64,000 bases of DNA. Origin: Aquiluna sp. (GTDB taxonomy: Bacteria; Actinomycetota; Actinomycetes; Actinomycetales; Microbacteriaceae). Position numbers and translations under genes: made by a program. Below the pieces are notes generated by a model. It did not search any database. It was not told where the DNA came from and saw only the letters and a program-made list of their open reading frames with translations. Positions 1 through 64,000 of the stretch are shown piece by piece. The first letter of the stretch is position 1, and the number at the start of each line of letters is the position of its first letter. Location: the NCBI GenBank assembly GCA_021741585.1, contig JAIOXN010000001.1:186001-250000 (forward strand), given 5' to 3'.

Positions 1-197
1 ATGTTGTCGTTTGGTACGGAATTCTTGCGCGCTTTATAGACTGCGTCATAGAGGGTTGGATTTCCCTCGATGTCGGCACCGCCGGTGCGCGTTGCTACCT
101 CAATGTTTCGAATCAGCTTTGCCCAAAGCTTCGCGCGCTTTGAGTCGTTTGCCGCTTTTTTGTGTTTGGTGGTTGCCCACTTGGAGTGTCCAGACAT
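1..197 (-). CDS. yebC: YebC/PmpR family regulator, N-terminal part (runs off the window)
   Basis: The first 65 codons of a YebC/PmpR-family protein read on the minus strand, starting at ATG 195-197; the rest lies outside the window. The reading begins [15 protein letters not shown] and continues through the conserved [16 protein letters not shown] and SVPNDN segments, the family's diagnostic N-terminal region. Members are described either as transcriptional regulators or as translation factors that relieve ribosome stalling; the sequence does not say which applies. It lies 16 bp after pdxT and is probably the last visible gene of the thrS-HIT-pdxS-pdxT-yebC run, an order common in Actinobacteria. 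Confidence 0.93.
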
Positions 198-213
198 AGT
201 TTTATAAAGCTAC

Positions 214-783
214 CTAATCTTTTGCTATTTTGCAGTGCTCTAGGAATAAGTTGTGGAGAAACTTCGAGCCAGTAATCTCCGGGTGGAATGAAGCCCCAAA
301 AAGATGGCCGCTTCTCACGGCAACCGCTTCTCCGTTCAAGGTAGCGAGCACCTCCACCTTTGAGGAGTCAAGAATTCTCGGTGCCCGAATAAATGCGACC
401 TTTTCTTTCAAAGTTCCAAAATCCACCTCAGATTCAAAAGAGTGAGTCTGGCCGCCATATGCGTTTCTTGAAACCTTGATTGGCAATCCCCCGATGAATT
501 CCTGACCGGGAATAGAGCCCTCGACATCGTCGGCAAGCATGATCATCCCAGCGCAGGTTCCGAGAACTGGTTTTGCTTTGGCGAAATCGCGCAGCGCTGG
601 AAATAGGCCGAAACTTTTTGCAAGATTCGACATGGCCGTGGACTCTCCACCAGGAATTATGAGTGCATCTACTTTCTCGAGCTCAGAGGCTCTTCGAACC
701 TTGATTGATTCGACTCCAAGCTCGTTCAGGAGCTTTTGATGCTCTCTGTAGTCGCCCTGGAGACCTAGGACTCCAATTAGCAA
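214..783 (-). CDS. pdxT: Pyridoxal 5'-phosphate synthase glutaminase subunit PdxT
   Basis: Class I glutamine amidotransferase subunit of the PLP synthase: it hydrolyses glutamine and channels ammonia to PdxS. The 189-residue protein has the usual length for the family. Visible motifs are GVLGLQGDYREH at the N-terminus, PGGEST near residue 45, the nucleophile segment GTCAGM near residue 75 and the HPE of the catalytic triad near residue 168. The start is a TTG that directly follows the pdxS stop codon (TAA-TTG), so translation is almost certainly coupled. No other good start lies nearby. Confidence 0.96.
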   Translation of the reverse strand: MLIGVLGLQGDYREHQKLLNELGVESIKVRRASELEKVDALIIPGGESTAMSNLAKSFGLFPALRDFAKAKPVLGTCAGMIMLADDVEGSIPGQEFIGGLPIKVSRNAYGGQTHSFESEVDFGTLKEKVAFIRAPRILDSSKVEVLATLNGEAVAVRSGHLFGASFHPEITGSKFLHNLFLEHCKIAKD

Positions 784-1677
784 TTACCAGCCACGCTCCG
801 AGAGACGGTGAGGTGCAGGCAGGTCATTTACGTTGATTCCAACCATTGCCTCGCCAAGCCCTCTTGATGCCTCTGCCACAACCTTTGGGTCATCGAAGAA
901 TGTGGTTGCCTTAACAATCGCTGCGGCGCGAGCCGCTGGATTTCCACTCTTGAAGATTCCGGAACCCACGAATACACCGTCGGCACCAAGCTGCATCATC
1001 ATTGCAGCGTCAGCAGGAGTCGCGACACCACCTGCTACGAATAGCACGACTGGCAATTTGCCCGTTTGGGCTACTTCTCGTACAAGTTGGTAAGGAGCCT
1101 GCAACTCTTTTGCCGCAACGTAAAGCTCATCCTCGGTCTTGGCTGCAAGCGCCCTGATCTCGGAAGAAATTGTTCGGATGTGCTTTGTCGCCTCAGATAC
1201 GTCTCCAGTGCCCGCTTCACCCTTTGAACGGATCATTGCGGCGCCTTCGGTAATGCGACGAAGCGCTTCACCGAGATTGGTCGCTCCACACACAAATGGG
1301 ACCTCAAAGCGCCACTTGTCAATGTGATTTACATAGTCCGCAGGAGAGAGTACTTCTGACTCATCGATGTAGTCAACCTCAAGTGATTCGAGAATCTGTG
1401 CCTCAACAAAGTGACCAATGCGGGCCTTGGCCATCACAGGGATTGAAACTGTGTTGATAATCTGATCAATCAAATCTGGGTCGCTCATGCGAGCAACTCC
1501 ACCCTGCGCACGAATGTCGGCTGGCACTCGCTCAAGGGCCATGACGGCTACAGCGCCCGCATCTTCTGCGATTTTGGCCTGTTCTGCAGTCACAACATCC
1601 ATGATCACGCCGCCCTTTAGCATTTCTGCTAGGCCGCGCTTAACGAGTGGGGTTGATTCGAAGATTTCTTGGGTCAT
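784..1677 (-). CDS. pdxS: Pyridoxal 5'-phosphate synthase lyase subunit PdxS
   Basis: Synthase subunit of the deoxyxylulose-5-phosphate-independent vitamin B6 pathway; it makes PLP from ribose 5-phosphate, glyceraldehyde 3-phosphate and PdxT-derived ammonia. The 297-residue TIM barrel shows [40 protein letters not shown] (with the catalytic lysine) and [15 protein letters not shown]. It is the first gene of a tight pdxS-pdxT pair. A -10-like TAGAAT ends 6 nt before the ATG and reuses the stop codon of the upstream HIT gene, so pdxST may have its own leaderless promoter besides read-through from thrS. Confidence 0.97.
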
Positions 1678-1683
1678 GCCACA

Positions 1684-1689
1684 ATTCTA
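1684..1689 (-). promoter_or_regulatory. Putative -10 box (leaderless) for pdxS
   Basis: TAGAAT on the minus strand fits TANNNT and lies exactly 6 nt before the pdxS ATG, the geometry of a leaderless transcript. Its first three bases are the TAG stop codon of the upstream HIT gene. No Shine-Dalgarno sequence precedes pdxS, which supports the idea. No convincing -35 element was seen. Confidence 0.5.
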
Positions 1690-2220
1690 AGCTTGCAAAA
1701 CCCAGTTCGATGCAATTGTTTCTCTAACCTCACCAAGTAATCTCGGCATGGCCTTAGTTTGGGCGATAATTGGGAAGAAATTCGCATCATTACGCCAACG
1801 GGGAACAATGTGTTGGTGCAGGTGGGCGGCGATACCAGCACCGGCGACCTGACCCTGATTCATGCCAATGTTTGCGCCGTGATTGCCAAAGACCTTGTTG
1901 AGGGTGCGCATTGCCTGTTGAGTCAGTAGGCCGATCTCGGCAATTTCCTCTTCGGTAGCCTTATCGTAAGTGTCAACGTGGCGATATGGACAAACAAGCA
2001 TGTGGCCGGTGTTATACGGAAAGAGGTTTAGCAAAACAAAACTGGTTTTTCCGCGATATACGATCAGCCCGTCCTCGTCGCTCTTTTCCGGAGCCAAACA
2101 AAAAGGACATTCGTCATCTTGAGGCTGCTGCAAGTTCTGAATGTACACCAAGCGGTGAGGGGTCCAAAGCCGTTCATGCCCATCCCCCATAGCGCCCATC
2201 GACTCAAGAATGTCAGTCAT
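1687..2220 (-). CDS. HIT-domain protein (Ap4A phosphorylase-like)
   Basis: Histidine-triad nucleotide-binding protein of 177 residues. The HIT motif HLHQHIVPRW lies near residues 134-143, with the preceding GMNQGQVAGAGIAAH loop; CPFC near residues 39-42 suggests a partial metal site (CxxC) as in many actinobacterial members. Relatives act on dinucleoside polyphosphates or related nucleotides; the exact substrate cannot be read from sequence. The ATG overlaps the thrS stop by one base (TAATG), so the two are cotranscribed and probably translationally coupled. The thrS-HIT pairing is typical of Actinobacteria. Confidence 0.92.
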   Translation of the reverse strand: MTDILESMGAMGDGHERLWTPHRLVYIQNLQQPQDDECPFCLAPEKSDEDGLIVYRGKTSFVLLNLFPYNTGHMLVCPYRHVDTYDKATEEEIAEIGLLTQQAMRTLNKVFGNHGANIGMNQGQVAGAGIAAHLHQHIVPRWRNDANFFPIIAQTKAMPRLLGEVRETIASNWVLQA

Positions 2221-4205
2221 TAGACCTGAGTCTTATCGTTGATAGCTTTCAGGATCTTGATTCTGGCATCCGCAAGTGATATGTCGTTCTCTTGCGACCC
2301 ATCTCGGTATCTGAAGCTCACAGTTCCAGCTTCTTGATCACGTGCTCCTGCAAGCAGAATAAATGGGACTTTGGCCATTGTGTGGTCGCGAATCTTCTTT
2401 TGCATGCGGTTATCTGAGTGGTCAACCTCGATTCGAACCCCATGGCTTCTAAGTTCATCAGCGAACTTCTGCAGGTAGTCTCCAAATTCGTCAGCAATTG
2501 GAACCCCTACAACCTGCACAGGTGCAAGCCATGGTGGAAAGTGACCGGCATAGTGCTCGGTGAGGACCCCAAAGAAGCGCTCGATAGAACCAAACAGAGC
2601 TCGGTGAATCATGATCGGGCGGTGTCTTTCTCCGTCTGACCCAACGTACTCAAGGTCGAATCGCTCTGGAAGGTTGAGGTCAAGCTGGATGGTGGACATT
2701 TGCCAGGTGCGACCAATTGCATCTCTTGCCTGCACCGAAATCTTTGGCCCATAGAAGGCAGCTCCACCTGGGTCAGGAACCAACTGCAAACCAGATGCGC
2801 TCGCTACGGACTCAAGTGTTGAGGTTGCCCGCTCCCACAGTTCGTCAGATCCGACAAACTTCGGGTTCTCTGGGTCTCTTGTCGATAGCTCTAAGTAGAA
2901 GTCATTTAGACCGTAATCGCGGAGGAGCCCAAGCACAAAGTCCAGAACATTCGTCAGTTCAGATTCGAGCTGTTCGTTTGAAACAAACAGGTGAGCATCA
3001 TCCTGAGTCATTCCACGAACTCGAGTTAGCCCGTGCAGAACTCCAGACTTTTCGTATCGATAAACGGAACCGAATTCAAACATTCTTAGTGGCAATTCTC
3101 GATAGCTGCGCTGACGGGAGCGGAAGATAAGAATGTGGAATGGGCAGTTCATAGGCTTCAGGTAGTAGTCCTGGCCCTGGCGCTTAAGTGTGCCGTCATC
3201 TGCGTACTCAGCATCGAGCTTCATTGGCGGGAACATGCCATCTGAGTACCACTGTAGGTGGCCGGATATCTCAAAGAGGTTGCTTTTTGTTATGTGTGGG
3301 GAATAAACGAACTCGTAACCAGCTTCCTCGTGGCGCTTTCGGCTGTAGTCCTCCATCACTCTTCGAATTACGCCACCCTTTGGGTGAAAGACTGCCAAGC
3401 CGGAACCAATTTCCTCAGGGAAGGAGAACAAATCTAAGTCAACACCGAGTTTGCGGTGGTCACGTTTCGCAGCTTCCTCTAAACGCTCAAGGTGAGCGTC
3501 GTGCTGCTCTTGAGTCGGCCATGCAGTTCCATAAATTCTCTGGAGCTGCTTATTGTTTTCGTTTCCGCGCCAATAAGCGGCGGCTGATCTTAGAAGAGAA
3601 AAACTCTTACCAACAGTTCTGGAGTTGGGAAGGTGAGGTCCCCGGCAGAGGTCCATCCACGCGATGGTTCCGTCTGGATTTATGTTCTCGTAAACGGATA
3701 GCGTTCCAGCACCAACTTCGGCAGCACCTTCTCCGACATCTGCTGACTTAAGTCCAATTAGCTCGAGCTTATATGGCTCATTTTTCATCAGTTCCCGAGC
3801 TTCTTCGTCTGAAACCTCGCGGCGAACAAAACGCTGGGATTTACCAACCAATTCCTTCATGCGTTTCTCGATTTTTTTTAGATCTTCAGGCTTGAAGGGC
3901 TCCTCAACATCAAAATCAAAGTAGAAGCCGTCTTTAATCGGAGGGCCAATGCCTAGCTTTGCTGGGTCGAAAATCTCTTGAACCGCTTGCGCCATGAGGT
4001 GAGCTGCACTGTGGCGAAGAATGGATAAACCCTCATCGCTATCAATCGAAACACCAATTACGGTGTCGCCATCGGACAATTTATGGCTGAGATCGCGAAG
4101 TTCATCGTTCACCTTGATGGCTACGATCGAACGATCCTGGAACAGGTCAAAACCCGTCGCAGAGTCTGCAACTTCCTTCGGGGATTCTTCAAAGATGATG
4201 TTCAC
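2220..4205 (-). CDS. thrS: Threonine--tRNA ligase
   Basis: Class II aminoacyl-tRNA synthetase that charges tRNA-Thr. The 661-residue protein carries a short divergent TGS domain (about 1-60), the editing domain with [13 protein letters not shown] (about 62-75) and [10 protein letters not shown] (about 191-200), and the catalytic core with MNCPFH (zinc cysteine), [16 protein letters not shown] and [13 protein letters not shown], then an anticodon-binding domain. The start is GTG at 4203-4205 with AGGAG five bases upstream. It heads the run thrS-HIT-pdxS-pdxT-yebC. A TAGACT box about 22 bp upstream is a good -10 candidate. Confidence 0.98.
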
Positions 4206-4226
4206 GTGGCTCCTAGTTCGCGATCT

Positions 4227-4232
4227 AGTCTA
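4227..4232 (-). promoter_or_regulatory. Putative -10 box for thrS
   Basis: TAGACT on the minus strand matches TANNNT and would give a leader of roughly 15 nt that contains the AGGAG ribosome-binding site of thrS. The same hexamer recurs before zapE, lpdA, map and aceE in this window. No T-box-like leader fits in this space. Confidence 0.45.
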
Positions 4233-4279
4233 TCCAGCGACTTAGGTTGGCCTTGCTAGAAATTTGACACAGAATCTCA

Positions 4280-4828
4280 TTGAATTACAAGGTGAGTGAA
4301 ATCGAGACCAAAAAATTAGAGAAGAAATTGAACTGGCTGCGTGCGGCGGTTCTGGGTGCAAACGATGGAATAGTCTCGGTCGCGGGTGTCGTTATGGGCG
4401 TTGCTGGAGCCGGAGCGGATGAGACAACCGTTCTTCTAGCCGGCGTTGCTGCAGTAGTTGCCGGAGCAGTCTCCATGGGCGGTGGCGAGTACGCCAGCGT
4501 CAGCGCACAGCGTGACACTGAGCTAGCACACGGCAAGAGTCTCGACGATACTCTTGCTCATCCTTGGGCTGCGGCATGGTCATCTCTAATTGCGTTCACG
4601 ATCGGTGCGATCTTGCCGCTATTGGCCATCTCTGGACCATGGGCTGAAATTCGCATTGAAGTAACTGTTGTGTCAGTCATTCTTTCTCTTGGTTTAACCG
4701 GATATTGGGCGGCTTACGTCGGCAAGAGCCCGAGATTCCGTTCTGTTGCAAGAAACGTGATTGTGAGTGTTCTCACAATGTCGCTTTCTTATGGAATTGG
4801 GGCACTTTTAGGCGTCACCCTTCTTTAG
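4280..4828 (+). CDS. VIT-family membrane transporter (iron/manganese type)
   Basis: Small integral membrane protein of the VIT1/CCC1 family, whose members move Fe2+ or Mn2+ out of the cytosol. The 182-residue protein has the family signature VLGANDGIVSVAGVVMGVAGA in the first membrane helix and SMGGGEYASVSAQRD after the second, followed by three more hydrophobic segments, five in all. The annotated start is TTG at 4280; a GTG at 4292 (MSEIETKK) is an equally plausible start and neither has a clear ribosome-binding site. The gene is divergent from thrS and its stop directly abuts the mqo start. Substrate is inferred from family only. Confidence 0.9.
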   Translation: MNYKVSEIETKKLEKKLNWLRAAVLGANDGIVSVAGVVMGVAGAGADETTVLLAGVAAVVAGAVSMGGGEYASVSAQRDTELAHGKSLDDTLAHPWAAAWSSLIAFTIGAILPLLAISGPWAEIRIEVTVVSVILSLGLTGYWAAYVGKSPRFRSVARNVIVSVLTMSLSYGIGALLGVTLL

Positions 4829-6319
4829 TTGAGTTACCCTTTTACGGTGCCTGAAGTTGAAGAATTCGATCTAGCCCTAATCGGTGGCGGAATTATGTCC
4901 GCAACTCTGGGTGTCTTGGTAAAAAAGCTCATGCCAGAGAGCCGAATTGTAATGTTCGAGCGACTCGATGATGTGGCCCTCGAGAGCTCAAATCCCTGGA
5001 ACAACGCCGGAACCGGTCATGCAGCCCTCTGTGAGCTGAACTATATGCCAGATTCCACAGACGGTTCCTTGCCGGATCCAAACAAGGCGATCGCAATCAA
5101 TGAGCAGTTCCAGGTTTCCAGACAGTTCTGGGCAAGCTTGGTGCAAGAAGGCATACTCGACAATCCAGCTTCATTCATTCGCACGGTTCCACATATGACT
5201 TTTGTCCGAGGACAAAAAGACTGCGACTACCTAAGCCGCCGTTTTCAAGCCCTCTCATCCCAGCCGCTATTTGCTGGCATGGAGTTCAGTCAAGACGTGA
5301 AGCAAATTTCGAAGTGGGCTCCGCTAATCACCAATGGGCGAGACTCCAAAGAGGAAGTTGCGGCGACAAGAATTGAACAGGGTACTGACGTTGACTATGG
5401 GGCAATCACAAAGCAACTTGTGAGATGGCTATCTGACAATGGTCTTCATCTAGAGACCGGAACCGAAGTTAAGAATCTATACCAGTATTCCGATGGCTCT
5501 TGGCAGCTAAAACTCGGAGGCTCCAGCTACTCGAGGCTAATCAAATCTAAGCGGGTGTTTGTTGGAGCTGGCGGTTGGGCGCTGAAGTTGCTCCAAAGAT
5601 CCGGCATCTCCGAGGTCAAAGGTTATGGAACGTTTCCTGTTTCAGGGCACTTCTTGCGGACCGATAACCAAGCAGTCGTTAGAAAGCACCTTGCGAAGGT
5701 CTATTCCCAAGCTGCGGTGGGCGCGCCCCCAATGTCCGTTCCCCACCTCGACACCAGAGTCGTGGACGGCAAAACCTCACTTCTTTTTGGCCCATTCGCT
5801 GGTCTCAATCCGAAGTTTCTAAAGAGTGGCTCGATTTTAGATCTTCCACTTTCAATCAGGCCTGCAAATCTCTTGCCGTATCTAAGTGTTGCCGTGAAGA
5901 ACTTCTCTTTGGTTCAGTACCTCCTGAGGGAGATAGCCAAACCTCGTTCGAAAAAGATCGAGGAGCTTAGGGAATTTGTCCCAGAGGCACAGGCTTCGGA
6001 CTGGTCCCTGTATGAAGCTGGCCAAAGGGCTCAGGTCATAAAGCCTGTTGGCCGACTTGGAACCCTGCAATTTGGAACCGAGGTCATAACCAGCTCTGAT
6101 GGCACGATCTCTGGCCTTCTAGGAGCAAGCCCTGGTGCATCTGTAAGCGTCAGTGTCATGCTCGATGTTTTGGAAAAAATGCATCCAAGTGAATTTAGTG
6201 GGTGGTTCTCCGGGATCAAGAAAATGATCCCGAGTTTCGGCAAGAAGCTAAATCAAGATCCAGCTCTTGCGAAGCGAACGCTTGCATCAACGGCAAAGGC
6301 TCTTGGGCTTAAGGCCTAG
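4829..6319 (+). CDS. mqo: Malate:quinone oxidoreductase
   Basis: FAD-dependent, membrane-associated enzyme that oxidises malate to oxaloacetate and passes electrons to the quinone pool, replacing or complementing NAD-dependent malate dehydrogenase in the TCA cycle. The 496-residue protein shows the dinucleotide-binding motif GGGIMSATLG near residue 19, the Mqo signature NPWNNAGTGHAALCELNY near 55-72 and GALLGASPGAS-like LLGASPGASVSV near the C-terminus. The TTG start immediately follows the TAG of the VIT gene. The length is normal for the family. Its 3' end faces the small orphan gene at 6324-6485. Confidence 0.97.
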   Translation: MSYPFTVPEVEEFDLALIGGGIMSATLGVLVKKLMPESRIVMFERLDDVALESSNPWNNAGTGHAALCELNYMPDSTDGSLPDPNKAIAINEQFQVSRQFWASLVQEGILDNPASFIRTVPHMTFVRGQKDCDYLSRRFQALSSQPLFAGMEFSQDVKQISKWAPLITNGRDSKEEVAATRIEQGTDVDYGAITKQLVRWLSDNGLHLETGTEVKNLYQYSDGSWQLKLGGSSYSRLIKSKRVFVGAGGWALKLLQRSGISEVKGYGTFPVSGHFLRTDNQAVVRKHLAKVYSQAAVGAPPMSVPHLDTRVVDGKTSLLFGPFAGLNPKFLKSGSILDLPLSIRPANLLPYLSVAVKNFSLVQYLLREIAKPRSKKIEELREFVPEAQASDWSLYEAGQRAQVIKPVGRLGTLQFGTEVITSSDGTISGLLGASPGASVSVSVMLDVLEKMHPSEFSGWFSGIKKMIPSFGKKLNQDPALAKRTLASTAKALGLKA

Positions 6320-6323
6320 TTTC

Positions 6324-6485
6324 CTAGTCTTTATCCGAATCTGAGTCATGCTTGTCGAGATTCATCTTGCTCTCTCGCTCCGACTCTTCGAGCTTTTCAC
6401 GAGCAACTTTTTCAGCGGTGAGTCTTGCCTTTTCGGCAATCTCAGCGTGCTGTGCCTTCTCGCGGTCTCCATTGTTGTGAATCAT
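6324..6485 (-). CDS. Small charged hypothetical protein (53 residues)
   Basis: A short minus-strand reading frame, ATG 6483-6485 to TAG 6324-6326, preceded by AGGAG at 6492-6496 with 6-nt spacing, which is one of the better ribosome-binding sites in the window. The product is hydrophilic and rich in Lys, Glu, Ala and Arg, with a middle that looks like one continuous amphipathic helix (AEIAEKARLTAEKVAREKLE) and an acidic tail ending HDSDSDKD. No cysteine, signal peptide or membrane segment. It converges on mqo with a 4-bp gap. I do not recognise the family. Confidence 0.62.
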   Translation of the reverse strand: MIHNNGDREKAQHAEIAEKARLTAEKVAREKLEESERESKMNLDKHDSDSDKD

Positions 6486-6617
6486 TCTGAACTCCTTCGT
6501 TCATTTACGACTCTAGCAACCTTGTTCCGATGGCCGCAGAATTCATCTAAGTAACAGTTTGGTGAATAGTTAATAAGATGAACAAATCCGGCCAGATGAC
6601 TTGTTAGCTTCATCACC

Positions 6618-8576
6618 ATGAACACAATTAGACAGCGCCGAACCAAGTTCGGCCTGGCGGTAACAACCGCCTTTATGTTGGGCTTTGCATCGCTCTCAGC
6701 CCCCGCCGTCTCTGTCGAGACGTATGCCGCTCCAGCGGCTCCCGCAAAGGTAACCACCATCGCCGCTGATGGTGGTTTTCGAGTCTTCTGGAAGGCTGTT
6801 ACCGCCAATCCAGGAGTGAGCTATTACATCGTTAGCGGTGGAGAAGGCTCTTGTCCAGTTATCGTTCCAGGAACAGCCACCAGCGCATTTATGTATGCGC
6901 TTGATGAAACCGCACTAAACGTGACGGTTCAAGCGGTCTCCAATTACGGAATCTCAGCTACTGCATCGTCTGGTCAAGCCATTGCGCCGATTTCAGCAAC
7001 TGATTTGCCATTGAAGTCAGTTCAGCTTTTGCAACTGAGCGACTTCCACGGACAGATCGAGGCGAACCGTAGCTTCGGTGCAGCTTTGCTCGCGCTAAAT
7101 TTTGATGCAGAGCGTGCAAATAATGCAGCCACGTTTGCGATGGCCAGCGGTGACTCGATTGGTGCAGCTCCTCCAATCAGCAGCCAGTTCGCTGAACTAC
7201 CAACCATCAAGGCTTTTAATGAGGTTGGTTTTGATGTGGCTACATTTGGAAATCACGAACACGATCGCTCCTTGGAACACCTCAGGTTCATGATTCGCTA
7301 CTCGGATTTCGAGTGGGTTACCTCCAACTATTCAACGCTTCGAGGGCTAAACGCCGGTAACGGCGCAAGGGCTAAGAGCTACACCATCATCGAAAAGGAC
7401 GGCGTAAAGGTTGGCTTTGTTGGCATGAACACCTCTCAGACTGTTGAGCAGGTATTCCCTGGCAACCTTGACTTCACTTACTCGGGTAAGAAGCAAACTG
7501 TAGTCATCTCTGATGACTCAAAGGCAGTTTCTAATGCAGCAGCAGCTGCTAGAGCAGCCGGTGCAGACATGGTGGTGGCGCTTATCCACGAAGGTTGGAA
7601 CACCAATACCGCAGGTAAGGCCGTTGGTCCGCTAGTTGACTTTGCAAACGAAATCAGCAACGTTGACGTCTTCTATGGCGGCCACTCACACCAGACTTAC
7701 TCTTCGGTTCAAAACGGCAAGCTAACCGCAATGGTGAAGAACGCCGGTGCCGAATACAACCGCAGCCAGGTTTGCGTGAACACATCGACAAACAAGGTTC
7801 TTGGTTCGTCAAACGAATTAGTGACCACATCAAATGCTCCAGTGAAAACCGGAGCGGATGTTGCAACTGCGGCAGTAGTGAAGTCCTATAAGGACCAACT
7901 AACAGCTAAGTTCGACGTTGCGATTGGTCAGGTTGAAGGCCAGACTCCAATTGCCGGCTCTCCCCCTGTGCAGCGTTCAGGAGAGCACGCCTTTGGTAAC
8001 TGGTCGGCAGACACGGTTCGTGCCAAGTACGACACCGACTTCGCTTTGGTAAATGGTGGCGGTATTCGCGATACCTTCCCTTCCACAAACTACAAGCCAT
8101 CTGATCTGACACTAAGTCGTCCCGGGGCTAGCAACTCTTCAACTGTTTACGATGTCACCCTTGGTGATGTCTACACAGTGCAACCGTTCGGAAACAGCTT
8201 TAGCGTGATCGAAATCACAGGCGCAACCCTTTGGTCCGCTTTGGAGAATGGTGTTTCCAACTACCCAGCTGATGGTCGCTGGCCACACGTCTCTGGACTA
8301 AAGTTCACCGTTGATGTAACAAAAGCTGTCGGTAGCAGGATCCAAAGCGTAACTACTACAGCTGGAGCGACTATCGCCAAGGATTCCAAGAAGTACTCCT
8401 TGGCAACTACCGACTTCATCGCAAAGGGTGGGGACGGATACAACATGTTCGATGTTTCGAAGCTCCAGGTTCGTGACATTGATGCCATTGTCCTAATCGA
8501 CGCATTAAAGGCTGATGCGGCAAACGGCAAGGTTACTCAAATGAAGCTTGATGGCAGAGTAACTGTCATCAAGTAG
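6618..8576 (+). CDS. Secreted 5'-nucleotidase / UDP-sugar hydrolase family protein
   Basis: Extracytoplasmic metallophosphoesterase that probably releases phosphate from nucleotides. The 652-residue protein has a Sec signal peptide (RQRRTK, then a hydrophobic run, then an Ala-rich cleavage zone near residues 35-42), a fibronectin-III-like domain (about 45-125), the calcineurin-like catalytic domain with LSDFHGQ, SGDSIG, GNHEHD and GGHSHQ, and the 5'-nucleotidase C-terminal domain with NGGGIRDTFP and PFGNSFSVIEITG. No LPXTG signal or C-terminal anchor is seen, so it is presumably released or non-covalently held. GNHEHD replaces the more usual GNHEFD. A strong terminator follows. Confidence 0.93.
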   Translation: MNTIRQRRTKFGLAVTTAFMLGFASLSAPAVSVETYAAPAAPAKVTTIAADGGFRVFWKAVTANPGVSYYIVSGGEGSCPVIVPGTATSAFMYALDETALNVTVQAVSNYGISATASSGQAIAPISATDLPLKSVQLLQLSDFHGQIEANRSFGAALLALNFDAERANNAATFAMASGDSIGAAPPISSQFAELPTIKAFNEVGFDVATFGNHEHDRSLEHLRFMIRYSDFEWVTSNYSTLRGLNAGNGARAKSYTIIEKDGVKVGFVGMNTSQTVEQVFPGNLDFTYSGKKQTVVISDDSKAVSNAAAAARAAGADMVVALIHEGWNTNTAGKAVGPLVDFANEISNVDVFYGGHSHQTYSSVQNGKLTAMVKNAGAEYNRSQVCVNTSTNKVLGSSNELVTTSNAPVKTGADVATAAVVKSYKDQLTAKFDVAIGQVEGQTPIAGSPPVQRSGEHAFGNWSADTVRAKYDTDFALVNGGGIRDTFPSTNYKPSDLTLSRPGASNSSTVYDVTLGDVYTVQPFGNSFSVIEITGATLWSALENGVSNYPADGRWPHVSGLKFTVDVTKAVGSRIQSVTTTAGATIAKDSKKYSLATTDFIAKGGDGYNMFDVSKLQVRDIDAIVLIDALKADAANGKVTQMKLDGRVTVIK

Positions 8577-8591
8577 CTGAATCAATAACGA

Positions 8592-8621
8592 AACCCGGTC
8601 ATCTTCGGATGGCCGGGTTTT
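8592..8621 (+). terminator. Rho-independent terminator after the 5'-nucleotidase gene
   Basis: Stem of 12 pairs, AACCCGGTCATC with GATGGCCGGGTT (one T-G wobble), closed by a stable TTCG loop and followed by TTTTG. It lies 15 bp after the nucleotidase stop. It may also stop minus-strand transcription leaving the tRNA cluster, although the T-tract on that strand is shorter. Confidence 0.88.
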
Positions 8622-8643
8622 GTTCGTTCTGGGTATTTTGTTT

Positions 8644-8718
8644 TGGTGGGCGATACTGGGTTCGAACCAGCGACCTCTTCCGTGTCAGGGAAGCGCGCTA
8701 CCACTGCGCCAATCGCCC
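8644..8718 (-). tRNA. tRNA-Val (GAC)
   Basis: Full cloverleaf on the minus strand: acceptor GGGCGAT pairs with ATCGCCC, the D-arm GGCGCAGTGGTAGCGC is normal, anticodon loop CTGACAC gives GAC, and GGTTCGAACC forms the T-arm. The discriminator is A and the 3' CCA is encoded. It is the last of three tRNAs in the cluster. Confidence 0.97.
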
Positions 8719-8732
8719 AAGTCTTAGGAGCT

Positions 8733-8806
8733 TGGAGGTGAAGACGGGATTCGAACCCGTGTTGACGGCTTTGCAGGCCGCTGCCTCGCCTCTCGGCCAC
8801 TCCACC
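8733..8806 (-). tRNA. tRNA-Cys (GCA)
   Basis: Cloverleaf on the minus strand with acceptor GGTGGAG against CTTCACC (one G-T wobble), anticodon loop CTGCAAA giving GCA, GGGTTCGAATCCC T-arm, discriminator T and an encoded CCA. It lies between tRNA-Gly and tRNA-Val, the order Gly-Cys-Val being common in Actinobacteria. Confidence 0.97.
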
Positions 8807-8825
8807 GTATTCAGGGATTCCTGAG

Positions 8826-8898
8826 AGCGGATGACGAGACTCGAACTCGCGACCCCAACCTTGGCAAGGTTGTGCGCTACCAACTGCGCTACATCCGC
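8826..8898 (-). tRNA. tRNA-Gly (GCC)
   Basis: Cloverleaf on the minus strand with acceptor GCGGATG against CATCCGC, D-arm GCGCAGTTGGTAGCGC, anticodon loop TTGCCAA giving GCC, and T-arm GAGTTCGAGTCTC. Discriminator T; CCA is not encoded (the next bases are CTC), unlike the other two tRNAs of the cluster. Confidence 0.97.
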
Positions 8899-8921
8899 AT
8901 TGCTCTTTTCAGAACTAGAAG

Positions 8922-8927
8922 ATTATG
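8922..8927 (-). promoter_or_regulatory. Putative -10 box for the Gly-Cys-Val tRNA operon
   Basis: CATAAT on the minus strand (5 of 6 matches to TATAAT), about 24 bp before the tRNA-Gly 5' end. A -35 element is not clear. Confidence 0.5.
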
Positions 8928-8960
8928 GCACATTTTGCGAAAGTCATGTTGCAGTCGCGA

Positions 8961-8977
8961 AAGGTTTCGAAAACCTT
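8961..8977 (-). terminator. Possible weak terminator after the downstream amt gene
   Basis: A 7-bp perfect stem, AAGGTTT with AAACCTT around a 3-nt loop, starts 3 nt after the stop codon. The following T-run is short, so termination efficiency is doubtful. Confidence 0.35.
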
Positions 8978-8979
8978 AT

Positions 8980-10245
8980 CTACTTCTTTCCCCAGCGAGC
9001 ATCCTCTTCATGGTAGCCGAGCTGTCCATGCATAATCGGGTCGATGCCGGCTTCTTCGTCCAGTGACTCTACCCTGAAGCCAATAGTCTTCTGAATCAAT
9101 GTGGCGATAAGCCAAGCCGCTCCAAATGAGTACAACCCGATTGCTAGAACACCGACAGCCTGAGAACCCAACTGCGAGAAACCGTTTCCAAATGCAAGGC
9201 CAACATTGGTGCCGAAGATTCCAATGGATAACGTTCCAACGATTCCGCCCACCAGGTGAATACCGACAACATCCAGTGAGTCATCAAATCCGAATTTGAA
9301 CTTGAGTTCGATTGCCCAGGCACAAACAAAGCCTGTCACCAGACCAAGAACGATCGCCCATACCGGTGTTAAAAACGCACAACTCGGCGTGATTGCAACA
9401 GCTCCGGCGATTGCACCCGATGCCACGCCAACTGCTGTTGGCTTACCTGAGGTTATCCTCTCGAAAAGTGCCCAACTGAGCATTGCTGATGCAGGAGTCA
9501 CAAGCGTATTCAAGAAAGCAAGTGACGCAACGCCGTCGGCTGCAAGCTCGCTTCCGGCATTGAAGGCGAACCAGCCAAACCACAAAAGGGCGGCGCCAAT
9601 CAGAGTAAGCGGAACGTTGTGCGGTGCGTACATGCCCTTACGGAAACCAAAACGCTTGCCGACCACCACGGCCACTGCGAGTGCTGCAGCACCTGACCCA
9701 ACCTCGACAACGGTTCCACCAGCAAAGTCAAGCAAGCCAACATCTTTGACCAGCCAGCCGCCATCAACTACGTTGCCTAGCTCGTCGACGCTGAAATTGA
9801 AGACCCAGCCGGAGATCGGAAAATAGACCAGAGTTGCCCAGATTCCGGCGAAGATCATCCAGGATCCGAAACGTGCCCGGTCCGCAATTGCGCCTGAGAT
9901 CAATGCCACCGTTATGGCCGCGAATGTTCCTTGGAATGCAGCAAAAACCAGATCGAAGCTCAGCCTCTCCCCCAGTAAGCCAGTCAAGAGGATGTTGTCT
10001 GGATTAATGCCAATAAACCCATCGATGCCGATGTAATTTGCATCAGCAGAACCGGAGAATGCCATGGCGTAGCCAAACGCTATCCACAGCAGAGATACAA
10101 GCGCGAGAGCTCCAAAGGACATCATCATCATCGAAACTACGCTGGAGGCCCGCACTAGTCCGCCATAAAAGAAAGCCAGACCAGGGGTCATCAACAGCAC
10201 CATGGCAACACAGGTGATTAGGAAGAAAGTAGCGTCATTATTCAC
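8980..10245 (-). CDS. amt: Ammonium transporter (Amt), downstream copy
   Basis: Integral membrane ammonium channel/transporter of 421 residues with eleven predicted helices. Family marks include TPGLAFFYGG near residue 25, the two pore histidines in HNVPLTLIGAALLWFGW and VVGIHLVGG, and ISGAIADR. I chose GTG 10243-10245 (MNNDATFFL), because it aligns with the start of the neighbouring paralogue; an upstream TTG would add a short poorly supported extension. It lies downstream of a second amt gene on the same strand, separated by a strong terminator, so it probably has its own promoter or depends on read-through. No glnK or glnB gene follows. Confidence 0.94.
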   Translation of the reverse strand: MNNDATFFLITCVAMVLLMTPGLAFFYGGLVRASSVVSMMMMSFGALALVSLLWIAFGYAMAFSGSADANYIGIDGFIGINPDNILLTGLLGERLSFDLVFAAFQGTFAAITVALISGAIADRARFGSWMIFAGIWATLVYFPISGWVFNFSVDELGNVVDGGWLVKDVGLLDFAGGTVVEVGSGAAALAVAVVVGKRFGFRKGMYAPHNVPLTLIGAALLWFGWFAFNAGSELAADGVASLAFLNTLVTPASAMLSWALFERITSGKPTAVGVASGAIAGAVAITPSCAFLTPVWAIVLGLVTGFVCAWAIELKFKFGFDDSLDVVGIHLVGGIVGTLSIGIFGTNVGLAFGNGFSQLGSQAVGVLAIGLYSFGAAWLIATLIQKTIGFRVESLDEEAGIDPIMHGQLGYHEEDARWGKK

Positions 10246-10264
10246 GCGGGTATTCTCGCACAAC

Positions 10265-10297
10265 AAAAAACCCCAGACCCGAAGGCCTGGGGTTTTT
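10265..10297 (-). terminator. Rho-independent terminator between the two amt genes
   Basis: Stem CCCCAGGCC with GGTCTGGGG (one wobble), TTCG loop, flanked by A5 and T6, so it is symmetrical and strong on the minus strand. It follows the stop of the upstream amt gene by 13 bp and would largely separate the two amt transcripts. Confidence 0.88.
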
Positions 10298-10310
10298 GTT
10301 GGAGCTTTTG

Positions 10311-11567
<1,257 letters not shown>

Positions 11568-11654
11568 TAGATCTCCGTTTCATAGAGTTTCACGGGCTAA
11601 ATAGCTCCGATGGGGTCAATAATCGCTGTGTTAGGTTTCGGGGAAGTACGCCGT

Positions 11655-11660
11655 TATGTT
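11655..11660 (+). promoter_or_regulatory. Putative -10 box for nhaA
   Basis: TATGTT (TANNNT) lies 27 bp before the nhaA ATG and would give a leader of about 20 nt containing the GAGGG ribosome-binding site. No strong -35 element is evident, so this is a modest call. Confidence 0.3.
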
Positions 11661-11687
11661 TCAAGTTTGTAAAAAGATGAGGGAAAA

Positions 11688-12827
11688 ATGAAAAGCGGAA
11701 AATCAGCAGCACTTCTTCTTATGGCCGCAGCAATGCTTGGTTTACTGCTTGCAAACTCCCCCATTGGTTCATCGTTGATCGAATTCAAGGACTTCCACGT
11801 TGGCTTTGGGGCCATCAACTTAGATCTGAGCATTAGTCACTGGGTTAGCGATTTATTGTTGGCCGTGTTCTTCCTTGTTGCTGGTCTTGAGCTGAAGTAC
11901 GAATTGACCAAGGGAGTGCTATCAAAGTTTTCCACGGCCCTTCTTCCAGTGGTAGCCGCGACCGGTGGCGTAGTTGTACCCGCGCTAATCTTTTTCTCCT
12001 TCACAGCCGGCACAGAGTTGGCTGCTGGTTGGCCAATTCCTACGGCAACTGATATCGCGTTCGCCTTGGGGATTCTGGCAATTTTTGGCTCCGGAATGCC
12101 AGCTGCGGCAAGAATTTTTCTTTTAGCCCTAGCCATTTTTGATGACCTTGTAGCAATCTTGATTATTGCTGTTTTCTTTACGGCTGAGGTGAAGCTAGTT
12201 TGGATTGGCATTGCGGCAGGAATCGGCATCGCGCACTTCTTCATTGAGAAGTTTCAATCCAAACTGATTGTCCCGATCCGATTTTTGACTTTCTTCTTGC
12301 TTTGGTATTCGGTTTATCAGTCAGGTGTGCACGCGACAATTGCCGGAGTGATGCTCGGCCTGATAATCCCTGCCAAGAAGTCTCACGCGCTTGTTGACAA
12401 GGTGCAGCCTTGGAGCAACACGATTGTTCTTCCGATTTTCGCTTTCTTTGCGGTCGCTATTGCCCTGCCATCCATCTCAGGATCATTCTCACCAGTGTTC
12501 GCCGGCATTTTGGTCGCGCTTCCAGTTGGCAAGGTTTTGGGCATCACAATCTTCGGTCTATTGGCAATGCGATTTGTGTCCAAAGAAGCCAGGCTTCCAT
12601 TGAATTGGCAGGACCTTGTTGGCCTTTCTGCGCTGGCGGGGATTGGGTTTACCGTGTCGCTGCTGATGACAAACCTTGCGTTCAAGGGGAACCTTGAGGT
12701 TATTGCGGAGGCGACTTTGGCCGTTTTGGTCGGTTCACTTATCTCAATGGGAGTCGGCGGTGCGATTGTGCAGCAGCGATCAAGATTCCACCGAAAGCAA
12801 TCTCGATTGGCTAATAAAGCTCAGTAA
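11688..12827 (+). CDS. nhaA: Na+/H+ antiporter NhaA
   Basis: Cytoplasmic-membrane sodium/proton antiporter of 379 residues. The key family motifs are present: the discontinuous-helix segment PTATDIAFALGIL (about residues 119-131) and the paired aspartates in LALAIFDDLVAI (about 145-156), which bind the ions in the E. coli enzyme. Eleven or twelve hydrophobic helices are visible. ATG has GAGGG six bases upstream. The last 17 bp overlap the 3' end of zapE on the opposite strand. Its role is pH and sodium homeostasis by family knowledge. Confidence 0.96.
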   Translation: MKSGKSAALLLMAAAMLGLLLANSPIGSSLIEFKDFHVGFGAINLDLSISHWVSDLLLAVFFLVAGLELKYELTKGVLSKFSTALLPVVAATGGVVVPALIFFSFTAGTELAAGWPIPTATDIAFALGILAIFGSGMPAAARIFLLALAIFDDLVAILIIAVFFTAEVKLVWIGIAAGIGIAHFFIEKFQSKLIVPIRFLTFFLLWYSVYQSGVHATIAGVMLGLIIPAKKSHALVDKVQPWSNTIVLPIFAFFAVAIALPSISGSFSPVFAGILVALPVGKVLGITIFGLLAMRFVSKEARLPLNWQDLVGLSALAGIGFTVSLLMTNLAFKGNLEVIAEATLAVLVGSLISMGVGGAIVQQRSRFHRKQSRLANKAQ

Positions 12828-13812
12828 GAGCGCCGATACGAGAAATCGATCGCAAATACTTCTTGCGATACCCACCTTGAATCATGGTTTGAGAGTAGAT
12901 CTTCGTGGCTGGGATATCCCCTGAGGTGCGAAGTGGGATTTGCTGCTCGTAAAGACGATCAATAAATGAGACAAAACGTAACGCCGCAGTTTGATCCTCT
13001 AATTGGAACACGTCATGAATAGCAATTGAGCCAACATTCTTCAACAGTGCGCGGTACTTGGTTTGGTGCAGAGTTCCAAGGTGCAAAAGTAGTTGGCTAA
13101 ATTTATCCGCATGAGCATCCTCTTGATAGCTCAGCCAATCTAGAAGCTCCCTTGAGCTTAGATTTCTGGAGTCTTGAGAAGGGTCACGGTGCCTGAAGTC
13201 TTCGCCATCAACGCTCACGATTTCAAACCGCTCGCCAAGACCTTGGATTTCACGCTTAAAGTCTGCAGCTGCAAACCGCCCCTCGCCCAGTGCATTTGGA
13301 GGAGTGTTTGAGGTTGCAGCAAAGCGAGTTCCCTTTGCTGATAATTCCTTCAAGAGTCTTGACATGATCATTGTGTCGCCAGGGTCATCCAGCTCAAACT
13401 CATCTATGCAGATAAGTTGATACTTTGACAATTCCTGCACTGAGGCCGCAAAGCCAAGATGTCCAACAAGGCTTGTGAATTCCAGGAAGCTTCCGAACGC
13501 CTTTTGCCCATCGAAACCGTGCCAAATCGCAGCTAATAAGTGAGTCTTCCCGACTCCGAAACCTCCATCAAGGTAAAGCCCGAGAGATACAGGGCTTTTA
13601 CCAAAAAGTTTCGCCCTTTTTGGTGTTACGAATTCTTTAGCTTTCTCAACAGCCTGAATTTGACTGGGAAAATTGGGGTCTGGCAGGTAATTTTCAAAGC
13701 GAGCTTTGACAAATTCCGGTGGTGGAGTCAGCTGTCGCATAAGCTCTTGGGTAGAGATCTCCGGATTGATTGTCGTGAGGGAAGAGAAGGCCTCAAAGCC
13801 TTGTTCTAGCAT
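12811..13812 (-). CDS. zapE: AFG1/ZapE-like AAA ATPase
   Basis: P-loop ATPase of 333 residues of the ZapE/AFG1 family; the E. coli relative associates with the division ring. Walker A is [11 protein letters not shown] (about residues 84-94) and Walker B is [11 protein letters not shown] (about 138-148); SNTPP near 176 is the sensor region. ATG has AAGGG seven bases upstream, and a TAGACT -10 candidate lies 22 bp upstream. The 3' end overlaps nhaA by 17 bp. Its role in an actinobacterium is not established by the sequence. Confidence 0.93.
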
Positions 13813-13834
13813 TCATCACCCTTCATCCGCTCAA

Positions 13835-13840
13835 AGTCTA
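13835..13840 (-). promoter_or_regulatory. Putative -10 box for zapE
   Basis: TAGACT on the minus strand, giving a leader of about 16 nt that carries the AAGGG ribosome-binding site. It lies within the 46-bp divergent spacer shared with the sulfurtransferase gene. Confidence 0.45.
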
Positions 13841-13858
13841 AACAAGAATAGGAGCCCC

Positions 13859-14737
13859 ATGTCCAATCTCGACCGAATCAATGGATACGCACACCCAGAG
13901 GTGTTGGTTAGCGCGAAATGGCTGGCTGAGAACATCGGAAGCGTAAAGGTCGCAGAGTGTGACGAGGATATCCTTCTGTACGGAACTGGCCACATTCCAA
14001 CTGCAGTCAAGCTCGACTGGCACACCGAACTAAATGATCCGATTCGCAGAGATTATCTAAGTCCAGAGGCGTTTGCACAGCTCATGAACTCAAAGGGAAT
14101 CGGGCGTGATGACACCGTCGTGATTTACGGAGACAAGTCAAACTGGTGGGCCACCTACGCATTCTGGGTCTTCAAACTTTTCGGTCATCCGGACGTACGA
14201 ATTCTCGACGGTGGAAGAGCGAAGTGGATTGCAGACGGCCGCGAGCTCACAAAAGACGCACCCTCAACAACTTCGGCTGGTTACCCAATTGTTGCCCGCG
14301 AGGACTCTGAAATTAGAGCGTTTAGGGATGAGGTATTCGAGCACATAGGCAAACCCTTGGTCGATGTTCGGTCAAAGCCTGAGTACACCGGAGAGAGGCT
14401 CCACATGCCGGATTACCCGGATGAGGGGGCATCCCGTGGCGGTCATATTCCGACGGCTGCATCTATCCCATGGGCATCGGCAATAAACGCCGATGAGACC
14501 TTCAAGTCCATGGAAGAGCTGAGGGAGATCTACTTAGACGCTACTGGTTTCAATGAAGGTGACTCATTTATTGCCTATTGCCGAATCGGTGAGCGCAGTT
14601 CACACACCTGGTTCGTCCTCAAGTACCTGCTAGGCATCAAGAATGTAAGAAACTACGACGGCTCTTGGACCGAGTGGGGGAACCTTGTTGGTGTCCCTAT
14701 TGTTCAGGGTGAGGAGCCCGGAGCTCTAGTCAAGTGA
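13859..14737 (+). CDS. sseA: Thiosulfate/3-mercaptopyruvate sulfurtransferase (two rhodanese domains)
   Basis: Tandem-rhodanese enzyme of 292 residues that transfers sulfane sulfur to a thiol or cyanide acceptor. The inactive first domain contains [16 protein letters not shown], and the second domain ends in the active-site loop [11 protein letters not shown] with the persulfide-bearing cysteine. ATG at 13859 has AGGAG four bases upstream; an in-frame extension further upstream would run into zapE and is unsupported. The stop overlaps the GTG start of sufE (GTGA), so the two are coupled, consistent with a joint role in sulfur mobilisation. Confidence 0.94.
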
Positions 14738-15156
14738 ACTCTAAGGCAGCCGCAGTTGTAGAGGATTTTTCCCTTGTCGAAGCAAAGGATCGACTTGAGC
14801 TTCTGTTGGAGTATTCGGAGGCACTTCCGGATCTCGACCCAAAGTTTGAAGACCACCCGGAGCTGCTAGAGCGGGTCGAAGAGTGCCAATCACCGGTTTT
14901 TATCGCCGTTGAAGGCAACGAAGGGCAAGTCCATCTTCACTTTTCCGCACCTAGAGAGGCTCCTACAACGCGTGGATTTGCTTCTGTTTTGAATTCCGCC
15001 TTGAACGGCCTGAGTGCAAAAGAAATTCTCGAACTCTCTGATGACTTCCCTTCTCAGCTTGGTCTTGACAAGCTGATCAGCCCATTGAGGGTCCGAGGCA
15101 TGCGGGGAATGCTTTTTAGAATTAAGAGAAAGACGAAAGAGCTTGTCTCAAGCTAG
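14734..15156 (+). CDS. sufE: SufE-family Fe-S assembly protein
   Basis: SufE-like protein of 140 residues, which takes persulfide sulfur from a cysteine desulfurase or sulfurtransferase. The conserved cysteine lies in [13 protein letters not shown] (about residues 48-60), matching the CQS motif of SufE, and [16 protein letters not shown] is the next family block. The GTG start overlaps the upstream stop by four bases. The sulfurtransferase-SufE pair is widespread in Actinobacteria, and the coupling suggests the rhodanese feeds this protein. The 3' end overlaps the next gene by 14 bp. Confidence 0.92.
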
Positions 15157-15736
15157 CCTCGATTCGATAGGCGCGTTCTTTCCAATTTCCGCGGAATACT
15201 TCAAGGGTTTCGTGTCCGGCTTTGCTATTACAGCTTCGTTAGTGGTTGATCAGAACGGCAACAGTGTCAGCACCAGTGGTAGCTCAAAAGGGATCGGCAA
15301 CGCAACTGACCTTGAGCTACTCATTGCCCTGAGGAGAAAATCTCAGCTGATTTTGACCTCAGGAATCACGTATCGCCAAGAGGTATGCAAGATGCCCAAG
15401 AGTGCAGACCTAGCAGTGTTTAGCAGAAACCCGGTTGACTTTTCCGTCCTCGATATCCCCGCAGGAAGTAAAGCAACTTGGATAGGACCGGATAAAGCAG
15501 GCAATTACCATCAGGCGCTGGATGCATGCCATGATCTGGGCTATAAAAGAATTCATATTGAGTTTGGTGAGCGAGGCATCATTGCTTTGTACGAACACAA
15601 ACGCATCGACGCACTGGTAATAAGTAGCGTTCATCCTGATGGGCTTGAGCGCTTCTTTGCAAGGGTGGGTTTTTTACCTTCAGTTCGAACGCAGATTAAT
15701 GGCCTGAGTCTTGGGCTTGTGGCGTGGCAGCAGTAA
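15143..15736 (+). CDS. RibD C-terminal/dihydrofolate-reductase-fold protein (pyrimidine reductase-like)
   Basis: Protein of 197 residues resembling the actinobacterial pyrimidine-reductase-like family: an N-terminal strand ITASLVVDQNGNSVS, the turn GSSKGIGNATDLELL, and LILTSGITYRQE where family members have a nucleotide-proximal VGAGTVR-type loop. The glycine-rich NADPH loop appears degenerate, so catalytic activity is uncertain. Start is TTG 15143 inside the end of sufE, with GAAAGAG just upstream. It is the third gene of the sseA-sufE run. Function unknown; a flavin or folate-related reductase is only a family-level suggestion. Confidence 0.68.
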   Translation: MSQASLDSIGAFFPISAEYFKGFVSGFAITASLVVDQNGNSVSTSGSSKGIGNATDLELLIALRRKSQLILTSGITYRQEVCKMPKSADLAVFSRNPVDFSVLDIPAGSKATWIGPDKAGNYHQALDACHDLGYKRIHIEFGERGIIALYEHKRIDALVISSVHPDGLERFFARVGFLPSVRTQINGLSLGLVAWQQ

Positions 15737-15754
15737 TTTAGCGAATTCCCAGAG

Positions 15755-15760
15755 TACTTT
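15755..15760 (+). promoter_or_regulatory. Putative -10 box (leaderless) for the DUF3000 gene
   Basis: TACTTT (TANNNT) ends exactly 6 nt before the GTG start of the DUF3000 gene, which has no Shine-Dalgarno sequence. It fits the leaderless geometry repeated elsewhere in the window, but the hexamer itself is a weak match. Confidence 0.4.
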
Positions 15761-15766
15761 TACCAA

Positions 15767-16327
15767 GTGGAATTAGACCTAGCAGGAACCAGCGAGCCCT
15801 TTCGCGGCATGTTGGCGTCGTTAGCTTCTGTTACCACTAGACCTGAAATCTCCCTCATGCAGATTCCCTCCCCAAGGGACATTGCTCCAGAGTCAATTGC
15901 AATTGCTGCCGAAATAGACCATCAAATAGCTTCCGACCATGGAGTATCTAGACTGGTTTTTTGCAGAGACCCTGAGCTTCCAGAGGGGTGGAATTCGGAG
16001 TTCAGAATTATTGGTTACGCCAAATCGCCTATCGAACTCGAAATGGCTAAGGATGAATACACTGCGGCGATGCCCTGGGAGTGGCTGAAGGACTCGCTTA
16101 GCCACGCTGGTGCTGAGTTTGCTGGAGATGCTGGAACCACAACGACGGTCGTCTCGACAGGCCACGGTGCTTTGATGAACCAGCCTCAACATGCAGAGCT
16201 TGAGATTAGGGCTTCATGGACTCCAACCGGTTTTGATCTCCGTCCACATCTTCTCGGCTGGCTGGAATTGCTTGCACTTATTTCCGGGCTACCGCCAATC
16301 AACAGCAAGGTTGTGAGACTTAGTTGA
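15767..16327 (+). CDS. DUF3000 domain-containing protein
   Basis: Actinobacteria-specific protein of 186 residues of unknown function. Recognisable family blocks are AAMPWEWLKDSLSHAGAEF in the middle and ELEIRASWTPTGFDLRPHL followed by LLALISGLPP near the C-terminus. No catalytic motif, membrane helix or signal peptide is seen. It starts with GTG and no ribosome-binding site. Its stop overlaps the TTG start of rnd (TTGA), so the two genes are translationally coupled, an order conserved in many Actinobacteria and hinting at a link with RNA processing. Confidence 0.85.
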   Translation: MELDLAGTSEPFRGMLASLASVTTRPEISLMQIPSPRDIAPESIAIAAEIDHQIASDHGVSRLVFCRDPELPEGWNSEFRIIGYAKSPIELEMAKDEYTAAMPWEWLKDSLSHAGAEFAGDAGTTTTVVSTGHGALMNQPQHAELEIRASWTPTGFDLRPHLLGWLELLALISGLPPINSKVVRLS

Positions 16328-17535
16328 AGTTAGACAAACCAAGACTTCCGGTTCACTTTGTCGATTCCAAAGAAAGTCTTGCTCATTTGCTGGACTCCCT
16401 CGAGGGACAAGATCGCATAGGTCTGGATGCTGAACGGGCAAGTGGTTTTCGTTATAGCCAGAAGGCTTACCTTATTCAGGTGGCGGTGAAAGACACTGCA
16501 ATTTGGTTGATCGACCCCTTGGAGTTAGACGCAGTTGACCTAAAGGCGCTGGCTACTGCGATGTATAAATCCACCTGGTTGCTTCATGCTGCAACTCAGG
16601 ACCTACCCTGCCTAGCCGAATTGGGAATTGTTCCAAGCTCAGTGATCGACACGGAACTTGCGGCAAGGATTTCAGGCGCGCAACGCGTCGGGCTTGGCTC
16701 TATCGCCCTGGAGCTCCTAGATATTGAGCTAGCAAAGGAGCACTCGGCGGCGGACTGGTCAGTTAGACCCCTGAGCCAAGAAATGCTCGACTATGCCGCA
16801 TTAGATGTCGACGTCATGGAAGAACTATGGGTTGCTCTAGAGAGCAGACTGGCAGAGTCTGGGAAGCTGGCGTTCGCTCTTGAGGAGTTTGAGCATCTAA
16901 AGAAGTTCACCCCGAAACCGCAGCTTGCTGAACCTTGGCGTTCATTGCCGGGCCTCAGCAAAATCAAAGACTTGAGCAAAATAAAAATTGCTGCCTCCCT
17001 GCACGCCACCAGAGACGCAATTGCTATCGAGCGAGATGTAGCTCCAGGCCGCTTGATTCCAGATCGCTCAATAATGGCGGCAGTGAATCAACAGCCAAAA
17101 AGCAGATCCGAGCTGGCTCAAAATAAAGAATTTCAAGGAAGAGCTTCGAGGTCACTTCTAGACACATGGTGGGAGGCAATCGCCTCGTCTCCGAGACTCG
17201 AGATAGAGCTTGTGGGCCAAGAACGCGGCAATGGAATTCCTAACCACCGCAGTTGGGAAAAGAGGTTCCCAGAGGCTCATAAACGCCTCGAGATAACAAG
17301 GCCATTGTTAGCAGAATTGGCAACTGAACTCTGCCTGCCTATTGAGAATCTTCTAACCCCTGATCTCTTGCGCCGGGTTTGCTTTGAACCTCAAGAGGAC
17401 ATTGCGAAACAGCTTGCGAGCATGGGAGCTAGAGACTGGCAGATTAGCTTGACTGCAGATCTGATTAGAACTGGTCTTGAGAAAGCTCAGCCGGAGACAG
17501 GGAACCCTCCAACGGCTTCGCATGAGGAACTTTAG
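16324..17535 (+). CDS. rnd: Ribonuclease D-type exonuclease with HRDC domain
   Basis: DEDD-family 3'-5' exoribonuclease of 403 residues, expected to trim tRNA and other stable RNA 3' ends. Exo I is GLDAERASG (D and E near residues 38-40), Exo II is HAATQDLPCL and Exo III is LDYAALDVDVM; an HRDC domain follows at about 210-290, then a C-terminal helical domain. Start is TTG overlapping the stop of DUF3000. The last 71 bp overlap the 3' end of dxs on the other strand, the longest antisense coding overlap in the window. Confidence 0.93.
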   Translation: MKLDKPRLPVHFVDSKESLAHLLDSLEGQDRIGLDAERASGFRYSQKAYLIQVAVKDTAIWLIDPLELDAVDLKALATAMYKSTWLLHAATQDLPCLAELGIVPSSVIDTELAARISGAQRVGLGSIALELLDIELAKEHSAADWSVRPLSQEMLDYAALDVDVMEELWVALESRLAESGKLAFALEEFEHLKKFTPKPQLAEPWRSLPGLSKIKDLSKIKIAASLHATRDAIAIERDVAPGRLIPDRSIMAAVNQQPKSRSELAQNKEFQGRASRSLLDTWWEAIASSPRLEIELVGQERGNGIPNHRSWEKRFPEAHKRLEITRPLLAELATELCLPIENLLTPDLLRRVCFEPQEDIAKQLASMGARDWQISLTADLIRTGLEKAQPETGNPPTASHEEL

Positions 17536-19402
17536 ATCCCACCACTTGAGCCACGATATCTCGGGCGATTCCCTGGGCTGTTAGCCCAAGTCTCTCCAGA
17601 ATTTCTTCACGCTCTGCATGTTCTAGGAACTCAGCAGGTATTCCAACTTCGTTGAGTCCAGTATCAATCTCATTCGCGCGGAGTTCCTGGCGGACTCTAG
17701 TTCCAAAACCACCGACTCTTACCCCGTCCTCGATCGTCACTACTAGTCGGTGGCTCTTTGCGAGATCAACAATGTCCTTCGAGACTGGCAGTATCCAGCG
17801 TGGATCAATGACCGTAGCTCCGATCCCCTGGGCTGCAAGTAGTTTGGCAACCTCAATGCCAGTCTGAGCAAAAGAACCAACGGCAACAATCAGAACATCC
17901 TTTGCCGGTGACTCGTGAAGCAGGTCTACTCCCCCGGCTAGACGTCGAATTGCCGGTATGGAATCCGTCACCCTCCCTTTGGGGAAGCGAATGACCGAGG
18001 GCGCATCCGATATCTCAATTGCCTCACGGAGCTGCTCTTTGAGTGAAAGTTCGTCCCTAGGAGCTGACAGGTGAATTCCCGGCACGACTTGAAGAATAGA
18101 AATATCCCATACCCCATGGTGCGAAGCACCATCGGGTCCAGTGATTCCAGCACGGTCCAAGACGAAGGTCACTCCGGCTTTGTGGAGCGCAACATCCATT
18201 AGAACTTGATCAAATGCGCGATTCAGGAATGTTGCATAAATAGCTACAACCGGGTGTAGACCACCAAATGCCATACCAGCGGCAGCGGTAACCGCATGCT
18301 GTTCGGCTATGCCGACATCAAAAACTCGATCAGGGAATTCATCTCTAAATTTATTGAGGCCGACTGGAATCAGCATTGCACCAGTGATTCCAACTACCTT
18401 CGGGTTCTCTCTTGCTATATCGAGCATCTCATCTGAGAACACTCCGGTCCAAGATCTTCCCGCCGATGCCTTTATTGGCAATCCCGATTCTGGGTCTATC
18501 TGGCCGACTGCGTGGAATTGATCTGCTTGATCGCTGATTGCGGGGTCGTAGCCCTTTCCCTTTTGGGTTACAGCATGGACGATTACAGGCGCTCCGTAAT
18601 TCTTCGCCTGGGTGAGAGCCTCTTCCATCGCTTCAAGATTGTGTCCGTCAACTGGGCCAATGTACTTGATGTTTAGGTTTGGAAAGATACCGGGACTCTG
18701 AGAACGAAGTACTGTCTTACCGGCTGCGCGCACCGAATCAAAGATCGCTCGTCCTGGTGCACCAAGTGAGTAGAAGGCACTTCTGGATGCGTTGTAACCT
18801 TTGCGGTACCAAGACTCTGTCCTGATGCCGTTCAGGGTCTTAGCTAAGCCTCCGATGGTGGGCGCATAACTACGGCCGTTGTCATTCACAACGATCACTA
18901 GATTGCGATCGTTATCGTCGGTGATGTTGTTTAGAGCCTCCCAGGCCATTCCACCTGTAAGTGCGCCGTCTCCAATCACCGCGACAACGTGCCTATTACT
19001 TTGCCCAGTTGCTTTGTAAGCCCGGGCAATTCCATCGGCCCAGGAAAGCGAACTTGAGGCGTGCGATGACTCCACGATGTCATGCTCTGACTCTGAACGC
19101 TGCGGGTATCCAGCAATACCGTCTTTTTGCCTCAACCGGCTAAAGTCTTGCCGACCTGTAAGGAGTTTGTGCACGTAGCTTTGGTGACCCGTGTCAAAAA
19201 CAATTGAATCCAACGGTGAATCAAAAACCCGATGAATGGCAATGGTAGTTTCAACCACGCCAAGGTTTGGTCCAAGGTGGCCACCTGTCTTTGAAACAGA
19301 AGCAATCAGGAACTCACGGATTTCTTGTGCAAGCTCGTCGAGCTGAGATCTCGAAAGGTTATCGAGATCTCTAGGCTCTTTGATGCTTGAAAGAAGGCTC
19401 AT
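17465..19402 (-). CDS. dxs: 1-deoxy-D-xylulose-5-phosphate synthase
   Basis: Thiamine-diphosphate enzyme that condenses pyruvate and glyceraldehyde 3-phosphate in the first step of the MEP isoprenoid pathway. The 645-residue protein has DTGHQSYVHKLLTGR, the TPP motif GDGALTGGMAWEALNN, the glutamate region IAEQHAVTAAAGMA and DRAGITGPDGASHHG. Length is normal. It lies 34 bp downstream of acnA on the same strand; ATG is preceded closely by AAAGGA. PLP synthesis in this window uses PdxST, so DXP is needed here for isoprenoids and thiamine rather than vitamin B6. The 3' end overlaps rnd by 71 bp. Confidence 0.98.
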   Translation of the reverse strand: MSLLSSIKEPRDLDNLSRSQLDELAQEIREFLIASVSKTGGHLGPNLGVVETTIAIHRVFDSPLDSIVFDTGHQSYVHKLLTGRQDFSRLRQKDGIAGYPQRSESEHDIVESSHASSSLSWADGIARAYKATGQSNRHVVAVIGDGALTGGMAWEALNNITDDNDRNLVIVVNDNGRSYAPTIGGLAKTLNGIRTESWYRKGYNASRSAFYSLGAPGRAIFDSVRAAGKTVLRSQSPGIFPNLNIKYIGPVDGHNLEAMEEALTQAKNYGAPVIVHAVTQKGKGYDPAISDQADQFHAVGQIDPESGLPIKASAGRSWTGVFSDEMLDIARENPKVVGITGAMLIPVGLNKFRDEFPDRVFDVGIAEQHAVTAAAGMAFGGLHPVVAIYATFLNRAFDQVLMDVALHKAGVTFVLDRAGITGPDGASHHGVWDISILQVVPGIHLSAPRDELSLKEQLREAIEISDAPSVIRFPKGRVTDSIPAIRRLAGGVDLLHESPAKDVLIVAVGSFAQTGIEVAKLLAAQGIGATVIDPRWILPVSKDIVDLAKSHRLVVTIEDGVRVGGFGTRVRQELRANEIDTGLNEVGIPAEFLEHAEREEILERLGLTAQGIARDIVAQVVGSKVPHAKPLEGSLSPAELSQDQF

Positions 19403-19436
19403 TCCTTTTTCAACTCCGAATCCAGAAATTAGATTC

Positions 19437-22109
19437 CTAAGCTACCAAGCTACGCAGAACATACTGAAGAATTCCACCATTGCGGTAGTAATCAGCTTCA
19501 CCCGGTGTGTCGATTCTCACTACCGCATCAAATTCGATGACCGACTTTCCCGCTGGTGAGTGGGAAGTCGGCTTCGCAACGACCCGAACCGTCTTAGGAG
19601 TCATTCCGTGGTTGAGAGCATCTATACCGGTGAAGTCGAACTCTTCTGTGCCATCAAGACCCAGTGAGTCAGCGGATTCGCCCTTAGGGAACTGCAGAGG
19701 CAATACACCCATTCCGATCAGGTTGCTGCGGTGAATTCGCTCAAAGCTCTCCGCAATCACGACTCGGATACCCAGCAAGCTGGTTCCCTTTGCCGCCCAG
19801 TCTCGTGATGAACCAGAGCCATATTCCTTACCGGCCAGTGCAACAAGTGGCACCTGGTTCGCAATGTAGTTCTCGGAGGCGTCGAAGATGAAGCTCTGCG
19901 GCCCATCTACCTGCGTGAAGTCCCTGGTGTAGCTACCTTCAACATCATTCAGTAGCTGGTTGCGCAGGCGAATGTTTGCAAAAGTACCGCGAATCATAAT
20001 TTCGTGGTTACCGCGCCTTGAACCGTAGGAGTTGAAATCAACACGGCTGATTCCTCGCTCTGCCAAATACTTGCCAGCTGGCGAGTCGGCCTTGATTGAA
20101 CCTGCAGGAGAAATGTGGTCGGTGGTGACAGAGTCTCCAAGTTTCACCAGCACCCTAGCCCCGGAAACATTAGTGACAGGTGAAGTCTCAAGCTTCATGT
20201 TGTCGAAATATGGAGCCTTCTTGACGTATGTAGAGTTTTCGTCCCATTCGAAAGTCGCACCCTTTGGCGTTGGTAGCGAGCGCCAGCGCTCATCACCATC
20301 GAACACCGAAGCGTACTGAGTCGTGAACATCTCAGAGTTGATCGAAGAATCAATGGTGCTTTGCACTTCTTCAGGAGTTGGCCAGATGTCCTTTAGGAAT
20401 ACATCGTTTCCACTTTGATCTTGACCAAGTGGCTGTGCCTCAAAATCGAAGTCCATGGTTCCGGCGAGGGAATACGCGATAACCAATGGTGGTGATGCAA
20501 GATAGTTCATCTTTACATCCGGGTTAATGCGCCCCTCGAAGTTTCTGTTTCCAGAAAGAACTGCGGTGACAGCTAGGTCACCCTCGTTCACCGCGGCCGA
20601 TATGTTCTCGTCCAGTGGACCGGAGTTACCAATACACGTTGTGCAGCCATAACCCACAAGTTGGAAACCAAGTGCATCCAAAGACTTAGTCAAACCGGCC
20701 TTCTCGTAATACTCGGTTACAACTTTGGAGCCTGGAGCCAGGGATGTCTTTACCCAAGGCTTTGCCTTGAGGCCTTTTGCGACGGCCTTCTGAGCCAGTA
20801 GACCCGCCGCAAGCATCACCGAAGGGTTGGAAGTGTTTGTGCACGAGGTGATGGAGGCAATTGTCACCGCACCATCAGAGATGCTGAAGTCAGCACCCTT
20901 CACCGCAACTGTCTTGGGTGCACTTGTTGAATAGTTCTTCAAATCCTTTGCAAAAGCTTCCTTGCTTGAAGACAGCTCAATGCGATCTTGCGGGCGCTTA
21001 GGTCCTGCAATTGAAGGAACCACAGTGGAGAGATCAAGTTCGAGGTACTCGCTGTAAGTCGCCTCTACGCTTGGATCATGCCAGAGACCCTGGGCCTTTG
21101 TGTATTGCTCAACAAGGGCAATTTGCTCTTCTGAGCGACCCGTAATTCTCAGATAATCCAATGTGATTTCGTCGATCGGGAAGATTGCAACAGTCGAGCC
21201 AAACTCCGGAGACATGTTTCCGATTGTTGCTCGGTTGGCAAGGGGAACTCGTGATACTCCATTGCCGTAGAATTCAACGAACTTTCCAACAACGCCGTGC
21301 TTTCTTAGCATCTCGGTGATGGTTAGAACAACGTCAGTTGCAGTGGCTCCGGTTGGGATGTTTCCGGTTAGCTTGAACCCAACCACCTTTGGAATAAGCA
21401 TCGAAACCGGCTGGCCAAGCATGGCAGCCTCGGCTTCAATTCCACCAACGCCCCATCCAAGCACCCCAAGGCCGTTGACCATTGTGGTGTGGCTATCGGT
21501 TCCAACACAAGAATCTGGGTAAGCGATGGTTTCGCCATTCACCTCTTTGGTCATAATCGTTCTCGCCAGGTATTCGATGTTTACCTGGTGAACAATTCCA
21601 GTACCCGGAGGTACAACCTTGAAGTTGTCGAAAGCGGTCTGCCCCCAACGCAAAAACTGGTAGCGCTCGCCGTTGCGTTGATATTCAAATTCAACGTTGC
21701 GCTCTGCCGCATCGGCCGAGCCAGCCACATCAATAACAACTGAGTGGTCAATCACCATTTCGGCTGGAGCCAGCGGGTTGATCTTTTGAGCATCTCCGCC
21801 GAGTGCAACTACAGCTTCTCGCATAGTGGCTAGGTCAACCACACAAGGTACACCGGTGAAGTCCTGCATGATCACACGGGCTGGGCTGAACTGGATCTCA
21901 ATATCTGGCTCCGCGGTTGGATCCCAGTTCACAAGTGCTTCGACGTGCTCCTTTGTGACATTTGCGCCATCTTCGGTGCGCAACATGTTCTCAAGCAAAA
22001 TCTTCAGGCTGTATGGCAGCTTCTTTACATCAAGCTCAGGCATACTGAAGTACTTGTATGTTTTTCCTGCGATTACTAAATTGCGAGCTGATTTGAAGCT
22101 ATCTACCAT
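19437..22109 (-). CDS. acnA: Aconitate hydratase A
   Basis: TCA-cycle [4Fe-4S] enzyme that isomerises citrate to isocitrate. The 890-residue protein carries the cluster cysteines in [14 protein letters not shown] and [14 protein letters not shown], plus the C-terminal swivel domain with [17 protein letters not shown] place the start at ATG 22107-22109 (MVDSFKSAR) because AGGAG lies six bases upstream; an ATG six codons earlier lacks that site. The start overlaps the end of the DUF3159 gene by 11 bp, so it is part of the dut-DUF3710-DUF3159-acnA-dxs run. Confidence 0.98.
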
Positions 22110-22803
22110 TTGTGTCTCCTGAGCCATTTTCTAGGTCTAATCTATCGTTATTCGCTTGTGCAATTCTCCTCAACAGCACCCAGGTGAGAGCCAAAAGACC
22201 GGCATAAGCTGGCGCCCCCATGATTACCCTAGAAGCCGCAAGCAGTTCTACTTGGTTGCTGAAATAAAGTGGTAATTGGATTGAAAGCCGTAGAGCAAAG
22301 AATCCAATCCACACAAATGTCACAAATCGAAGCCTGCGGTACAGCTCGGGCACTTGCCTCCAAGCTTCAAGTCCAAATAGCAATTGACAGGCGTATCCCA
22401 TAATGGGCCTGCGAATTAGAACCGAGACCAAGAATGCTGACCCGTAAGCGGCATTGGTGAAGAATCCAGGCACAAAGTAATCCGCCGCTTCGCCTCCGTC
22501 TCTTAGAGCCAGATAGGCCGCGAATCCAACCGCTGCAGCCCCGACTAGCGCTTGAGTCAAGTTCTTACGTTGAATCAAGCGTGTGGATATGAACAGCAGA
22601 GACAAACCAGCGGCTATCGACACCGCCCATGTGGCTGATCTTGATACTGCAAAGGCGATCGAGAAAGACATCGCCGGAAGCACAGATTCAGCAATACCCA
22701 GATATCCCCCAACGCTGTCCAGAAGTGAGGTTCTACTCAGCTGATATCCATTGTCGGATTTCTCTAAACCAAGGCGCTTGGCAACGTTCTCAGGATTACT
22801 CAA
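22099..22803 (-). CDS. DUF3159 membrane protein
   Basis: Actinobacterial integral membrane protein of 234 residues with about six hydrophobic segments and the family's [21 protein letters not shown] near the N-terminus and [14 protein letters not shown] in the middle. Function unknown. It overlaps DUF3710 by four bases at its start and acnA by eleven at its end, so it is embedded in the operon. Synteny of DUF3710 and DUF3159 with dut is conserved across Actinobacteria. Confidence 0.88.
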
Positions 22804-23360
22804 GTAACTGCCCCAGGCAGGGTCAGTGGCAGCAATTCGCCCGGTGGCATTGGAACATTTCCTCTAGATACCGCTACGGCGCGGAAGGCTGCAATGAGAG
22901 GGTCTCGCCTCGAACTAAGGTGCATCTCAGGACCGGTTAGCACACCGCGCAAAAACCATTTTGGTCCATCTACACCAATAAATCTGGACTCGCGCAGCAA
23001 TCGGCGGCCATTTTCCTCAAAAGGCACCTGAGCCAAAAGTTCGACCCCAAGCTCGCTTTCCCACCTACTGGAAGATCCGCCCTGAGCGACCAACGATGCC
23101 TCGATCGAGTCGAGAGTGGGCTGCCAGAGCCCTTCGGTTTTGCTTGCGGCAAAAGCTTGCATCTGAATACGATGCGATTCGATTTCAAGGGTGATCGCAA
23201 TTAAGCGCTTTGAAGCCTCTTCTACATCTGCGCGAATTTGCATGTTAGCCATAGGAGCTACGCGAATTGATCCAAAGTCCAGATATGGAGTGAGGAGGCC
23301 CACTTCACTCACGTCAAATGGACCATTCTCCAGGCGATCACTGGGTGCTAACTTTTCCAT
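22800..23360 (-). CDS. DUF3710 domain-containing protein
   Basis: Soluble protein of 186 residues of an actinobacterial family of unknown function. Family blocks include GPFDVSEV, LDFGSIRVAP, QMQAFAASKTEGLW, GGSSSRWESELGVELLAQVP and FIGVDGPKWFLRGVLTG. It starts immediately after the dut stop codon and overlaps DUF3159 by four bases, so it should be cotranslated with both. No enzymatic motif is visible. Confidence 0.9.
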   Translation of the reverse strand: MEKLAPSDRLENGPFDVSEVGLLTPYLDFGSIRVAPMANMQIRADVEEASKRLIAITLEIESHRIQMQAFAASKTEGLWQPTLDSIEASLVAQGGSSSRWESELGVELLAQVPFEENGRRLLRESRFIGVDGPKWFLRGVLTGPEMHLSSRRDPLIAAFRAVAVSRGNVPMPPGELLPLTLPGAVT

Positions 23361-23792
23361 CTAAGACCTACCTGAGGATCCAAACCCAGAATCTCCTCTG
23401 GAGCTTTCCGGCAATTCAATAACTTCGATGAAACGTGCTTTCTCAAAGCGCTGGAAGACTAGTTGCGCAATCCTGTCCCCGCGCTCAATAGCAAATTCTT
23501 CAGTTGATGTATTCAACAGTGTGACCATAATTTCTCCGCGGTAGCCGGCATCAACGGTTCCAGGGGCGTTCAAAACTGTGATGCCATGCTTAGCAGCTAA
23601 ACCACTTCTCGGGTGAACCAGGCCAACAAAACCATCGGGCATTGCAATGCGAACACCCGTCTTCACAAGAGCTCTGGATCCCGCAGATATAACTAGAGTT
23701 TCGGTGGATCTTAAGTCAGCGCCGGCATCCCCGGGTTTTGCATAGACCGGCTCAAATCCCGGTTCGGACACAAGTAGCACTTCAAAGTTCAT
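23361..23792 (-). CDS. dut: dUTP diphosphatase
   Basis: Trimeric dUTPase that hydrolyses dUTP to dUMP and pyrophosphate. All five motifs are visible in order: KPGDAGADL, HPRSGLAAKHGI, NAPGTVDAGYRGEI, ERGDRIAQLV and the C-terminal arm RGDSGFGSSGRS. The 143-residue protein starts at ATG 23790-23792 (MNFEVLLV); a much longer in-frame extension would run through the divergent neighbour and is not credible. No Shine-Dalgarno site is present. A TAGATT -10 box 11 bp upstream implies a 5-nt leader, and a two-codon ATG-GGA-TGA overlaps the start (see findings). Confidence 0.95.
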   Translation of the reverse strand: MNFEVLLVSEPGFEPVYAKPGDAGADLRSTETLVISAGSRALVKTGVRIAMPDGFVGLVHPRSGLAAKHGITVLNAPGTVDAGYRGEIMVTLLNTSTEEFAIERGDRIAQLVFQRFEKARFIEVIELPESSRGDSGFGSSGRS

Positions 23793-23802
23793 CCCATGAG
23801 CG

Positions 23803-23809
23803 TAATCTA
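23803..23809. promoter_or_regulatory. Overlapping divergent -10 boxes for dut (minus) and the DUF3093 gene (plus)
   Basis: Plus strand TAATCT (23803-23808) ends 6 nt before the GTG of the DUF3093 gene; minus strand TAGATT (23804-23809) lies 11 nt before the dut ATG. The two hexamers overlap by five bases, so only one polymerase can occupy the site at a time. The whole divergent spacer is just 22 bp. Confidence 0.5.
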
Positions 23810-23814
23810 TTGTC

Positions 23815-24264
23815 GTGACTACACCCACCTTCAAAGAGCGCCTGTTGCCTTCTTTCGGCACATTTTTGGCCCTCGCACTGATTTTCCCCCTGGTTGTGTT
23901 GTCTGCCGCGCCTTTTGGTTGGCCTGTCGCCATCGGGCTTGGAATTGCGGCGCTAGTGCTTGTGCTTTACCTATCGATAGCCAGAGCAACAACAATCGAA
24001 ATAACTGATGAATTAAGAGTTGGAAAACTGCAAATCCCAATTTCGGCTTTAGGTGAAATCTCTATCCATCAAGGCGAGGACGCTCGGCTAGAGAGGGGGC
24101 CAAAACTTGACTCCCGGGCTTGGTTGAAAATCAAAGGTGATGTTGATTCGGTTGTGAAGATAGCTGTCATTGACAGCGCTGACCCGACACCCTATCTGCT
24201 AATTAGTAGCAGGAAACCGCGTGAGCTAGCTAGCGCACTCGGTGCAGATTTTCCCAGCCTTTGA
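23815..24264 (+). CDS. DUF3093 membrane protein
   Basis: Actinobacterial protein of 149 residues with two N-terminal membrane helices (about 12-55) followed by a small soluble beta-rich domain containing the family block SRAWLKIKGDVDSVVKIAVIDSADPTPYLLIS, here seen around residues 100-130. Function unknown. It begins with GTG placed 6 nt after a -10 box, so its mRNA is probably leaderless. The gene faces DUF4193 and overlaps it by 39 bp at the 3' end. Confidence 0.85.
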   Translation: MTTPTFKERLLPSFGTFLALALIFPLVVLSAAPFGWPVAIGLGIAALVLVLYLSIARATTIEITDELRVGKLQIPISALGEISIHQGEDARLERGPKLDSRAWLKIKGDVDSVVKIAVIDSADPTPYLLISSRKPRELASALGADFPSL

Positions 24265-24507
24265 TTTAGTGGCCAACTGATTCAGCGGTTTCACTAAAAA
24301 GCAATTCATGCAGGTGAATTCGTTTTCCTGAAGTGGCAGGATAACTACATCTAGCTCTTCGTTCACTACGTCAGGTGCTAAAAACCCGTCCGCGTTGTCG
24401 ACATCGTCCTCGTTATTTGAGGGTTTTGAGGGGATTCTCTCCTTGATTGCATCAATGGATTCTGTGTCGTCATCAGTTTTTCGCTGCGCGTCGTAATCAG
24501 TTGCCAT
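24226..24507 (-). CDS. DUF4193 zinc-ribbon-like protein
   Basis: Small actinobacterial protein of 93 residues. The N-terminal half is acidic and low-complexity; the C-terminal half has a two-CxxC zinc-binding pattern, CMNC near residue 66 and CTEC near residue 89, as in the family. It is often suspected to be a regulator because of the zinc ribbon, but no function is proven. ATG has GAGG upstream and a good promoter precedes it. The last 39 bp overlap DUF3093. Confidence 0.9.
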   Translation of the reverse strand: MATDYDAQRKTDDDTESIDAIKERIPSKPSNNEDDVDNADGFLAPDVVNEELDVVILPLQENEFTCMNCFLVKPLNQLATKSKAGKICTECAS

Positions 24508-24538
24508 TGGAGCACCTCACTTTGTCTTCTCGGCGTGA

Positions 24539-24567
24539 ACTATGCCTTAGGTCTGGTTTTTTTGCAA
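24539..24567 (-). promoter_or_regulatory. Putative -35/-10 promoter for the DUF4193 gene
   Basis: Minus strand TTGCAA (24562-24567), a 17-bp spacer and CATAGT (24539-24544). This is one of the few places in the window where both elements are recognisable at ideal spacing. It would yield a leader of about 25 nt with a GAGG ribosome-binding site. Confidence 0.55.
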
Positions 24568-24665
24568 GCCCGACTCGCCAAAAGCTCCATAAGTTCTCCA
24601 ACTCACCGCTTAAATACCGGCTAAGCAGCGCTTGCCTGACAAACTTCTGACAAAAGGAGTCGGCT

Positions 24666-25418
24666 ATGGAACTCAAGTTTGTATCAAAAGAAAGTGACTA
24701 CCTGGTCTTTGAGACCAACGAAGGTCAAAGACTCAGAGCAATTCTTGATAACACTCTCAGAGATGCGATACGTAAGGTTGACGCGAAGGACACCTCGGGG
24801 CTTAGCCCAAAGGACATCCAAACCCTAATTCGACAGGGAGAAGGCGTTGAATCCGTGGCTGCTCGTTATGGAGTGCCGGTTCAAGCAATTGAGCCTTTCG
24901 CGGCGCCGATTCTAGACGAGCTGAATTTCGTGCTTCAGGCAGCTTTGACTACAAAGGTTTCAGACGGTCAAACAATGTTGACTTTTGAGGATCTAGTTCT
25001 TCGACAGTTTCCAGCGGCAAATTTCAAAGCCTATAAGTCAGGCGATCAATGGGTTGTCTCAGTAGACACCGACCCCGAGCTGTCTTGGGACTTCTCCCCA
25101 AAGCACAGGATCCTAGATCCCATCAGTCCAGCCGCAAAGAAACTTACTGCGACTCCAATAAGCCCCAGGGATACGGTTACGGCCAACACTGGTCTCAGGC
25201 CTGTCGCTTCAGAGAACTTGACATCGAAGCCGTTAGAAACTGAAGATGCTGACCAAGAAGAGCCGAAAGCTTCTGTGCACGATTTGGTTGAAGAACTTCG
25301 ATCCAGACGTCAAGCAGAAACTGACGTGAAGCCTCAGCCGGCAAAAGGAAGAGCTTCACTTCCCAGTTGGGATGAAATTGTTCTTGGAACCGGGCATCTA
25401 GAGACCGATCCTGATTAG
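24666..25418 (+). CDS. sepH: Cell-division protein SepH (DUF3071)
   Basis: Actinobacterial FtsZ-interacting protein of 250 residues. The N-terminal DUF3071 domain is evident from MELKFVSKESDYLVF, the helix-turn-helix-like LSPKDIQTLIRQGEGVESVAARYGVPVQAI region (about 45-75) and FAAPILDEL. The C-terminal part is a disordered Pro/Glu/Lys tail ending in an SLPSWDEIVLG motif typical of the family. In Streptomyces SepH stimulates FtsZ assembly. ATG has GGAG seven bases upstream. The last 21 bp overlap the convergent phosphatase-fold gene. Confidence 0.93.
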   Translation: MELKFVSKESDYLVFETNEGQRLRAILDNTLRDAIRKVDAKDTSGLSPKDIQTLIRQGEGVESVAARYGVPVQAIEPFAAPILDELNFVLQAALTTKVSDGQTMLTFEDLVLRQFPAANFKAYKSGDQWVVSVDTDPELSWDFSPKHRILDPISPAAKKLTATPISPRDTVTANTGLRPVASENLTSKPLETEDADQEEPKASVHDLVEELRSRRQAETDVKPQPAKGRASLPSWDEIVLGTGHLETDPD

Positions 25419-26522
25419 AGGAATTCTGGTTTCGGCCGAACTGAGTCCACCGTGGTGGGCAATCATGTCTGAGCTGCGCTTTTTTGAATGCTCCGAATGA
25501 AACAACGTGTAATTGGATTTCGCAAAAAGGATCAAATCGGGCAGTCGGTCATTTGCCTCAGTGCTCAATTCACCATAGAGCTTTCCAGAGCTAGCCCCAT
25601 CAAGGAGAACAGGGGTAACAAAGTTAGCTATTGGAGCCAGATTCTCTATAACCTGCGAAGCGGCCTTTGGATCTTTTAGGTAAACATACCCGGCTCTGGT
25701 ATCCCCTCCGAAAAAATCTAGCGCTCCGCTAATCTCCAACTCATCGTCAAGGAATAGTTTTCGATCGTTCTCAGTGTCGACCATCCCGTGATCGGCTGTG
25801 ATGACAACTCCAACGTCGGACGGGACCTTTGCGATGAAAGCTCTAATGGCAAGATCGAGATCCTCCAACAGAGCCGCCCAGCCACTTGATTGCCAACCGT
25901 TTCGATGCCCGAATTTATCCAGTTCCGGAATGTATAGGTAGCTAATTGAGCTTTCCGATTTTGAGAGAAGTTGCCTGACGGCCGAGAATCTATCACCCCA
26001 AGACTCGGCGGCCACATACTCACCGCCTCGCATGGTTGCAAGGGTGAATCCAGTGCTTCGATATTCCTCTGGACCTATAACGTATGCAGGAACGCCAAGT
26101 TCGAAAGCCATCTCGGTAACTGTTTGATTTGGCTGCCAGACCAGCGGGTCAGTTTCTGCGCTCCAGCCGGTAAGCAAATTTAACCTTGTCTGGTGTCTGC
26201 GATCTTGCACCATGTGGCCGATGATTCCATGCTCACCCGGAGTGAGCCCTGTTGCCAATGAAGTGATGTTGGCACTTGTCGTTGAAGGAAATGAGCTGTG
26301 AGAAACAGAGCCCGCCTTCACTGCAGATGCAAGAAATGGCGCATGACCTTCACGGGCAAGAATCTGCTCGGCACCTAGCCCATCAACAAGAATCACCAGG
26401 AACTTATTAACCGGTCTATAACCAGCAGGATTCGCTTCGGACCGCACTGCATTCAAACCAGATTTGAACACGTGGCGCAAGCTCCCGAGAGCTTTAGGAA
26501 GATTAGGTAAAGTCATGGACAC
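25398..26522 (-). CDS. Alkaline-phosphatase-superfamily protein (nucleotide pyrophosphatase/phosphodiesterase-like)
   Basis: Protein of 374 residues with the alkaline-phosphatase-superfamily fold. Metal and nucleophile positions visible are LVDGLGAE (Asp), SFPSTTSANIT (nucleophile Thr), PELDKFGHRNG, ITADHGM and the final HHGGLS. No signal peptide is obvious, so it may be cytoplasmic. The substrate is unknown. The family sits next to sepH and topoisomerase IV genes in many Actinobacteria. Start is either GTG at 26522 or ATG at 26516; neither has a strong ribosome-binding site. Confidence 0.87.
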   Translation of the reverse strand: MSMTLPNLPKALGSLRHVFKSGLNAVRSEANPAGYRPVNKFLVILVDGLGAEQILAREGHAPFLASAVKAGSVSHSSFPSTTSANITSLATGLTPGEHGIIGHMVQDRRHQTRLNLLTGWSAETDPLVWQPNQTVTEMAFELGVPAYVIGPEEYRSTGFTLATMRGGEYVAAESWGDRFSAVRQLLSKSESSISYLYIPELDKFGHRNGWQSSGWAALLEDLDLAIRAFIAKVPSDVGVVITADHGMVDTENDRKLFLDDELEISGALDFFGGDTRAGYVYLKDPKAASQVIENLAPIANFVTPVLLDGASSGKLYGELSTEANDRLPDLILFAKSNYTLFHSEHSKKRSSDMIAHHGGLSSAETRIPLIRIGL

Positions 26523-26549
26523 CAGCCAAGTTTCGCACAGCTAGGAATC

Positions 26550-28907
26550 ATGTCGAGCAATAATGAACGCATCGTCGATATCGACGTTTCGAAGGAAATG
26601 CGTGAGAGCTTCCTGGAGTACTCCTACTCAGTAATTTATTCTCGCGCCTTGCCCGATGCAAGAGACGGCCTGAAGCCGGTGCAGCGCAGAATCATCTATC
26701 AAATGGGCGAGATGGGACTCCGCCCAGATAGAGGGCATGTCAAGTCCGCTCGCGTTACTGGCGAAGTAATGGGAAAGTTGCACCCACATGGTGATGGTGC
26801 TATCTACGATGCGCTGGTCCGTATGTCGCAATCCTTTTCGTTGCGATTGCCACTTATCGATGGTCATGGAAACTTTGGAAGCCTTGATGACGGCCCCGCT
26901 GCCGCCCGATATACCGAAGCACGTCTAGCGCAAGCGGCTCTTCTTCTAAATGAGAGCCTCGACGAGGATGTCGTTGATTTTGAACCAAACTACGACGCCC
27001 AGTTAACAGAGCCCGCTGTTCTGCCTGCGGCGTTTCCAAACCTACTGGTGAACGGCGCATCCGGCATTGCGGTAGGCATGGCCACGAACATGGCCCCACA
27101 CAACCTGCGCGAAGTAGTAGCAGCGCTACAGCTCCTGCTAAAAAACCCAGATGCATCTCTTGAAGAGATCATGGAGGTTCTACCAGGACCAGATTTACCA
27201 TCTGGAGGCATTGCGCTCGTCGGAGAACTCCTCACAGAGGCTTATAACTCAGGTCGTGGTTCATTCAAAATGCGGGCCAGGATGAGCGTTGAATCTGTAG
27301 CTCCAAGAAGGACTGGCCTAGTAGTTACCGAACTCCCCTACCTCGTTGGACCAGAGCGAGTCATCGACAAGATTCGTGATGCTGTCAACGCAAAGAAGCT
27401 TGAAGGAATTCACAATGTTGTGGACCTAACGGACCGTGAGAATGGTCTTCGCTTGGTGATTGAACTCAAGACCGGTTATGACCCTTCCTCGGTCATGGAG
27501 GCGCTCTATCGCTTTACTCCACTTGAGGAGAACTTTGGCGTAAACAACGTCGCACTTGTCGAGGGTCGCCCACAGCAAATGCCACTAAAGGCTTTGCTGA
27601 GCGTATATCTGAGCCACCGCCTCGAGGTAACCCGAAGGCGCAGCAAGAATCGAATGGATCGTCGAAAGGCTCGCCTGCACCTTCTCGAAGGTCTAGCGAT
27701 TGCAGTTCTCAATCTTGACGAAGTCATCGAGGTAATCAGAAGCTCGGACACTGCTGAGTTGGCGCGGCAGAGGTTAATGCAAATTTTCGACCTCTCGGAG
27801 TTACAGGCCGAACACATTCTTGAGCTACGACTCAGGCGGCTCACTCGCTTCAGTGTCATTGAGCTCGAAACCGAGGCCGATACCTTGAGAAAAGAAATCG
27901 CCGAACTAGAAGCGTTGCTAGCGAATCCAACGCTTCTAAAGACCACTGTCTCTAGAGAGCTAGAGGCTGTGGCTGAGAAGTATGGAGATGCTCGCAGAAC
28001 AACATTGATCGACGCATCGGGCGTCACTGTTGTCAAAAAGAACATTGCGGTCACTGAGATTGCTGACTCTCCCACCAATGCCTGCATGAATGCCTTGGGG
28101 CAAGTATTCAAAACTGAGACTATCCCTCAGGATCAAACCGCAAGCGGTTATCGCTTCTTCGAAACCAGTCTCCGGTCTGACGTTGGTCTGATCCTGAGCA
28201 ATGGCGCGGCGGTTAGGGTGCACGTTTCTGATTTGCCATCTCTCACACCTGGAGTCTCGGGCAATATCCCAAGCGCAGAGGATTTCATTGGCGTGAAAGA
28301 TGCAAGCGTTGTTGGAATGGTTCCTTGGAAACTGACTGGACAATATGCTCTTGGCACCGCCCAAGGAACCGTTAAGCGCATTGAGGGTGAGCTCCCCGAT
28401 AGGGATGAGGTCTCGCTGATTTCGCTCAAGGAGCTTGATCAAGTGGTCGGTATTGCAGAGGCATCCGATGAATCGGAGATTGCCTTTGTGAGCTCAATGG
28501 GGAACTTGCTCGTCTTCGATGCGAAATCAGTTCGCCCCCAAGGTCTACCCGCAAGCGGAATGGCCGGCATAAACCTAACCGGGGGCAGGGCCATTTACTT
28601 TGGATCACTTGGGTCCGAAGCTGCACTTGTAACTTGCTCTAACAGCTCTCTTGCCCTCGGGGACACTGATCCTGGTTCGGCAAAGGTAACAAAGCTTTCT
28701 GCCTATCCTCGCAAAGGCAGAGGCTCAATGGGCGTGAGATGTCACCGATTCCTCAAGGGTGAAGACCAGCTATATTTCGCAAAGATTGTTGGACCAGAAT
28801 TTGCAGGGGTGGACCTAGACGGCAACCCACTGGAGCTTCCGGGAATCGACGAAAGACGTGATGGATCTGGAGTGAGCCTAGGTTCGTATCTTGGTGGCGT
28901 GAACTAG
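26550..28907 (+). CDS. parC: DNA topoisomerase IV / gyrase-like subunit A
   Basis: Breakage-reunion subunit of a type IIA topoisomerase, 785 residues. The catalytic tyrosine lies in AARYTEARLA (near 122), preceded by the HPHGDGAIYDALVRM quinolone-pocket region. The C-terminal domain is a reduced beta-pinwheel without a clear GyrA box, which favours topoisomerase IV over gyrase. Its partner parE is convergent, the two stop codons being only three bases apart. The true gyrase genes presumably lie elsewhere near the origin. Confidence 0.92.
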   Translation: MSSNNERIVDIDVSKEMRESFLEYSYSVIYSRALPDARDGLKPVQRRIIYQMGEMGLRPDRGHVKSARVTGEVMGKLHPHGDGAIYDALVRMSQSFSLRLPLIDGHGNFGSLDDGPAAARYTEARLAQAALLLNESLDEDVVDFEPNYDAQLTEPAVLPAAFPNLLVNGASGIAVGMATNMAPHNLREVVAALQLLLKNPDASLEEIMEVLPGPDLPSGGIALVGELLTEAYNSGRGSFKMRARMSVESVAPRRTGLVVTELPYLVGPERVIDKIRDAVNAKKLEGIHNVVDLTDRENGLRLVIELKTGYDPSSVMEALYRFTPLEENFGVNNVALVEGRPQQMPLKALLSVYLSHRLEVTRRRSKNRMDRRKARLHLLEGLAIAVLNLDEVIEVIRSSDTAELARQRLMQIFDLSELQAEHILELRLRRLTRFSVIELETEADTLRKEIAELEALLANPTLLKTTVSRELEAVAEKYGDARRTTLIDASGVTVVKKNIAVTEIADSPTNACMNALGQVFKTETIPQDQTASGYRFFETSLRSDVGLILSNGAAVRVHVSDLPSLTPGVSGNIPSAEDFIGVKDASVVGMVPWKLTGQYALGTAQGTVKRIEGELPDRDEVSLISLKELDQVVGIAEASDESEIAFVSSMGNLLVFDAKSVRPQGLPASGMAGINLTGGRAIYFGSLGSEAALVTCSNSSLALGDTDPGSAKVTKLSAYPRKGRGSMGVRCHRFLKGEDQLYFAKIVGPEFAGVDLDGNPLELPGIDERRDGSGVSLGSYLGGVN

Positions 28908-28910
28908 CCC

Positions 28911-30968
28911 TTAGGCGTCAATGCGCTCGCGGTCAAACGTGTCCGCCGACTCCACGATGAAGTCTCGTCTTGGAGCCACCTCGTTACCCATAAGTAACTC
29001 AAATACCTCATCCGCAGCCTTTGCATCATCAGCCGTGATCCTGCGAAGCATTCGGTTGTTTGGTTGCATTGTGGTTTCGGCCAACTGATCGGCATCCATC
29101 TCACCTAAGCCTTTATAACGCTGAATCGGTTGAGCATATGTTTTGCCCTTGCGCTCTAGGTCTGTGAGCAGCTCGGTCAACTCTGCCTGGGAGTAGGTGT
29201 AAACCGGTTCCTTAGAGCGCCCAGACTGCACCATTACTCTGTGGAGAGGTGGGACTGCGGCATAAACACGTCCCGCTTCGACCAAGGGCCGCATGTATCT
29301 GAAGAAAAGAGTTAGGAGCAACGTCCGAATGTGGGCACCATCGACATCGGCGTCGCTCATCAGAATGATCTTTTCATAGCGCACGGACTCGATATCAAAA
29401 GACCTTCCAGATCCCGCACCAATTACCTGAATAATCGACGCACATTCTGCATTTGAAAGCATGTCGGCAATCGACGCCTTCTGGACATTTAGTATTTTTC
29501 CGCGAATAGGGAGCAGCGCTTGGAACTTGGAGTCACGAGCCAGCTTCGCCGTGCCAAGAGCGCTGTCACCCTCAACAATAAACAGCTCAGAACCAGCTGC
29601 AGAATCAGCTCTGCAATCAACCAACTTGGAAGGCAGTGAGGATGACTCCAAGGCGTTCTTACGGCGCTGAGTATCTTTCAGCGACCTTGCGCTAATGCGA
29701 GCCTTGGCTTCGTTCACCACCTTCTCAAGGAGCTTCTCTACTTCAGCTTTAGTGCCTCTTTGATTGCCTGCAAGGTAATCATCCAGCCAAGAGCCAAATC
29801 CGCTCGAGACAATATTTCTGATCGCAGGTGTTCCAAGGGTCTCCTTGGTTTGACCCTCAAATTGTGGTTCGGGGAAACTTACCGCGATGACAGCAGTAAG
29901 CCCAGCCATGATGTCGTCCCGCTCAATTTTGAGACCGGTTGCCTTGAGCTTGCGGGCATTAGCCTCGATGATTGATCTAAAGGACTTGAGGATTCCCTGC
30001 TCAAAGCCAAGTTGGTGCGAACCACCCTTGGGGGTAGAAATAATGTTGACGTAACTGCGGAATTCGGTTTCAAATCCGGTACCCCAGCGCAGCGCAATGT
30101 CCACCTTGCAAGACCTAGTTACGGCCTTCGAAATCATAGAGCCTGAGTCTTCATCCAATACAGGTACGGTCTCTTCAAACTCTGAAGTGAAGGTTATTCG
30201 CTTGGTCGGAACTACAGCTAAATCATGAGCTAGATGCTCAACAAATTCTCCGATTCCACCTTCAAAGGAGTAGACAACCTCTTCGCCGGTCGCAATCTCC
30301 TTGGTCTTTAACGTGAGCCCCGGAACCAAAAAAGCAGTTTGTCTAAGTCGATTTGCAAGATCAGAAATTGAGAACTGAGCGCTTTGCTCGAAGATTTGGC
30401 GGTCTGGCCAGTAGCGCACCTTGGTACCGGTTACACCTTTACCGACCTTACCCAGCTTGCGCAGCTCACTCTTGTCTAAAAAGGGTGAGAACTTTGCGTC
30501 TGGACCTTCGCCTTCGAAGTTGCCAGGCTCGCCCCTGCGAAAGGACATTCCCCACGTGAATCCATCTCGGTTGACTTCAACGTCAAGCCTCGACGAAAGA
30601 GCGTTAACTACTGATGCACCAACACCATGCAATCCACCTGAAGCGCCATATGATCCGCCTCCGAATTTTCCACCGGCATGCAGCTTTGTGAAAACAACTT
30701 CAACACCAGAAAGCCCGGTTCTAGGTTCGATATCTACTGGAACTCCACGCCCTTGATCAGTAATCTCAGTTGAGCCATCGGGATAAACGGCGACGGAAAT
30801 CTCTTTTCCAAAACCTGCTAGCGCCTCATCAACACAGTTATCAATGATCTCCCAAAGGCAGTGCATTAGACCGCGAGCATCGGTGGAACCTATATACATT
30901 CCAGGGCGTTTGCGAACGGCTTCTAGGCCTTCGAGAACTGATAAGTGTCTTGCTGAGTAGTTTTCCAC
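28911..30968 (-). CDS. parE: DNA topoisomerase IV / gyrase-like subunit B
   Basis: ATPase subunit of a type IIA topoisomerase, 685 residues. Visible are RKRPGMYIGST, the ATP-binding EIIDNCVDEALAG and DQGRGVPVDI, the lid GGKFGGGSYGASGGLHGVGA, and the TOPRIM motifs VEGDSALGTAKLARD and MSDADVDGAHIRTLLL. It has GTG as start, with a TAGTCT box exactly 7 nt upstream and no Shine-Dalgarno site, suggesting a leaderless mRNA. It faces parC and is divergent from the DUF7455 gene. Confidence 0.94.
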   Translation of the reverse strand: MENYSARHLSVLEGLEAVRKRPGMYIGSTDARGLMHCLWEIIDNCVDEALAGFGKEISVAVYPDGSTEITDQGRGVPVDIEPRTGLSGVEVVFTKLHAGGKFGGGSYGASGGLHGVGASVVNALSSRLDVEVNRDGFTWGMSFRRGEPGNFEGEGPDAKFSPFLDKSELRKLGKVGKGVTGTKVRYWPDRQIFEQSAQFSISDLANRLRQTAFLVPGLTLKTKEIATGEEVVYSFEGGIGEFVEHLAHDLAVVPTKRITFTSEFEETVPVLDEDSGSMISKAVTRSCKVDIALRWGTGFETEFRSYVNIISTPKGGSHQLGFEQGILKSFRSIIEANARKLKATGLKIERDDIMAGLTAVIAVSFPEPQFEGQTKETLGTPAIRNIVSSGFGSWLDDYLAGNQRGTKAEVEKLLEKVVNEAKARISARSLKDTQRRKNALESSSLPSKLVDCRADSAAGSELFIVEGDSALGTAKLARDSKFQALLPIRGKILNVQKASIADMLSNAECASIIQVIGAGSGRSFDIESVRYEKIILMSDADVDGAHIRTLLLTLFFRYMRPLVEAGRVYAAVPPLHRVMVQSGRSKEPVYTYSQAELTELLTDLERKGKTYAQPIQRYKGLGEMDADQLAETTMQPNNRMLRRITADDAKAADEVFELLMGNEVAPRRDFIVESADTFDRERIDA

Positions 30969-30975
30969 TCGCTGA

Positions 30976-30981
30976 AGACTA
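30976..30981 (-). promoter_or_regulatory. Putative -10 box (leaderless) for parE
   Basis: TAGTCT on the minus strand (TANNNT), 7 nt before the parE GTG. An AATAAT further upstream (about 45 bp from the start) could be an alternative -10 giving a leadered transcript. Confidence 0.45.
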
Positions 30982-31067
30982 GGACATCTTGCGGCTTTCC
31001 CATTATTGCCACTTCGCAGTTAGCGAAACTGGGGGCATTAGGGACTCACTTGGGCCCAATCGGTGTT

Positions 31068-31073
31068 TAGATA
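31068..31073 (+). promoter_or_regulatory. Putative -10 box (leaderless) for the DUF7455 gene
   Basis: TAGATA (a near match, final A instead of T) lies 6 nt before the ATG of the small zinc-binding protein; no Shine-Dalgarno site is present. Confidence 0.35.
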
Positions 31074-31079
31074 TGCACG

Positions 31080-31277
31080 ATGGAAGATATCAAGGAAGTC
31101 TCAAAGCTGGTTGCAAACGATCGTTGCGATGTTTGTGGTGCGCAAGCTTATATTCGCGTTGAGCTAGAAGGTGGCGAGCTGTTGTTTTGCGCCCACCACG
31201 GAAATGCAAATAAAGACAAGCTCAAGCCGCTTGTTGTGAATTGGCACGACCAGTCGGAAGACCTTAGCCAAAAGTAG
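31080..31277 (+). CDS. DUF7455 small putative zinc-binding protein
   Basis: Protein of 65 residues found throughout Actinobacteria near sigma-factor and topoisomerase genes. It has a CDVC motif near residues 16-19 followed by CAHHGN near residues 37-42, a probable metal-binding knuckle of the form CxxC...CxHH. Function unknown. It is divergent from parE and its last 14 bp overlap the 3' end of the GatD-like gene. Confidence 0.85.
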   Translation: MEDIKEVSKLVANDRCDVCGAQAYIRVELEGGELLFCAHHGNANKDKLKPLVVNWHDQSEDLSQK

Positions 31278-31824
31278 TTCTAGCGGCGATCTCCGCAGGA
31301 AAATCTAGCTGCCACTGTTGCAGCTCCCCCTCATAACTCAGCACACTCGCAAGTCTTTTCAGTAATTGTGGGTTCTTGGCTAGAACCGGACCGAAAAGGG
31401 TGGTTCCAAAGAAGTTCCCATTACTGAAAAACCTAGGCTCCACCAACTCCGAATTGTGATAGCCAATGACATCACCAAATTCAGTCGACACCTTCATGAA
31501 CTCAGAGCGACGAGATCCAAATTGAAGCTCGATCCCCAACTGCGGAGCAAGTAGCTCATAGGAGCGACCAATCAGAAGCGTGGCTCTGCCGCTCGCAAGC
31601 CTCGAAGTCAGCAGCTGAACAAGGTCTAATAATTCACCCTCATAGTGATTGATTGCAGCAATCGATGCGTCACCAATCAAGACGAAATCATCTTCCTGCG
31701 CTATCTGATCGACAACTTGGTGTTCAATCTGCTGAGCATTTAGGGAATAACTCAATGCTTCAATGTTGCCCTGATCACCATTGTTGTTGAAATGTTCCGG
31801 CCTGAAACTACTGATCTTGATCAT
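31264..31824 (-). CDS. GatD-like protein lacking the catalytic Cys and His (pseudo-glutaminase)
   Basis: Protein of 186 residues with the scaffold of GatD, the glutaminase half of the MurT/GatD lipid II amidase. The N-terminal NNNGDQGNIEAL aligns with the GatD YSDIGN-type start, TLLIGRSYELLA aligns with the nucleophile segment (TICGGYQFLG in S. aureus) and FFGTTLFGPVLAKNP aligns with GTYLHGPILPKN. The nucleophile cysteine is absent, the catalytic His is Phe, and the protein has no cysteine anywhere. The oxyanion-side GGG is GDA. It is shorter than typical GatD (about 240). The start overlaps the MurT-like stop (ATGA). It is an intact open frame in an operon, so not an ordinary pseudogene. Confidence 0.85.
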   Translation of the reverse strand: MIKISSFRPEHFNNNGDQGNIEALSYSLNAQQIEHQVVDQIAQEDDFVLIGDASIAAINHYEGELLDLVQLLTSRLASGRATLLIGRSYELLAPQLGIELQFGSRRSEFMKVSTEFGDVIGYHNSELVEPRFFSNGNFFGTTLFGPVLAKNPQLLKRLASVLSYEGELQQWQLDFPAEIAARTTFG

Positions 31825-33041
31825 TTGGCAAGTCCTAGATATCTGCGAGTTCTTCGCATAGCGTCGGCAGAAAACATGATCGTTGGGCTGTCACCAGGGA
31901 GCCCCAAAAACTCCTCGACTGACTTATCAATTTCGGGAATTACGGCTCCGATTTCTACGCCCTGGTACTTCAACCTCAAAGCCAGGTCATAAGCATTGAA
32001 GCCTGCGACTATATCTACCCGCGTCATGCCTGTGAAGTCGACCGTCCAGAGCCAGGATGGGTCGTGAATATCTCGACCTGCCATGATCATCAGTGGTGTT
32101 TTTGACTCACCAAGGGCAGAAAGATTCAGCTGGAAGCTAGTTGGGTTTTGAACCAGCATCAGCCGGACCGCTCGCTCTCTGATCTGCGCAAGTTCATCCC
32201 TTGCGAATACCGGAGGTAAGGAAGCGACTATGGACTGGCATTTTGGAATAGCCAAATCCACCAATTGATTAGCTGCCGCAAAAGCAGCAGCCATATTCAA
32301 AGCCTGGGAGAAGCCCCCTCCGGATTGCTCGAATTGAGCGGACCAACCCGAACTTGAAAGCTCGATGCTTGAATCGGAGATGCTCGTAACTTTGCAGTCG
32401 GGACTTAGAGCAAGCTCAGGACCAAAATTTAGGGCATAGACCGGAGCCTTCGGTGATGCTAATAAGGCTTCAGAGAGCCCGAAAGTGAAAGTCTTAGCGT
32501 GATTAGAGAGTGCCTGAGTGAGGTTCTTATCCCCCGCATTCAAGACAATTGATTCTGAGTTATTTGCAATCTCCAGAAGTTTCTCGGCAACAAAGACTGG
32601 ATCGACGAACCTGTCCAGTTGATCCGAGAGGACATTAGTAAATACGGCTAGGCGCGGCCGAAGTTCATTACTTAGAGCAGCTCCGTGACCCTCGTCCCAT
32701 TCAAAGACGACAATGTCTGCATCAATGCGGCCTCGTAGGTCTCCAAATTGAAGAACTGAGGCAAAAAAGCCCTGCCGGATGTTTGCGGTGGAGGGGTTGG
32801 TGAAAACTTTAAGCCCATGTCCGCGCAGTAACTCGACGAGGATCTTTGTCGTTGACGACTTACCCGCCGAGCCCGAGACAACCACCAATCCAAGTGGTGC
32901 GGAGGCAACAGCCTGTTCAAGTAATTTGGGCTGAATAATACGAGCAATTGTGCCAGGAAGAGCAGATCCTCCCCCACGGCGCACCACTCTGAGCGCGCGC
33001 CTTGCTAACTTCCCAAGCAGCATCGCCAGGAAAGTGCGCAT
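31821..33041 (-). CDS. Divergent MurT-like Mur ligase without the zinc ribbon
   Basis: Mur-ligase-fold protein of 406 residues aligning with MurT, the ATP-dependent half of the D-glutamate alpha-amidase. Seen: N-terminal KLARRALRVVRRGG and LPGTIARII, P-loop SGSAGKSSTTK (usual TGTNGKTTTS), FEWDEG, TNVLSDQLDRF (usual TNFFRDQMDRF), LVQNPTSF (usual AKNPAG) and PSWLWTVDF (usual SWIYDADF). The four-cysteine ribbon that normally sits in the central domain is missing; only two unrelated Cys remain. The ATP site looks functional. It starts directly after the rpoD stop and is coupled to the GatD-like gene. Substrate may have changed (see findings). Confidence 0.85.
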   Translation of the reverse strand: MRTFLAMLLGKLARRALRVVRRGGGSALPGTIARIIQPKLLEQAVASAPLGLVVVSGSAGKSSTTKILVELLRGHGLKVFTNPSTANIRQGFFASVLQFGDLRGRIDADIVVFEWDEGHGAALSNELRPRLAVFTNVLSDQLDRFVDPVFVAEKLLEIANNSESIVLNAGDKNLTQALSNHAKTFTFGLSEALLASPKAPVYALNFGPELALSPDCKVTSISDSSIELSSSGWSAQFEQSGGGFSQALNMAAAFAAANQLVDLAIPKCQSIVASLPPVFARDELAQIRERAVRLMLVQNPTSFQLNLSALGESKTPLMIMAGRDIHDPSWLWTVDFTGMTRVDIVAGFNAYDLALRLKYQGVEIGAVIPEIDKSVEEFLGLPGDSPTIMFSADAMRRTRRYLGLAK

Positions 33042-34247
33042 TTAGCTATCCAGGTAGTCGCGCAAAAGCTGTGAACGCGATGGGTGGCGAAGCTTTGACA
33101 TGGTCTTCGACTCAATCTGACGGATTCTCTCGCGTGTTACGCCGAACTTCTCACCGATTTGGTCAAGGGTCATCTGAACCCCATCGCCCAGTCCGAAGCG
33201 TGAGCGGATAACCCCAGCTTCACGTGGGTGAAGAGATTCGAGCACTCTGTCTAGCTCCTGCTGAAGCATGGTGAAACCAACGGCATCGGCTGGAACAACT
33301 GCTTCGGTGTCTTCGATAAGGTCACCGAACTCGCTATCGCCATCTTCACCAAGAGGAGTAGATAGGGAAATTGGCTCGCGGCCATATTTCTGGACCTCAA
33401 CTACCTTTTCAGGAGTCATATCCAATTCAGCAGCCAATTCCTCAGGCGTTGGCTCGCGACCAAGGTCCTGTAGAAGTTGGCGTTGGACTCGAGCAAGCTT
33501 GTTGATTACCTCGACCATGTGGACAGGGATACGAATGGTGCGAGCCTGATCTGCCATCGCACGAGTGATTGCCTGACGAATCCACCAGGTCGCATAGGTC
33601 GAAAACTTATAGCCCTTGGTGTAGTCAAACTTCTCAACAGCACGGATCAATCCGAGGTTTCCCTCTTGAATCAGGTCGAGGAACTGCATGCCACGGCCGG
33701 TGTAGCGCTTGGCCAGGGAAACAACTAGACGAAGGTTCGCTTCTAGAAGGTGAGCCTTTGCGCGCTGACCATCCTTGACGACCCAGTTATAGTCTCTGCG
33801 GTCGGCTGGAGAGAGGGTTTTTTCGGTTGAAAGTTTTTCCTCAGCGAATAGCCCGGCTTCAATGCGCTTTGCAAGCTCAACCTCAAGCTCTGCGTTTAGG
33901 AGCGCAACCTTACCAATCTGCTTTAGATAATCCTTGACCGGGTCGGCGGTTGCTCCTGAAATAGTGAGGTTCTGAACCGGGATGTCATCATCATCATCGG
34001 AAAGAACTAGCACATCGGCTGGCAGCTGGATTGACTCTGTCGCTGGCTCCGCATCATCGGCTTTGTCGGCCGCGTCTGAATCTGATGCTAAATCAACAGC
34101 GGTTGTTGCCTCGGCAACGATGTCGTCCACCGACTCCACGTCAATGTCATCGATGTCTTCTTCGTCGGAATCAACCTCTGATTTGGCAGCCTTGGTGCTC
34201 TTCTTTGTAGAAGAGGCCTTGGCCTTGGCTTTAGATGCAGTAGCGAT
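33042..34247 (-). CDS. rpoD: Primary RNA polymerase sigma factor RpoD/SigA
   Basis: Housekeeping sigma-70 factor. Regions visible: 1.2 [16 protein letters not shown], 2.x [20 protein letters not shown] and [15 protein letters not shown], 3 [14 protein letters not shown], 4.2 [20 protein letters not shown]. The first canonical start in frame is GTG 34137-34139, which lacks a ribosome-binding site. Upstream codons stay open and encode a Lys/Ala/Ser-rich then acidic segment typical of actinobacterial SigA N-termini, back to ATC 34245-34247, which has AGAGG six bases upstream. I extend the gene to that ATC (401 residues); no ATG, GTG or TTG exists between it and the upstream stop. MurT-like follows with no gap. 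Confidence 0.93.
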
Positions 34248-34274
34248 GATTAACCTCTTTTTCGGGCAGACTTT

Positions 34275-34315
34275 AAACCCTTGTCAAGTCGGTTTTGCTG
34301 ACTGGAAAAGGGTTT
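34275..34315 (-). promoter_or_regulatory. Stem-loop in the rpoD 5' leader
   Basis: On the minus strand AAACCCTT pairs perfectly with AAGGGTTT 25 nt later, with an inner AGTC/GACT helix separated by 4-nt internal loops. It begins at about the predicted transcription start and ends about 27 nt before the ATC start codon. It has no T-tract, so it is a leader structure rather than a terminator. Confidence 0.5.
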
Positions 34316-34323
34316 GAACCGCT

Positions 34324-34329
34324 ATTATG
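34324..34329 (-). promoter_or_regulatory. Putative -10 box for rpoD
   Basis: CATAAT preceded by TGG on the minus strand, i.e. an extended -10 (TGN). It predicts a start near 34317 and a leader of about 70 nt. Confidence 0.55.
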
Positions 34330-34389
34330 CCACCTTTTTTGCGGAATTAGTCTAAATAAAGCGTAATAACCGCATTTTTATTCCAAAAT

Positions 34390-35292
34390 CTAGTCTTGTT
34401 CCTCATTGCGCCTTATGGCTGCTAGGTAGTTCTCGAGTTCCTGAGCGATCTTCTCGGCATCCGGCGCTTCAGCTTTAGGGGCGGCAATCGGAGATCTAGC
34501 TGGTGCACCCTCGCCTGTGGCGTAACCCTGCTCCAATGTGGCTACCAGCTTTGCAAGTTCTGGGTTATCTGCTACTTGGGCTTCGACTTTATTCTCAAAG
34601 ACAATTGAACGCTCTCTGATTTCATCGGACGGAAATACCAGGCCTGTTGCGGCACTCAATAACTCCAAGCCGGTCAGTGCAGCCTTGGGCACTTCATTCT
34701 CAGCTAGATAATGCGGCACCAAGAGCACAAAGCCGCAAGACGGGAGGTCAGTCTCCATCAGCCTGTATTCCAATAGATGGACGATGTTTGCCGGTACTTG
34801 AGTCTGCGGCTTCCACTCGCTGAACCTTGCAATCAAATCTTGGCGATTTCCCGAGACTGTTATCCCGGTAGGTCTCGAGTGAGGAATTGGAAAAGGTATT
34901 GAGTGCACCCAAGTAAAGGAAGACACCTCAAAATCGACGCAGAAATCAACGACTGCTCGGGAAAACTCGTCCCATCTGAGATCGGGCTCATAACCCTCTA
35001 GTAGGAGAAAAGGTTGATCTGCCTCATCTCGCATTAGGTAAACCCCCAGCACATGCGGTTCGTAACTTGCGATGTGGTCCTTTTCAAAAAGCAGAACCGG
35101 TCTCCTGGAGCGGTAATCAAGAAGTTCATCATTATGAAAACGAGCGACCAGGTCATTATCAAGAGTTGCAAAAAGGTGATCGCTGAGTTGAGAGACGGTA
35201 GATCCAGAGTCTGTGAATCCGGATATCAGGGCAACCATTGGCAAATTAGAGATATCGATCTCAGGTTCATAAAAACGGTAAATGTCGCTCAC
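34390..35292 (-). CDS. PAC2-family protein
   Basis: Protein of 300 residues of the PAC2 (proteasome assembly chaperone 2-like) family common in Actinobacteria. Family marks are VALISGFTDSGSTVSQLSDHL near the N-terminus, a WVHSIPFPIPHSRP segment near residues 128-141 and FVLLVPHYLAENEVPKAA near residues 188-205, followed by an Ala/Pro-rich linker and a helical C-terminus. No catalytic role is known. It begins with GTG placed 6 nt after a TAGTAT box, divergent from pepA across only 32 bp. Confidence 0.85.
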   Translation of the reverse strand: MSDIYRFYEPEIDISNLPMVALISGFTDSGSTVSQLSDHLFATLDNDLVARFHNDELLDYRSRRPVLLFEKDHIASYEPHVLGVYLMRDEADQPFLLLEGYEPDLRWDEFSRAVVDFCVDFEVSSFTWVHSIPFPIPHSRPTGITVSGNRQDLIARFSEWKPQTQVPANIVHLLEYRLMETDLPSCGFVLLVPHYLAENEVPKAALTGLELLSAATGLVFPSDEIRERSIVFENKVEAQVADNPELAKLVATLEQGYATGEGAPARSPIAAPKAEAPDAEKIAQELENYLAAIRRNEEQD

Positions 35293-35298
35293 AGGCTG

Positions 35299-35304
35299 AT
35301 ACTA
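35299..35304 (-). promoter_or_regulatory. Putative -10 box (leaderless) for the PAC2 gene
   Basis: TAGTAT on the minus strand ends 6 nt before the GTG start. It is 7 bp away from the opposing -10 box of pepA. Confidence 0.5.
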
Positions 35305-35311
35305 ACCCACC

Positions 35312-35317
35312 TAAACT
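35312..35317 (+). promoter_or_regulatory. Putative -10 box (leaderless) for pepA
   Basis: TAAACT ends 7 nt before the pepA ATG, which lacks a Shine-Dalgarno site. Confidence 0.5.
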
Positions 35318-35324
35318 CTTTGTT

Positions 35325-36725
35325 ATGCAAAGCATTTCTCTAATCTCAAGCCTTCCGAACCAACCACACCACCTCGCAATTCCCTTCTACGACAAAGGTC
35401 TCTCGACACCGGAAAGGGTCGCGGAACCGTCCGTGCAAGAGCTCGCTACCTTCGGCGCAAAATCTAAGATTGGAAGTGTCGCACGCCTTCCCTATAAAAA
35501 CGGAGCGCTTGTCCTAATTGGAGCTGGATCCAGCCTCTCCCCCAGAGATTTTGCAGCTGCAGCGGCAAGGGCAGCCATTAGCGATGTTCCGATGGTTGTT
35601 TCATTGCCAGGCGCAACCGAGGCAGATGTCACTGGTCTTGCAGAAGGGCTCAACCTTGGACCAGCGACAAATACTGACTACAAGGCTCAAAAAGACAATC
35701 TAGTATTTCACATTTTGGTTGAGGAGGAACTAAAAGACCTCAACATCGATTCGAACATCGCAATCACGGACATCATTCGCGACATCAGAGAAATCATCAA
35801 TCTGCCTGCGAATGATCTTTACCCCGAGTCGCTTGCTGCTAAAGCAAGAGTCCTTTGCTCGGCGCTGCCGATTGATATTGACATCTGGGATGAAGCTAAA
35901 TTGGAACAAGAGCGTTGCGGTGGAATTCTCTCTGTCGGCAGGGGCTCGGTTAGACCTCCCCGACTTGTCAAGCTTTCGTACCGCGGGGGCGGAAAGCATC
36001 TTGCCCTAGTAGGTAAGGGAATCACATTTGACACCGGTGGATTGTCGCTAAAGCCAGCCGAATCTATGGTTGGAATGAAGTACGACATGGCAGGAGCTGC
36101 CACCATCCTTGGAGCTATCGCCGCGATCGCAAGACTAGGACTAAAAGTAGACGTGACGGCATATCTATGTATCGCGGAGAACATGCCATCAGGCCAAGCC
36201 ACTCGGCCTGGGGATGTAATCCGGATCAGAAACGGTAAAAGCGTTGAGGTGCTAAACACTGATGCAGAGGGTCGATTGGTTCTCGCTGATGGACTTTCTT
36301 TGGCGCAAGAGACGAACCCCGACCACATCATCGATGTAGCAACACTTACTGGCGCGGCAACAATCGCGCTGGGAAACCGATATGCAGGAGTTATGGGCCA
36401 TGGCCTAGCGGTGGAAATGGTGAAAGCCGCTGCCCAATCATCCGAGGAGCTCGTTTGGGAGATGCCGTTGCCGGAAGAACTTAGACCGTTGCTTGATTCT
36501 GACTTAGCAGATATTGCAAACGTAAAGATTGGCAATCGTGCCGGTGGCATGCTCGTTGGCGGCCACTTCCTTGCCGAATTCGTTTCACCCGAGACCAGCT
36601 GGGCCCATTTGGACATAGCCGGCCCTGCAAATAATGATGGTGCCCCATACTCGGTTGTGCCCAAGGGAGCCTCGGGTGTAATGATCAGAACTTTGGTCGA
36701 AACCGCTAGAACTTTGGCCCTCTGA
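35325..36725 (+). CDS. pepA: Leucyl aminopeptidase (M17)
   Basis: Cytosolic metallo-aminopeptidase of 466 residues. The M17 signature NTDAEGRLVLADGLS is present (near 307-321), as are the metal/active-site segment LVGKGITFDTGGLSLKP and YDMAGAATILG. Length is normal. It removes N-terminal residues from peptides, complementing the Map enzyme further along. Its mRNA appears leaderless. lpdA follows 45 bp downstream with its own promoter. Confidence 0.95.
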   Translation: MQSISLISSLPNQPHHLAIPFYDKGLSTPERVAEPSVQELATFGAKSKIGSVARLPYKNGALVLIGAGSSLSPRDFAAAAARAAISDVPMVVSLPGATEADVTGLAEGLNLGPATNTDYKAQKDNLVFHILVEEELKDLNIDSNIAITDIIRDIREIINLPANDLYPESLAAKARVLCSALPIDIDIWDEAKLEQERCGGILSVGRGSVRPPRLVKLSYRGGGKHLALVGKGITFDTGGLSLKPAESMVGMKYDMAGAATILGAIAAIARLGLKVDVTAYLCIAENMPSGQATRPGDVIRIRNGKSVEVLNTDAEGRLVLADGLSLAQETNPDHIIDVATLTGAATIALGNRYAGVMGHGLAVEMVKAAAQSSEELVWEMPLPEELRPLLDSDLADIANVKIGNRAGGMLVGGHFLAEFVSPETSWAHLDIAGPANNDGAPYSVVPKGASGVMIRTLVETARTLAL

Positions 36726-36732
36726 TAGGTAT

Positions 36733-36738
36733 TAGACT
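36733..36738 (+). promoter_or_regulatory. Putative -10 box for lpdA
   Basis: TAGACT lies 32 bp before the chosen lpdA start and would give a leader containing the GGAG ribosome-binding site. Confidence 0.45.
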
Positions 36739-36770
36739 TAGCTTGTTTGGCGCAAATATTGGAGCAAATC

Positions 36771-38144
36771 TTGTCTGATCAGAACTTTGACCTAGTAATC
36801 CTCGGTAGCGGATCGGGTGGCTATGCTGCCGCCCTAAGGGCCGCGCAACTTGATATGAAGGTTGCACTGGTTGAGAAGGACAAAGTTGGAGGGACCTGTT
36901 TGCACAAAGGTTGCATCCCAACTAAAGCGTTATTGCACTCAGCCGAAGTTGCAGATGTCACCAAGGAGGCTTCTCACTACGGTGTGAATGCGACCTTCCA
37001 GTCAATCGACATGGGCGCTGTTAACGCCTACCGCGATGGAATTGTTGACAAGCTCTATAAAGGACTTTCTGGACTTGTAAACCAGAAGAACATCACCCTC
37101 TTCCAGGGTGAGGGCAGGTTGACCGGGCCAAAGACCATCACTGTAAATGGCGAGAATTTGACCGGTAAGAACGTAATTTTGGCGACAGGCTCTAATACTC
37201 GCACCCTAGGTATCGAAATCGGTGGTCGTGTTATTACCTCAGACCAAGCGCTTCAGATGGACTTCGTGCCAAGCAGAGTAGCGATCCTTGGTGGCGGCGT
37301 CATCGGTGTTGAATTCGCTTCCATCTGGCGATCATTTGGAGCCGAGGTTGTGATCATTGAAGGTGCTGATCGTCTAGTACCTAACGAGGATCCTGCTATG
37401 AGCAAGGGGCTTGAGCGTGCTTACCGCAAGCGCGGAATCGAATTTAAACTTGGAAACAAATTCAAGACAGTAACACAGCTGCCAACGGGCGTAACTGTAG
37501 AACTTGAAAACGGAGACCAAGTCACCGCCGAGATTCTTCTAGTTGCCGTAGGTCGGGGACCAAATGCGACTGGCTTTGGCTTCGAAGAGCAGGGCGTGGC
37601 CATGGATCGCGGCTTTGTTCTTACTAATGACCGTCTAGAGACAAACCTTTCCGGCGTGTACGCCGTAGGTGACATCGTCCCAGGCCTTCAGCTTGCACAC
37701 CGTGGCTTTATGCAGGGCATTTTCGTTGCAGAAGAGATTGCCGGTCTCAAGCCAATCAAGGTTGATGAATACGGCATCCCACGCGTTACATATTGCGAAC
37801 CAGAGATAGCTTCTGTTGGCCTCACCGAGGCTCAGGCTAAAGAAAAATTTGGTGCTGACAAGGTATCCACCTACGAATACAACTTGGCTGGCAATGGTAA
37901 GAGCAACATCCTTGGCACTGCCGGCGTAGTGAAGCTAATCCGCGAGATCAACGGGCCTGTCATTGGGTTCCACATGATTGGGTCTAGAGCTGGAGAGCAA
38001 ATTGGTGAGGCTCAGCTGATTGTGAACTGGGAAGCTTACCCAGAGGACGTTGCACCTTTGATTCACGCTCACCCAACCATGAACGAAGCCATCGGCGAAG
38101 CGCACCTTGCTCTTGCCGGCAAGCCTTTGCACGCCCACGCATAA
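36771..38144 (+). CDS. lpdA: Dihydrolipoyl dehydrogenase (E3)
   Basis: FAD enzyme that reoxidises dihydrolipoyl groups of 2-oxoacid dehydrogenase complexes. It has GSGSGGYAAALRAAQL (FAD), the redox disulfide GGTCLHKGCIP, the NAD site GGGVIGVEFASIW, AVGDIV and the C-terminal HAHPTMNEA with the catalytic His-Glu. I choose TTG at 36771 (MSDQNFDLVI), because GGAG lies six bases upstream and this fits the family's N-terminus; an in-frame TTG at 36747 would add eight residues. It is followed by sucB after 21 bp. Confidence 0.96.
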   Translation: MSDQNFDLVILGSGSGGYAAALRAAQLDMKVALVEKDKVGGTCLHKGCIPTKALLHSAEVADVTKEASHYGVNATFQSIDMGAVNAYRDGIVDKLYKGLSGLVNQKNITLFQGEGRLTGPKTITVNGENLTGKNVILATGSNTRTLGIEIGGRVITSDQALQMDFVPSRVAILGGGVIGVEFASIWRSFGAEVVIIEGADRLVPNEDPAMSKGLERAYRKRGIEFKLGNKFKTVTQLPTGVTVELENGDQVTAEILLVAVGRGPNATGFGFEEQGVAMDRGFVLTNDRLETNLSGVYAVGDIVPGLQLAHRGFMQGIFVAEEIAGLKPIKVDEYGIPRVTYCEPEIASVGLTEAQAKEKFGADKVSTYEYNLAGNGKSNILGTAGVVKLIREINGPVIGFHMIGSRAGEQIGEAQLIVNWEAYPEDVAPLIHAHPTMNEAIGEAHLALAGKPLHAHA

Positions 38145-38165
38145 GAATTTAGGAAGGTAATTCAA

Positions 38166-39512
38166 ATGAGTGAAGTAGTTCTCCCCGCCCTAGGCGAATC
38201 AGTAACCGAGGGAACCATCACAAGATGGCTCAAGAAAGTTGGCGACACCGTTGCCGTCGACGAGGCGCTGGTTGAGGTTTCAACCGACAAGGTCGATACA
38301 GAGATTCCTAGCCCGGTCGCCGGCGTGATCCAGCAGATCATGGTCCAGGAAGACGAAACCGTAGCTGTTGGTGCTGTATTGGTGATCATCGGAGACTCCG
38401 CTGCTGCCCCAGCTGAAGCTCCCGCGGCTCCGGCACCCGTCGCTGCACCAGTGGTCGAGACCCCTGCTCCAGTCGCAGCAGCCCCTGTTGCACCTGCTCC
38501 TGTTGTTGCCCCACCTGTTGCACCTGCACCCGTTGTTTCCACTCCCCCTCAAGTTCCGCCTATTGCTGCTCCAGTCGCTGCACCTGTTGCTCAAGCTGCA
38601 GTGAGCGAGTCGGACCCCAACTACATAACCCCTATCGTTCGCAAGCTCGCGAACGATATGGGTGTCAACCTTGCTAACGTTCAAGGCACTGGTGTTGGCG
38701 GACGCATCCGAAAGGAAGACGTTCTTGCCGCGGGGTCTGGAACGCATGCAACCACTTCTGCTCCAGCTGCACCTGTTCAGACAGCGGCATCACCGCTGCG
38801 CGGAACCACGGAGAGCATGTCTCGACTACGCAAGGTTCTGGCGGAGCGTGCTGTTGCCTCCATGCAGTCGACTGCACAGCTGACAACAGTAGTTGAGGTC
38901 GACGTAACCAGGATTGCGAATCTACGCAAGAGCGTTCAAGCTGCATTTACCGCAAAGACGGGTGTGAAGTTGAACTTCATGCCATTCTTCACATTGGCTG
39001 CTGCCGAAGCTCTTCAGGCTCATCCGAAGATCAACAGCTCCGTTGAGGGTGAGACTATCGTCTACCACCCAAGCGAGAACATTTCTTTCGCAGTTGACAC
39101 CGAAAAGGGTCTACTAACGCCAGTTATTAGAGATGCTGCGTCACTGAACATCGCTCAGATTGCGCAGCAGATTTCAGACCTAGCGGCCCGCACTCGCGCA
39201 AGTCAGCTCAAACCTGATGAGTTAGCAGGCGGAACTTTCACTCTGACCAACACTGGTTCACGCGGCGCGCTTTTCGACACACCTGTTGTGTTCCTGCCCC
39301 AGAGTGCAATTCTTGGCACAGGAATCGTGACAAAGCGTCCAGCTGTCGTAACTGATGCAGATGGAAATGAAGCAATCGCGATTCGTTCGCTTGTTTACCT
39401 AGCTCTCTCATACGACCACCGGACCATTGATGGCGCAGATGCTTCACGATTCCTAACTGACCTAAAGAAGCGTCTCGAAGATGCAAACTTTGAGGCGAAC
39501 CTAGGGATTTAG
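38166..39512 (+). CDS. sucB: 2-oxoacid dehydrogenase E2 (dihydrolipoamide acyltransferase)
   Basis: E2 core enzyme of 448 residues. One lipoyl domain (about 1-75) carries the lipoylation site EVSTDKVDTEIPSP; a long Ala/Pro/Val linker (about 80-145) leads to the E1/E3-binding domain ITPIVRKLANDMGVNL and GTGVGGRIRKEDVL; the acyltransferase domain ends with LSYDHRTIDGADASRF. In Actinobacteria one E2 often serves both pyruvate and 2-oxoglutarate dehydrogenases, and the AceE in this window needs an E2, so aceF may be the better name. AGGAAGG precedes the ATG. Confidence 0.94.
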   Translation: MSEVVLPALGESVTEGTITRWLKKVGDTVAVDEALVEVSTDKVDTEIPSPVAGVIQQIMVQEDETVAVGAVLVIIGDSAAAPAEAPAAPAPVAAPVVETPAPVAAAPVAPAPVVAPPVAPAPVVSTPPQVPPIAAPVAAPVAQAAVSESDPNYITPIVRKLANDMGVNLANVQGTGVGGRIRKEDVLAAGSGTHATTSAPAAPVQTAASPLRGTTESMSRLRKVLAERAVASMQSTAQLTTVVEVDVTRIANLRKSVQAAFTAKTGVKLNFMPFFTLAAAEALQAHPKINSSVEGETIVYHPSENISFAVDTEKGLLTPVIRDAASLNIAQIAQQISDLAARTRASQLKPDELAGGTFTLTNTGSRGALFDTPVVFLPQSAILGTGIVTKRPAVVTDADGNEAIAIRSLVYLALSYDHRTIDGADASRFLTDLKKRLEDANFEANLGI

Positions 39513-39649
39513 TTCTTTCTGTCTGGACTCGGCTTCAGATAAACTGCACGATTGCCGCGAGGAGTGAGTTTGGTGACTACGTTTGCCAGCTCTCTTGGAT
39601 TGCCCCAAATAAGAAGAACACGCTTGCCTGTCTTGATGTGTAGATTCAT
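39509..39649 (-). CDS. Small hypothetical protein (46 residues)
   Basis: Minus-strand frame from ATG 39647-39649 to TAA 39509-39511. The product looks like a compact folded peptide: LHIKTGKRVLLIWG (strand), NPRELANVVTKL (helix), then GNRAVYLKPSP (strand), ending DRKN. The alternation and the low-bias composition are protein-like rather than random, and it fills most of an otherwise empty 220-bp spacer. It overlaps the sucB stop by four bases. No clear ribosome-binding site and no family that I recognise, so the call is tentative. Confidence 0.5.
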   Translation of the reverse strand: MNLHIKTGKRVLLIWGNPRELANVVTKLTPRGNRAVYLKPSPDRKN

Positions 39650-39732
39650 AAATTACAGTTTGCCCAGATCATCTTTTGGCGAGATGGCACTATCTCAATC
39701 TGTTGATAAGTCTCAACTTCTGTGTTGTGCGC

Positions 39733-40374
39733 ATGCCTGAATTTAGAAGAGTGGGTTTCGACCCAAATTTCATCGGGTACCAAGAAGGCTTTGACCTGCA
39801 GAATCAAGTTCACGCGGACGTTGTCGCAAGAATTCTGCCAGACACCGTTCTCCTGCTTGAACACCGAAGCGTATACACCGCGGGAAAACGCACCGAAATG
39901 GAAGAACTGCCCAGAGATGGCAGCGAGTACTTCGAAACAAATCGCGGTGGAAAGATAACCTGGCATGGGCCAGGACAACTTGTTGGCTACCCGATCATGC
40001 ATCTCCCGCAGCCAATTGATGTAGTTGGCTACGTCAGGTTCTTGGAGCAGGTGCTGATTGACTGTATTGCGGAGTTCGGAATCACCGGCACCAGGGTCGA
40101 TGGGCGGACTGGGGTCTGGGTAGAAACCACAGGTGGATATGAAAAAGTAGCGGCGATTGGAATTCGTGTTGCTGAAAAAGTAACCATGCACGGCTTCGCA
40201 CTCAACTGCAATAACTCATTGGAACCCTATGAGCACATCATCGCTTGTGGAATCTCAGACGCTAAGACCACAACATTGAGCAAGCTTGCCGGCAGGAACA
40301 TAACCCCACTTGATGCAGTTACCCTTATAGAGAAGCGAATGGGAGAGATACCGAATGTCAGAATCAAAGCCTGA
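39733..40374 (+). CDS. lipB: Octanoyl-ACP:protein octanoyltransferase
   Basis: First enzyme of lipoate synthesis; moves octanoyl groups from ACP to lipoyl domains. The 213-residue protein shows [28 protein letters not shown] (catalytic Lys) and [12 protein letters not shown] (catalytic Cys). I choose ATG 39733 ([11 protein letters not shown]); an upstream extension lacks support. It overlaps lipA by 20 bp and follows sucB, whose lipoyl domain is a substrate. Confidence 0.94.
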
Positions 40375-41347
40375 GCGCAAACTTCTGCGAATTGAAGTCC
40401 GCAACAGTGAGACTCCCATCGAGCGCAAACCAGAGTGGATCAAGACCACAGCAAAAATGGGCCCGGAGTACCGCCAGCTTCATTCGCTCGTGAAAGAACA
40501 AGGGCTTCACACAGTTTGCCAGGAGGCTGGCTGCCCAAACATTTTTGAGTGCTGGGAAGATCGAGAAGCAACATTTTTGATTGGTGGTTCACAGTGCACA
40601 AGGCGCTGCGATTTCTGCCAAATTGACACCGGAAAACCTGCTGCTTTCGATGCAGATGAGCCGCGACGTGTCGGAGCCTCAGTAAAAGAAATGGATCTTC
40701 GCTACGCGACAGTAACCGGGGTTGCAAGAGACGACCTGCCAGATGAAGGCGCTTGGCTCTACGCTGAAACAATCCGACAGATACACAAGAAGTCACCCGG
40801 CACCGGAGTGGAGATTCTGGTTCCAGATTTCTCAGGAAATCCAGTGCACCTTCAGAAGGTATTTGATGCAAAGCCAGAGGTTTTTGCCCACAACGTAGAG
40901 ACCGTTCCCCGCATTTTTAAGAGCATTCGACCCGCCTTTGACTACAACCGCTCTCTAGATGTACTTACCCAGGCGCGCGAAGCGGGAATGGTCACTAAGT
41001 CAAACCTGATCCTTGGAATGGGCGAAGAGAAGGAAGAAGTCTCGCAAGCGCTTCAAGACCTTCATGATGCGGGTACGGACATCATCACAATCACCCAGTA
41101 CCTCAGACCTTCACCCAGACACCACCCGGTTACCCGCTGGGTAAAGCCTCAGGAGTTCATCGACTTCGCAAAAGAGGCCGAAGAGATTGGGTATCTAGGT
41201 GTTTTATCAGGGCCATTGGTCAGATCAAGCTACCGCGCCGGCAGATTATGGGCGAAGAGCATGATTGCCAAGGGGCGAGAAATACCTCAAGAGCTTTATC
41301 ACTTGGCAGAGAAACTCGAGTTTTCGCAAGCCACCGCTGTCGCATAG
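40355..41347 (+). CDS. lipA: Lipoyl synthase
   Basis: Radical SAM enzyme that inserts two sulfurs into octanoyl-lysine. The 330-residue protein carries the auxiliary-cluster cysteines in [14 protein letters not shown] and the radical SAM CxxxCxxC in CTRRCDFCQ, plus the C-terminal RSSYRAG with the cluster-ligating serine. It is translationally linked to lipB. AGAG lies before the ATG inside lipB. Confidence 0.97.
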
Positions 41348-41348
41348 C

Positions 41349-41354
41349 TAAACT
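41349..41354 (+). promoter_or_regulatory. Putative -10 box (leaderless) for the DUF4191 gene
   Basis: TAAACT ends 7 nt before the GTG start and begins 1 nt after the lipA stop codon. No Shine-Dalgarno site is present. Confidence 0.45.
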
Positions 41355-41361
41355 ATCTGAC

Positions 41362-42063
41362 GTGGCTAAAGACAAGAGCAAAAAACCAGGACGTTTGCGC
41401 CAGCTATGGCGCGTTTATAAGATCACCGCGAAAGCTGACCCGAGCGCTGCTTGGCTCTCGCTATTAGCCTTCTTGCTGTCGACAGCAGTTGGACTAGGTC
41501 TCGCTTACTTCCTCGGTGAAGGTAACCCATTCACTTTCGTTCTGTATGTGGTTTTCGGCATCTTCACGGGAATCTTGCTTGCCATGATTGTCATGTCAAA
41601 GCGAGCCGAGAAGAATGCCTATCTCCAAATTGAAGGTCAAGCCGGAGCAGTCGGTGCAGTTCTAGACTCACAGATTCGCAGGTCATGGCGTGCCAACGCT
41701 ATGCCGGTTGCAGTTAGCCCAAAGACTAGAGAAGCGGTATACCGCATGATTGGGCCAGCAGGTGTTGTGCTCATCGGTGAGGGCGACTCAGCCAAACTTT
41801 CCCAGATGCTTGATGACGAAGGCCGTAAGGTTCAAAGAGCAGTACCAGGCGTAACCATTCAGAAGCTCAGGGTTAACACTTCGGAGCACGGCGTGCGTTT
41901 ATTCGCCCTATTGAAGACTGTCTATAAACTTCCAAAGGCTATCAATCGCGCTGAGATAACAGCAGTTGCGAATCGATTGGATTCTTTGGCGGGGGCATCG
42001 GCTGTGCCGATCCCAAAGGGAATTGACCCAATGCGTGCAAGAGCTCCAAAGCGCAAGTCTTAA
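41362..42063 (+). CDS. DUF4191 membrane protein
   Basis: Actinobacterial protein of 233 residues. A basic N-terminus (KDKSKKPGRLRQLW) precedes two membrane helices (about 30-50 and 58-78), then a cytosolic domain with the family block LQIEGQAGAVGAVLDSQIRR and WRANAMPVAVSPKTREAVYR. Function unknown; the family consistently lies between lipA and glnA in Actinobacteria, as here. GTG 41362 is chosen because the frame upstream is only the shadow of lipA. Confidence 0.88.
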   Translation: MAKDKSKKPGRLRQLWRVYKITAKADPSAAWLSLLAFLLSTAVGLGLAYFLGEGNPFTFVLYVVFGIFTGILLAMIVMSKRAEKNAYLQIEGQAGAVGAVLDSQIRRSWRANAMPVAVSPKTREAVYRMIGPAGVVLIGEGDSAKLSQMLDDEGRKVQRAVPGVTIQKLRVNTSEHGVRLFALLKTVYKLPKAINRAEITAVANRLDSLAGASAVPIPKGIDPMRARAPKRKS

Positions 42064-42096
42064 CATTCCTGAAACAATAAACCGATAAATTGTGAT

Positions 42097-42121
42097 CATT
42101 CCGTTTGGAATGGCCCATAAA
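42097..42121 (+). promoter_or_regulatory. Putative glnA promoter with operator-like inverted repeat
   Basis: A perfect 6-bp inverted repeat CATTCC-gttt-GGAATG (42097-42112) lies directly before CATAAA (42116-42121), a -10 candidate that would give a leader of about 18 nt with GAGAGGGA upstream of the glnA ATG. The repeat's position between the -35 and -10 zones suits a regulator-binding site; it does not resemble the known GlnR box. Confidence 0.4.
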
Positions 42122-42145
42122 GCAGACATTTAGAGAGGGAACTTC

Positions 42146-43570
42146 ATGTTCAAAACTGCCTCCGAGGTGCTTGCATATATCAAGGAAAACGACGTTAAGT
42201 TCCTAGATGTACGCTTCACCGACCTACCAGGCGTTCAGCAGCACTTCAACCTGCCGGTTTCTCAGATTGATGAGGACTTTTTTGCGAATGGGCAGCTATT
42301 TGATGCTTCTTCCATCCGCGGATTTGCTTCGATTCACGAATCTGACATGCAGTTGATTCCTGATGTGACAACCGCGTACATCGACCCATTCCGTGTTGAG
42401 AAGACACTGATCATTAGCTTCGACATTTACAACCCGAGAAACGGTGAGCTATACCACCGCGACCCTCGCCAGGTTGCTCACAAGGCTGAGCGTTACTTGC
42501 AGTCAACCGGCATCGCAGACACTGCATTCTTCGCTCCAGAAGCCGAATTCTTCATCTTTGACGAGGTCCGCTATGAGACCAAGGCAAACACCGCTTTCCA
42601 CATTGTGGACTCGGTTGAAGGTGCATGGAACACTGCTCGCATTGAAGACGGTGGAAACCTTGGAAACAAGACCGCCTACAAGGGCGGTTACTTCCCAGTT
42701 TCTCCAGTTGACCACCTAGCTGACATCCGCGACACCATCGTTTTGGAGCTTGAGGATGCAGGTCTAGATGTTGAGCGAAGCCACCACGAGGTTGGCACCG
42801 CAGGACAGTGTGAGATCAACTACCGCTTTGACACTCTGGTCAAGTCCGCAGACGACGTTCTGAAGTTCAAGTACATCGTGAAGAATGTTGCACACCAATA
42901 CGGCAAGACCGCTACCTTTATGCCAAAGCCATTATTTGGCGACAACGGCTCCGGTATGCACGTTCACCAGTCACTTTGGAAAGACGGCAAGCCATTGTTC
43001 TACGACGAGGCTGGCTACGGTGGCCTCAGCGATGTTGCACGCTGGTACATCGGTGGTTTGCTAAAGCACGCTCCAAGCCTGCTCGCATTCACTAACCCAA
43101 CCGTCAACTCATACCACCGCCTAGTTCCAGGCTTCGAAGCTCCAGTGAACCTGGTTTACTCTGCTGGTAACCGCTCGGCTGCAATCCGCATCCCAATGAC
43201 CGGAAGCAACCCGAAGGCTAAGCGCATCGAGTTCCGTGCCCCAGATGCATCCGGAAACCCATACCTAGCTTTCGCAGCAATGTTGATGGCAGGTCTTGAC
43301 GGCATCAAAAACCGCATTGAGCCACACGCTCCTGTGGACAAGGACCTTTACGAGTTGCCACCAGAGGAAGCCAAGAGCATTCCTCAGGTTCCAGGCACCC
43401 TTGCAGGTGTTCTTGACGCACTCGAGGCAGACCACGACTACCTAATGGAAGGCAATGTATTCACCAAGGATCTAATCGAGACTTGGATTGACTACAAGCG
43501 CGAGAAGGAAATCAAACCACTCGCACAGCGCCCACACCCATACGAGTTCGAGCTCTACTACGGCGTCTAA
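42146..43570 (+). CDS. glnA: Glutamine synthetase type I (adenylylatable)
   Basis: Central ammonia-assimilation enzyme, 474 residues, dodecameric by family. It has the GSI signatures [29 protein letters not shown] and the ATP-binding [21 protein letters not shown] region, and the adenylylation tyrosine in DLYELPPEE. That site is the target of GlnE, which is encoded convergently next door. A shared bidirectional terminator separates the two. Confidence 0.98.
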
Positions 43571-43585
43571 TAAGAATCAAATAAG

Positions 43586-43614
43586 AAAAGCGGGGCGAAA
43601 GCCCCGCTTTTTTT
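43586..43614. terminator. Bidirectional Rho-independent terminator between glnA and glnE
   Basis: Perfect 7-bp GC stem GCGGGGC/GCCCCGC with a GAAA tetraloop, extended by A/T pairs and flanked by A4 and T7. It serves glnA on the plus strand and glnE on the minus strand, and its last two bases are within the glnE stop codon. Confidence 0.93.
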
Positions 43615-46504
43615 ATGCAAAAAAGATCTTCTCGAAGCTCGAGCGCGCCTTACGGGTTGTAGAAAGGTAATCTTCCTCGAGCACAAATGCATCTCCAGGT
43701 TGGTACTCCAAGATCCTGGCCGCAGCTTCCAACTCCCTGAAGTCCGATGGAAGAACATCGATTCGTTTGTCCATTGCCAGAAATAGTGCGCTCCGGGCCC
43801 GCGATGAAATGATCCAACCTAGCCTCAATCGCTCTTCATCTTGCTGCTCAAGAATTCCGAGTTGGGAGAGCTCTCGCAGCGCTTCAAGAGTCGAGAGCGT
43901 CTTGAGCGATTCATGCTTATTTGCAAACCTCAGTTGAAGTAATTGGACCAGCCACTCGACATCACTAATGGCGCCTTTACCTAGCTTCAGGTGACGGAGC
44001 GGGTCGGCCCCCTGAGGCAATCTTTCACTCTCGACTCTCGCCTTGATTCGCTTGACTTCAATGATCTCTGCTTGAGAGAAACTTTTTGCGTAACGATATC
44101 CATCAATCAAATGCGTGAACTGCTCAACTAACGTTGAAGAGCCTGTTACCAATCGGGCTCGCAGCAGAGCCTGATACTCCCAGGTATCAGCCCACTTTTG
44201 GTAGTAGCCGCGGTAACCCTCTAGCGAACGGACCGTGACACCATTTTTACCTTCGGGCCTAAGACCAAGATCAAGTTCAAACTCAAGCAAGGCATCTTGC
44301 ACCAAAACAAGTAGCTCTTTGGTAAGAAACTCAGCCTTGTGCTGAGAGCCTTCAAATTCATCAAGGTAAACCAGCATTGCATCGGCATCAGAACCGAATC
44401 CCATCTCTGATCCACCCCACCGGCCCATGGCGATGATTCCGAAATCAAGCTGAATGTCAGTCTTACGCTTTGCTAGTTCAAGCATTGATCTCAGGTAAGC
44501 ATCAGAGATCGCAGTAAGACCGGCAGAAATCTGCTCAAGGCTGGTTACCCCAAGGACAGCGGAGAGTGCGACCCTTAGATATTCGCGACGCCTTATCTTT
44601 CTGATGCTTGCGGCGGAGAATTCGTTGGCAACGTCACGCTCTAGAACTGCGAGCATTTCGTTGGCAATTTCATCAACTCGCATGGGCAAGAGCTCTTCAG
44701 AGTCCCCCAGCCAGGCAGTTGACTCTGGAATGTGCTCAAGGAGCCGAGAGATCAGCGCCGAAGAGCTCAGTGCCCTCATTAGACGTTCTGCAGCACCAGA
44801 ACTATCCCTAAGCATCCTGAGGAACCAGTGGGTCTCCCCCAGCGCCTCACTTAGTCGGCGGAATGCAACCAAGGCTCGATCCGGTGCGGTGCCCTCTGCC
44901 ATAAAACGAAGCAGCACAGGCAAAAGAGTTCGCTGGATCGCAGCCCTGCGGGAAACACCTTGAGTGAGAGCGTTTATGTGACCTACGGCACCCTTTGGGT
45001 CCAAGAAGCCCAGCGCTGACAGACGGTCAAAGACCTCTTGATCGCTGAGTTTGACTTCGTCTGGCGAAAGCGCCGCCATCGCGCTGAGAAGCGGGCGGTA
45101 ATAGACAGAGTCGTGCAGGCCAGCTACCTCAAGCCTTGTTTTCTGCCACAGTTCAAGAACCTGAGCGCCGCTGTATTTCTGAGAGAGTCCCCGGCCAATA
45201 CGCCGAAGTTCGCTTTCGCTCTCTGGTAACAGGTGGGTGCGCCTTAGCTTTGTCAGTTGTACCCGGTGTTCTATCGCTCTAAGTGTGAGATAGCTCGATG
45301 TGAATGCAGTCTTCTCGCTTCTGCCAATCAAGCCCTTGTCACTTAGCGCTTCCAGCGCCGAGAGAGTGTCTGGCACCCGCAACGAATCATCCGTTACTCC
45401 GTGAACCAATTGGAGCAACTGGACAGTGAATTCAACGTCCCGCAGACCACCGCGACCAAGCTTGATGTCACGGTCCTTCTCGCTTGCAGGAATCAGATCG
45501 AGCACACGTCTTCGCATGTTGCGCGAGTTCTCGACGATTCCGGCACGATTGGCTCGCGACCAAATAAGAGGCTTGATGCGTTCTTCATAGGCTTTTCCAA
45601 GTTCAGAATCACCAGCTACATATCTTGCCTTGAGTAGGGCTTGAAACTCCCAATCCTCAGCCCACTTTTCGTAATAACTTGCGTGAGCATCCAAAGTTCT
45701 CACTAAGGCTCCAGATTTACCCTCTGGCCGAAGATTCGGATCAACTTGCCATAATCCTGGCTCAATCCCTGGTTCGTCGATAATTCGGGCCAACTTAGAT
45801 GCGAGCCTTGTGCCGACCTCAATCAGGTTCGGATTCTGGCCGCCAACCACATAAATGACATCGACATCGCTGACGTAATTGAGCTCTCTGGCGCCACACT
45901 TTCCCATGCCAATCACGGCAAGCCTGGTGTCCTGGATATCAGCCTCGGAGTAGCGTGCTTCACTTATCAGTTCTGCTCTAGCGATTGCCAAAGCACCTTC
46001 CAAGGCCCCGGATGCAAGATCAGATAGCGCCTGCATTATTTCTTTGACCGGTGCCTGGTGATTCTCGTGGCTGAGGTCGAAATCAATAACCTGCAAGAGC
46101 GCCATGCGGTATGAAACACGCAGCTCATCAGGGGTTGCTCCGCTCAAATTTAGAAGGGCAGATACTTTTGGAAGTGCAGGCTTTTTTGAGAACACGATCT
46201 TGTCAGGGTGACGAAGAAGAAAATCCCGCATCCCGTCTGAAGCTCCGAGAACCCTTGCCAAACGGTCAGCAGTTTCCTCTTTGGACAAGAGTCTCGCGGT
46301 TAACTTGGGGTCAATTCTTGCTAAATCAATGATTGCCGCCAAGGCCGCATCCGGTGATGCGCACTTGGAAATTGAAGAGAGGGCCGATCTACCTGAATCC
46401 CCCACATGACCAACTAGCTCTTCAAGCGCGGCAACGGTGTGACTTAGTGACTCAAAACCAAGCTTGGCAAGTTCCGAAAGGCTGGAAGAACGCGGATTGG
46501 ACAT
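43613..46504 (-). CDS. glnE: Bifunctional glutamine synthetase adenylyltransferase/deadenylase
   Basis: Regulator of glutamine synthetase, 963 residues, with two nucleotidyltransferase domains. The deadenylase-side motif is GMGKCGARELNYVSDVDVI (about 199-217) and the adenylylase-side motif is AMGRWGGSEMGFGSDADAM (about 695-713), each followed by a GlnD-type helical domain. It adenylylates the tyrosine seen in GlnA. It directly precedes nothing on its strand until the glnA terminator and starts right after the glnA2 stop, so it is cotranscribed with glnA2. Confidence 0.96.
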   Translation of the reverse strand: MSNPRSSSLSELAKLGFESLSHTVAALEELVGHVGDSGRSALSSISKCASPDAALAAIIDLARIDPKLTARLLSKEETADRLARVLGASDGMRDFLLRHPDKIVFSKKPALPKVSALLNLSGATPDELRVSYRMALLQVIDFDLSHENHQAPVKEIMQALSDLASGALEGALAIARAELISEARYSEADIQDTRLAVIGMGKCGARELNYVSDVDVIYVVGGQNPNLIEVGTRLASKLARIIDEPGIEPGLWQVDPNLRPEGKSGALVRTLDAHASYYEKWAEDWEFQALLKARYVAGDSELGKAYEERIKPLIWSRANRAGIVENSRNMRRRVLDLIPASEKDRDIKLGRGGLRDVEFTVQLLQLVHGVTDDSLRVPDTLSALEALSDKGLIGRSEKTAFTSSYLTLRAIEHRVQLTKLRRTHLLPESESELRRIGRGLSQKYSGAQVLELWQKTRLEVAGLHDSVYYRPLLSAMAALSPDEVKLSDQEVFDRLSALGFLDPKGAVGHINALTQGVSRRAAIQRTLLPVLLRFMAEGTAPDRALVAFRRLSEALGETHWFLRMLRDSSGAAERLMRALSSSALISRLLEHIPESTAWLGDSEELLPMRVDEIANEMLAVLERDVANEFSAASIRKIRRREYLRVALSAVLGVTSLEQISAGLTAISDAYLRSMLELAKRKTDIQLDFGIIAMGRWGGSEMGFGSDADAMLVYLDEFEGSQHKAEFLTKELLVLVQDALLEFELDLGLRPEGKNGVTVRSLEGYRGYYQKWADTWEYQALLRARLVTGSSTLVEQFTHLIDGYRYAKSFSQAEIIEVKRIKARVESERLPQGADPLRHLKLGKGAISDVEWLVQLLQLRFANKHESLKTLSTLEALRELSQLGILEQQDEERLRLGWIISSRARSALFLAMDKRIDVLPSDFRELEAAARILEYQPGDAFVLEEDYLSTTRKARSSFEKIFFA

Positions 46505-47845
46505 CTAGAGCGTGCGGAGGTTTTGCTCTATTTCGAATGGGGTCACCTGAGAGCGGTAGTGCGACCACTCACGGCGCTTGTTATTCAAAACAAAATTGAA
46601 CACCGACTCCCCTAGAACCTCGGCAGCAAGTTCAGAATCTTCAAGCTTGCGTATTGCGTGATCCAAAGATTGGGGCAGTGCTTCAATTCCCATCACGCGA
46701 CGTTCAGAGTCACTCAGGCTCCAGACATCGTCCTCGGTTTCTGCAGGAAGCTCATAGCCATTTTCGATACCCTTGAGGCCAGCACTAAGAAGCAGGGCAT
46801 ATGCCAAGTACGGGTTGGCCGCAGAGTCCATTGCGCGGTATTCGATTCTGGTGCTCTGAGACTTCTCCGGCTTGTGAAGAGGAACGCGAATCAGTGCACT
46901 GCGGTTGTTGTGACCCCAGGTGACATAACTTGGCGCTTCTCCCCCGAACCAAAGCCTCTTGTAGCTGTTAACAAACTGGTTTGTAACCAAAGTGATCTCG
47001 GGTGCATGTCGCAAGATTCCGGCCATGAACTGGCGGGCGACATTTGAAAGATGATATGGCGCTGCAGCATCAAAGAACGCATTCCGGTCACCCTCAAAGA
47101 GAGAGAAGTGGGTGTGCATTCCGCTTCCGGGGTGGTCAGTGAAGGGTTTTGGCATGAAGGTTGCGTAGACACCTTGCTCGATTGCGACTTCTTTGACGAC
47201 GGTGCGGAAGGTCATGATGTTATCTGCCATGGAAAGCGCATCCGCATAGCGCAGATCGATTTCATTCTGGCCCGGACCACCCTCGTGATGGCTGAATTCA
47301 ACCGATATGCCGAGTTGCTCAAGCATGGTAACCGCACGACGTCTAAAGTCATGAGCTGTGCCACCTGGGACATTGTCAAAATAACCCGCATTGTCAACCG
47401 GGACTGGCTGCCCATTGTCGTCAAGGCTTGAGGACTTAAGAAGATAGAACTCGATTTCAGGGTGAACATAAAAGCTGAACCCCATCTTCGCGGCCTTATC
47501 CAAGGCCCTGCGAAGAACATTTCTAGGGTCTGCCAAAGCGGGCTTGGAATCCGGGGTTGCAATATCGCAGAACATGCGGGCAGCTGGATCAACTGTTCCA
47601 CGCCAAGGAAGAATCTGAAAGGTCGATGGATCGGGGATAGCCAGCATGTCAGCTTCAGATGTTCTGGCTAGACCTTCGATCGCAGAGCCATCGAAACCGA
47701 TGCCTTCAGCAAAGGCACCTTCTACTTCCGCAGGCGCGACAGCAACCGACTTGAGAGTCCCTGCAACATCCGTAAACCATAGTCGGATGAACTTGACCCC
47801 ACGCTCTTCAATGGTGCGAAGTACGAACTCTTGCTGCTTGTCCAT
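46505..47845 (-). CDS. glnA2: Glutamine synthetase type I, GlnA2-like (no adenylylation site)
   Basis: Second GSI-type enzyme, 446 residues. Signatures GFDGSAIEGLARTSEADM, MPKPFTDHPGSGMHTHFSLF and NSYKRLWFGGEAPSYVTWG are present. Where GlnA has LYELPPEE this protein has VWSLSDSERR, so it cannot be adenylylated by GlnE. The start is ATG 47843-47845, with GGGAGG five bases upstream. glnA-glnE-glnA2 order matches Mycobacterium. It is divergent from nadE with overlapping -10 boxes. Confidence 0.94.
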   Translation of the reverse strand: MDKQQEFVLRTIEERGVKFIRLWFTDVAGTLKSVAVAPAEVEGAFAEGIGFDGSAIEGLARTSEADMLAIPDPSTFQILPWRGTVDPAARMFCDIATPDSKPALADPRNVLRRALDKAAKMGFSFYVHPEIEFYLLKSSSLDDNGQPVPVDNAGYFDNVPGGTAHDFRRRAVTMLEQLGISVEFSHHEGGPGQNEIDLRYADALSMADNIMTFRTVVKEVAIEQGVYATFMPKPFTDHPGSGMHTHFSLFEGDRNAFFDAAAPYHLSNVARQFMAGILRHAPEITLVTNQFVNSYKRLWFGGEAPSYVTWGHNNRSALIRVPLHKPEKSQSTRIEYRAMDSAANPYLAYALLLSAGLKGIENGYELPAETEDDVWSLSDSERRVMGIEALPQSLDHAIRKLEDSELAAEVLGESVFNFVLNNKRREWSHYRSQVTPFEIEQNLRTL

Positions 47846-47863
47846 TTTGCCTCCCGTTGCTAC

Positions 47864-47873
47864 AGAATAGGCT
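47864..47873. promoter_or_regulatory. Overlapping divergent -10 boxes for glnA2 (minus) and nadE (plus)
   Basis: Minus strand TATTCT (47864-47869) would give glnA2 a short leader with GGGAGG. Plus strand TAGGCT (47868-47873) ends 7 nt before the nadE GTG. The boxes share a central TA dinucleotide. The intergenic spacer is 35 bp. Confidence 0.5.
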
Positions 47874-47880
47874 AGTGCTT

Positions 47881-49488
47881 GTGTCGAGAATAAACGTGGG
47901 TTTAGCCCAGACAAACCCGGTGGTTGGGGATTTCATCTACAACCAGGAGCAAATCCTCGCTCTCTGCGATAAAGCGCACAGATCGGAACTTGACCTCGTA
48001 ATCTTTGGGGAGCTCGCCCTCTGTGGCTACCCTCTTGGTGACTTGAGCTATCGGCAAGATGTGGTGGTGGCATCTGAGCGTTCTCTCTCCTCGCTCGCCG
48101 AACAATCAATTCGATTCCCAGGTCTGACCATTTTGGTGGGGCATGTGTCGCTTGCTAAAAACAAACGTGACCCAAGGCAATCTGCCGATGCAATTGCTCA
48201 CAACTCGGCATCATTTATCCGAGATGGCAAGATTCTTGGGACTTATCACAAAAAGCGCCTGCCGAACTATGACGTGTTTGATGACTGGAGAAACTTCATC
48301 CCCGGGGATTCGAATTTGATTGTGGAGATCAAGGGCTCAAAAGTTGGAGTTGCGATTTGTGAGGATATTTGGGATCCAAAGATTAGTTCCAGTGAATTCT
48401 TCAACAAGCAGAGCGTTGACCTAATCGCAGTGCTCAACGGTTCGCCCTACACAAGAAACAAGCAAGAAACCCGCATTCGCGTTGCATCCGAATTCGCACA
48501 AGGCACTGCAATCGCCTATGTCAACCTCTGCGGTGGCCAGGACGAGTTGGTGTTTGACGGCGGAAGCTTCATGCTGGAGTCAAGAGGACATAAGATTCTG
48601 GAATCCGGCATGGAGACCGGCCTGAACAGCGACACCATCAGACCGGTTGCAGAGTCTGAGCACAAGACACTTTGGCAGGTTTTGGTCACGGGACTTCGGG
48701 ACTACCTAAACAAGACTGGCCAATCTAAGGTGATTCTTGGTCTTAGTGGTGGAATAGATTCCGCACTTTGTGCAGCAATTGCATCAGAGGCCATTGGGAG
48801 CGAAAATGTTTTGGGAGTAGCACTTCCTTCTCGATATTCATCTGCGCACTCGATCTCCGATGCAAAGGCAGTTGCAAAATCACTTGGGATTGAATACCGG
48901 GAGATTTCAATCGAGGGCCCTCACGCTGCATTTGAGAAAGAGCTTGCGCTGAGCGATCTGGCCAAAGAGAACATTCAGGCCAGAATCCGAGCTGTAATCC
49001 TGATGGGAATCTCAAACAGCGAAGGGTACCTACTGCTCTCGACAGGAAATAAATCGGAAGTAGCAGTCGGGTACTCCACGATTTACGGAGACTCAGCCGG
49101 TGGATTTGCACCCATCAAGGATGTCTTCAAGACAGACGTCTGGGCACTCTCAAGATGGCTGAACCGCTCAAGTGGCAAAGAACTTATCCCTGAAAATTCA
49201 ATTAGCAAGGCACCATCTGCAGAGCTTCGCCCAGGCCAGGTTGATCAAGACTCCTTGCCGGATTATGAAGTGCTAGATCAGGTTCTAAAACACTTAATCG
49301 AAGAAGTTAGAAGCATTGATGAGATAGTCACGCTTGGATTCGATAGAGAATTGATTGAGAGAATTGACCAAATGGTTCGAAACGCCGAGTGGAAAAGATC
49401 GCAGGGTGCGATAGGCACCAAGACCACTGAGGTTTCATTCGGAAAAGGCAGAAGAGTTCCACTCACAACGAGATTTAGGACAGCATGA
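47881..49488 (+). CDS. nadE: Glutamine-dependent NAD+ synthetase
   Basis: Two-domain enzyme that amidates deamido-NAD. The N-terminal nitrilase-type glutaminase shows the Glu-Lys-Cys triad in FGELALCGYP, YHKKRLPNY and GVAICEDIWD; the C-terminal synthetase has the P-loop GLSGGIDSAL. I choose GTG 47881 (535 residues) because it lies 7 nt after a -10 box and aligns with the family N-terminus (INVGLAQTNPVVGD). The stop overlaps panB by four bases. Confidence 0.95.
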   Translation: MSRINVGLAQTNPVVGDFIYNQEQILALCDKAHRSELDLVIFGELALCGYPLGDLSYRQDVVVASERSLSSLAEQSIRFPGLTILVGHVSLAKNKRDPRQSADAIAHNSASFIRDGKILGTYHKKRLPNYDVFDDWRNFIPGDSNLIVEIKGSKVGVAICEDIWDPKISSSEFFNKQSVDLIAVLNGSPYTRNKQETRIRVASEFAQGTAIAYVNLCGGQDELVFDGGSFMLESRGHKILESGMETGLNSDTIRPVAESEHKTLWQVLVTGLRDYLNKTGQSKVILGLSGGIDSALCAAIASEAIGSENVLGVALPSRYSSAHSISDAKAVAKSLGIEYREISIEGPHAAFEKELALSDLAKENIQARIRAVILMGISNSEGYLLLSTGNKSEVAVGYSTIYGDSAGGFAPIKDVFKTDVWALSRWLNRSSGKELIPENSISKAPSAELRPGQVDQDSLPDYEVLDQVLKHLIEEVRSIDEIVTLGFDRELIERIDQMVRNAEWKRSQGAIGTKTTEVSFGKGRRVPLTTRFRTA

Positions 49489-50270
49489 TTATTCGCACCG
49501 GCACCCTAAAAGATCTAAAGAATAAGAAACAGAAGTTTTCTGCCCTGACTTCTTACGATGCGATGACTGCTGAAATCTTCGACCAAGCAGGTATTGAAGT
49601 TATTTTGGTTGGAGATTCGGCGAGCAATGTCATCCTTGGCAACAAAGACCCTATTGCAATCACCCTCCAAGACATGATTTCATTCGGAAAGGCGGTTTCT
49701 TCCAGCGTCAAATCTGCCCTGGTTGTCCTAGATCTGCCGTTTGGAAGCTACGAGGTATCGGCAACCCAGGCGCTTGAAAATGCAATCATCGCAATGAAGC
49801 AAACCGGAGTAGCGGCCGTGAAACTTGAAGGTCCAAAACTGGAACAGATTCGGGCCCTGACTCAGAACGGAATTCCGGTAATGGGCCACGTGGGATTCAC
49901 CCCTCAATCGGTCAATGCCCTCTCGGGATATAAAGTCCAAGGGCGAGGCGATAATGCCGATCGCATCATGCGCGAATGCCTTGAGATCGAGGCGGCTGGT
50001 GCTTTTGCAATCGTTTTAGAAATGGTTCCGGCAAAATTGGCCGAGGAGATTACCCAGAAGCTGCAAATCCCCACAATCGGCATTGGCGCAGGACCTCAGA
50101 CCGATGGTCAGATTTTGGTCTGGAATGACTTTGCAGGACTGAGCGAGAAGACACCTTCGTTTGTGAAGCGATACCTAGAAATGCGTGAACTGCTACTAGA
50201 AGCCGCAAGGAGTTACCGGGCAGAAATTCAAAACGGCAGCTTCCCGCCGATTGAGAAGAACTTCAGTTAG
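49485..50270 (+). CDS. panB: 3-methyl-2-oxobutanoate hydroxymethyltransferase
   Basis: First committed step of pantothenate synthesis: makes ketopantoate from ketoisovalerate and methylene-tetrahydrofolate. The 261-residue protein contains ALTSYDAMTAEIFDQAG, GDSASNV, MGHVGFTPQSVN and IGIGAGPQTDGQILV. ATG overlaps the nadE stop (ATGA), so NAD and CoA-precursor synthesis are coupled here. The last 8 bp overlap the convergent small SPOR-like gene. Confidence 0.96.
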   Translation: MIIRTGTLKDLKNKKQKFSALTSYDAMTAEIFDQAGIEVILVGDSASNVILGNKDPIAITLQDMISFGKAVSSSVKSALVVLDLPFGSYEVSATQALENAIIAMKQTGVAAVKLEGPKLEQIRALTQNGIPVMGHVGFTPQSVNALSGYKVQGRGDNADRIMRECLEIEAAGAFAIVLEMVPAKLAEEITQKLQIPTIGIGAGPQTDGQILVWNDFAGLSEKTPSFVKRYLEMRELLLEAARSYRAEIQNGSFPPIEKNFS

Positions 50271-50463
50271 ACCAGTTCTCCTCATCCTCGGCACGAATTT
50301 TCTCGGCTCTTTCAAGAATTACATCCAGTCCAGCTGCGGCCTCTTCTTTGCTGAGGAATGGCCCGATTCGATAAATGGCTAAAGACTGAGGGCCCTCTTC
50401 CACCTGCATAGTTTTGGTGTTAAACCAAAATTGCTTTTCACCGGACACGGGCAAGGGTTTCAT
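50263..50463 (-). CDS. Small SPOR-domain-like protein
   Basis: Protein of 66 residues. The pattern [17 protein letters not shown], then [15 protein letters not shown] and a Glu/Arg-rich helix resembles short actinobacterial proteins annotated as SPOR-domain or 'methionine aminopeptidase-associated' and found beside map, as here. It has no signal peptide, so a peptidoglycan role is doubtful. I choose ATG 50461-50463, 7 nt after a TATTTT box; GTG 50448 would also fit the family start. Confidence 0.75.
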
Positions 50464-50470
50464 ATAAACC

Positions 50471-50480
50471 AAAATAGACT
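50471..50480. promoter_or_regulatory. Overlapping divergent -10 boxes for the SPOR-like gene (minus) and map (plus)
   Basis: Minus strand TATTTT (50471-50476) ends 7 nt before the SPOR-like ATG; plus strand TAGACT (50475-50480) ends 7 nt before the map ATG. They share the central TA. The entire spacer is 24 bp, too short for any leader on either side. Confidence 0.55.
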
Positions 50481-50487
50481 ACTCGGC

Positions 50488-51351
50488 ATGCCTAAAGGAC
50501 TAGATAGATCACTTATCCCCGGCAAAATCAGCAAACCCCTTCCGGTTCCATCGCACATTATTCGCCCTGAATACGTTGGAAAACCTGGTCCATCGCCCCA
50601 TGTTGGTGGCGATAGGTACGATGCCGAAACAATCGCCAGGATTAGGAAAGCTTCCAAGATTGCCGCTCAGGCACTGGCAGTTGTACTAGATAGCGCAAAA
50701 CCGGGAATGACAACGAATGACCTGGATATCATCGGGCACGAATTTTTGATATCCCAGGGCGCTTATCCATCAACGTTGGGATATCGAGGATTCCCAAAGT
50801 CTCTTTGCTCATCGCTGAATGAGGTGATCTGTCACGGGATACCGGATGAAACGATGCTCGAAGACGGTGACTTGGTAAACATCGACATTTCGGCATACAT
50901 CAACGGTGTTCACGGTGACACAAACGGAACCGTGGTTATTGGCGATGCATCGCAAGAAATCTTCGACCTGGTCGATCGAACAAGAGAAGCCACCCACAGA
51001 GGCATTAGAGCTGCTCTACCAGGCCGCGAAGTCAACATAGTCGGGAGGGCAATTGAGACTTACGCCAAGCGATTCAATTACGGCGTAGTCCGCGACTTCA
51101 CGGGCCACGGTGTGGGCACGAGTTTCCACACCGGCTTGATAATCCCGCACTATGACGAACCGCTATACACGGACTTAATTGAAGTTGGCATGGTATTCAC
51201 GGTTGAACCGATGATCACCCTCGGCACAGCCGATTGGGACATGTGGGAAGACGGTTGGACTGTCACCACCAAAGACAAAAAGTACACAGCTCAGTTTGAG
51301 CACACAATTTTGATAACCGAAGACGGACCAGAAATTCTTACGGAGGCATAG
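50488..51351 (+). CDS. map: Methionine aminopeptidase (type I)
   Basis: Removes initiator methionine. The 287-residue protein has the metal ligands in [18 protein letters not shown] (two Asp), [10 protein letters not shown] (His), FTVEPMI (Glu) and QFEHTILIT (Glu), plus CHGIPD. The N-terminal extension [19 protein letters not shown] contains a PxxP-type stretch seen in actinobacterial MapB-like enzymes. ATG 50488 is 7 nt after the -10 box. The stop overlaps the ppgK GTG by one base. Confidence 0.95.
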
Positions 51352-52106
51352 TGGCGCGCAAGGCAATTGGCATCGATATTGGCGGCACTGGGATCAAGGG
51401 GGCAATCGTTGATACCAAGCGCGGCACGCTTATCTCTGATCGAGTAAGGGTCCAAACTCCAGCCGGAGGCGAGCCAGACGCTATAGCGGAGGCAGTGAAG
51501 GACCTCTTGGACCAACTGGGGCACGTTGGCAGATTGCCGGTTGGAATCTGCTTCCCAGCCGTTGTCCGCCATGGCATTACACAGTCTGCAGCCAACGTCT
51601 CAAATGCTTGGATCGGTCTTGATGCCGAGAAGTTATTTACAAAGAAACTTGGGCATCATGTCCACATTCTCAACGATGCCGATGCTGCGGCCGTTGCTGA
51701 AGTGAAATTTGGCGCAGGCAAGGATCAAAAGGGCCTCACAATCATGACCACCCTTGGCACCGGAATCGGTACTGCACTGTTCTATAACGGCGTTCTAGTT
51801 CCAAATGCTGAGCTTGGACACCTTGAGATTGACGGCGTTGATTACGAGACCAAGGCTGCTTACAGTGCGCTGGAGCGTGAGGGCCTGAGTTTTGAAGAGT
51901 GGGCAGTGCGACTGCAAAAGTACTATTCGGTGCTTGAGCGCCTCTTCTCCCCCGATTTGATAATCGTTGGCGGAGGCATTTCAAAGCAGCACGAGAAGTT
52001 TCTGCCGCTGATAAACCTTCAAACCAGGATGGTGCCCGCAAAGACTAAGAATTCGGCAGGCATTATTGGTGCTGCCGCCCTTGCAAGGCTAAATCAAGAA
52101 GATTAG
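51351..52106 (+). CDS. ppgK: Polyphosphate glucokinase (ROK family)
   Basis: Phosphorylates glucose with polyphosphate or ATP, an actinobacterial trait. The 251-residue protein has the phosphate-binding GIDIGGTGIKGAIVD, LNDADAAAVAE, TTLGTGIGTALF, the LGHLEIDG and IIVGGGISKQHEKF. It starts with GTG immediately at the map stop. The 3' end touches the 3' end of rnpB on the opposite strand. Confidence 0.94.
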   Translation: MARKAIGIDIGGTGIKGAIVDTKRGTLISDRVRVQTPAGGEPDAIAEAVKDLLDQLGHVGRLPVGICFPAVVRHGITQSAANVSNAWIGLDAEKLFTKKLGHHVHILNDADAAAVAEVKFGAGKDQKGLTIMTTLGTGIGTALFYNGVLVPNAELGHLEIDGVDYETKAAYSALEREGLSFEEWAVRLQKYYSVLERLFSPDLIIVGGGISKQHEKFLPLINLQTRMVPAKTKNSAGIIGAAALARLNQED

Positions 52107-52450
52107 AGATGGGCCAACCGATACGCCGGGTTCTGTAACGCTTTCGCGTTGACGGTCATCTATCTCGGCCTGCAATTACTCACAGGCTCTAGCAACCTAC
52201 CCGAAGCCATGGACGAGCAGCCCTTGGCGGCTTCTGCTTGGTCTTGCTCCCAGAGAGGTTTACCTAGCCGGAATGGTCACCCAAACCGCTGGTGGTCTCT
52301 TACACCACCGTTTCACCCTTACCCTTGCGGGCGGTTTACTTTCTGTTGCACTATCTCTCGAGTTACCCCGGGTGGGTGTTACCCACCACTGCGCTCTTTG
52401 GAGCCCGGACGTTCCTCGGCAATGCCGCGACCGTCTAGTTGACCCATCTC
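52106..52450 (-). ncRNA. rnpB: RNase P RNA (class A)
   Basis: Catalytic RNA of RNase P, which matures tRNA 5' ends. On the minus strand GAGATGGGTCAAC near the 5' end pairs with GTTGGCCCATCTC at the 3' end to form helix P1. Hallmarks include GAGGAACGTCCGGGCTCC (P3/P4 region), ACAGAAAGTAAACCGCC (the conserved AGA..A segment), GGTAAGGGTGAAACGGTGG and the 3' AGATAGATGACCG. About 345 nt. The 3' edge overlaps the final base of ppgK; exact ends are approximate. Confidence 0.97.
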
Positions 52451-52457
52451 GCCCTAA

Positions 52458-52463
52458 AGCCTA
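52458..52463 (-). promoter_or_regulatory. Putative -10 box for rnpB
   Basis: TAGGCT on the minus strand ends 7 nt before the predicted 5' base of helix P1. Its first three bases are the TAG stop codon of the RNase HI/phosphatase gene, mirroring the pdxS arrangement. Confidence 0.55.
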
Positions 52464-53576
52464 GTGGCGCGGTAAATGAGAAACAGAATTGATTGCAAAA
52501 GTCTCGCTGAGCCCATTTCCGAAGAATCGATATACGCTCACTGATGCTGGAGAAAATTGCAGCGCCCAGTTTGTTTCTGGATCCGACTTGAGCGCTCTTC
52601 TTGCAACTGCTCGAGCAGGCATCATGTGGGTAACAAGGACAACCGAACTGCCAGAATTATCGATGATGATCTCATCGAGAGCAGAACAAACCCGCGCTTC
52701 AAGGTCTTGAACCGATTCTCCACCAGGAGGTTTGGCACTCAGACTTCCGCGCCAGGAGGTGACATCTTGAGACTCATTATTCTCAAGCTCAATCATCGAA
52801 ACCCCCTCCCAATCTCCAAAGCCGATCTCTCTGATTCGAATATCCGAGATGGGCTCGAGTTTCAAGTGTTTTGCAATCTCCGCAGCAGTCTGGGTGGTGC
52901 GAAGCTGCGGTGAGTGATAGATCTTGATCGGCGCACTCAGCCCAAACCTCTCGAGCAACTCGCTGATTGCGGCCGATGCAGCCTTTGCCTCCTCGAAACC
53001 TAAGTCAGATAGCGAGGGATCCTCGCCATTTGAACCGGAGATTAGATTTCCCTCGGTCATTTTGGTGTGGCCATGGCGAACCACAACCACTGTGGTTGGT
53101 TCGCTCAGTTGCCTTGGTGCTCTGATGCTTTTTGGCTGGATTGCAGCAAGTTCAATCTTCGAATCTGAAACGGTTGAGAAATCACCCTCGTCCAAAGCCT
53201 TATTGCCGAGCGCATCGGCGTGAGAGTTCAGTTCTCTTGGAATCCACTCAAGTGCTGCATCAAGCCCTCGTAGCAACTTAGATGCTTCTAGAACCAACTC
53301 GCGCATTTCAGGATGCTTTACTTTCCATCTTCCGCTCAGTTGCTCAATAACCAGCTTGGAGTCCATTCGGATGGTGACAGCTGGACCAAGATTCTCTTCT
53401 TGGATATATCTCAGGCCCGCGATCACACCTTGATACTCGGCATAATTATTGGTCCTTATGCCTAAATTTTCACCAAGTTCGGCCAAAACATTCATTTGTG
53501 AATCGTAAATAACCGCCCCATATGAAGCTGCTCCTGGATTACCCCTAGAAGCACCGTCGGCGTAGAGATAAATCAT
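52461..53576 (-). CDS. Bifunctional RNase HI / histidine phosphatase
   Basis: Fusion of 371 residues. The N-terminal RNase HI-like domain (about 1-130) has YADGASRGNPG, NNYAEYQG (Glu), IRMDSKLV (Asp) and HADALGN (His, Asp). The C-terminal histidine-phosphatase domain begins VVVRHGHTKMTEG (RHG) and has HSPQLRTTQTA, IGFGDWEG and VTHMMP (second His). Actinobacterial homologues hydrolyse RNA in RNA:DNA hybrids and alpha-ribazole phosphate or similar. Start is ATG 53574-53576, overlapping the upstream stop by four bases. Confidence 0.93.
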   Translation of the reverse strand: MIYLYADGASRGNPGAASYGAVIYDSQMNVLAELGENLGIRTNNYAEYQGVIAGLRYIQEENLGPAVTIRMDSKLVIEQLSGRWKVKHPEMRELVLEASKLLRGLDAALEWIPRELNSHADALGNKALDEGDFSTVSDSKIELAAIQPKSIRAPRQLSEPTTVVVVRHGHTKMTEGNLISGSNGEDPSLSDLGFEEAKAASAAISELLERFGLSAPIKIYHSPQLRTTQTAAEIAKHLKLEPISDIRIREIGFGDWEGVSMIELENNESQDVTSWRGSLSAKPPGGESVQDLEARVCSALDEIIIDNSGSSVVLVTHMMPARAVARRALKSDPETNWALQFSPASVSVYRFFGNGLSETFAINSVSHLPRH

Positions 53577-54289
53577 GCGCGAATCAGGATCGCCTGGCAC
53601 TCAGGGCAGCTCGCGACTTCATCCGTAGATAGATTCGCAAGTGCCGTCATAGAGGTTGCATTCAGGTTCATGTTGCAAGCACCGCATGTGCTCTTGGTCA
53701 ACTTTCCAATTGCTAACCCTCTGGCAAATTTTTTATCAAACAATTCAATTAGTTCGCCAGCTACTTCAGAACGTTTGCTGGAGATTTCTTGGGAATTCTT
53801 GAGGTGGATAGCTTTTAGATCAGCAAGACGAATTTTTGCGATTTCTTTGGCGGCCTCGAGCTCTGCCTCTTTACTGTCCTTTTCCAGATTCAGCTCGTGC
53901 TGCTCTCGGTTCGAGGCTTCCACTCTTTCAAGAAGTTCAAGTTCAACCTCCTCAAGCGCCATTCTGCGATTCCTCAAAGTTTCCAATTCGTGCTGGATTC
54001 CGGCAACATCCCTTGAAACAGCAGTCTGGTTCAGTCGCTGGTTATCCAAAGCGGTGCGCTTTGCAACTAGTTCAAGTTCACCCTCACTGCGCTTTAGCTC
54101 ACGAAGTAGATCCTCGTGCTCGCTGCGCTTCTGATTGAGTTGCTGCGAAAGCGCGAGCATTGCATCACGGAGTGATTCGATTTCCTCACCGCCGGAGATT
54201 GCTTTCGCCTCTTGCTCAAGTTTGCGGTTTTGAATCGCTAATTCTTGAATCTCCAGAAGCGTCTGGAGCGACTTCTTATCCGCTATCAC
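53573..54289 (-). CDS. Coiled-coil protein with C4 zinc ribbon
   Basis: Protein of 238 residues: a long helical coiled coil (about 10-175, Glu/Leu/Arg rich) followed by a C4 ribbon CGACNMNL and CPECQAIL near the C-terminus. Such proteins are annotated as zinc-ribbon RNase-like or DUF164-family and are thought to bind nucleic acid; activity is unproven. Start is GTG 54287-54289, overlapping the Nif3 stop (GTGA). It belongs to the tight run Nif3-zinc ribbon-RNase HI. In many Actinobacteria the same three genes are adjacent. Confidence 0.9.
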   Translation of the reverse strand: MIADKKSLQTLLEIQELAIQNRKLEQEAKAISGGEEIESLRDAMLALSQQLNQKRSEHEDLLRELKRSEGELELVAKRTALDNQRLNQTAVSRDVAGIQHELETLRNRRMALEEVELELLERVEASNREQHELNLEKDSKEAELEAAKEIAKIRLADLKAIHLKNSQEISSKRSEVAGELIELFDKKFARGLAIGKLTKSTCGACNMNLNATSMTALANLSTDEVASCPECQAILIRA

Positions 54290-55086
54290 TGCATCACCGC
54301 AAAATCCCAAGGGTCTGTATTTATGTCCGAGACCACAAACTCTACCGTCGGAAACGCCTGGTTCAGCTCAGACGCAGCCACCTCTAGCCACAACCATTCG
54401 GCAGCCCAATGGGAGATGTCCATTAGAGCAGGACCACCGTCTATTGCAGCCTGGGCTTTGAAATCTGAAGCTGGGTGGTGCCGAAGGTCAGAGGTGATGA
54501 ACAAATCAACACCGCTTTTTAGAGCTGCCTGCAATAACGAATCTCCGGCTCCGCCTAGAAGTCCCACTCTGGTGATCCTCTTCTGAGGGTCACCAAGTAC
54601 TTTGAGACCCGCAGCAGCTGAAGGCAATATCCGAGATGCATGGCGCGAGAATTCAATCAAGGTGGTCTCTGCAATTCTTCCAATGACACCTTGGTCGGAA
54701 GCCGGGTCAAGCGGCAACAATTCATTCAACCCCAGTGCCTTTGCGAGGGAATTGCTAACCCCGGTTTCTTGAAAATCCGCGTTCGTATGAGCCGCGAATA
54801 TCGCTAGGTCATTCCTGATCGCTAATGCGACTAGCTCGCCCTGAAAGGAGTTTTCTGGCAGCGCTGTTACCCCACGCAAAAACATTGGGTGGTGGGAAAG
54901 CACTAGATCCACCTCGAGCTCAACAGCTTGCTCCAGAATATCTTTGGTGACATCCACACTGAGCAAGACCTTGGAGATTTCTGCATTGAGGCTTCCCACC
55001 ATAAGACCTGGGCGATCCCAGTCCTCAGCGGAAGCGGCTGGCCAACGAGCTTCGAAGTGATCAATCAGTTCGTGAAGTTTTTGCAT
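54286..55086 (-). CDS. Nif3-like dinuclear-metal protein (YqfO/GTP cyclohydrolase type 2-like)
   Basis: Protein of 266 residues. Metal ligands are in LSHHPMF (two His), AAHTNADF (His) and DISHWAAEW (His), with the family start WPAASAEDWDRPGLMVG. Nif3 proteins form hexamers around a dinuclear metal site; their substrate is unresolved. It is the second gene of the run that begins with the 12-TM gene; the gap to that gene is 2 bp. Confidence 0.92.
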   Translation of the reverse strand: MQKLHELIDHFEARWPAASAEDWDRPGLMVGSLNAEISKVLLSVDVTKDILEQAVELEVDLVLSHHPMFLRGVTALPENSFQGELVALAIRNDLAIFAAHTNADFQETGVSNSLAKALGLNELLPLDPASDQGVIGRIAETTLIEFSRHASRILPSAAAGLKVLGDPQKRITRVGLLGGAGDSLLQAALKSGVDLFITSDLRHHPASDFKAQAAIDGGPALMDISHWAAEWLWLEVAASELNQAFPTVEFVVSDINTDPWDFAVMQ

Positions 55087-55088
55087 AC

Positions 55089-56588
55089 CTATAAGCCAAG
55101 CAGATTATTGAGTGTTGCGTTGCCACCTGAAACAATCAGAATCTCATTCTCTTGAGAACGAACGCGATGGATCCGTATCAATCCCGCCACCAATCCGACG
55201 CCCAAACCAGCAAGAGTGGCATCAAGGAGCATCGCACCCGATAAATCAAAGCTCACAGAGTCGGAAAAAACTAACCAACCAAAAACCATGCTCAAGACAA
55301 TTGCAATAAGAGATATCCAGTCGTGGCCACCATAGAATCCGTGTTTCGACTCTAATGAAGCGCTATGGATTGCGGATCTTCTGCCCAAAAGATCAAAAGA
55401 GGCAATAACAAACAGTGCTGCCAGTCCCCCTGCAGCGACCCCGGCAATTGGTTCTAGATTAACAAGCGGAGAGATTGTGATCCAAACAACCGCAACCGCA
55501 ATCGCCACCAGTCCGAAAATTCTTGACCACAGCGCTGGTGCAGAGTCTCGAGAAGAAAGTTCGAGACTCAGGAAGACGACAAAGGTTAAGCCGGAAGAGA
55601 TGAGCAACCACTGGCCTCCCGGAATAGCCATCGAAAGAGAGACGCCTAAAGCTAGGAACCCTCCAAGCAGCAATTGCTCTGGCAATCTAGCTCGCTTGCT
55701 CGGCAAGTGCGTGCTCCCAAGCACCTTCAGAATGATAATTGCTGCAGAGATCCCAAAACCGGTTGATAGCCAATCCAAGTCCGAAGGTATTTGGAGCCTA
55801 ATCGGAGACCAGCTCCAGGTGCTATTGAAAAAAGCAATTCCGGCAAAACCAAGGGCAGCAAGCGCGAGCGTAATTTCGAACCAGCTGGTCGGAAGTGTCA
55901 GCGCAAACAGTATGGCCACACCGGCCACTGCTGCCAACATACCCTTCTGGTTTGAGTCGAGAGTTTCACCCGGGAGTGCTTCAAGAGGCATCTCAATTGC
56001 GACTAAAAATAAAAGGGAAGTTCCAGCTAGCAAGAACCCAGAAGCCCAGTAGCGTCCAGTAACCCCAAAAGGTCTAACCAATTGCAAAAGCGGGTGTATG
56101 GACTTCGATTTCATTGGAATTACCAACAACGCCGATAAAAGAAATCCAAAGGGAACCGAAATAAGGATTTCTGTCGGGGTAAGCGATGCCATCTGGGTCA
56201 AAATCGAAATAGAGATTGCGATCACTACCCAGTTGCTCACCCCGGCGAACCAATAAACATATTTTCTAAGTGCTGGAGCTTGCCTTTTTAAGGCGATGGG
56301 CAATGTGTCGGTGCGGATTGATACAGCCTCTTGATTAGAGGAGATTTTCTCGAGCTCTTGTTTGATCACTGCAATTTCGACAGTGCTTGGATCAAAGCCA
56401 CCCAGTTCACCAAGCTGAGCTTTCCAAGCATCCAGAGTCTGTTCGTCTTGCTGGCGCAGAGCAGCTTGCTCAGCGAGCAACTCTTGCATCAAGTGAAGGT
56501 GATTAGGTTCAAGGCGCAAGGCCTCCAATTGCGCACTCAACTCTGAGTCCGAAAGCGCAATTCGCTTAGGAGGCTCGAAATCCGCCAT
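55089..56588 (-). CDS. Unknown 12-TM membrane protein with N-terminal coiled coil
   Basis: Protein of 499 residues that I cannot assign. The first ~105 residues are hydrophilic, with a Leu/Glu/Gln-rich helix (about 15-65) that could form a coiled coil. After that come about twelve hydrophobic segments, for example AGVSNWVVIAISISIL, ASGFLLAGTSLLFLVAIEM and LLDATLAGLGVGLVAGLI, with a cytosolic loop (about 395-410). The TM pairing suggests two six-helix halves. No transporter signature is recognised. It lies 27 bp after the tRNA-Val gene and 2 bp before Nif3, so it heads that operon. Confidence 0.8.
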   Translation of the reverse strand: MADFEPPKRIALSDSELSAQLEALRLEPNHLHLMQELLAEQAALRQQDEQTLDAWKAQLGELGGFDPSTVEIAVIKQELEKISSNQEAVSIRTDTLPIALKRQAPALRKYVYWFAGVSNWVVIAISISILTQMASLTPTEILISVPFGFLLSALLVIPMKSKSIHPLLQLVRPFGVTGRYWASGFLLAGTSLLFLVAIEMPLEALPGETLDSNQKGMLAAVAGVAILFALTLPTSWFEITLALAALGFAGIAFFNSTWSWSPIRLQIPSDLDWLSTGFGISAAIIILKVLGSTHLPSKRARLPEQLLLGGFLALGVSLSMAIPGGQWLLISSGLTFVVFLSLELSSRDSAPALWSRIFGLVAIAVAVVWITISPLVNLEPIAGVAAGGLAALFVIASFDLLGRRSAIHSASLESKHGFYGGHDWISLIAIVLSMVFGWLVFSDSVSFDLSGAMLLDATLAGLGVGLVAGLIRIHRVRSQENEILIVSGGNATLNNLLGL

Positions 56589-56615
56589 AGTTGCCTAACT
56601 AATGAGGGGGTCGAG

Positions 56616-56688
56616 TGGGCCCTACCGGGCTCGAACCGATGACATCCACGGTGTAAGCGTGGCGCTCTACCAACTGAGCTAAAGGCCC
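56616..56688 (-). tRNA. tRNA-Val (TAC)
   Basis: Cloverleaf on the minus strand: acceptor GGGCCTT against AGGGCCC (one wobble), D-arm AGCTCAGTTGGTAGAGC, anticodon loop CTTACAC giving TAC, and T-arm CGGTTCGAGCCCG. Discriminator A; CCA not encoded. With the GAC isoacceptor at 8644-8718 the window holds two of the expected Val tRNAs. Confidence 0.97.
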
Positions 56689-56713
56689 TTCGCTAAAAAT
56701 CAGCGACCAGAAA

Positions 56714-56719
56714 ATACTA
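56714..56719 (-). promoter_or_regulatory. Putative -10 box for tRNA-Val
   Basis: TAGTAT on the minus strand, about 25 bp before the tRNA 5' end. It sits inside a 7-bp A/T-rich stem (AAAATAC/GTATTTT) that may also weakly terminate the peroxiredoxin transcript. Confidence 0.4.
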
Positions 56720-56734
56720 GTGGGTATTTTTTGG

Positions 56735-57193
56735 CTAAACCAGCTCAAGCGCCTTTTTGTAGTCGGCGAAAGATCTTGGAGCACCGGGTGCAGTGACAAA
56801 TTTGGCCACCAAAATGCCCTCTTTGTCGATCACAAATGTCGCACGAGTTGCGATCCCCGCGTCTTCAAGGAAAACCCCATAAGCTTTGGCGGTAGCGCCG
56901 TGAGGCCAAAAATCAGCCAACACTGAAAACTCATAGTTCTCCTGCTCGGCAAATTTTGCTTGAACATACTTGGAGTCAACGGAGATGGCCAAAAGCTCAG
57001 CCTTCTGGCTTTCAAACATTCCAAAGTTATCGCGGATCTCACAGAGCTCTCCCGTGCAAATTCCCGAGAAGGAAAGCGGGTAAAACACCAAAACAACAGG
57101 CTTTTTGCCTTTGAAATCTGAGAGCGAAATCTGCTCGCCGTGCTGGTTTGATAGTTTGAAATCTGGTGCCTGTTCGCCAATTTCGATACTCAC
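56735..57193 (-). CDS. Peroxiredoxin (AhpE/Bcp type)
   Basis: Thiol peroxidase of 152 residues. The active site is [15 protein letters not shown]: the first Cys matches the peroxidatic Cys of AhpE, and a second Cys five residues on gives the CxxxxC pair of Bcp-type atypical 2-Cys enzymes. PLSFSG replaces the usual P-F-T-G/S. I choose GTG 57191-57193, with AGGAG four bases upstream. It is divergent from aceE. A terminator candidate follows but is weak. Confidence 0.92.
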
Positions 57194-57210
57194 GCTGCTC
57201 CTAAAGCTCA

Positions 57211-57216
57211 ATTAGA
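57211..57216 (-). promoter_or_regulatory. Putative -10 box for the peroxiredoxin gene
   Basis: TCTAAT on the minus strand (5 of 6 to TATAAT), 17 nt before the GTG; the AGGAG site would lie within a leader of about 10 nt. Confidence 0.4.
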
Positions 57217-57252
57217 CCTCTACGGTAGCAAGCAAAACCGAATCTTTGTCAA

Positions 57253-57282
57253 TAGACTTGGAAGGCCCCAACAGGGCCATCC
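57253..57282 (+). promoter_or_regulatory. aceE promoter -10 and leader inverted repeat
   Basis: TAGACT (57253-57258) is followed at once by GGAAGGCCC-caaca-GGGCCATCC (57260-57282), an inverted repeat with a 5-nt loop and a single mismatch. The predicted transcription start falls inside the repeat, so it could be a repressor operator or a 5' leader hairpin. AGAGG precedes the aceE GTG 26 bp further on. Confidence 0.45.
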
Positions 57283-57307
57283 GCAGATCAGCCGAAAAGA
57301 GGCTCAA

Positions 57308-60031
57308 GTGTCATTTAACGACCAAGACCCATTTACACCTGTTACCCCAGACTTGGATCCGCAAGAAACTGCCGAATGGCTTGAATCGCTTGATGCGATC
57401 GCCAAGGTGCATGGTCGTGGTCGCGCTCGAGAAATCATGCAGTCCCTGTTGCGCAGATCGCACGAACTTCAACTCAATGTCCCATTGGTTCCAACCACGG
57501 ACTATATCAATACCATTTCGCCTGAGGATGAACCTCAGTTCCCGGGAGATGAAGCAATTGAGCGCACCTATCGCGCCTGGATGCGCTGGAATGCAGCGAT
57601 TATGGTGCACCGAGCTCAGCGGCCTGGGATTAGCGTCGGTGGACACATTTCTTCTTTCGCTTCTTCTGCATCGCTGTATGAAGTTGGATTCAATCATTTC
57701 TTCAAGGGCCACGACCACCCTCAAGGTGCGGACCAGATCTTCATTCAAGGCCATGCCTCCCCTGGCCCATATGCCAGAGGCTTCCTAGAGGGTCGACTAT
57801 CTGAAGCTGATATGGACGGGTTCCGCCAGGAGAAATCGAGACCTGGTCGCGGAATGCCAAGCTACCCGCACCCAAGGCTCATGCCTGAATTCTGGCAATT
57901 CCCAACCGTTTCGATGGGTCTTGGCCCAATTAACGCCATTTACCAAGCACAGTTCAACCGCTACCTGCAAGGCCGCGGTTTCAAGGACACTTCCGGCCAG
58001 CACGTTTGGGCATTTTTGGGCGATGGAGAGTTGGACGAAGTTGAGAGCCGCGGTGCGCTTCAGCTTGCAGCAAACGATGGGCTAGATAACTTGACCTTCG
58101 TGGTCAATGCCAACCTGCAGCGACTAGATGGACCGGTTCGAGGCAATGGAAAGATTGTTCAGGAACTTGAATCCTTCTTCCGCGGAGCCGGCTGGAACGT
58201 AATCAAGGTCATATGGGGTCGCGAGTGGGATTCCCTACTGGCAAATGACTCAGATGGTGCACTTGTGAACCTGATGAACAAGACACCAGATGGCGATTAT
58301 CAAACCTTCAAGGCAGAGTCTGGTGGATTTATTCGCGAGAACTTCTTCGGGCGTGACCCAAGAACCCTCAAACTAGTTGAGGGAATGTCTGATGATGACA
58401 TTTGGGGCCTAAAGCGTGGTGGTCACGATTACAACAAGATCTTCGCTGCCTACCAGGCTGCTGTGAACCACAAGGGTCAGCCAACCGTAATCATCGCAAA
58501 GACCGTCAAGGGATATGGCCTGGGCAAGAGCTTCGAAGCTCGCAACGCCACCCACCAGATGAAGAAGATGACACTGGATAACCTCAAGGAATTCCGCGAT
58601 GCGATGCACATCCCTCTGAGTGATGCACAACTTGAGTCTGATCCGTATCAACCTCCGTACTTCAAGCCATCAGACGATGCTCCAGAACTTCAGTACATGC
58701 ACGAGCGTCGTAGGGAGCTTGGTGGTTACCTACCTGAACGTCGAAGCAAATACGTTGACTTCAAGCTTCCAGAGGACAAGGCATACGCCGTCCCTAGAGC
58801 GGGATCCGGAAACCAAGAAGTCGCAACGACCATGGCGTTTGTGAGAATGCTCAAGGATCTACTCAGGTCGGACGGCACAGGCGAGCGAATTCAACTGATC
58901 ATTCCTGACGAGGCAAGAACCTTCGGTATGGATGCTTTCTTCCCAACCGCAAAGATCTACAACCCAGCAGGTCAGAACTATATGTCGGTAGACCGCGAGT
59001 TGCTATTGAGCTACAAGGAAGCCACCAACGGCCAGATTCTGCACACTGGAATCAACGAGGCTGGGTCGGTTGCTGCATTCACAGCTTCTGGCTCAAGCTA
59101 TGCGACTCACGGACAACCGATTATTCCGTTCTATGTTTTCTACTCAATGTTTGGATTCCAGCGCACAGCCGATGCAATTTGGCTTGCCGGTGACCAAATG
59201 GTTCGCGGATTCATGATCGGTGCAACCGCTGGACGCACCACATTGACCGGAGAGGGCTTGCAGCACGCTGATGGCCACTCACCTATCATCGCCAACACAA
59301 ATGCTGCAGTTATTAGCTACGACCCTGCATATGGATATGAAATCGCTCACATCGTCAAGGACGGAATTGAGCGCATGTACGGTGGCAATCACCCAGATCC
59401 AAACGTGATGTACTACATAACCGTCTACAACGAGCCGATGCTGCAACCAGCGGAGCCTGAGAACGTCGACATTGAAGGAATCAAGCGCGGTATTCACCAG
59501 GTAAGCGTGAATCCCGCCGAAGGTCACAAGGCACAGATTCTGGCTTCAGGCGTTGCACTCCCATGGGCGCTCGAGGCTCAGAACTTGCTCCTTGAATGGG
59601 GCGTTTCAGCCGATGTTTGGTCGGTCACAAGCTGGAGTGAACTTCGTCGCGATGGCCTCAAGTGCGATGAGCAGAAGTTCTTGCAGCCAAACCAGGACGC
59701 GCCAATGCCGTATATCACCCAAAAGCTTGCAGAAGCTCAAGGGCCAAAACTTGGTGTTAGCGATTTCGACCACATGGTTCCAGACATGATCAGACCTTGG
59801 GTTCCTGGAAGATACGCCACACTTGGCGCAGACGGCTTCGGCTTTAGCGATACTCGCGCGGCAGCAAGAAGGTTCTTCAAGATTGACGGACCTTCGATCG
59901 CGGTCAGGATTCTTGAGCAGCTTGTCGAAAAGGGCAAGATCGACGCAAGCATCCCGCAACAGGCCATCGACAAGTATCGCTTGCACGATGTGTCCGCTGG
60001 AACATCTGGTTCGGCCGGTGGAGACGCCTAA
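57308..60031 (+). CDS. aceE: Pyruvate dehydrogenase E1, homodimeric type
   Basis: Thiamine-diphosphate enzyme of 907 residues that decarboxylates pyruvate and acetylates the lipoyl group of E2. The TPP motif is [16 protein letters not shown] with [16 protein letters not shown]; the C-terminal domain shows [12 protein letters not shown] and [18 protein letters not shown] start with AGAGG five bases upstream. The E2 and E3 (sucB, lpdA) are 18 kb away. Its end overlaps fasR by 14 bp, linking acetyl-CoA supply to fatty-acid synthesis. Confidence 0.97.
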
Positions 60032-61178
60032 TAACCTCTCCTGGCTCAACTCAATAGCCGGAGAGCTCGCAACCGCAACTCTCACGCGGCTGGATGAAAC
60101 CTTGCCGTGGTACCGCTCGATGCCACCAGCTAGACGCGCCGCAATCGGTGGTGTTGCTCAAACGGGAATAACTAGCTTCATCCAGTGGTATCAAAACCCG
60201 GAGTCTCAACCCTGGGTTGCCGCAGACGTCTTCGGATCGGCTCCAAGGGAACTTCTGCGTTCGATCTCGCTTCAAGAGACCCTCCAACTGATTCGCGTTG
60301 TCGTTGAAATGGTTGAGCATCGGGTCGTTGAGGAACGCCCAGAACTCAGGGAAGCGGTTTTGAAGTATTCCCGCGATATCGCCTTCAGTGCAGCCGATGT
60401 TTATGCCAAAGCAGCCGAAGCCAGAGGTCTTTGGGATGCACGATTGGAAGCACTGGTCGTCGACTCGATTATTTCTGGTGAAACCAGCCAAGAAATTGCA
60501 TCACGAGTTGCCGCTCTTGGTTGGCGTTGTGATGGTCAAGTGGCGGTTCTTCTTGGGGTAGCGAGAAACGATCCAGACCCCGATGCAATGCGCCGACTCA
60601 CACGTAAAAGTGGCGGGGATATCCTGATCGGTATTCAAGGTCGTCGCCAGGTGGTCATCATTGGCCTTCAAGAGTCAACCCAGGATGCACAGGATCGCAT
60701 CGCATTCATAGCCTCAGAGTTGGAGCCGTTCTTCGGACCAGCTGCCCTCATCCTTGGCCCAATTGTTCAGACGGTTTCTGACGCCACTAAGTCAGCAAAA
60801 GCAGCACTTGGTGCGCACGCTGTTTCTAGTGCTGCTCCGAAACTTTCTAGACCAACATTTGCAAATGATCTACTTCCGGAGAGAGCTCTTGCAGGTGACT
60901 CTCTGGCCAGAACGACACTGCTTGAGCAATACTATGCACCACTTGCAGAACACTCCCCCGAGCTTCTCCAGACCCTCAGGTCATATCTGGAATGCGGACG
61001 GAGCCTAGAGCAAACATCAAAGACAATGTTTGTCCATGCAAACACCGTCAGATATCGACTCAAGCGAATCTCGGAGACGATCTTCGCAGATCCAACCGAC
61101 TCTAGAACCGCCTTCGTGCTTCAAATTGCTTTGCTACTGGGCGCCATTAACGACTCTGAATCCGGATTGAGAAGGTAG
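60018..61178 (+). CDS. fasR: PucR/FasR-type transcriptional regulator
   Basis: Regulator of 386 residues. It has an N-terminal domain ([20 protein letters not shown]), a middle GGDEF-like/PucR domain, and a C-terminal PucR helix-turn-helix with [19 protein letters not shown] and [14 protein letters not shown]. In Streptomyces the FasR homologue directly upstream of fabD activates the fab genes; the same order here supports that role. GTG 60018 is chosen, overlapping aceE by 14 bp; ATG 59988 is an alternative. Confidence 0.9.
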
Positions 61179-61187
61179 CGTATTTAA

Positions 61188-62081
61188 ATGCTTATTTTGG
61201 GTTGCCCGGGACAGGGCTCGCAGTCAAAAGGCTTCCTTGAGCCATTTCTTTCAGAGGTACCAGGTTTCGCAAGCAAGCTCGAGGAACTCTCCGTCGCCTC
61301 AAACCGGGATTTGATTCGACTTGGCACCACTGCCGAGGAAGACGAAATCAAGGACACTGCAAACGCTCAGCCGCTCATCGTGGGTGCCTCGATTGCGACA
61401 GCTAGGACTTTGCTTGCTCACCAAGGGATTTCTGGGGTCATTGGGCACTCGGTTGGCGAGTTTGCCGCTGCAGCTATCGCAGGGGTAATTACAGACTCTG
61501 AGGCAATGCACCTAGTGACGGTTCGCGCCGAGGCAATGGCTGAAGCCGCCACTTTAGAAAAAACCTCAATGGCTGCAATCTTGGGTGGCGAGATGGCAGA
61601 CATTTTGGCCAGCCTAGATACTCTTGGCCTATCAATTGCAAACTACAACGGTGCCGGGCAGGTCGTCGCTGCAGGATCAGTTCAAGCCATTGCAAAACTT
61701 ATCGAGAATCCCCCAACAAAAGCCCGAGTGATCGAGCTCAAAGTAGCTGGCGCATTCCACACCAGCTACATGGCACCAGCAATCTCAAGACTCCAAGCCG
61801 CTGCAGACTTGATAACGCCAAAGGACCCCTCGCTCAAGCTTTGGTCCAACTCGGACGGCTCTTTAGTAACCTCCGGTAATGAATTCCTTCAGTCTTTGGT
61901 CGACCAGGTTTCGAAGCCTGTTCGTTGGGATTTGTGCATGGAAACCATTGCCAGCGAAGAGCTGGAGTTTGTAGAACTGCCTCCTGCCGGAGCACTCGCA
62001 GGGCTAGTAAAACGCGGGGTCCAAGGTGCAAAAACAATCGCAATCAAACTTCCAGAAGATACTCAGAAGATTGGAGCATAA
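61188..62081 (+). CDS. fabD: Malonyl-CoA:ACP transacylase
   Basis: Loads malonyl groups on ACP. The 297-residue enzyme shows GCPGQGSQSKGF at the start, the nucleophile in GHSVGEFAAAAIAG and the catalytic His in GAFHTSYMAPA. It begins 9 bp after the fasR stop, and its own stop abuts the fabH GTG. It is the first enzyme of the FAS-II cluster. Confidence 0.97.
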   Translation: MLILGCPGQGSQSKGFLEPFLSEVPGFASKLEELSVASNRDLIRLGTTAEEDEIKDTANAQPLIVGASIATARTLLAHQGISGVIGHSVGEFAAAAIAGVITDSEAMHLVTVRAEAMAEAATLEKTSMAAILGGEMADILASLDTLGLSIANYNGAGQVVAAGSVQAIAKLIENPPTKARVIELKVAGAFHTSYMAPAISRLQAAADLITPKDPSLKLWSNSDGSLVTSGNEFLQSLVDQVSKPVRWDLCMETIASEELEFVELPPAGALAGLVKRGVQGAKTIAIKLPEDTQKIGA

Positions 62082-63080
62082 GTGAAAACACTTTTGCAGA
62101 CTCAGCCCGTACCTTTCACGCGGATTTACGCCCTTGGGGCGGCGCGCGGAGACCTAACGGTCACAAACGATGAGATTGCCGGCCCAATTGATTCATCCGA
62201 CGAATGGATCAGACAGCGCACCGGTGTCGTCACCAGAAAACGAGCCAGCAAAGACCGTTCATTGATGGACATGGCTTCGGAAGCCGCAGACGAGGCAATA
62301 AAGAAGGCAGGGATCGACCCAGAAGAAATTGGAGCGGTAATCCTCGCCACAATCACATTCCCATTCCAAACACCATCGGGTGCATCGCTACTTTCAGAAC
62401 TAGTCGGTGCCAAGAAGGCGGCTGCTTATGACATTTCAGCCGCCTGCGCTGGCTACTGCTACGGAATAGCTCAGGCCGATGCCTTAGTTCGCTCTGGTGT
62501 AGCCAAATACGTACTTGTAGTCGGTGGCGAGAAGCTTTCTGACTTCATCGAGCCAACCGACCGATCGATCTCTTTCCTTCTTGGAGACGGTGCGGGTGCT
62601 GCGATTGTTGGCCCGAGTGACCACCCTGGTATCTCAAAGACTGTTTGGGGTGCAGACGGTTCAAATTGGGACAAGGTGGGAATGACCAACTCCCTGATTG
62701 ATTTCCGAGATGGCAAAGCAACATGGCCAACTTTGGTTCAAGAGGGACCTTCGGTTTTCCGCTGGGCAGTTTGGGAGATGGCAAAGGTTGCAAAACAGGC
62801 GCTAGAAGAGGCTGGTCTCGAAGCAAAGGATCTGAGTGCCCTAGTGACCCATCAAGCCAACATCCGCATCATTGATGAGTTTGTGAAGCAGCTTGAACTG
62901 CCAGATTCAGTAGTGGTGGCTAGGGATATTATTGAAACCGGAAACACCTCAGCGGCCAGCATTCCGCTTGCTATGCACCGTCTCTTGGCCGAAGGCCAGG
63001 TGAAATCTGGTGGCTACGCACTAGAAATAGGTTTCGGCGCAGGGCTTGCCTTCGCGGCCCAAGTCGTTGAATTGCCCTAA
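62082..63080 (+). CDS. fabH: Beta-ketoacyl-ACP synthase III
   Basis: Initiates fatty-acid synthesis by condensing an acyl-CoA with malonyl-ACP. The 332-residue enzyme has the Cys in ISAACAGYCYGIA, His in VTHQANIRI and Asn in IETGNTSAASIP, and the DEWIRQRTG start region. It starts with GTG directly after fabD, so is coupled. Primer preference (branched versus straight) is not decidable from sequence. Confidence 0.97.
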   Translation: MKTLLQTQPVPFTRIYALGAARGDLTVTNDEIAGPIDSSDEWIRQRTGVVTRKRASKDRSLMDMASEAADEAIKKAGIDPEEIGAVILATITFPFQTPSGASLLSELVGAKKAAAYDISAACAGYCYGIAQADALVRSGVAKYVLVVGGEKLSDFIEPTDRSISFLLGDGAGAAIVGPSDHPGISKTVWGADGSNWDKVGMTNSLIDFRDGKATWPTLVQEGPSVFRWAVWEMAKVAKQALEEAGLEAKDLSALVTHQANIRIIDEFVKQLELPDSVVVARDIIETGNTSAASIPLAMHRLLAEGQVKSGGYALEIGFGAGLAFAAQVVELP

Positions 63081-63115
63081 AATAAACCCGAAATTCATCA
63101 AACATAGGAGATCAA

Positions 63116-63364
63116 ATGGCGCTATCTGCCCAAGAAGTTTTGGCTGGCCTTGCAGAGCTAGTTAACGACGAGACCGGTATCGCTACCGACTCAGTACAGA
63201 TGGACAAGTCTTTTACAGACGATCTAGACATCGACTCAATCTCAATGATGACCATCGTTGTCAACGCTGAAGACAAGTTCTCAGTGAAGATTCCAGACGA
63301 AGAAGTGAAGAACCTAATCACCGTAGCCGACGCAGTGAACTTCATCACTGCTGCCCAGGCTTAA
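63116..63364 (+). CDS. acpP: Acyl carrier protein
   Basis: Carries acyl intermediates on a phosphopantetheine arm. The 82-residue protein has the attachment serine in DLDIDSISMMTIV, and the usual helix III TVADAVNFI. ATG is preceded by AGGAG (in CATAGGAGATCAAATG). It lies 35 bp after fabH and 4 bp before fabF. Confidence 0.97.
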   Translation: MALSAQEVLAGLAELVNDETGIATDSVQMDKSFTDDLDIDSISMMTIVVNAEDKFSVKIPDEEVKNLITVADAVNFITAAQA

Positions 63365-63368
63365 TCAG

Positions 63369-64000
63369 ATGCGTCGCGTCGTCGTCACCGGCCTAGGGGC
63401 TACTACTCCCCTGGGTGGCGACGTCGCGTCCAGCTGGAAGGCTCTTCTAGAAGGCGAAAGTGGCATCACCACTCTGGAGCAAGAGTGGGTCGCCAAATAC
63501 GAGATTCCAGTTACCTTCGCCGGTCAAGCCAAGGTAAAAGCCGCTGAAGTGCTAACACCCCAGGAGGCTAAGCGACTTGACCCATCCAGCCAATTTGCGC
63601 TGATTGCTGCGCGCCAGGCTTGGCAGGATGCGGGTGAGCCCGAAGTTGTTCCAGAGAAGCTAGCAGTCGACTTTGCTACCGGAATCGGCGGGGTTTGGAC
63701 CCTGCTTGATGCCTTCGACACCTTGAAAGAACGTGGTCCAAGGCGAGTATTGCCAATGACTGTTCCAATGCTCATGCCAAATGGACCAGCTGCTGCTATT
63801 GGAATGGATCTGGGCGCTCGTGCAGGCGTCAGAACCGCCGTGAGCGCCTGTGCGTCTGGTAACGAGGCCATTGCAAACGCCTACCACCGAATTCAGCGTG
63901 GCGAGGCTGACGTGGTGGTCTGTGGCGGAGCAGAAGCTGCAATCCACCCACTTCCTATCGCGGCTTTTGCCGCGATGCACGCGCTTTCCAAGAGAAACGA
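63369..64000 (+). CDS. fabF: Beta-ketoacyl-ACP synthase II, N-terminal part (runs off the window)
   Basis: The first 210 residues of FabF, the elongation condensing enzyme; the C-terminal half with the two histidines lies beyond the window. Visible are MRRVVVTGLGATTPLG and the nucleophile in VSACASGNEAIANAY. It begins 4 bp after the acpP stop and completes the fasR-fabD-fabH-acpP-fabF order known from Actinobacteria. Confidence 0.96.
   Translation, partial: MRRVVVTGLGATTPLGGDVASSWKALLEGESGITTLEQEWVAKYEIPVTFAGQAKVKAAEVLTPQEAKRLDPSSQFALIAARQAWQDAGEPEVVPEKLAVDFATGIGGVWTLLDAFDTLKERGPRRVLPMTVPMLMPNGPAAAIGMDLGARAGVRTAVSACASGNEAIANAYHRIQRGEADVVVCGGAEAAIHPLPIAAFAAMHALSKRN

Follow-up and report, generated by a model that had tools for sequence, protein, structure and literature searches.

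A MurT-like ligase with a glutaminase-dead GatD partner is a candidate for the bridge-attaching enzyme of group B peptidoglycan in Microbacteriaceae

A MurT/GatD-like pair and the group B wall

Two overlapping minus-strand genes in the window (the whole 64,000-nucleotide stretch analysed here) encode a MurT-like ligase of 406 aa (31821-33041) and a GatD-like partner of 186 aa that lacks the glutaminase residues (31264-31824). We propose from comparative sequence evidence that this pair is probably the ligase behind the bond that defines group B peptidoglycan, and that it uses ATP to link the bridge amino acid to the alpha-carboxyl of D-Glu. The first-pass annotation had placed a MurT/GatD-like pair at 31264-33041, where both genes were found, and had suggested that it joins an amino acid and not ammonia. 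That suggestion gains from the lack of a second MurT/GatD in the source genome, from the restriction of the Cys-less pair to one family within the order sample and from the way in which it tracks the bridge, but its zinc-ribbon argument fails and the pair is not the family's sole solution. For half a century, group B cross-linking, which uses the D-Glu alpha-carboxyl for the bridge, has figured in textbooks as a wall type and served taxonomists as a marker; Microbacteriaceae is a family with group B walls, which also occur in the Firmicutes Erysipelothrix and Eubacterium. In the literature searched, no enzyme is named for the step of group B bridge attachment, and a search of mostly open-access papers found none tying MurT to group B peptidoglycan or Microbacteriaceae. 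Below, MurT*/GatD* denotes the MurT-like ligase and Cys-less GatD-like partner of the family Microbacteriaceae. The features of the locus are as follows.

31821-33041, minus strand: MurT-like ligase, 406 aa, catalytic residues kept (Pfam/NCBIfam; PDB sequence and fold matches to MurT; model pLDDT 89.9)
32847-32873, minus strand: P-loop (ATP site), residues 57-65 of the MurT-like protein (G57, G60, K61 and T65 invariant in alignment A5; P-loop Lys in 139/139)
32052-32081, minus strand: AGRDIHDPSW, residues 321-330, remodelled counterpart of the canonical MurT DNAADGRDTSW segment (Asp327 aligns with S. aureus Asp349)
31264-31824, minus strand: GatD-like subunit, 186 aa, without glutaminase residues (iterated profile; model and Foldseek matches to GatD 6h5e/6gs2/5n9m)
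31567-31569, minus strand: Gly86 where GatD has nucleophilic Cys94 (alignment)
31393-31395, minus strand: Phe144 where GatD has catalytic His189 (alignment)
33042-34139, minus strand: sigA/rpoD-type sigma factor, upstream border of the conserved slot (locus comparison)
28911-30968, minus strand: parE-type topoisomerase subunit, downstream border of the conserved slot (locus comparison)

Ligase residues are kept and glutaminase residues are lost

The MurT-like protein scores 41.7 bits for Mur_ligase_M and 38 bits for MurT_C, above the curated cut-offs of 24 and 25, and its best solved relatives are the MurT proteins of S. aureus, S. pneumoniae and S. pyogenes; it misses the NCBIfam MurT equivalog cut-offs (92 and 93 bits, each against 800). 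The P-loop SGSAGKSSTTK, recognized at first pass, is present, and its Lys, the equivalent of the Mg-binding Glu108 and the equivalent of Asp349 are found in 139/139 rows of the MurT* clade, window included. The KNP and DGRD segments were rightly described as altered, the former to QNP and the latter, within DNAADGRD, to AGRDIHD, but the catalytic Asp (S. aureus D349) is kept as Asp327. Loss of the DGRD Asp is ruled out, since Asp327 aligns with D349 and is invariant across the clade. The four-Cys zinc ribbon is indeed absent from the window protein (0 CxxC in the insertion), and its loss had been read as a parallel to the dead GatD. It is, however, also missing in the intact Microbacteriaceae members L002-L015 and, among the catalytically intact MurTs that were read elsewhere in the order, in the majority, so that ribbon loss is uninformative and is ruled out as a sign of new function.

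No Pfam family was scored by the GatD-like protein, which also misses the NCBIfam GatD equivalog cut-offs (14.9 against 400 and 23.2 against 450 bits). The best match of its model (pLDDT 91.4) is S. aureus GatD, and Foldseek gave 6.9e-11 to 6h5e_A, with a TM score of 0.79 on the query, placing it in the GatD fold (class I glutaminase). The description of this subunit as dead holds, with Gly86 at the Cys94 position and Phe144 at the His189 position. Across the GatD* proteins read from named Microbacteriaceae loci, the nucleophilic Cys is found in 0/79 and the His189-equivalent His in 45/79; locus L157 has no GatD and so stands outside these 79. Elsewhere in the same order the nucleophilic Cys is kept in 61/61 readable GatDs, from 61 of 62 loci, L350 (G281) lying at a contig end, where no GatD was obtained. 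Naasia lichenicola has MurT* with no GatD behind it.

These losses might mean that the pair has no catalytic role and is a remnant, or that it regulates wall synthesis, and GatD* is indeed fast-evolving and, at 186 aa, short in the window genus. We consider this very improbable, as the ligase residues are invariant, the pair is retained in a 1.39-Mb genome and, of eight groups with 1 to 21 usable pairs apiece, seven have a median GatD dN/dS well below 1 (0.06-0.29). In Microbacterium the median is 0.525, and ORF starts may be too long there. Since the changes in MurT*/GatD* are kept across a family and GatD dN/dS is low, they do not reflect decay.

Within the order sample the Cys-less pair occurs only in Microbacteriaceae

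The Cys-less MurTs form one clade, apart from canonical MurTs (SH-aLRT 100), which is present in 97/149 sampled Microbacteriaceae genomes. Comparison of the Cys-less pair with the distribution of group B walls had been put forward as a check at first pass, and within the order sample the pair does occur only in Microbacteriaceae, a group B family (the phylum sample was judged by scores only). The source genome has a single MurT_C match, i.e., one MurT only, and the clade profile gave five matches there, of which one was strong and the other four were not among the matches listed down to 4e-11. A second complete MurT/GatD, which would have told against the proposal, was thus not found by either search.

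Among Microbacteriaceae genomes without the pair, 21 have a CofE-like gene and 8 have a second Cys-less MurT/GatD clade (29/149 together). An intact MurT/GatD is the sole module in 14/149 genomes (11, plus 3 with an intact zinc-ribbon pair), and no MurT/GatD or CofE-like module was found in 6/149. If these 20/149 genomes without a Cys-less or CofE module (11 + 3 + 6) have group B walls, another route exists. Intact and Cys-less pairs occur together in three genomes (G050, G060 and G113), and G134 carries MurT*/GatD* plus a distant CofE-like gene. Pfam MurT_C alone was rejected as a census, as it finds 104/149 genomes; the clade profile finds 122, and the other 27 show only other Mur ligases.

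A sigA-parE slot with alternative modules

In Microbacteriaceae the Cys-less pair occupies a conserved chromosomal slot. Upstream of the pair, sigA lies in the stretch examined around it at 79/80 named loci and 57/58 others, and parE lies within the same stretch at 74/80 named loci; several loci belong to the same species, so that locus counts are not independent. L001, L090 and L091 were dropped as duplicates before the 89-pair table was drawn up. By comparison, 0/17 intact Cys/His pairs have sigA or parE in their 3.3-kb stretch. A second, independently Cys-less MurT/GatD clade lies behind sigA in 8/8 cases, and a free CofE-like gene does so at 22/24 loci read. The CofE-like gene is found in 1/97 genomes with the Cys-less pair and 23/52 without it (Fisher p=1e-11, relatedness not corrected), and within group g78 (Microbacterium by similarity), three of nine genomes have the pair and six have CofE, with no overlap. 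Outside the family, CofE-like sequences are part of long AsnB-type ORFs (asparagine synthetase fusions), and of 182 genomes there, 62 have CofE-like and 17 MurT, with an overlap of 0 (p=6e-4).

CofE, the F420-0:gamma-glutamyl ligase (PF01996), makes an amide bond to glutamate. Three proteins of the substitute module match PF01996 at 5.6e-13 to 6.1e-7; the module differs from CofE in falling far under the equivalog cut-off (30.6 against 180.65) and, within the order sample, is free-standing only in Microbacteriaceae. ATP-grasp genes accompany the CofE-like gene in 19/24 loci read and the second Cys-less clade in 4/8, and these neighbours suggest that some lineages may need two ligases.

Bridge type follows the MurT* tree more closely than the species tree

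Group B bridges were labelled as DAB or Orn/Lys by genus, not by strain, many labels being general taxonomic background, and on this footing the bridge type of 50 isolates changes seven times on a sigA+parE tree and once on the MurT* tree. For the 31 isolates of genera whose wall data were read, there are four changes on the sigA+parE tree and one on the MurT* tree. Adding 10 metagenome assemblies gave 60 rows, which are all the named rows with a labelled genus in their title, with eight changes against three; for the 41 rows of genera with read walls, metagenome assemblies included, the counts are five and three. The contrast is lowered by rows such as L113, whose title gives Cryobacterium but whose MurT* is of the Orn/Lys type, and L170, with Salinibacterium in its title and a MurT* of the DAB type. 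Both, together with L100, L136 and L168, were among the rows omitted from the first label test, for which 34/80 named rows were hand-picked at no more than three per genus. That test gave six changes against one on the MurT* tree (two against one for the 18 rows with read labels), and two changes on the GatD* tree for the 34 rows and one for the 18. The branch of the MurT* tree that separates the labels has a support of 87 (a quick tree, with a long-branch warning). Overall, the bridge diamino acid agrees better with the MurT subclades than with the species tree. Microbacterium includes some DAB strains.

Agreia illustrates the discordance: its ParE is nearest to those of the DAB genera Herbiconiux and Subtercola, and its MurT* is nearest to those of Frondihabitans, Frigoribacterium and Curtobacterium. 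Rhodoluna is close to the source organism by SigA and MurT. Published descriptions give the wall of Agreia as L-DAB connected to D-Orn (PMC5945732), that of Rhodoluna as B2beta with Dab (PMC4156110), and DAB plus GABA in the wall hydrolysate of Leucobacter (PMC4148977), a genus to which some of the genomes with only an intact pair might, as a guess, belong.

These data bear on two further readings of the pair. MurT* might still amidate the D-Glu alpha-carboxyl, using free ammonia or that of another glutaminase, with GatD* as a mere scaffold; the retention of D349 and of the ATP-site residues tested, and the maintenance of GatD* under selection, would fit. We think this unlikely: MurT* subclades follow the bridge amino acid, two distinct clades that occupy one slot have each lost the Cys, the module often has racemase genes at its side and gives way to CofE-like genes in other genomes, and group B walls, Rhodoluna B2beta among them, use the D-Glu alpha-carboxyl for the bridge. 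A slightly less likely reading still is that of a wall amino-acid ligase with another acceptor or step, such as addition of a second bridge residue or position-3 tailoring, for which the ATP-grasp genes beside the CofE-like gene and the second Cys-less clade speak. Against it, canonical MurT acts on exactly the D-Glu alpha-carboxyl, and Agreia groups by bridge residue and not by L-DAB (PMC5945732).

Racemase and transaminase genes

Racemase genes are present at 56/158 loci scanned, 54 of which carry two complementary halves, and the split racemase that often follows the module is probably heterodimeric. Like Alr, the tandem genes match Ala_racemase_N and Ala_racemase_C, but the halves have complementary losses, with a Lys motif in 52/56 and 0/54 and a Tyr motif in 0/56 and 39/54. 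A racemase as constant partner of the pair is ruled out by its presence at 56/158 loci only; it is not beside the pair in the source genome or in many others. The racemase search of the source genome gave one match, a complete housekeeping-type Alr located elsewhere than the pair. DABA transaminase was not found at E<=1e-90 in the source genome or in g10 (likely the genus Rhodoluna). It is a weak marker of DAB walls, being found in 28/149 genomes at that threshold and absent from g10 though Rhodoluna has Dab.

A model for bridge attachment

In the bridge-ligase reaction that we favour, MurT* would bind ATP and phosphorylate the alpha-carboxyl of the stem-peptide D-Glu, probably at the lipid II stage, as for canonical MurT. 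An amino group of the bridge amino acid, instead of ammonia, would then attack the acyl-phosphate. Depending on the lineage, the incoming residue could be D-diaminobutyrate, D-ornithine, D- or L-lysine, or a leading glycine; in the source organism it is probably diaminobutyrate, judged by MurT class. GatD* would no longer hydrolyse glutamine and would be kept as a structural subunit, perhaps with a part in binding the amino acid that is added. In other members of the family, the function would be taken over at the same slot by the MurT/GatD clade that lost its Cys independently, or by a CofE-like ligase that has shed its asparagine synthetase domain.

A broader proposal, which we regard as evenly balanced, is that group B peptidoglycan arose from glutamine-dependent amidotransferases that became amino-acid ligases when their ammonia supply was disabled, at least three times and in two unrelated ligase folds (MurT with a dead GatD twice, and CofE without AsnB). 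The modules would have been swapped in one sigA-parE cassette with a heterodimeric racemase making the D-diamino acid, and the cassette would set the wall type of the strain. The pair provides a candidate enzyme with solved relatives, which makes the D-Glu-bridge bond testable in vitro. If the bridge-ligase reading is true, wall type could be predicted from the genome, an amidotransferase could turn into an amino-acid ligase through loss of one subunit's chemistry, and a function would be predicted for free-standing CofE-like proteins and AsnB-CofE fusions.

Comparison with known systems

In group A walls, Fem-type and Aslfm-type ligases attach the bridge residues to the side chain at position 3; no FemAB ligase was found in the source genome. 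The closest known system is the MurT/GatD lipid II isoglutaminyl synthase of S. aureus, S. pneumoniae and S. pyogenes (6gs2, 6fqb, 9sq9), with which the window pair shares the two-gene order, the Mur-ligase fold, the ATP site, the Mg ligand, Asp349 and the GatD fold. It differs in lacking the nucleophilic Cys and catalytic His and in its remodelled DNAADGRD and KNP segments. Compared with the intact pairs of the family, MurT*/GatD* lies in a different chromosomal slot, and its amino donor is predicted to be an amino acid. In this last respect MurT* would resemble MurE and MurF, to which Foldseek also links it and which, by homology, suggest that ATP drives the joining of an amino acid or dipeptide through an acyl-phosphate; unlike these enzymes, it lacks an N-terminal UDP-binding domain, is paired with a GatD-like protein and would act on the D-Glu alpha-carboxyl.

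A MurT/GatD-like pair without an ammonia source

The pair in the window is flanked by a sigA/rpoD-type sigma factor gene and a parE-type gene, and its two genes overlap by ATGA.

31821-33041, minus strand: murT-like gene, 406 aa; Mur_ligase_M and MurT_C, both above the Pfam cut-off
31264-31824, minus strand: gatD-like gene, 186 aa; identified by a model closest to S. aureus GatD and by iterated profile

The model of the murT-like protein (pLDDT 89.9) has S. aureus and S. pyogenes MurT as its first structure neighbors and S. pneumoniae MurT next. The gatD-like protein has no Pfam match; the top structural match of its model (pLDDT 91.4) is S. aureus GatD, and the iterated profile links it to canonical GatDs. 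The first-pass annotation had raised the matter of a second complete MurT/GatD elsewhere in the genome (1.386 Mb, 99.76% complete): a MurT_C search found none besides the window's gene, and a search for a FemAB ligase likewise found none.

Published work on the enzymes of S. aureus and S. pneumoniae (PMC6113224, PMC6085368), whose numbering is followed here, puts GatD Cys94 and His189 in a shared triad with MurT Asp349 and assigns Glu108 and the P-loop to ATP. Alignment places Gly86 of the window's pair at the Cys94 position, Phe144 at the His189 position and Asp327 at the Asp349 position. The GatD had been called dead and the MurT P-loop intact, and both calls extend to the loci read of the Cys-less clade (the window's pair and its Microbacteriaceae relatives, MurT*/GatD*). 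The nucleophile Cys is found in 0 of 79 GatDs among the best 80 of 142 relatives (Gly in 64, Ala in 9, Ser in 4 and Asn in 2; one other locus lacks GatD) and in 0 of 61 other GatDs of the clade, the window's included, and the P-loop Lys, Glu108 and Asp349 are retained in 139 of 139 MurTs (the best 80 of 142 relatives, 58 further loci and the window). The DGRD segment, described earlier as altered, is indeed remodelled beside Asp327, but the catalytic Asp itself is kept. Median GatD dN/dS is 0.06-0.29 in seven of eight groups and 0.525 in Microbacterium. Together, the universal ligase residues, the lost Cys and the low dN/dS in seven of the eight groups indicate that the ligase half, MurT*, has been retained while the ammonia source in GatD* has been lost.

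Loss of the MurT zinc ribbon, which had been seen as a parallel to the dead GatD, was ruled out as a marker. The ribbon is present in some Actinobacteria (PMC6085368), but intact pairs lack it as well, both those at L002-L015 within the family and the majority of those examined in other families.

Distribution of the Cys-less pair

MurT_C alone matches 104 of 149 Microbacteriaceae genomes; all 149 were sorted with a profile built from alignment A1, which represents the Cys-less type.

MurT types among 149 Microbacteriaceae genomes
Cys-less clade: 97 (3 of these carry an intact pair as well)
Intact pair only: 11
Intact zinc-ribbon pair: 3
Second Cys-less clade, "HI": 8
Odd MurT: 3
Without MurT: 27

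Among the best 80 of 142 relatives, the Cys-less pair occurs in records titled, for example, Rhodoluna, Pontimonas, Clavibacter, Leifsonia, Herbiconiux, Subtercola, Agreia, Curtobacterium, Frigoribacterium, Frondihabitans, Microbacterium, Agromyces, Cryobacterium, Rathayibacter and Plantibacter. In a MurT tree the Cys-less MurTs form one clade (SH-aLRT 100) and the HI MurTs another (99), and the intact family MurTs are intermingled with those of other families. In HI GatDs the Cys is replaced by His and the catalytic His by Ile or Leu; these pairs (L019-L026, L338) are separately Cys-less, and most retain two CxxC pairs. For a phylogenetic profile of the kind suggested in the first-pass annotation, every MurT_C locus from other families in the Actinomycetales sample was read (62 genomes): Cys is kept in 61 of 61 readable GatDs, the remaining locus ending at a contig end. 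By profile scores alone, only family members reach at least 509 bits (Cys-less type) in a phylum sample of 298 genomes, the others scoring at most 421.5.

Two single loci deserve mention. Naasia lichenicola (L157:3935-5188) keeps the murT-like gene with a transporter-like frame at GatD's expected place, and at L089 (G062) the murT-like gene matches as two pieces, perhaps through a frameshift in gene or assembly.

Exchange of modules between sigA and parE

Among loci with the Cys-less pair, the fetched stretch includes sigA in 79 of 80 (best 80 of 142 relatives) and in 57 of 58 further ones, and parE in 74 of the 80. The 3.3-kb stretches of all 17 intact Cys/His pairs lack both genes, and in seven intact-pair genomes inspected (L208, L210, L219, L225, L226, L228, L229) sigA is followed by parE. 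HI pairs lie behind sigA in 8 of 8 cases, four of these stretches including an ATP-grasp gene (PF14397).

In MurT-less genomes the slot is often occupied by a CofE-like protein of ~230 aa (PF01996). Free-standing CofE-like loci lie behind sigA in 22 of 24 cases, once with a transaminase in between; those of G049 and G134 lie elsewhere. Beside 19 of the 24 (L256, L257, L331 and others) is a "sugar-transfer associated" ATP-grasp gene (PF14397), which may add a second bridge residue. Of the 149 family genomes, 24 have the CofE-like gene. These are 21 of the 27 MurT-less genomes, two odd genomes in which a divergent MurT lies next to it, and a single one of the 97 with the Cys-less pair (G134, where it is 41% identical and located away from that pair). 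The gene thus rarely shares a genome with the Cys-less pair (Fisher p=1e-11, uncorrected for relatedness). At L027 and L029 (G049, G112), a strongly diverged MurT/GatD pair immediately adjoins the CofE-like gene. Nine genomes of the order sample belong to genus g78, identified as Microbacterium from the similarity of its SigA and MurT; three have the pair and six the CofE-like gene, in the slot at 9 of 9 loci, indicating that related species swap slot modules in place.

Bridge amino acid and MurT* phylogeny

Genera were labelled by bridge diamino acid class, diaminobutyrate (DAB, Dab) or Orn/Lys, per genus and not per strain. Leifsonia, Pseudoclavibacter, Rathayibacter, Plantibacter, Amnibacterium and Galbitalea are DAB genera, and Curtobacterium, Okibacterium, Mycetocola and Microcella are Orn/Lys genera. 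Published descriptions give Dab (B2beta) for Rhodoluna (PMC4156110), Dab for Agromyces aureus, DAB for Clavibacter, Subtercola, Glaciihabitans and Cryobacterium, D- and L-DAB for Herbiconiux, L-DAB connected to D-Orn for Agreia (PMC5945732), D-Lys for Frigoribacterium, Lys and Orn for Salinibacterium, and Orn for Frondihabitans. Microbacterium, described with D-Orn, L-Lys or DAB depending on strain, was labelled Orn/Lys.

Label changes on the sigA+parE tree versus the MurT* tree, among the best 80 of 142 relatives (quick trees; key MurT* branch support 87)
All 60 rows with a labelled genus in the title: 8 versus 3
50 rows, 10 metagenome assemblies excluded: 7 versus 1
41 rows, genera labelled from published descriptions: 5 versus 3
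31 rows, the same without assemblies: 4 versus 1
34 rows, hand-picked: 6 versus 1 (GatD* tree, 2)

Taking all rows strengthened the contrast among isolates and exposed two contrary assemblies: by motifs, L113, an Orn/Lys type under a Cryobacterium title, and L170, a DAB type under a Salinibacterium title, break the rule. Both are assemblies from metagenomes and may be mistitled. Agreia is the clearest case. Its ParE is closest to that of Herbiconiux (87%), followed by those of Subtercola and Glaciihabitans (83%). For its MurT* the nearest genera are Frondihabitans, Frigoribacterium and Curtobacterium (61-64%), followed by Microbacterium (58%), with DAB genera at 39-52%.

Records whose titles are at odds with MurT class or neighbors (L113, L170, L136, L123) are probably misnamed; one example is a Microbacterium-type locus under the title "Planococcus sp. 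APC 4015."

A proposed mechanism

Most likely, MurT* would, like its intact relatives, form an acyl-phosphate on the D-Glu alpha-carboxyl, and the amine of an amino acid would then most likely attack in ammonia's place; GatD* may shape the pocket. The remodelled segment next to Asp327 is the counterpart of the DNAAD segment. The S. aureus paper (PMC6113224), where it describes the amino-acid-binding motif of MurE, mentions a proposal that the DNAAD segment contacts the stem-peptide lysine; a class-wise change there would suit a different peptide or donor. The window's MurT* falls into one class with those of Rhodoluna, Agromyces and Cryobacterium, making Dab the likely bridge residue of this organism. 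A candidate module is absent from 20 of 149 family genomes, three genomes have both an intact and a dead pair, and N. lichenicola has MurT* alone; such cases could reflect another route or mixed walls.

Racemase and transaminase genes near the slot

Alanine-racemase-like genes lie near the slot at 56 of 158 loci scanned, accompanying pair and CofE modules alike, and 54 of the 56 have both of two unequal kinds in tandem. The first kind has the PLP-lysine motif (52/56) and never the catalytic-tyrosine motif; the second has the tyrosine motif (39/54) and GRxAM (50/54) and never the lysine motif.

L256:7481-9210; L116:5938-7724; L094:6042-8110; 51 more loci: tandem alanine-racemase-like genes with complementary motif loss
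L268:5445-6767: diaminobutyrate transaminase in or beside the slot, above the NCBIfam cut-off
L265:6402-7670: the same, 66% identical
L133: the same, by similarity only

Every Alr active site is built from residues of both subunits, and the complementary motif loss therefore suggests that the tandem genes probably encode a heterodimeric amino-acid racemase with one working site. We found no report of a heterodimeric alanine racemase in the literature searched. The window has neither the racemase pair nor the transaminase; the sole Alr match in its genome is complete and lies in a glmS-acpS-alr-tsaE-type cluster.

CofE-like domains outside the family

The order sample has CofE-like matches (43-50% identity) in 17 genomes from three further families, where they lie in open frames of 809-1016 aa. 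At the ten such loci read (L319-L328), the long frames encode an asparagine-synthetase type protein joined to a CofE-like domain, in genomes without MurT. Pfam finds Asn_synthase and glutaminase domains in two of two proteins tested and F420_ligase in one of them, below cut-off (19.3 versus 25), so the CofE link rests on direct similarity. Of four printed N-termini, three read MCGI, with the glutaminase Cys, and one MSGI. The long frames and MurT occur in 17 and 62 of 182 genomes outside the family with overlap 0 (p=6e-4), and with the family included CofE-like and MurT occur in 24 and 68 of 198, again with overlap 0 (p=2e-5; both uncorrected for relatedness). We infer that AsnB-CofE may do the job of MurT/GatD outside the family, and that Microbacteriaceae would have stripped the ammonia source from both enzymes.
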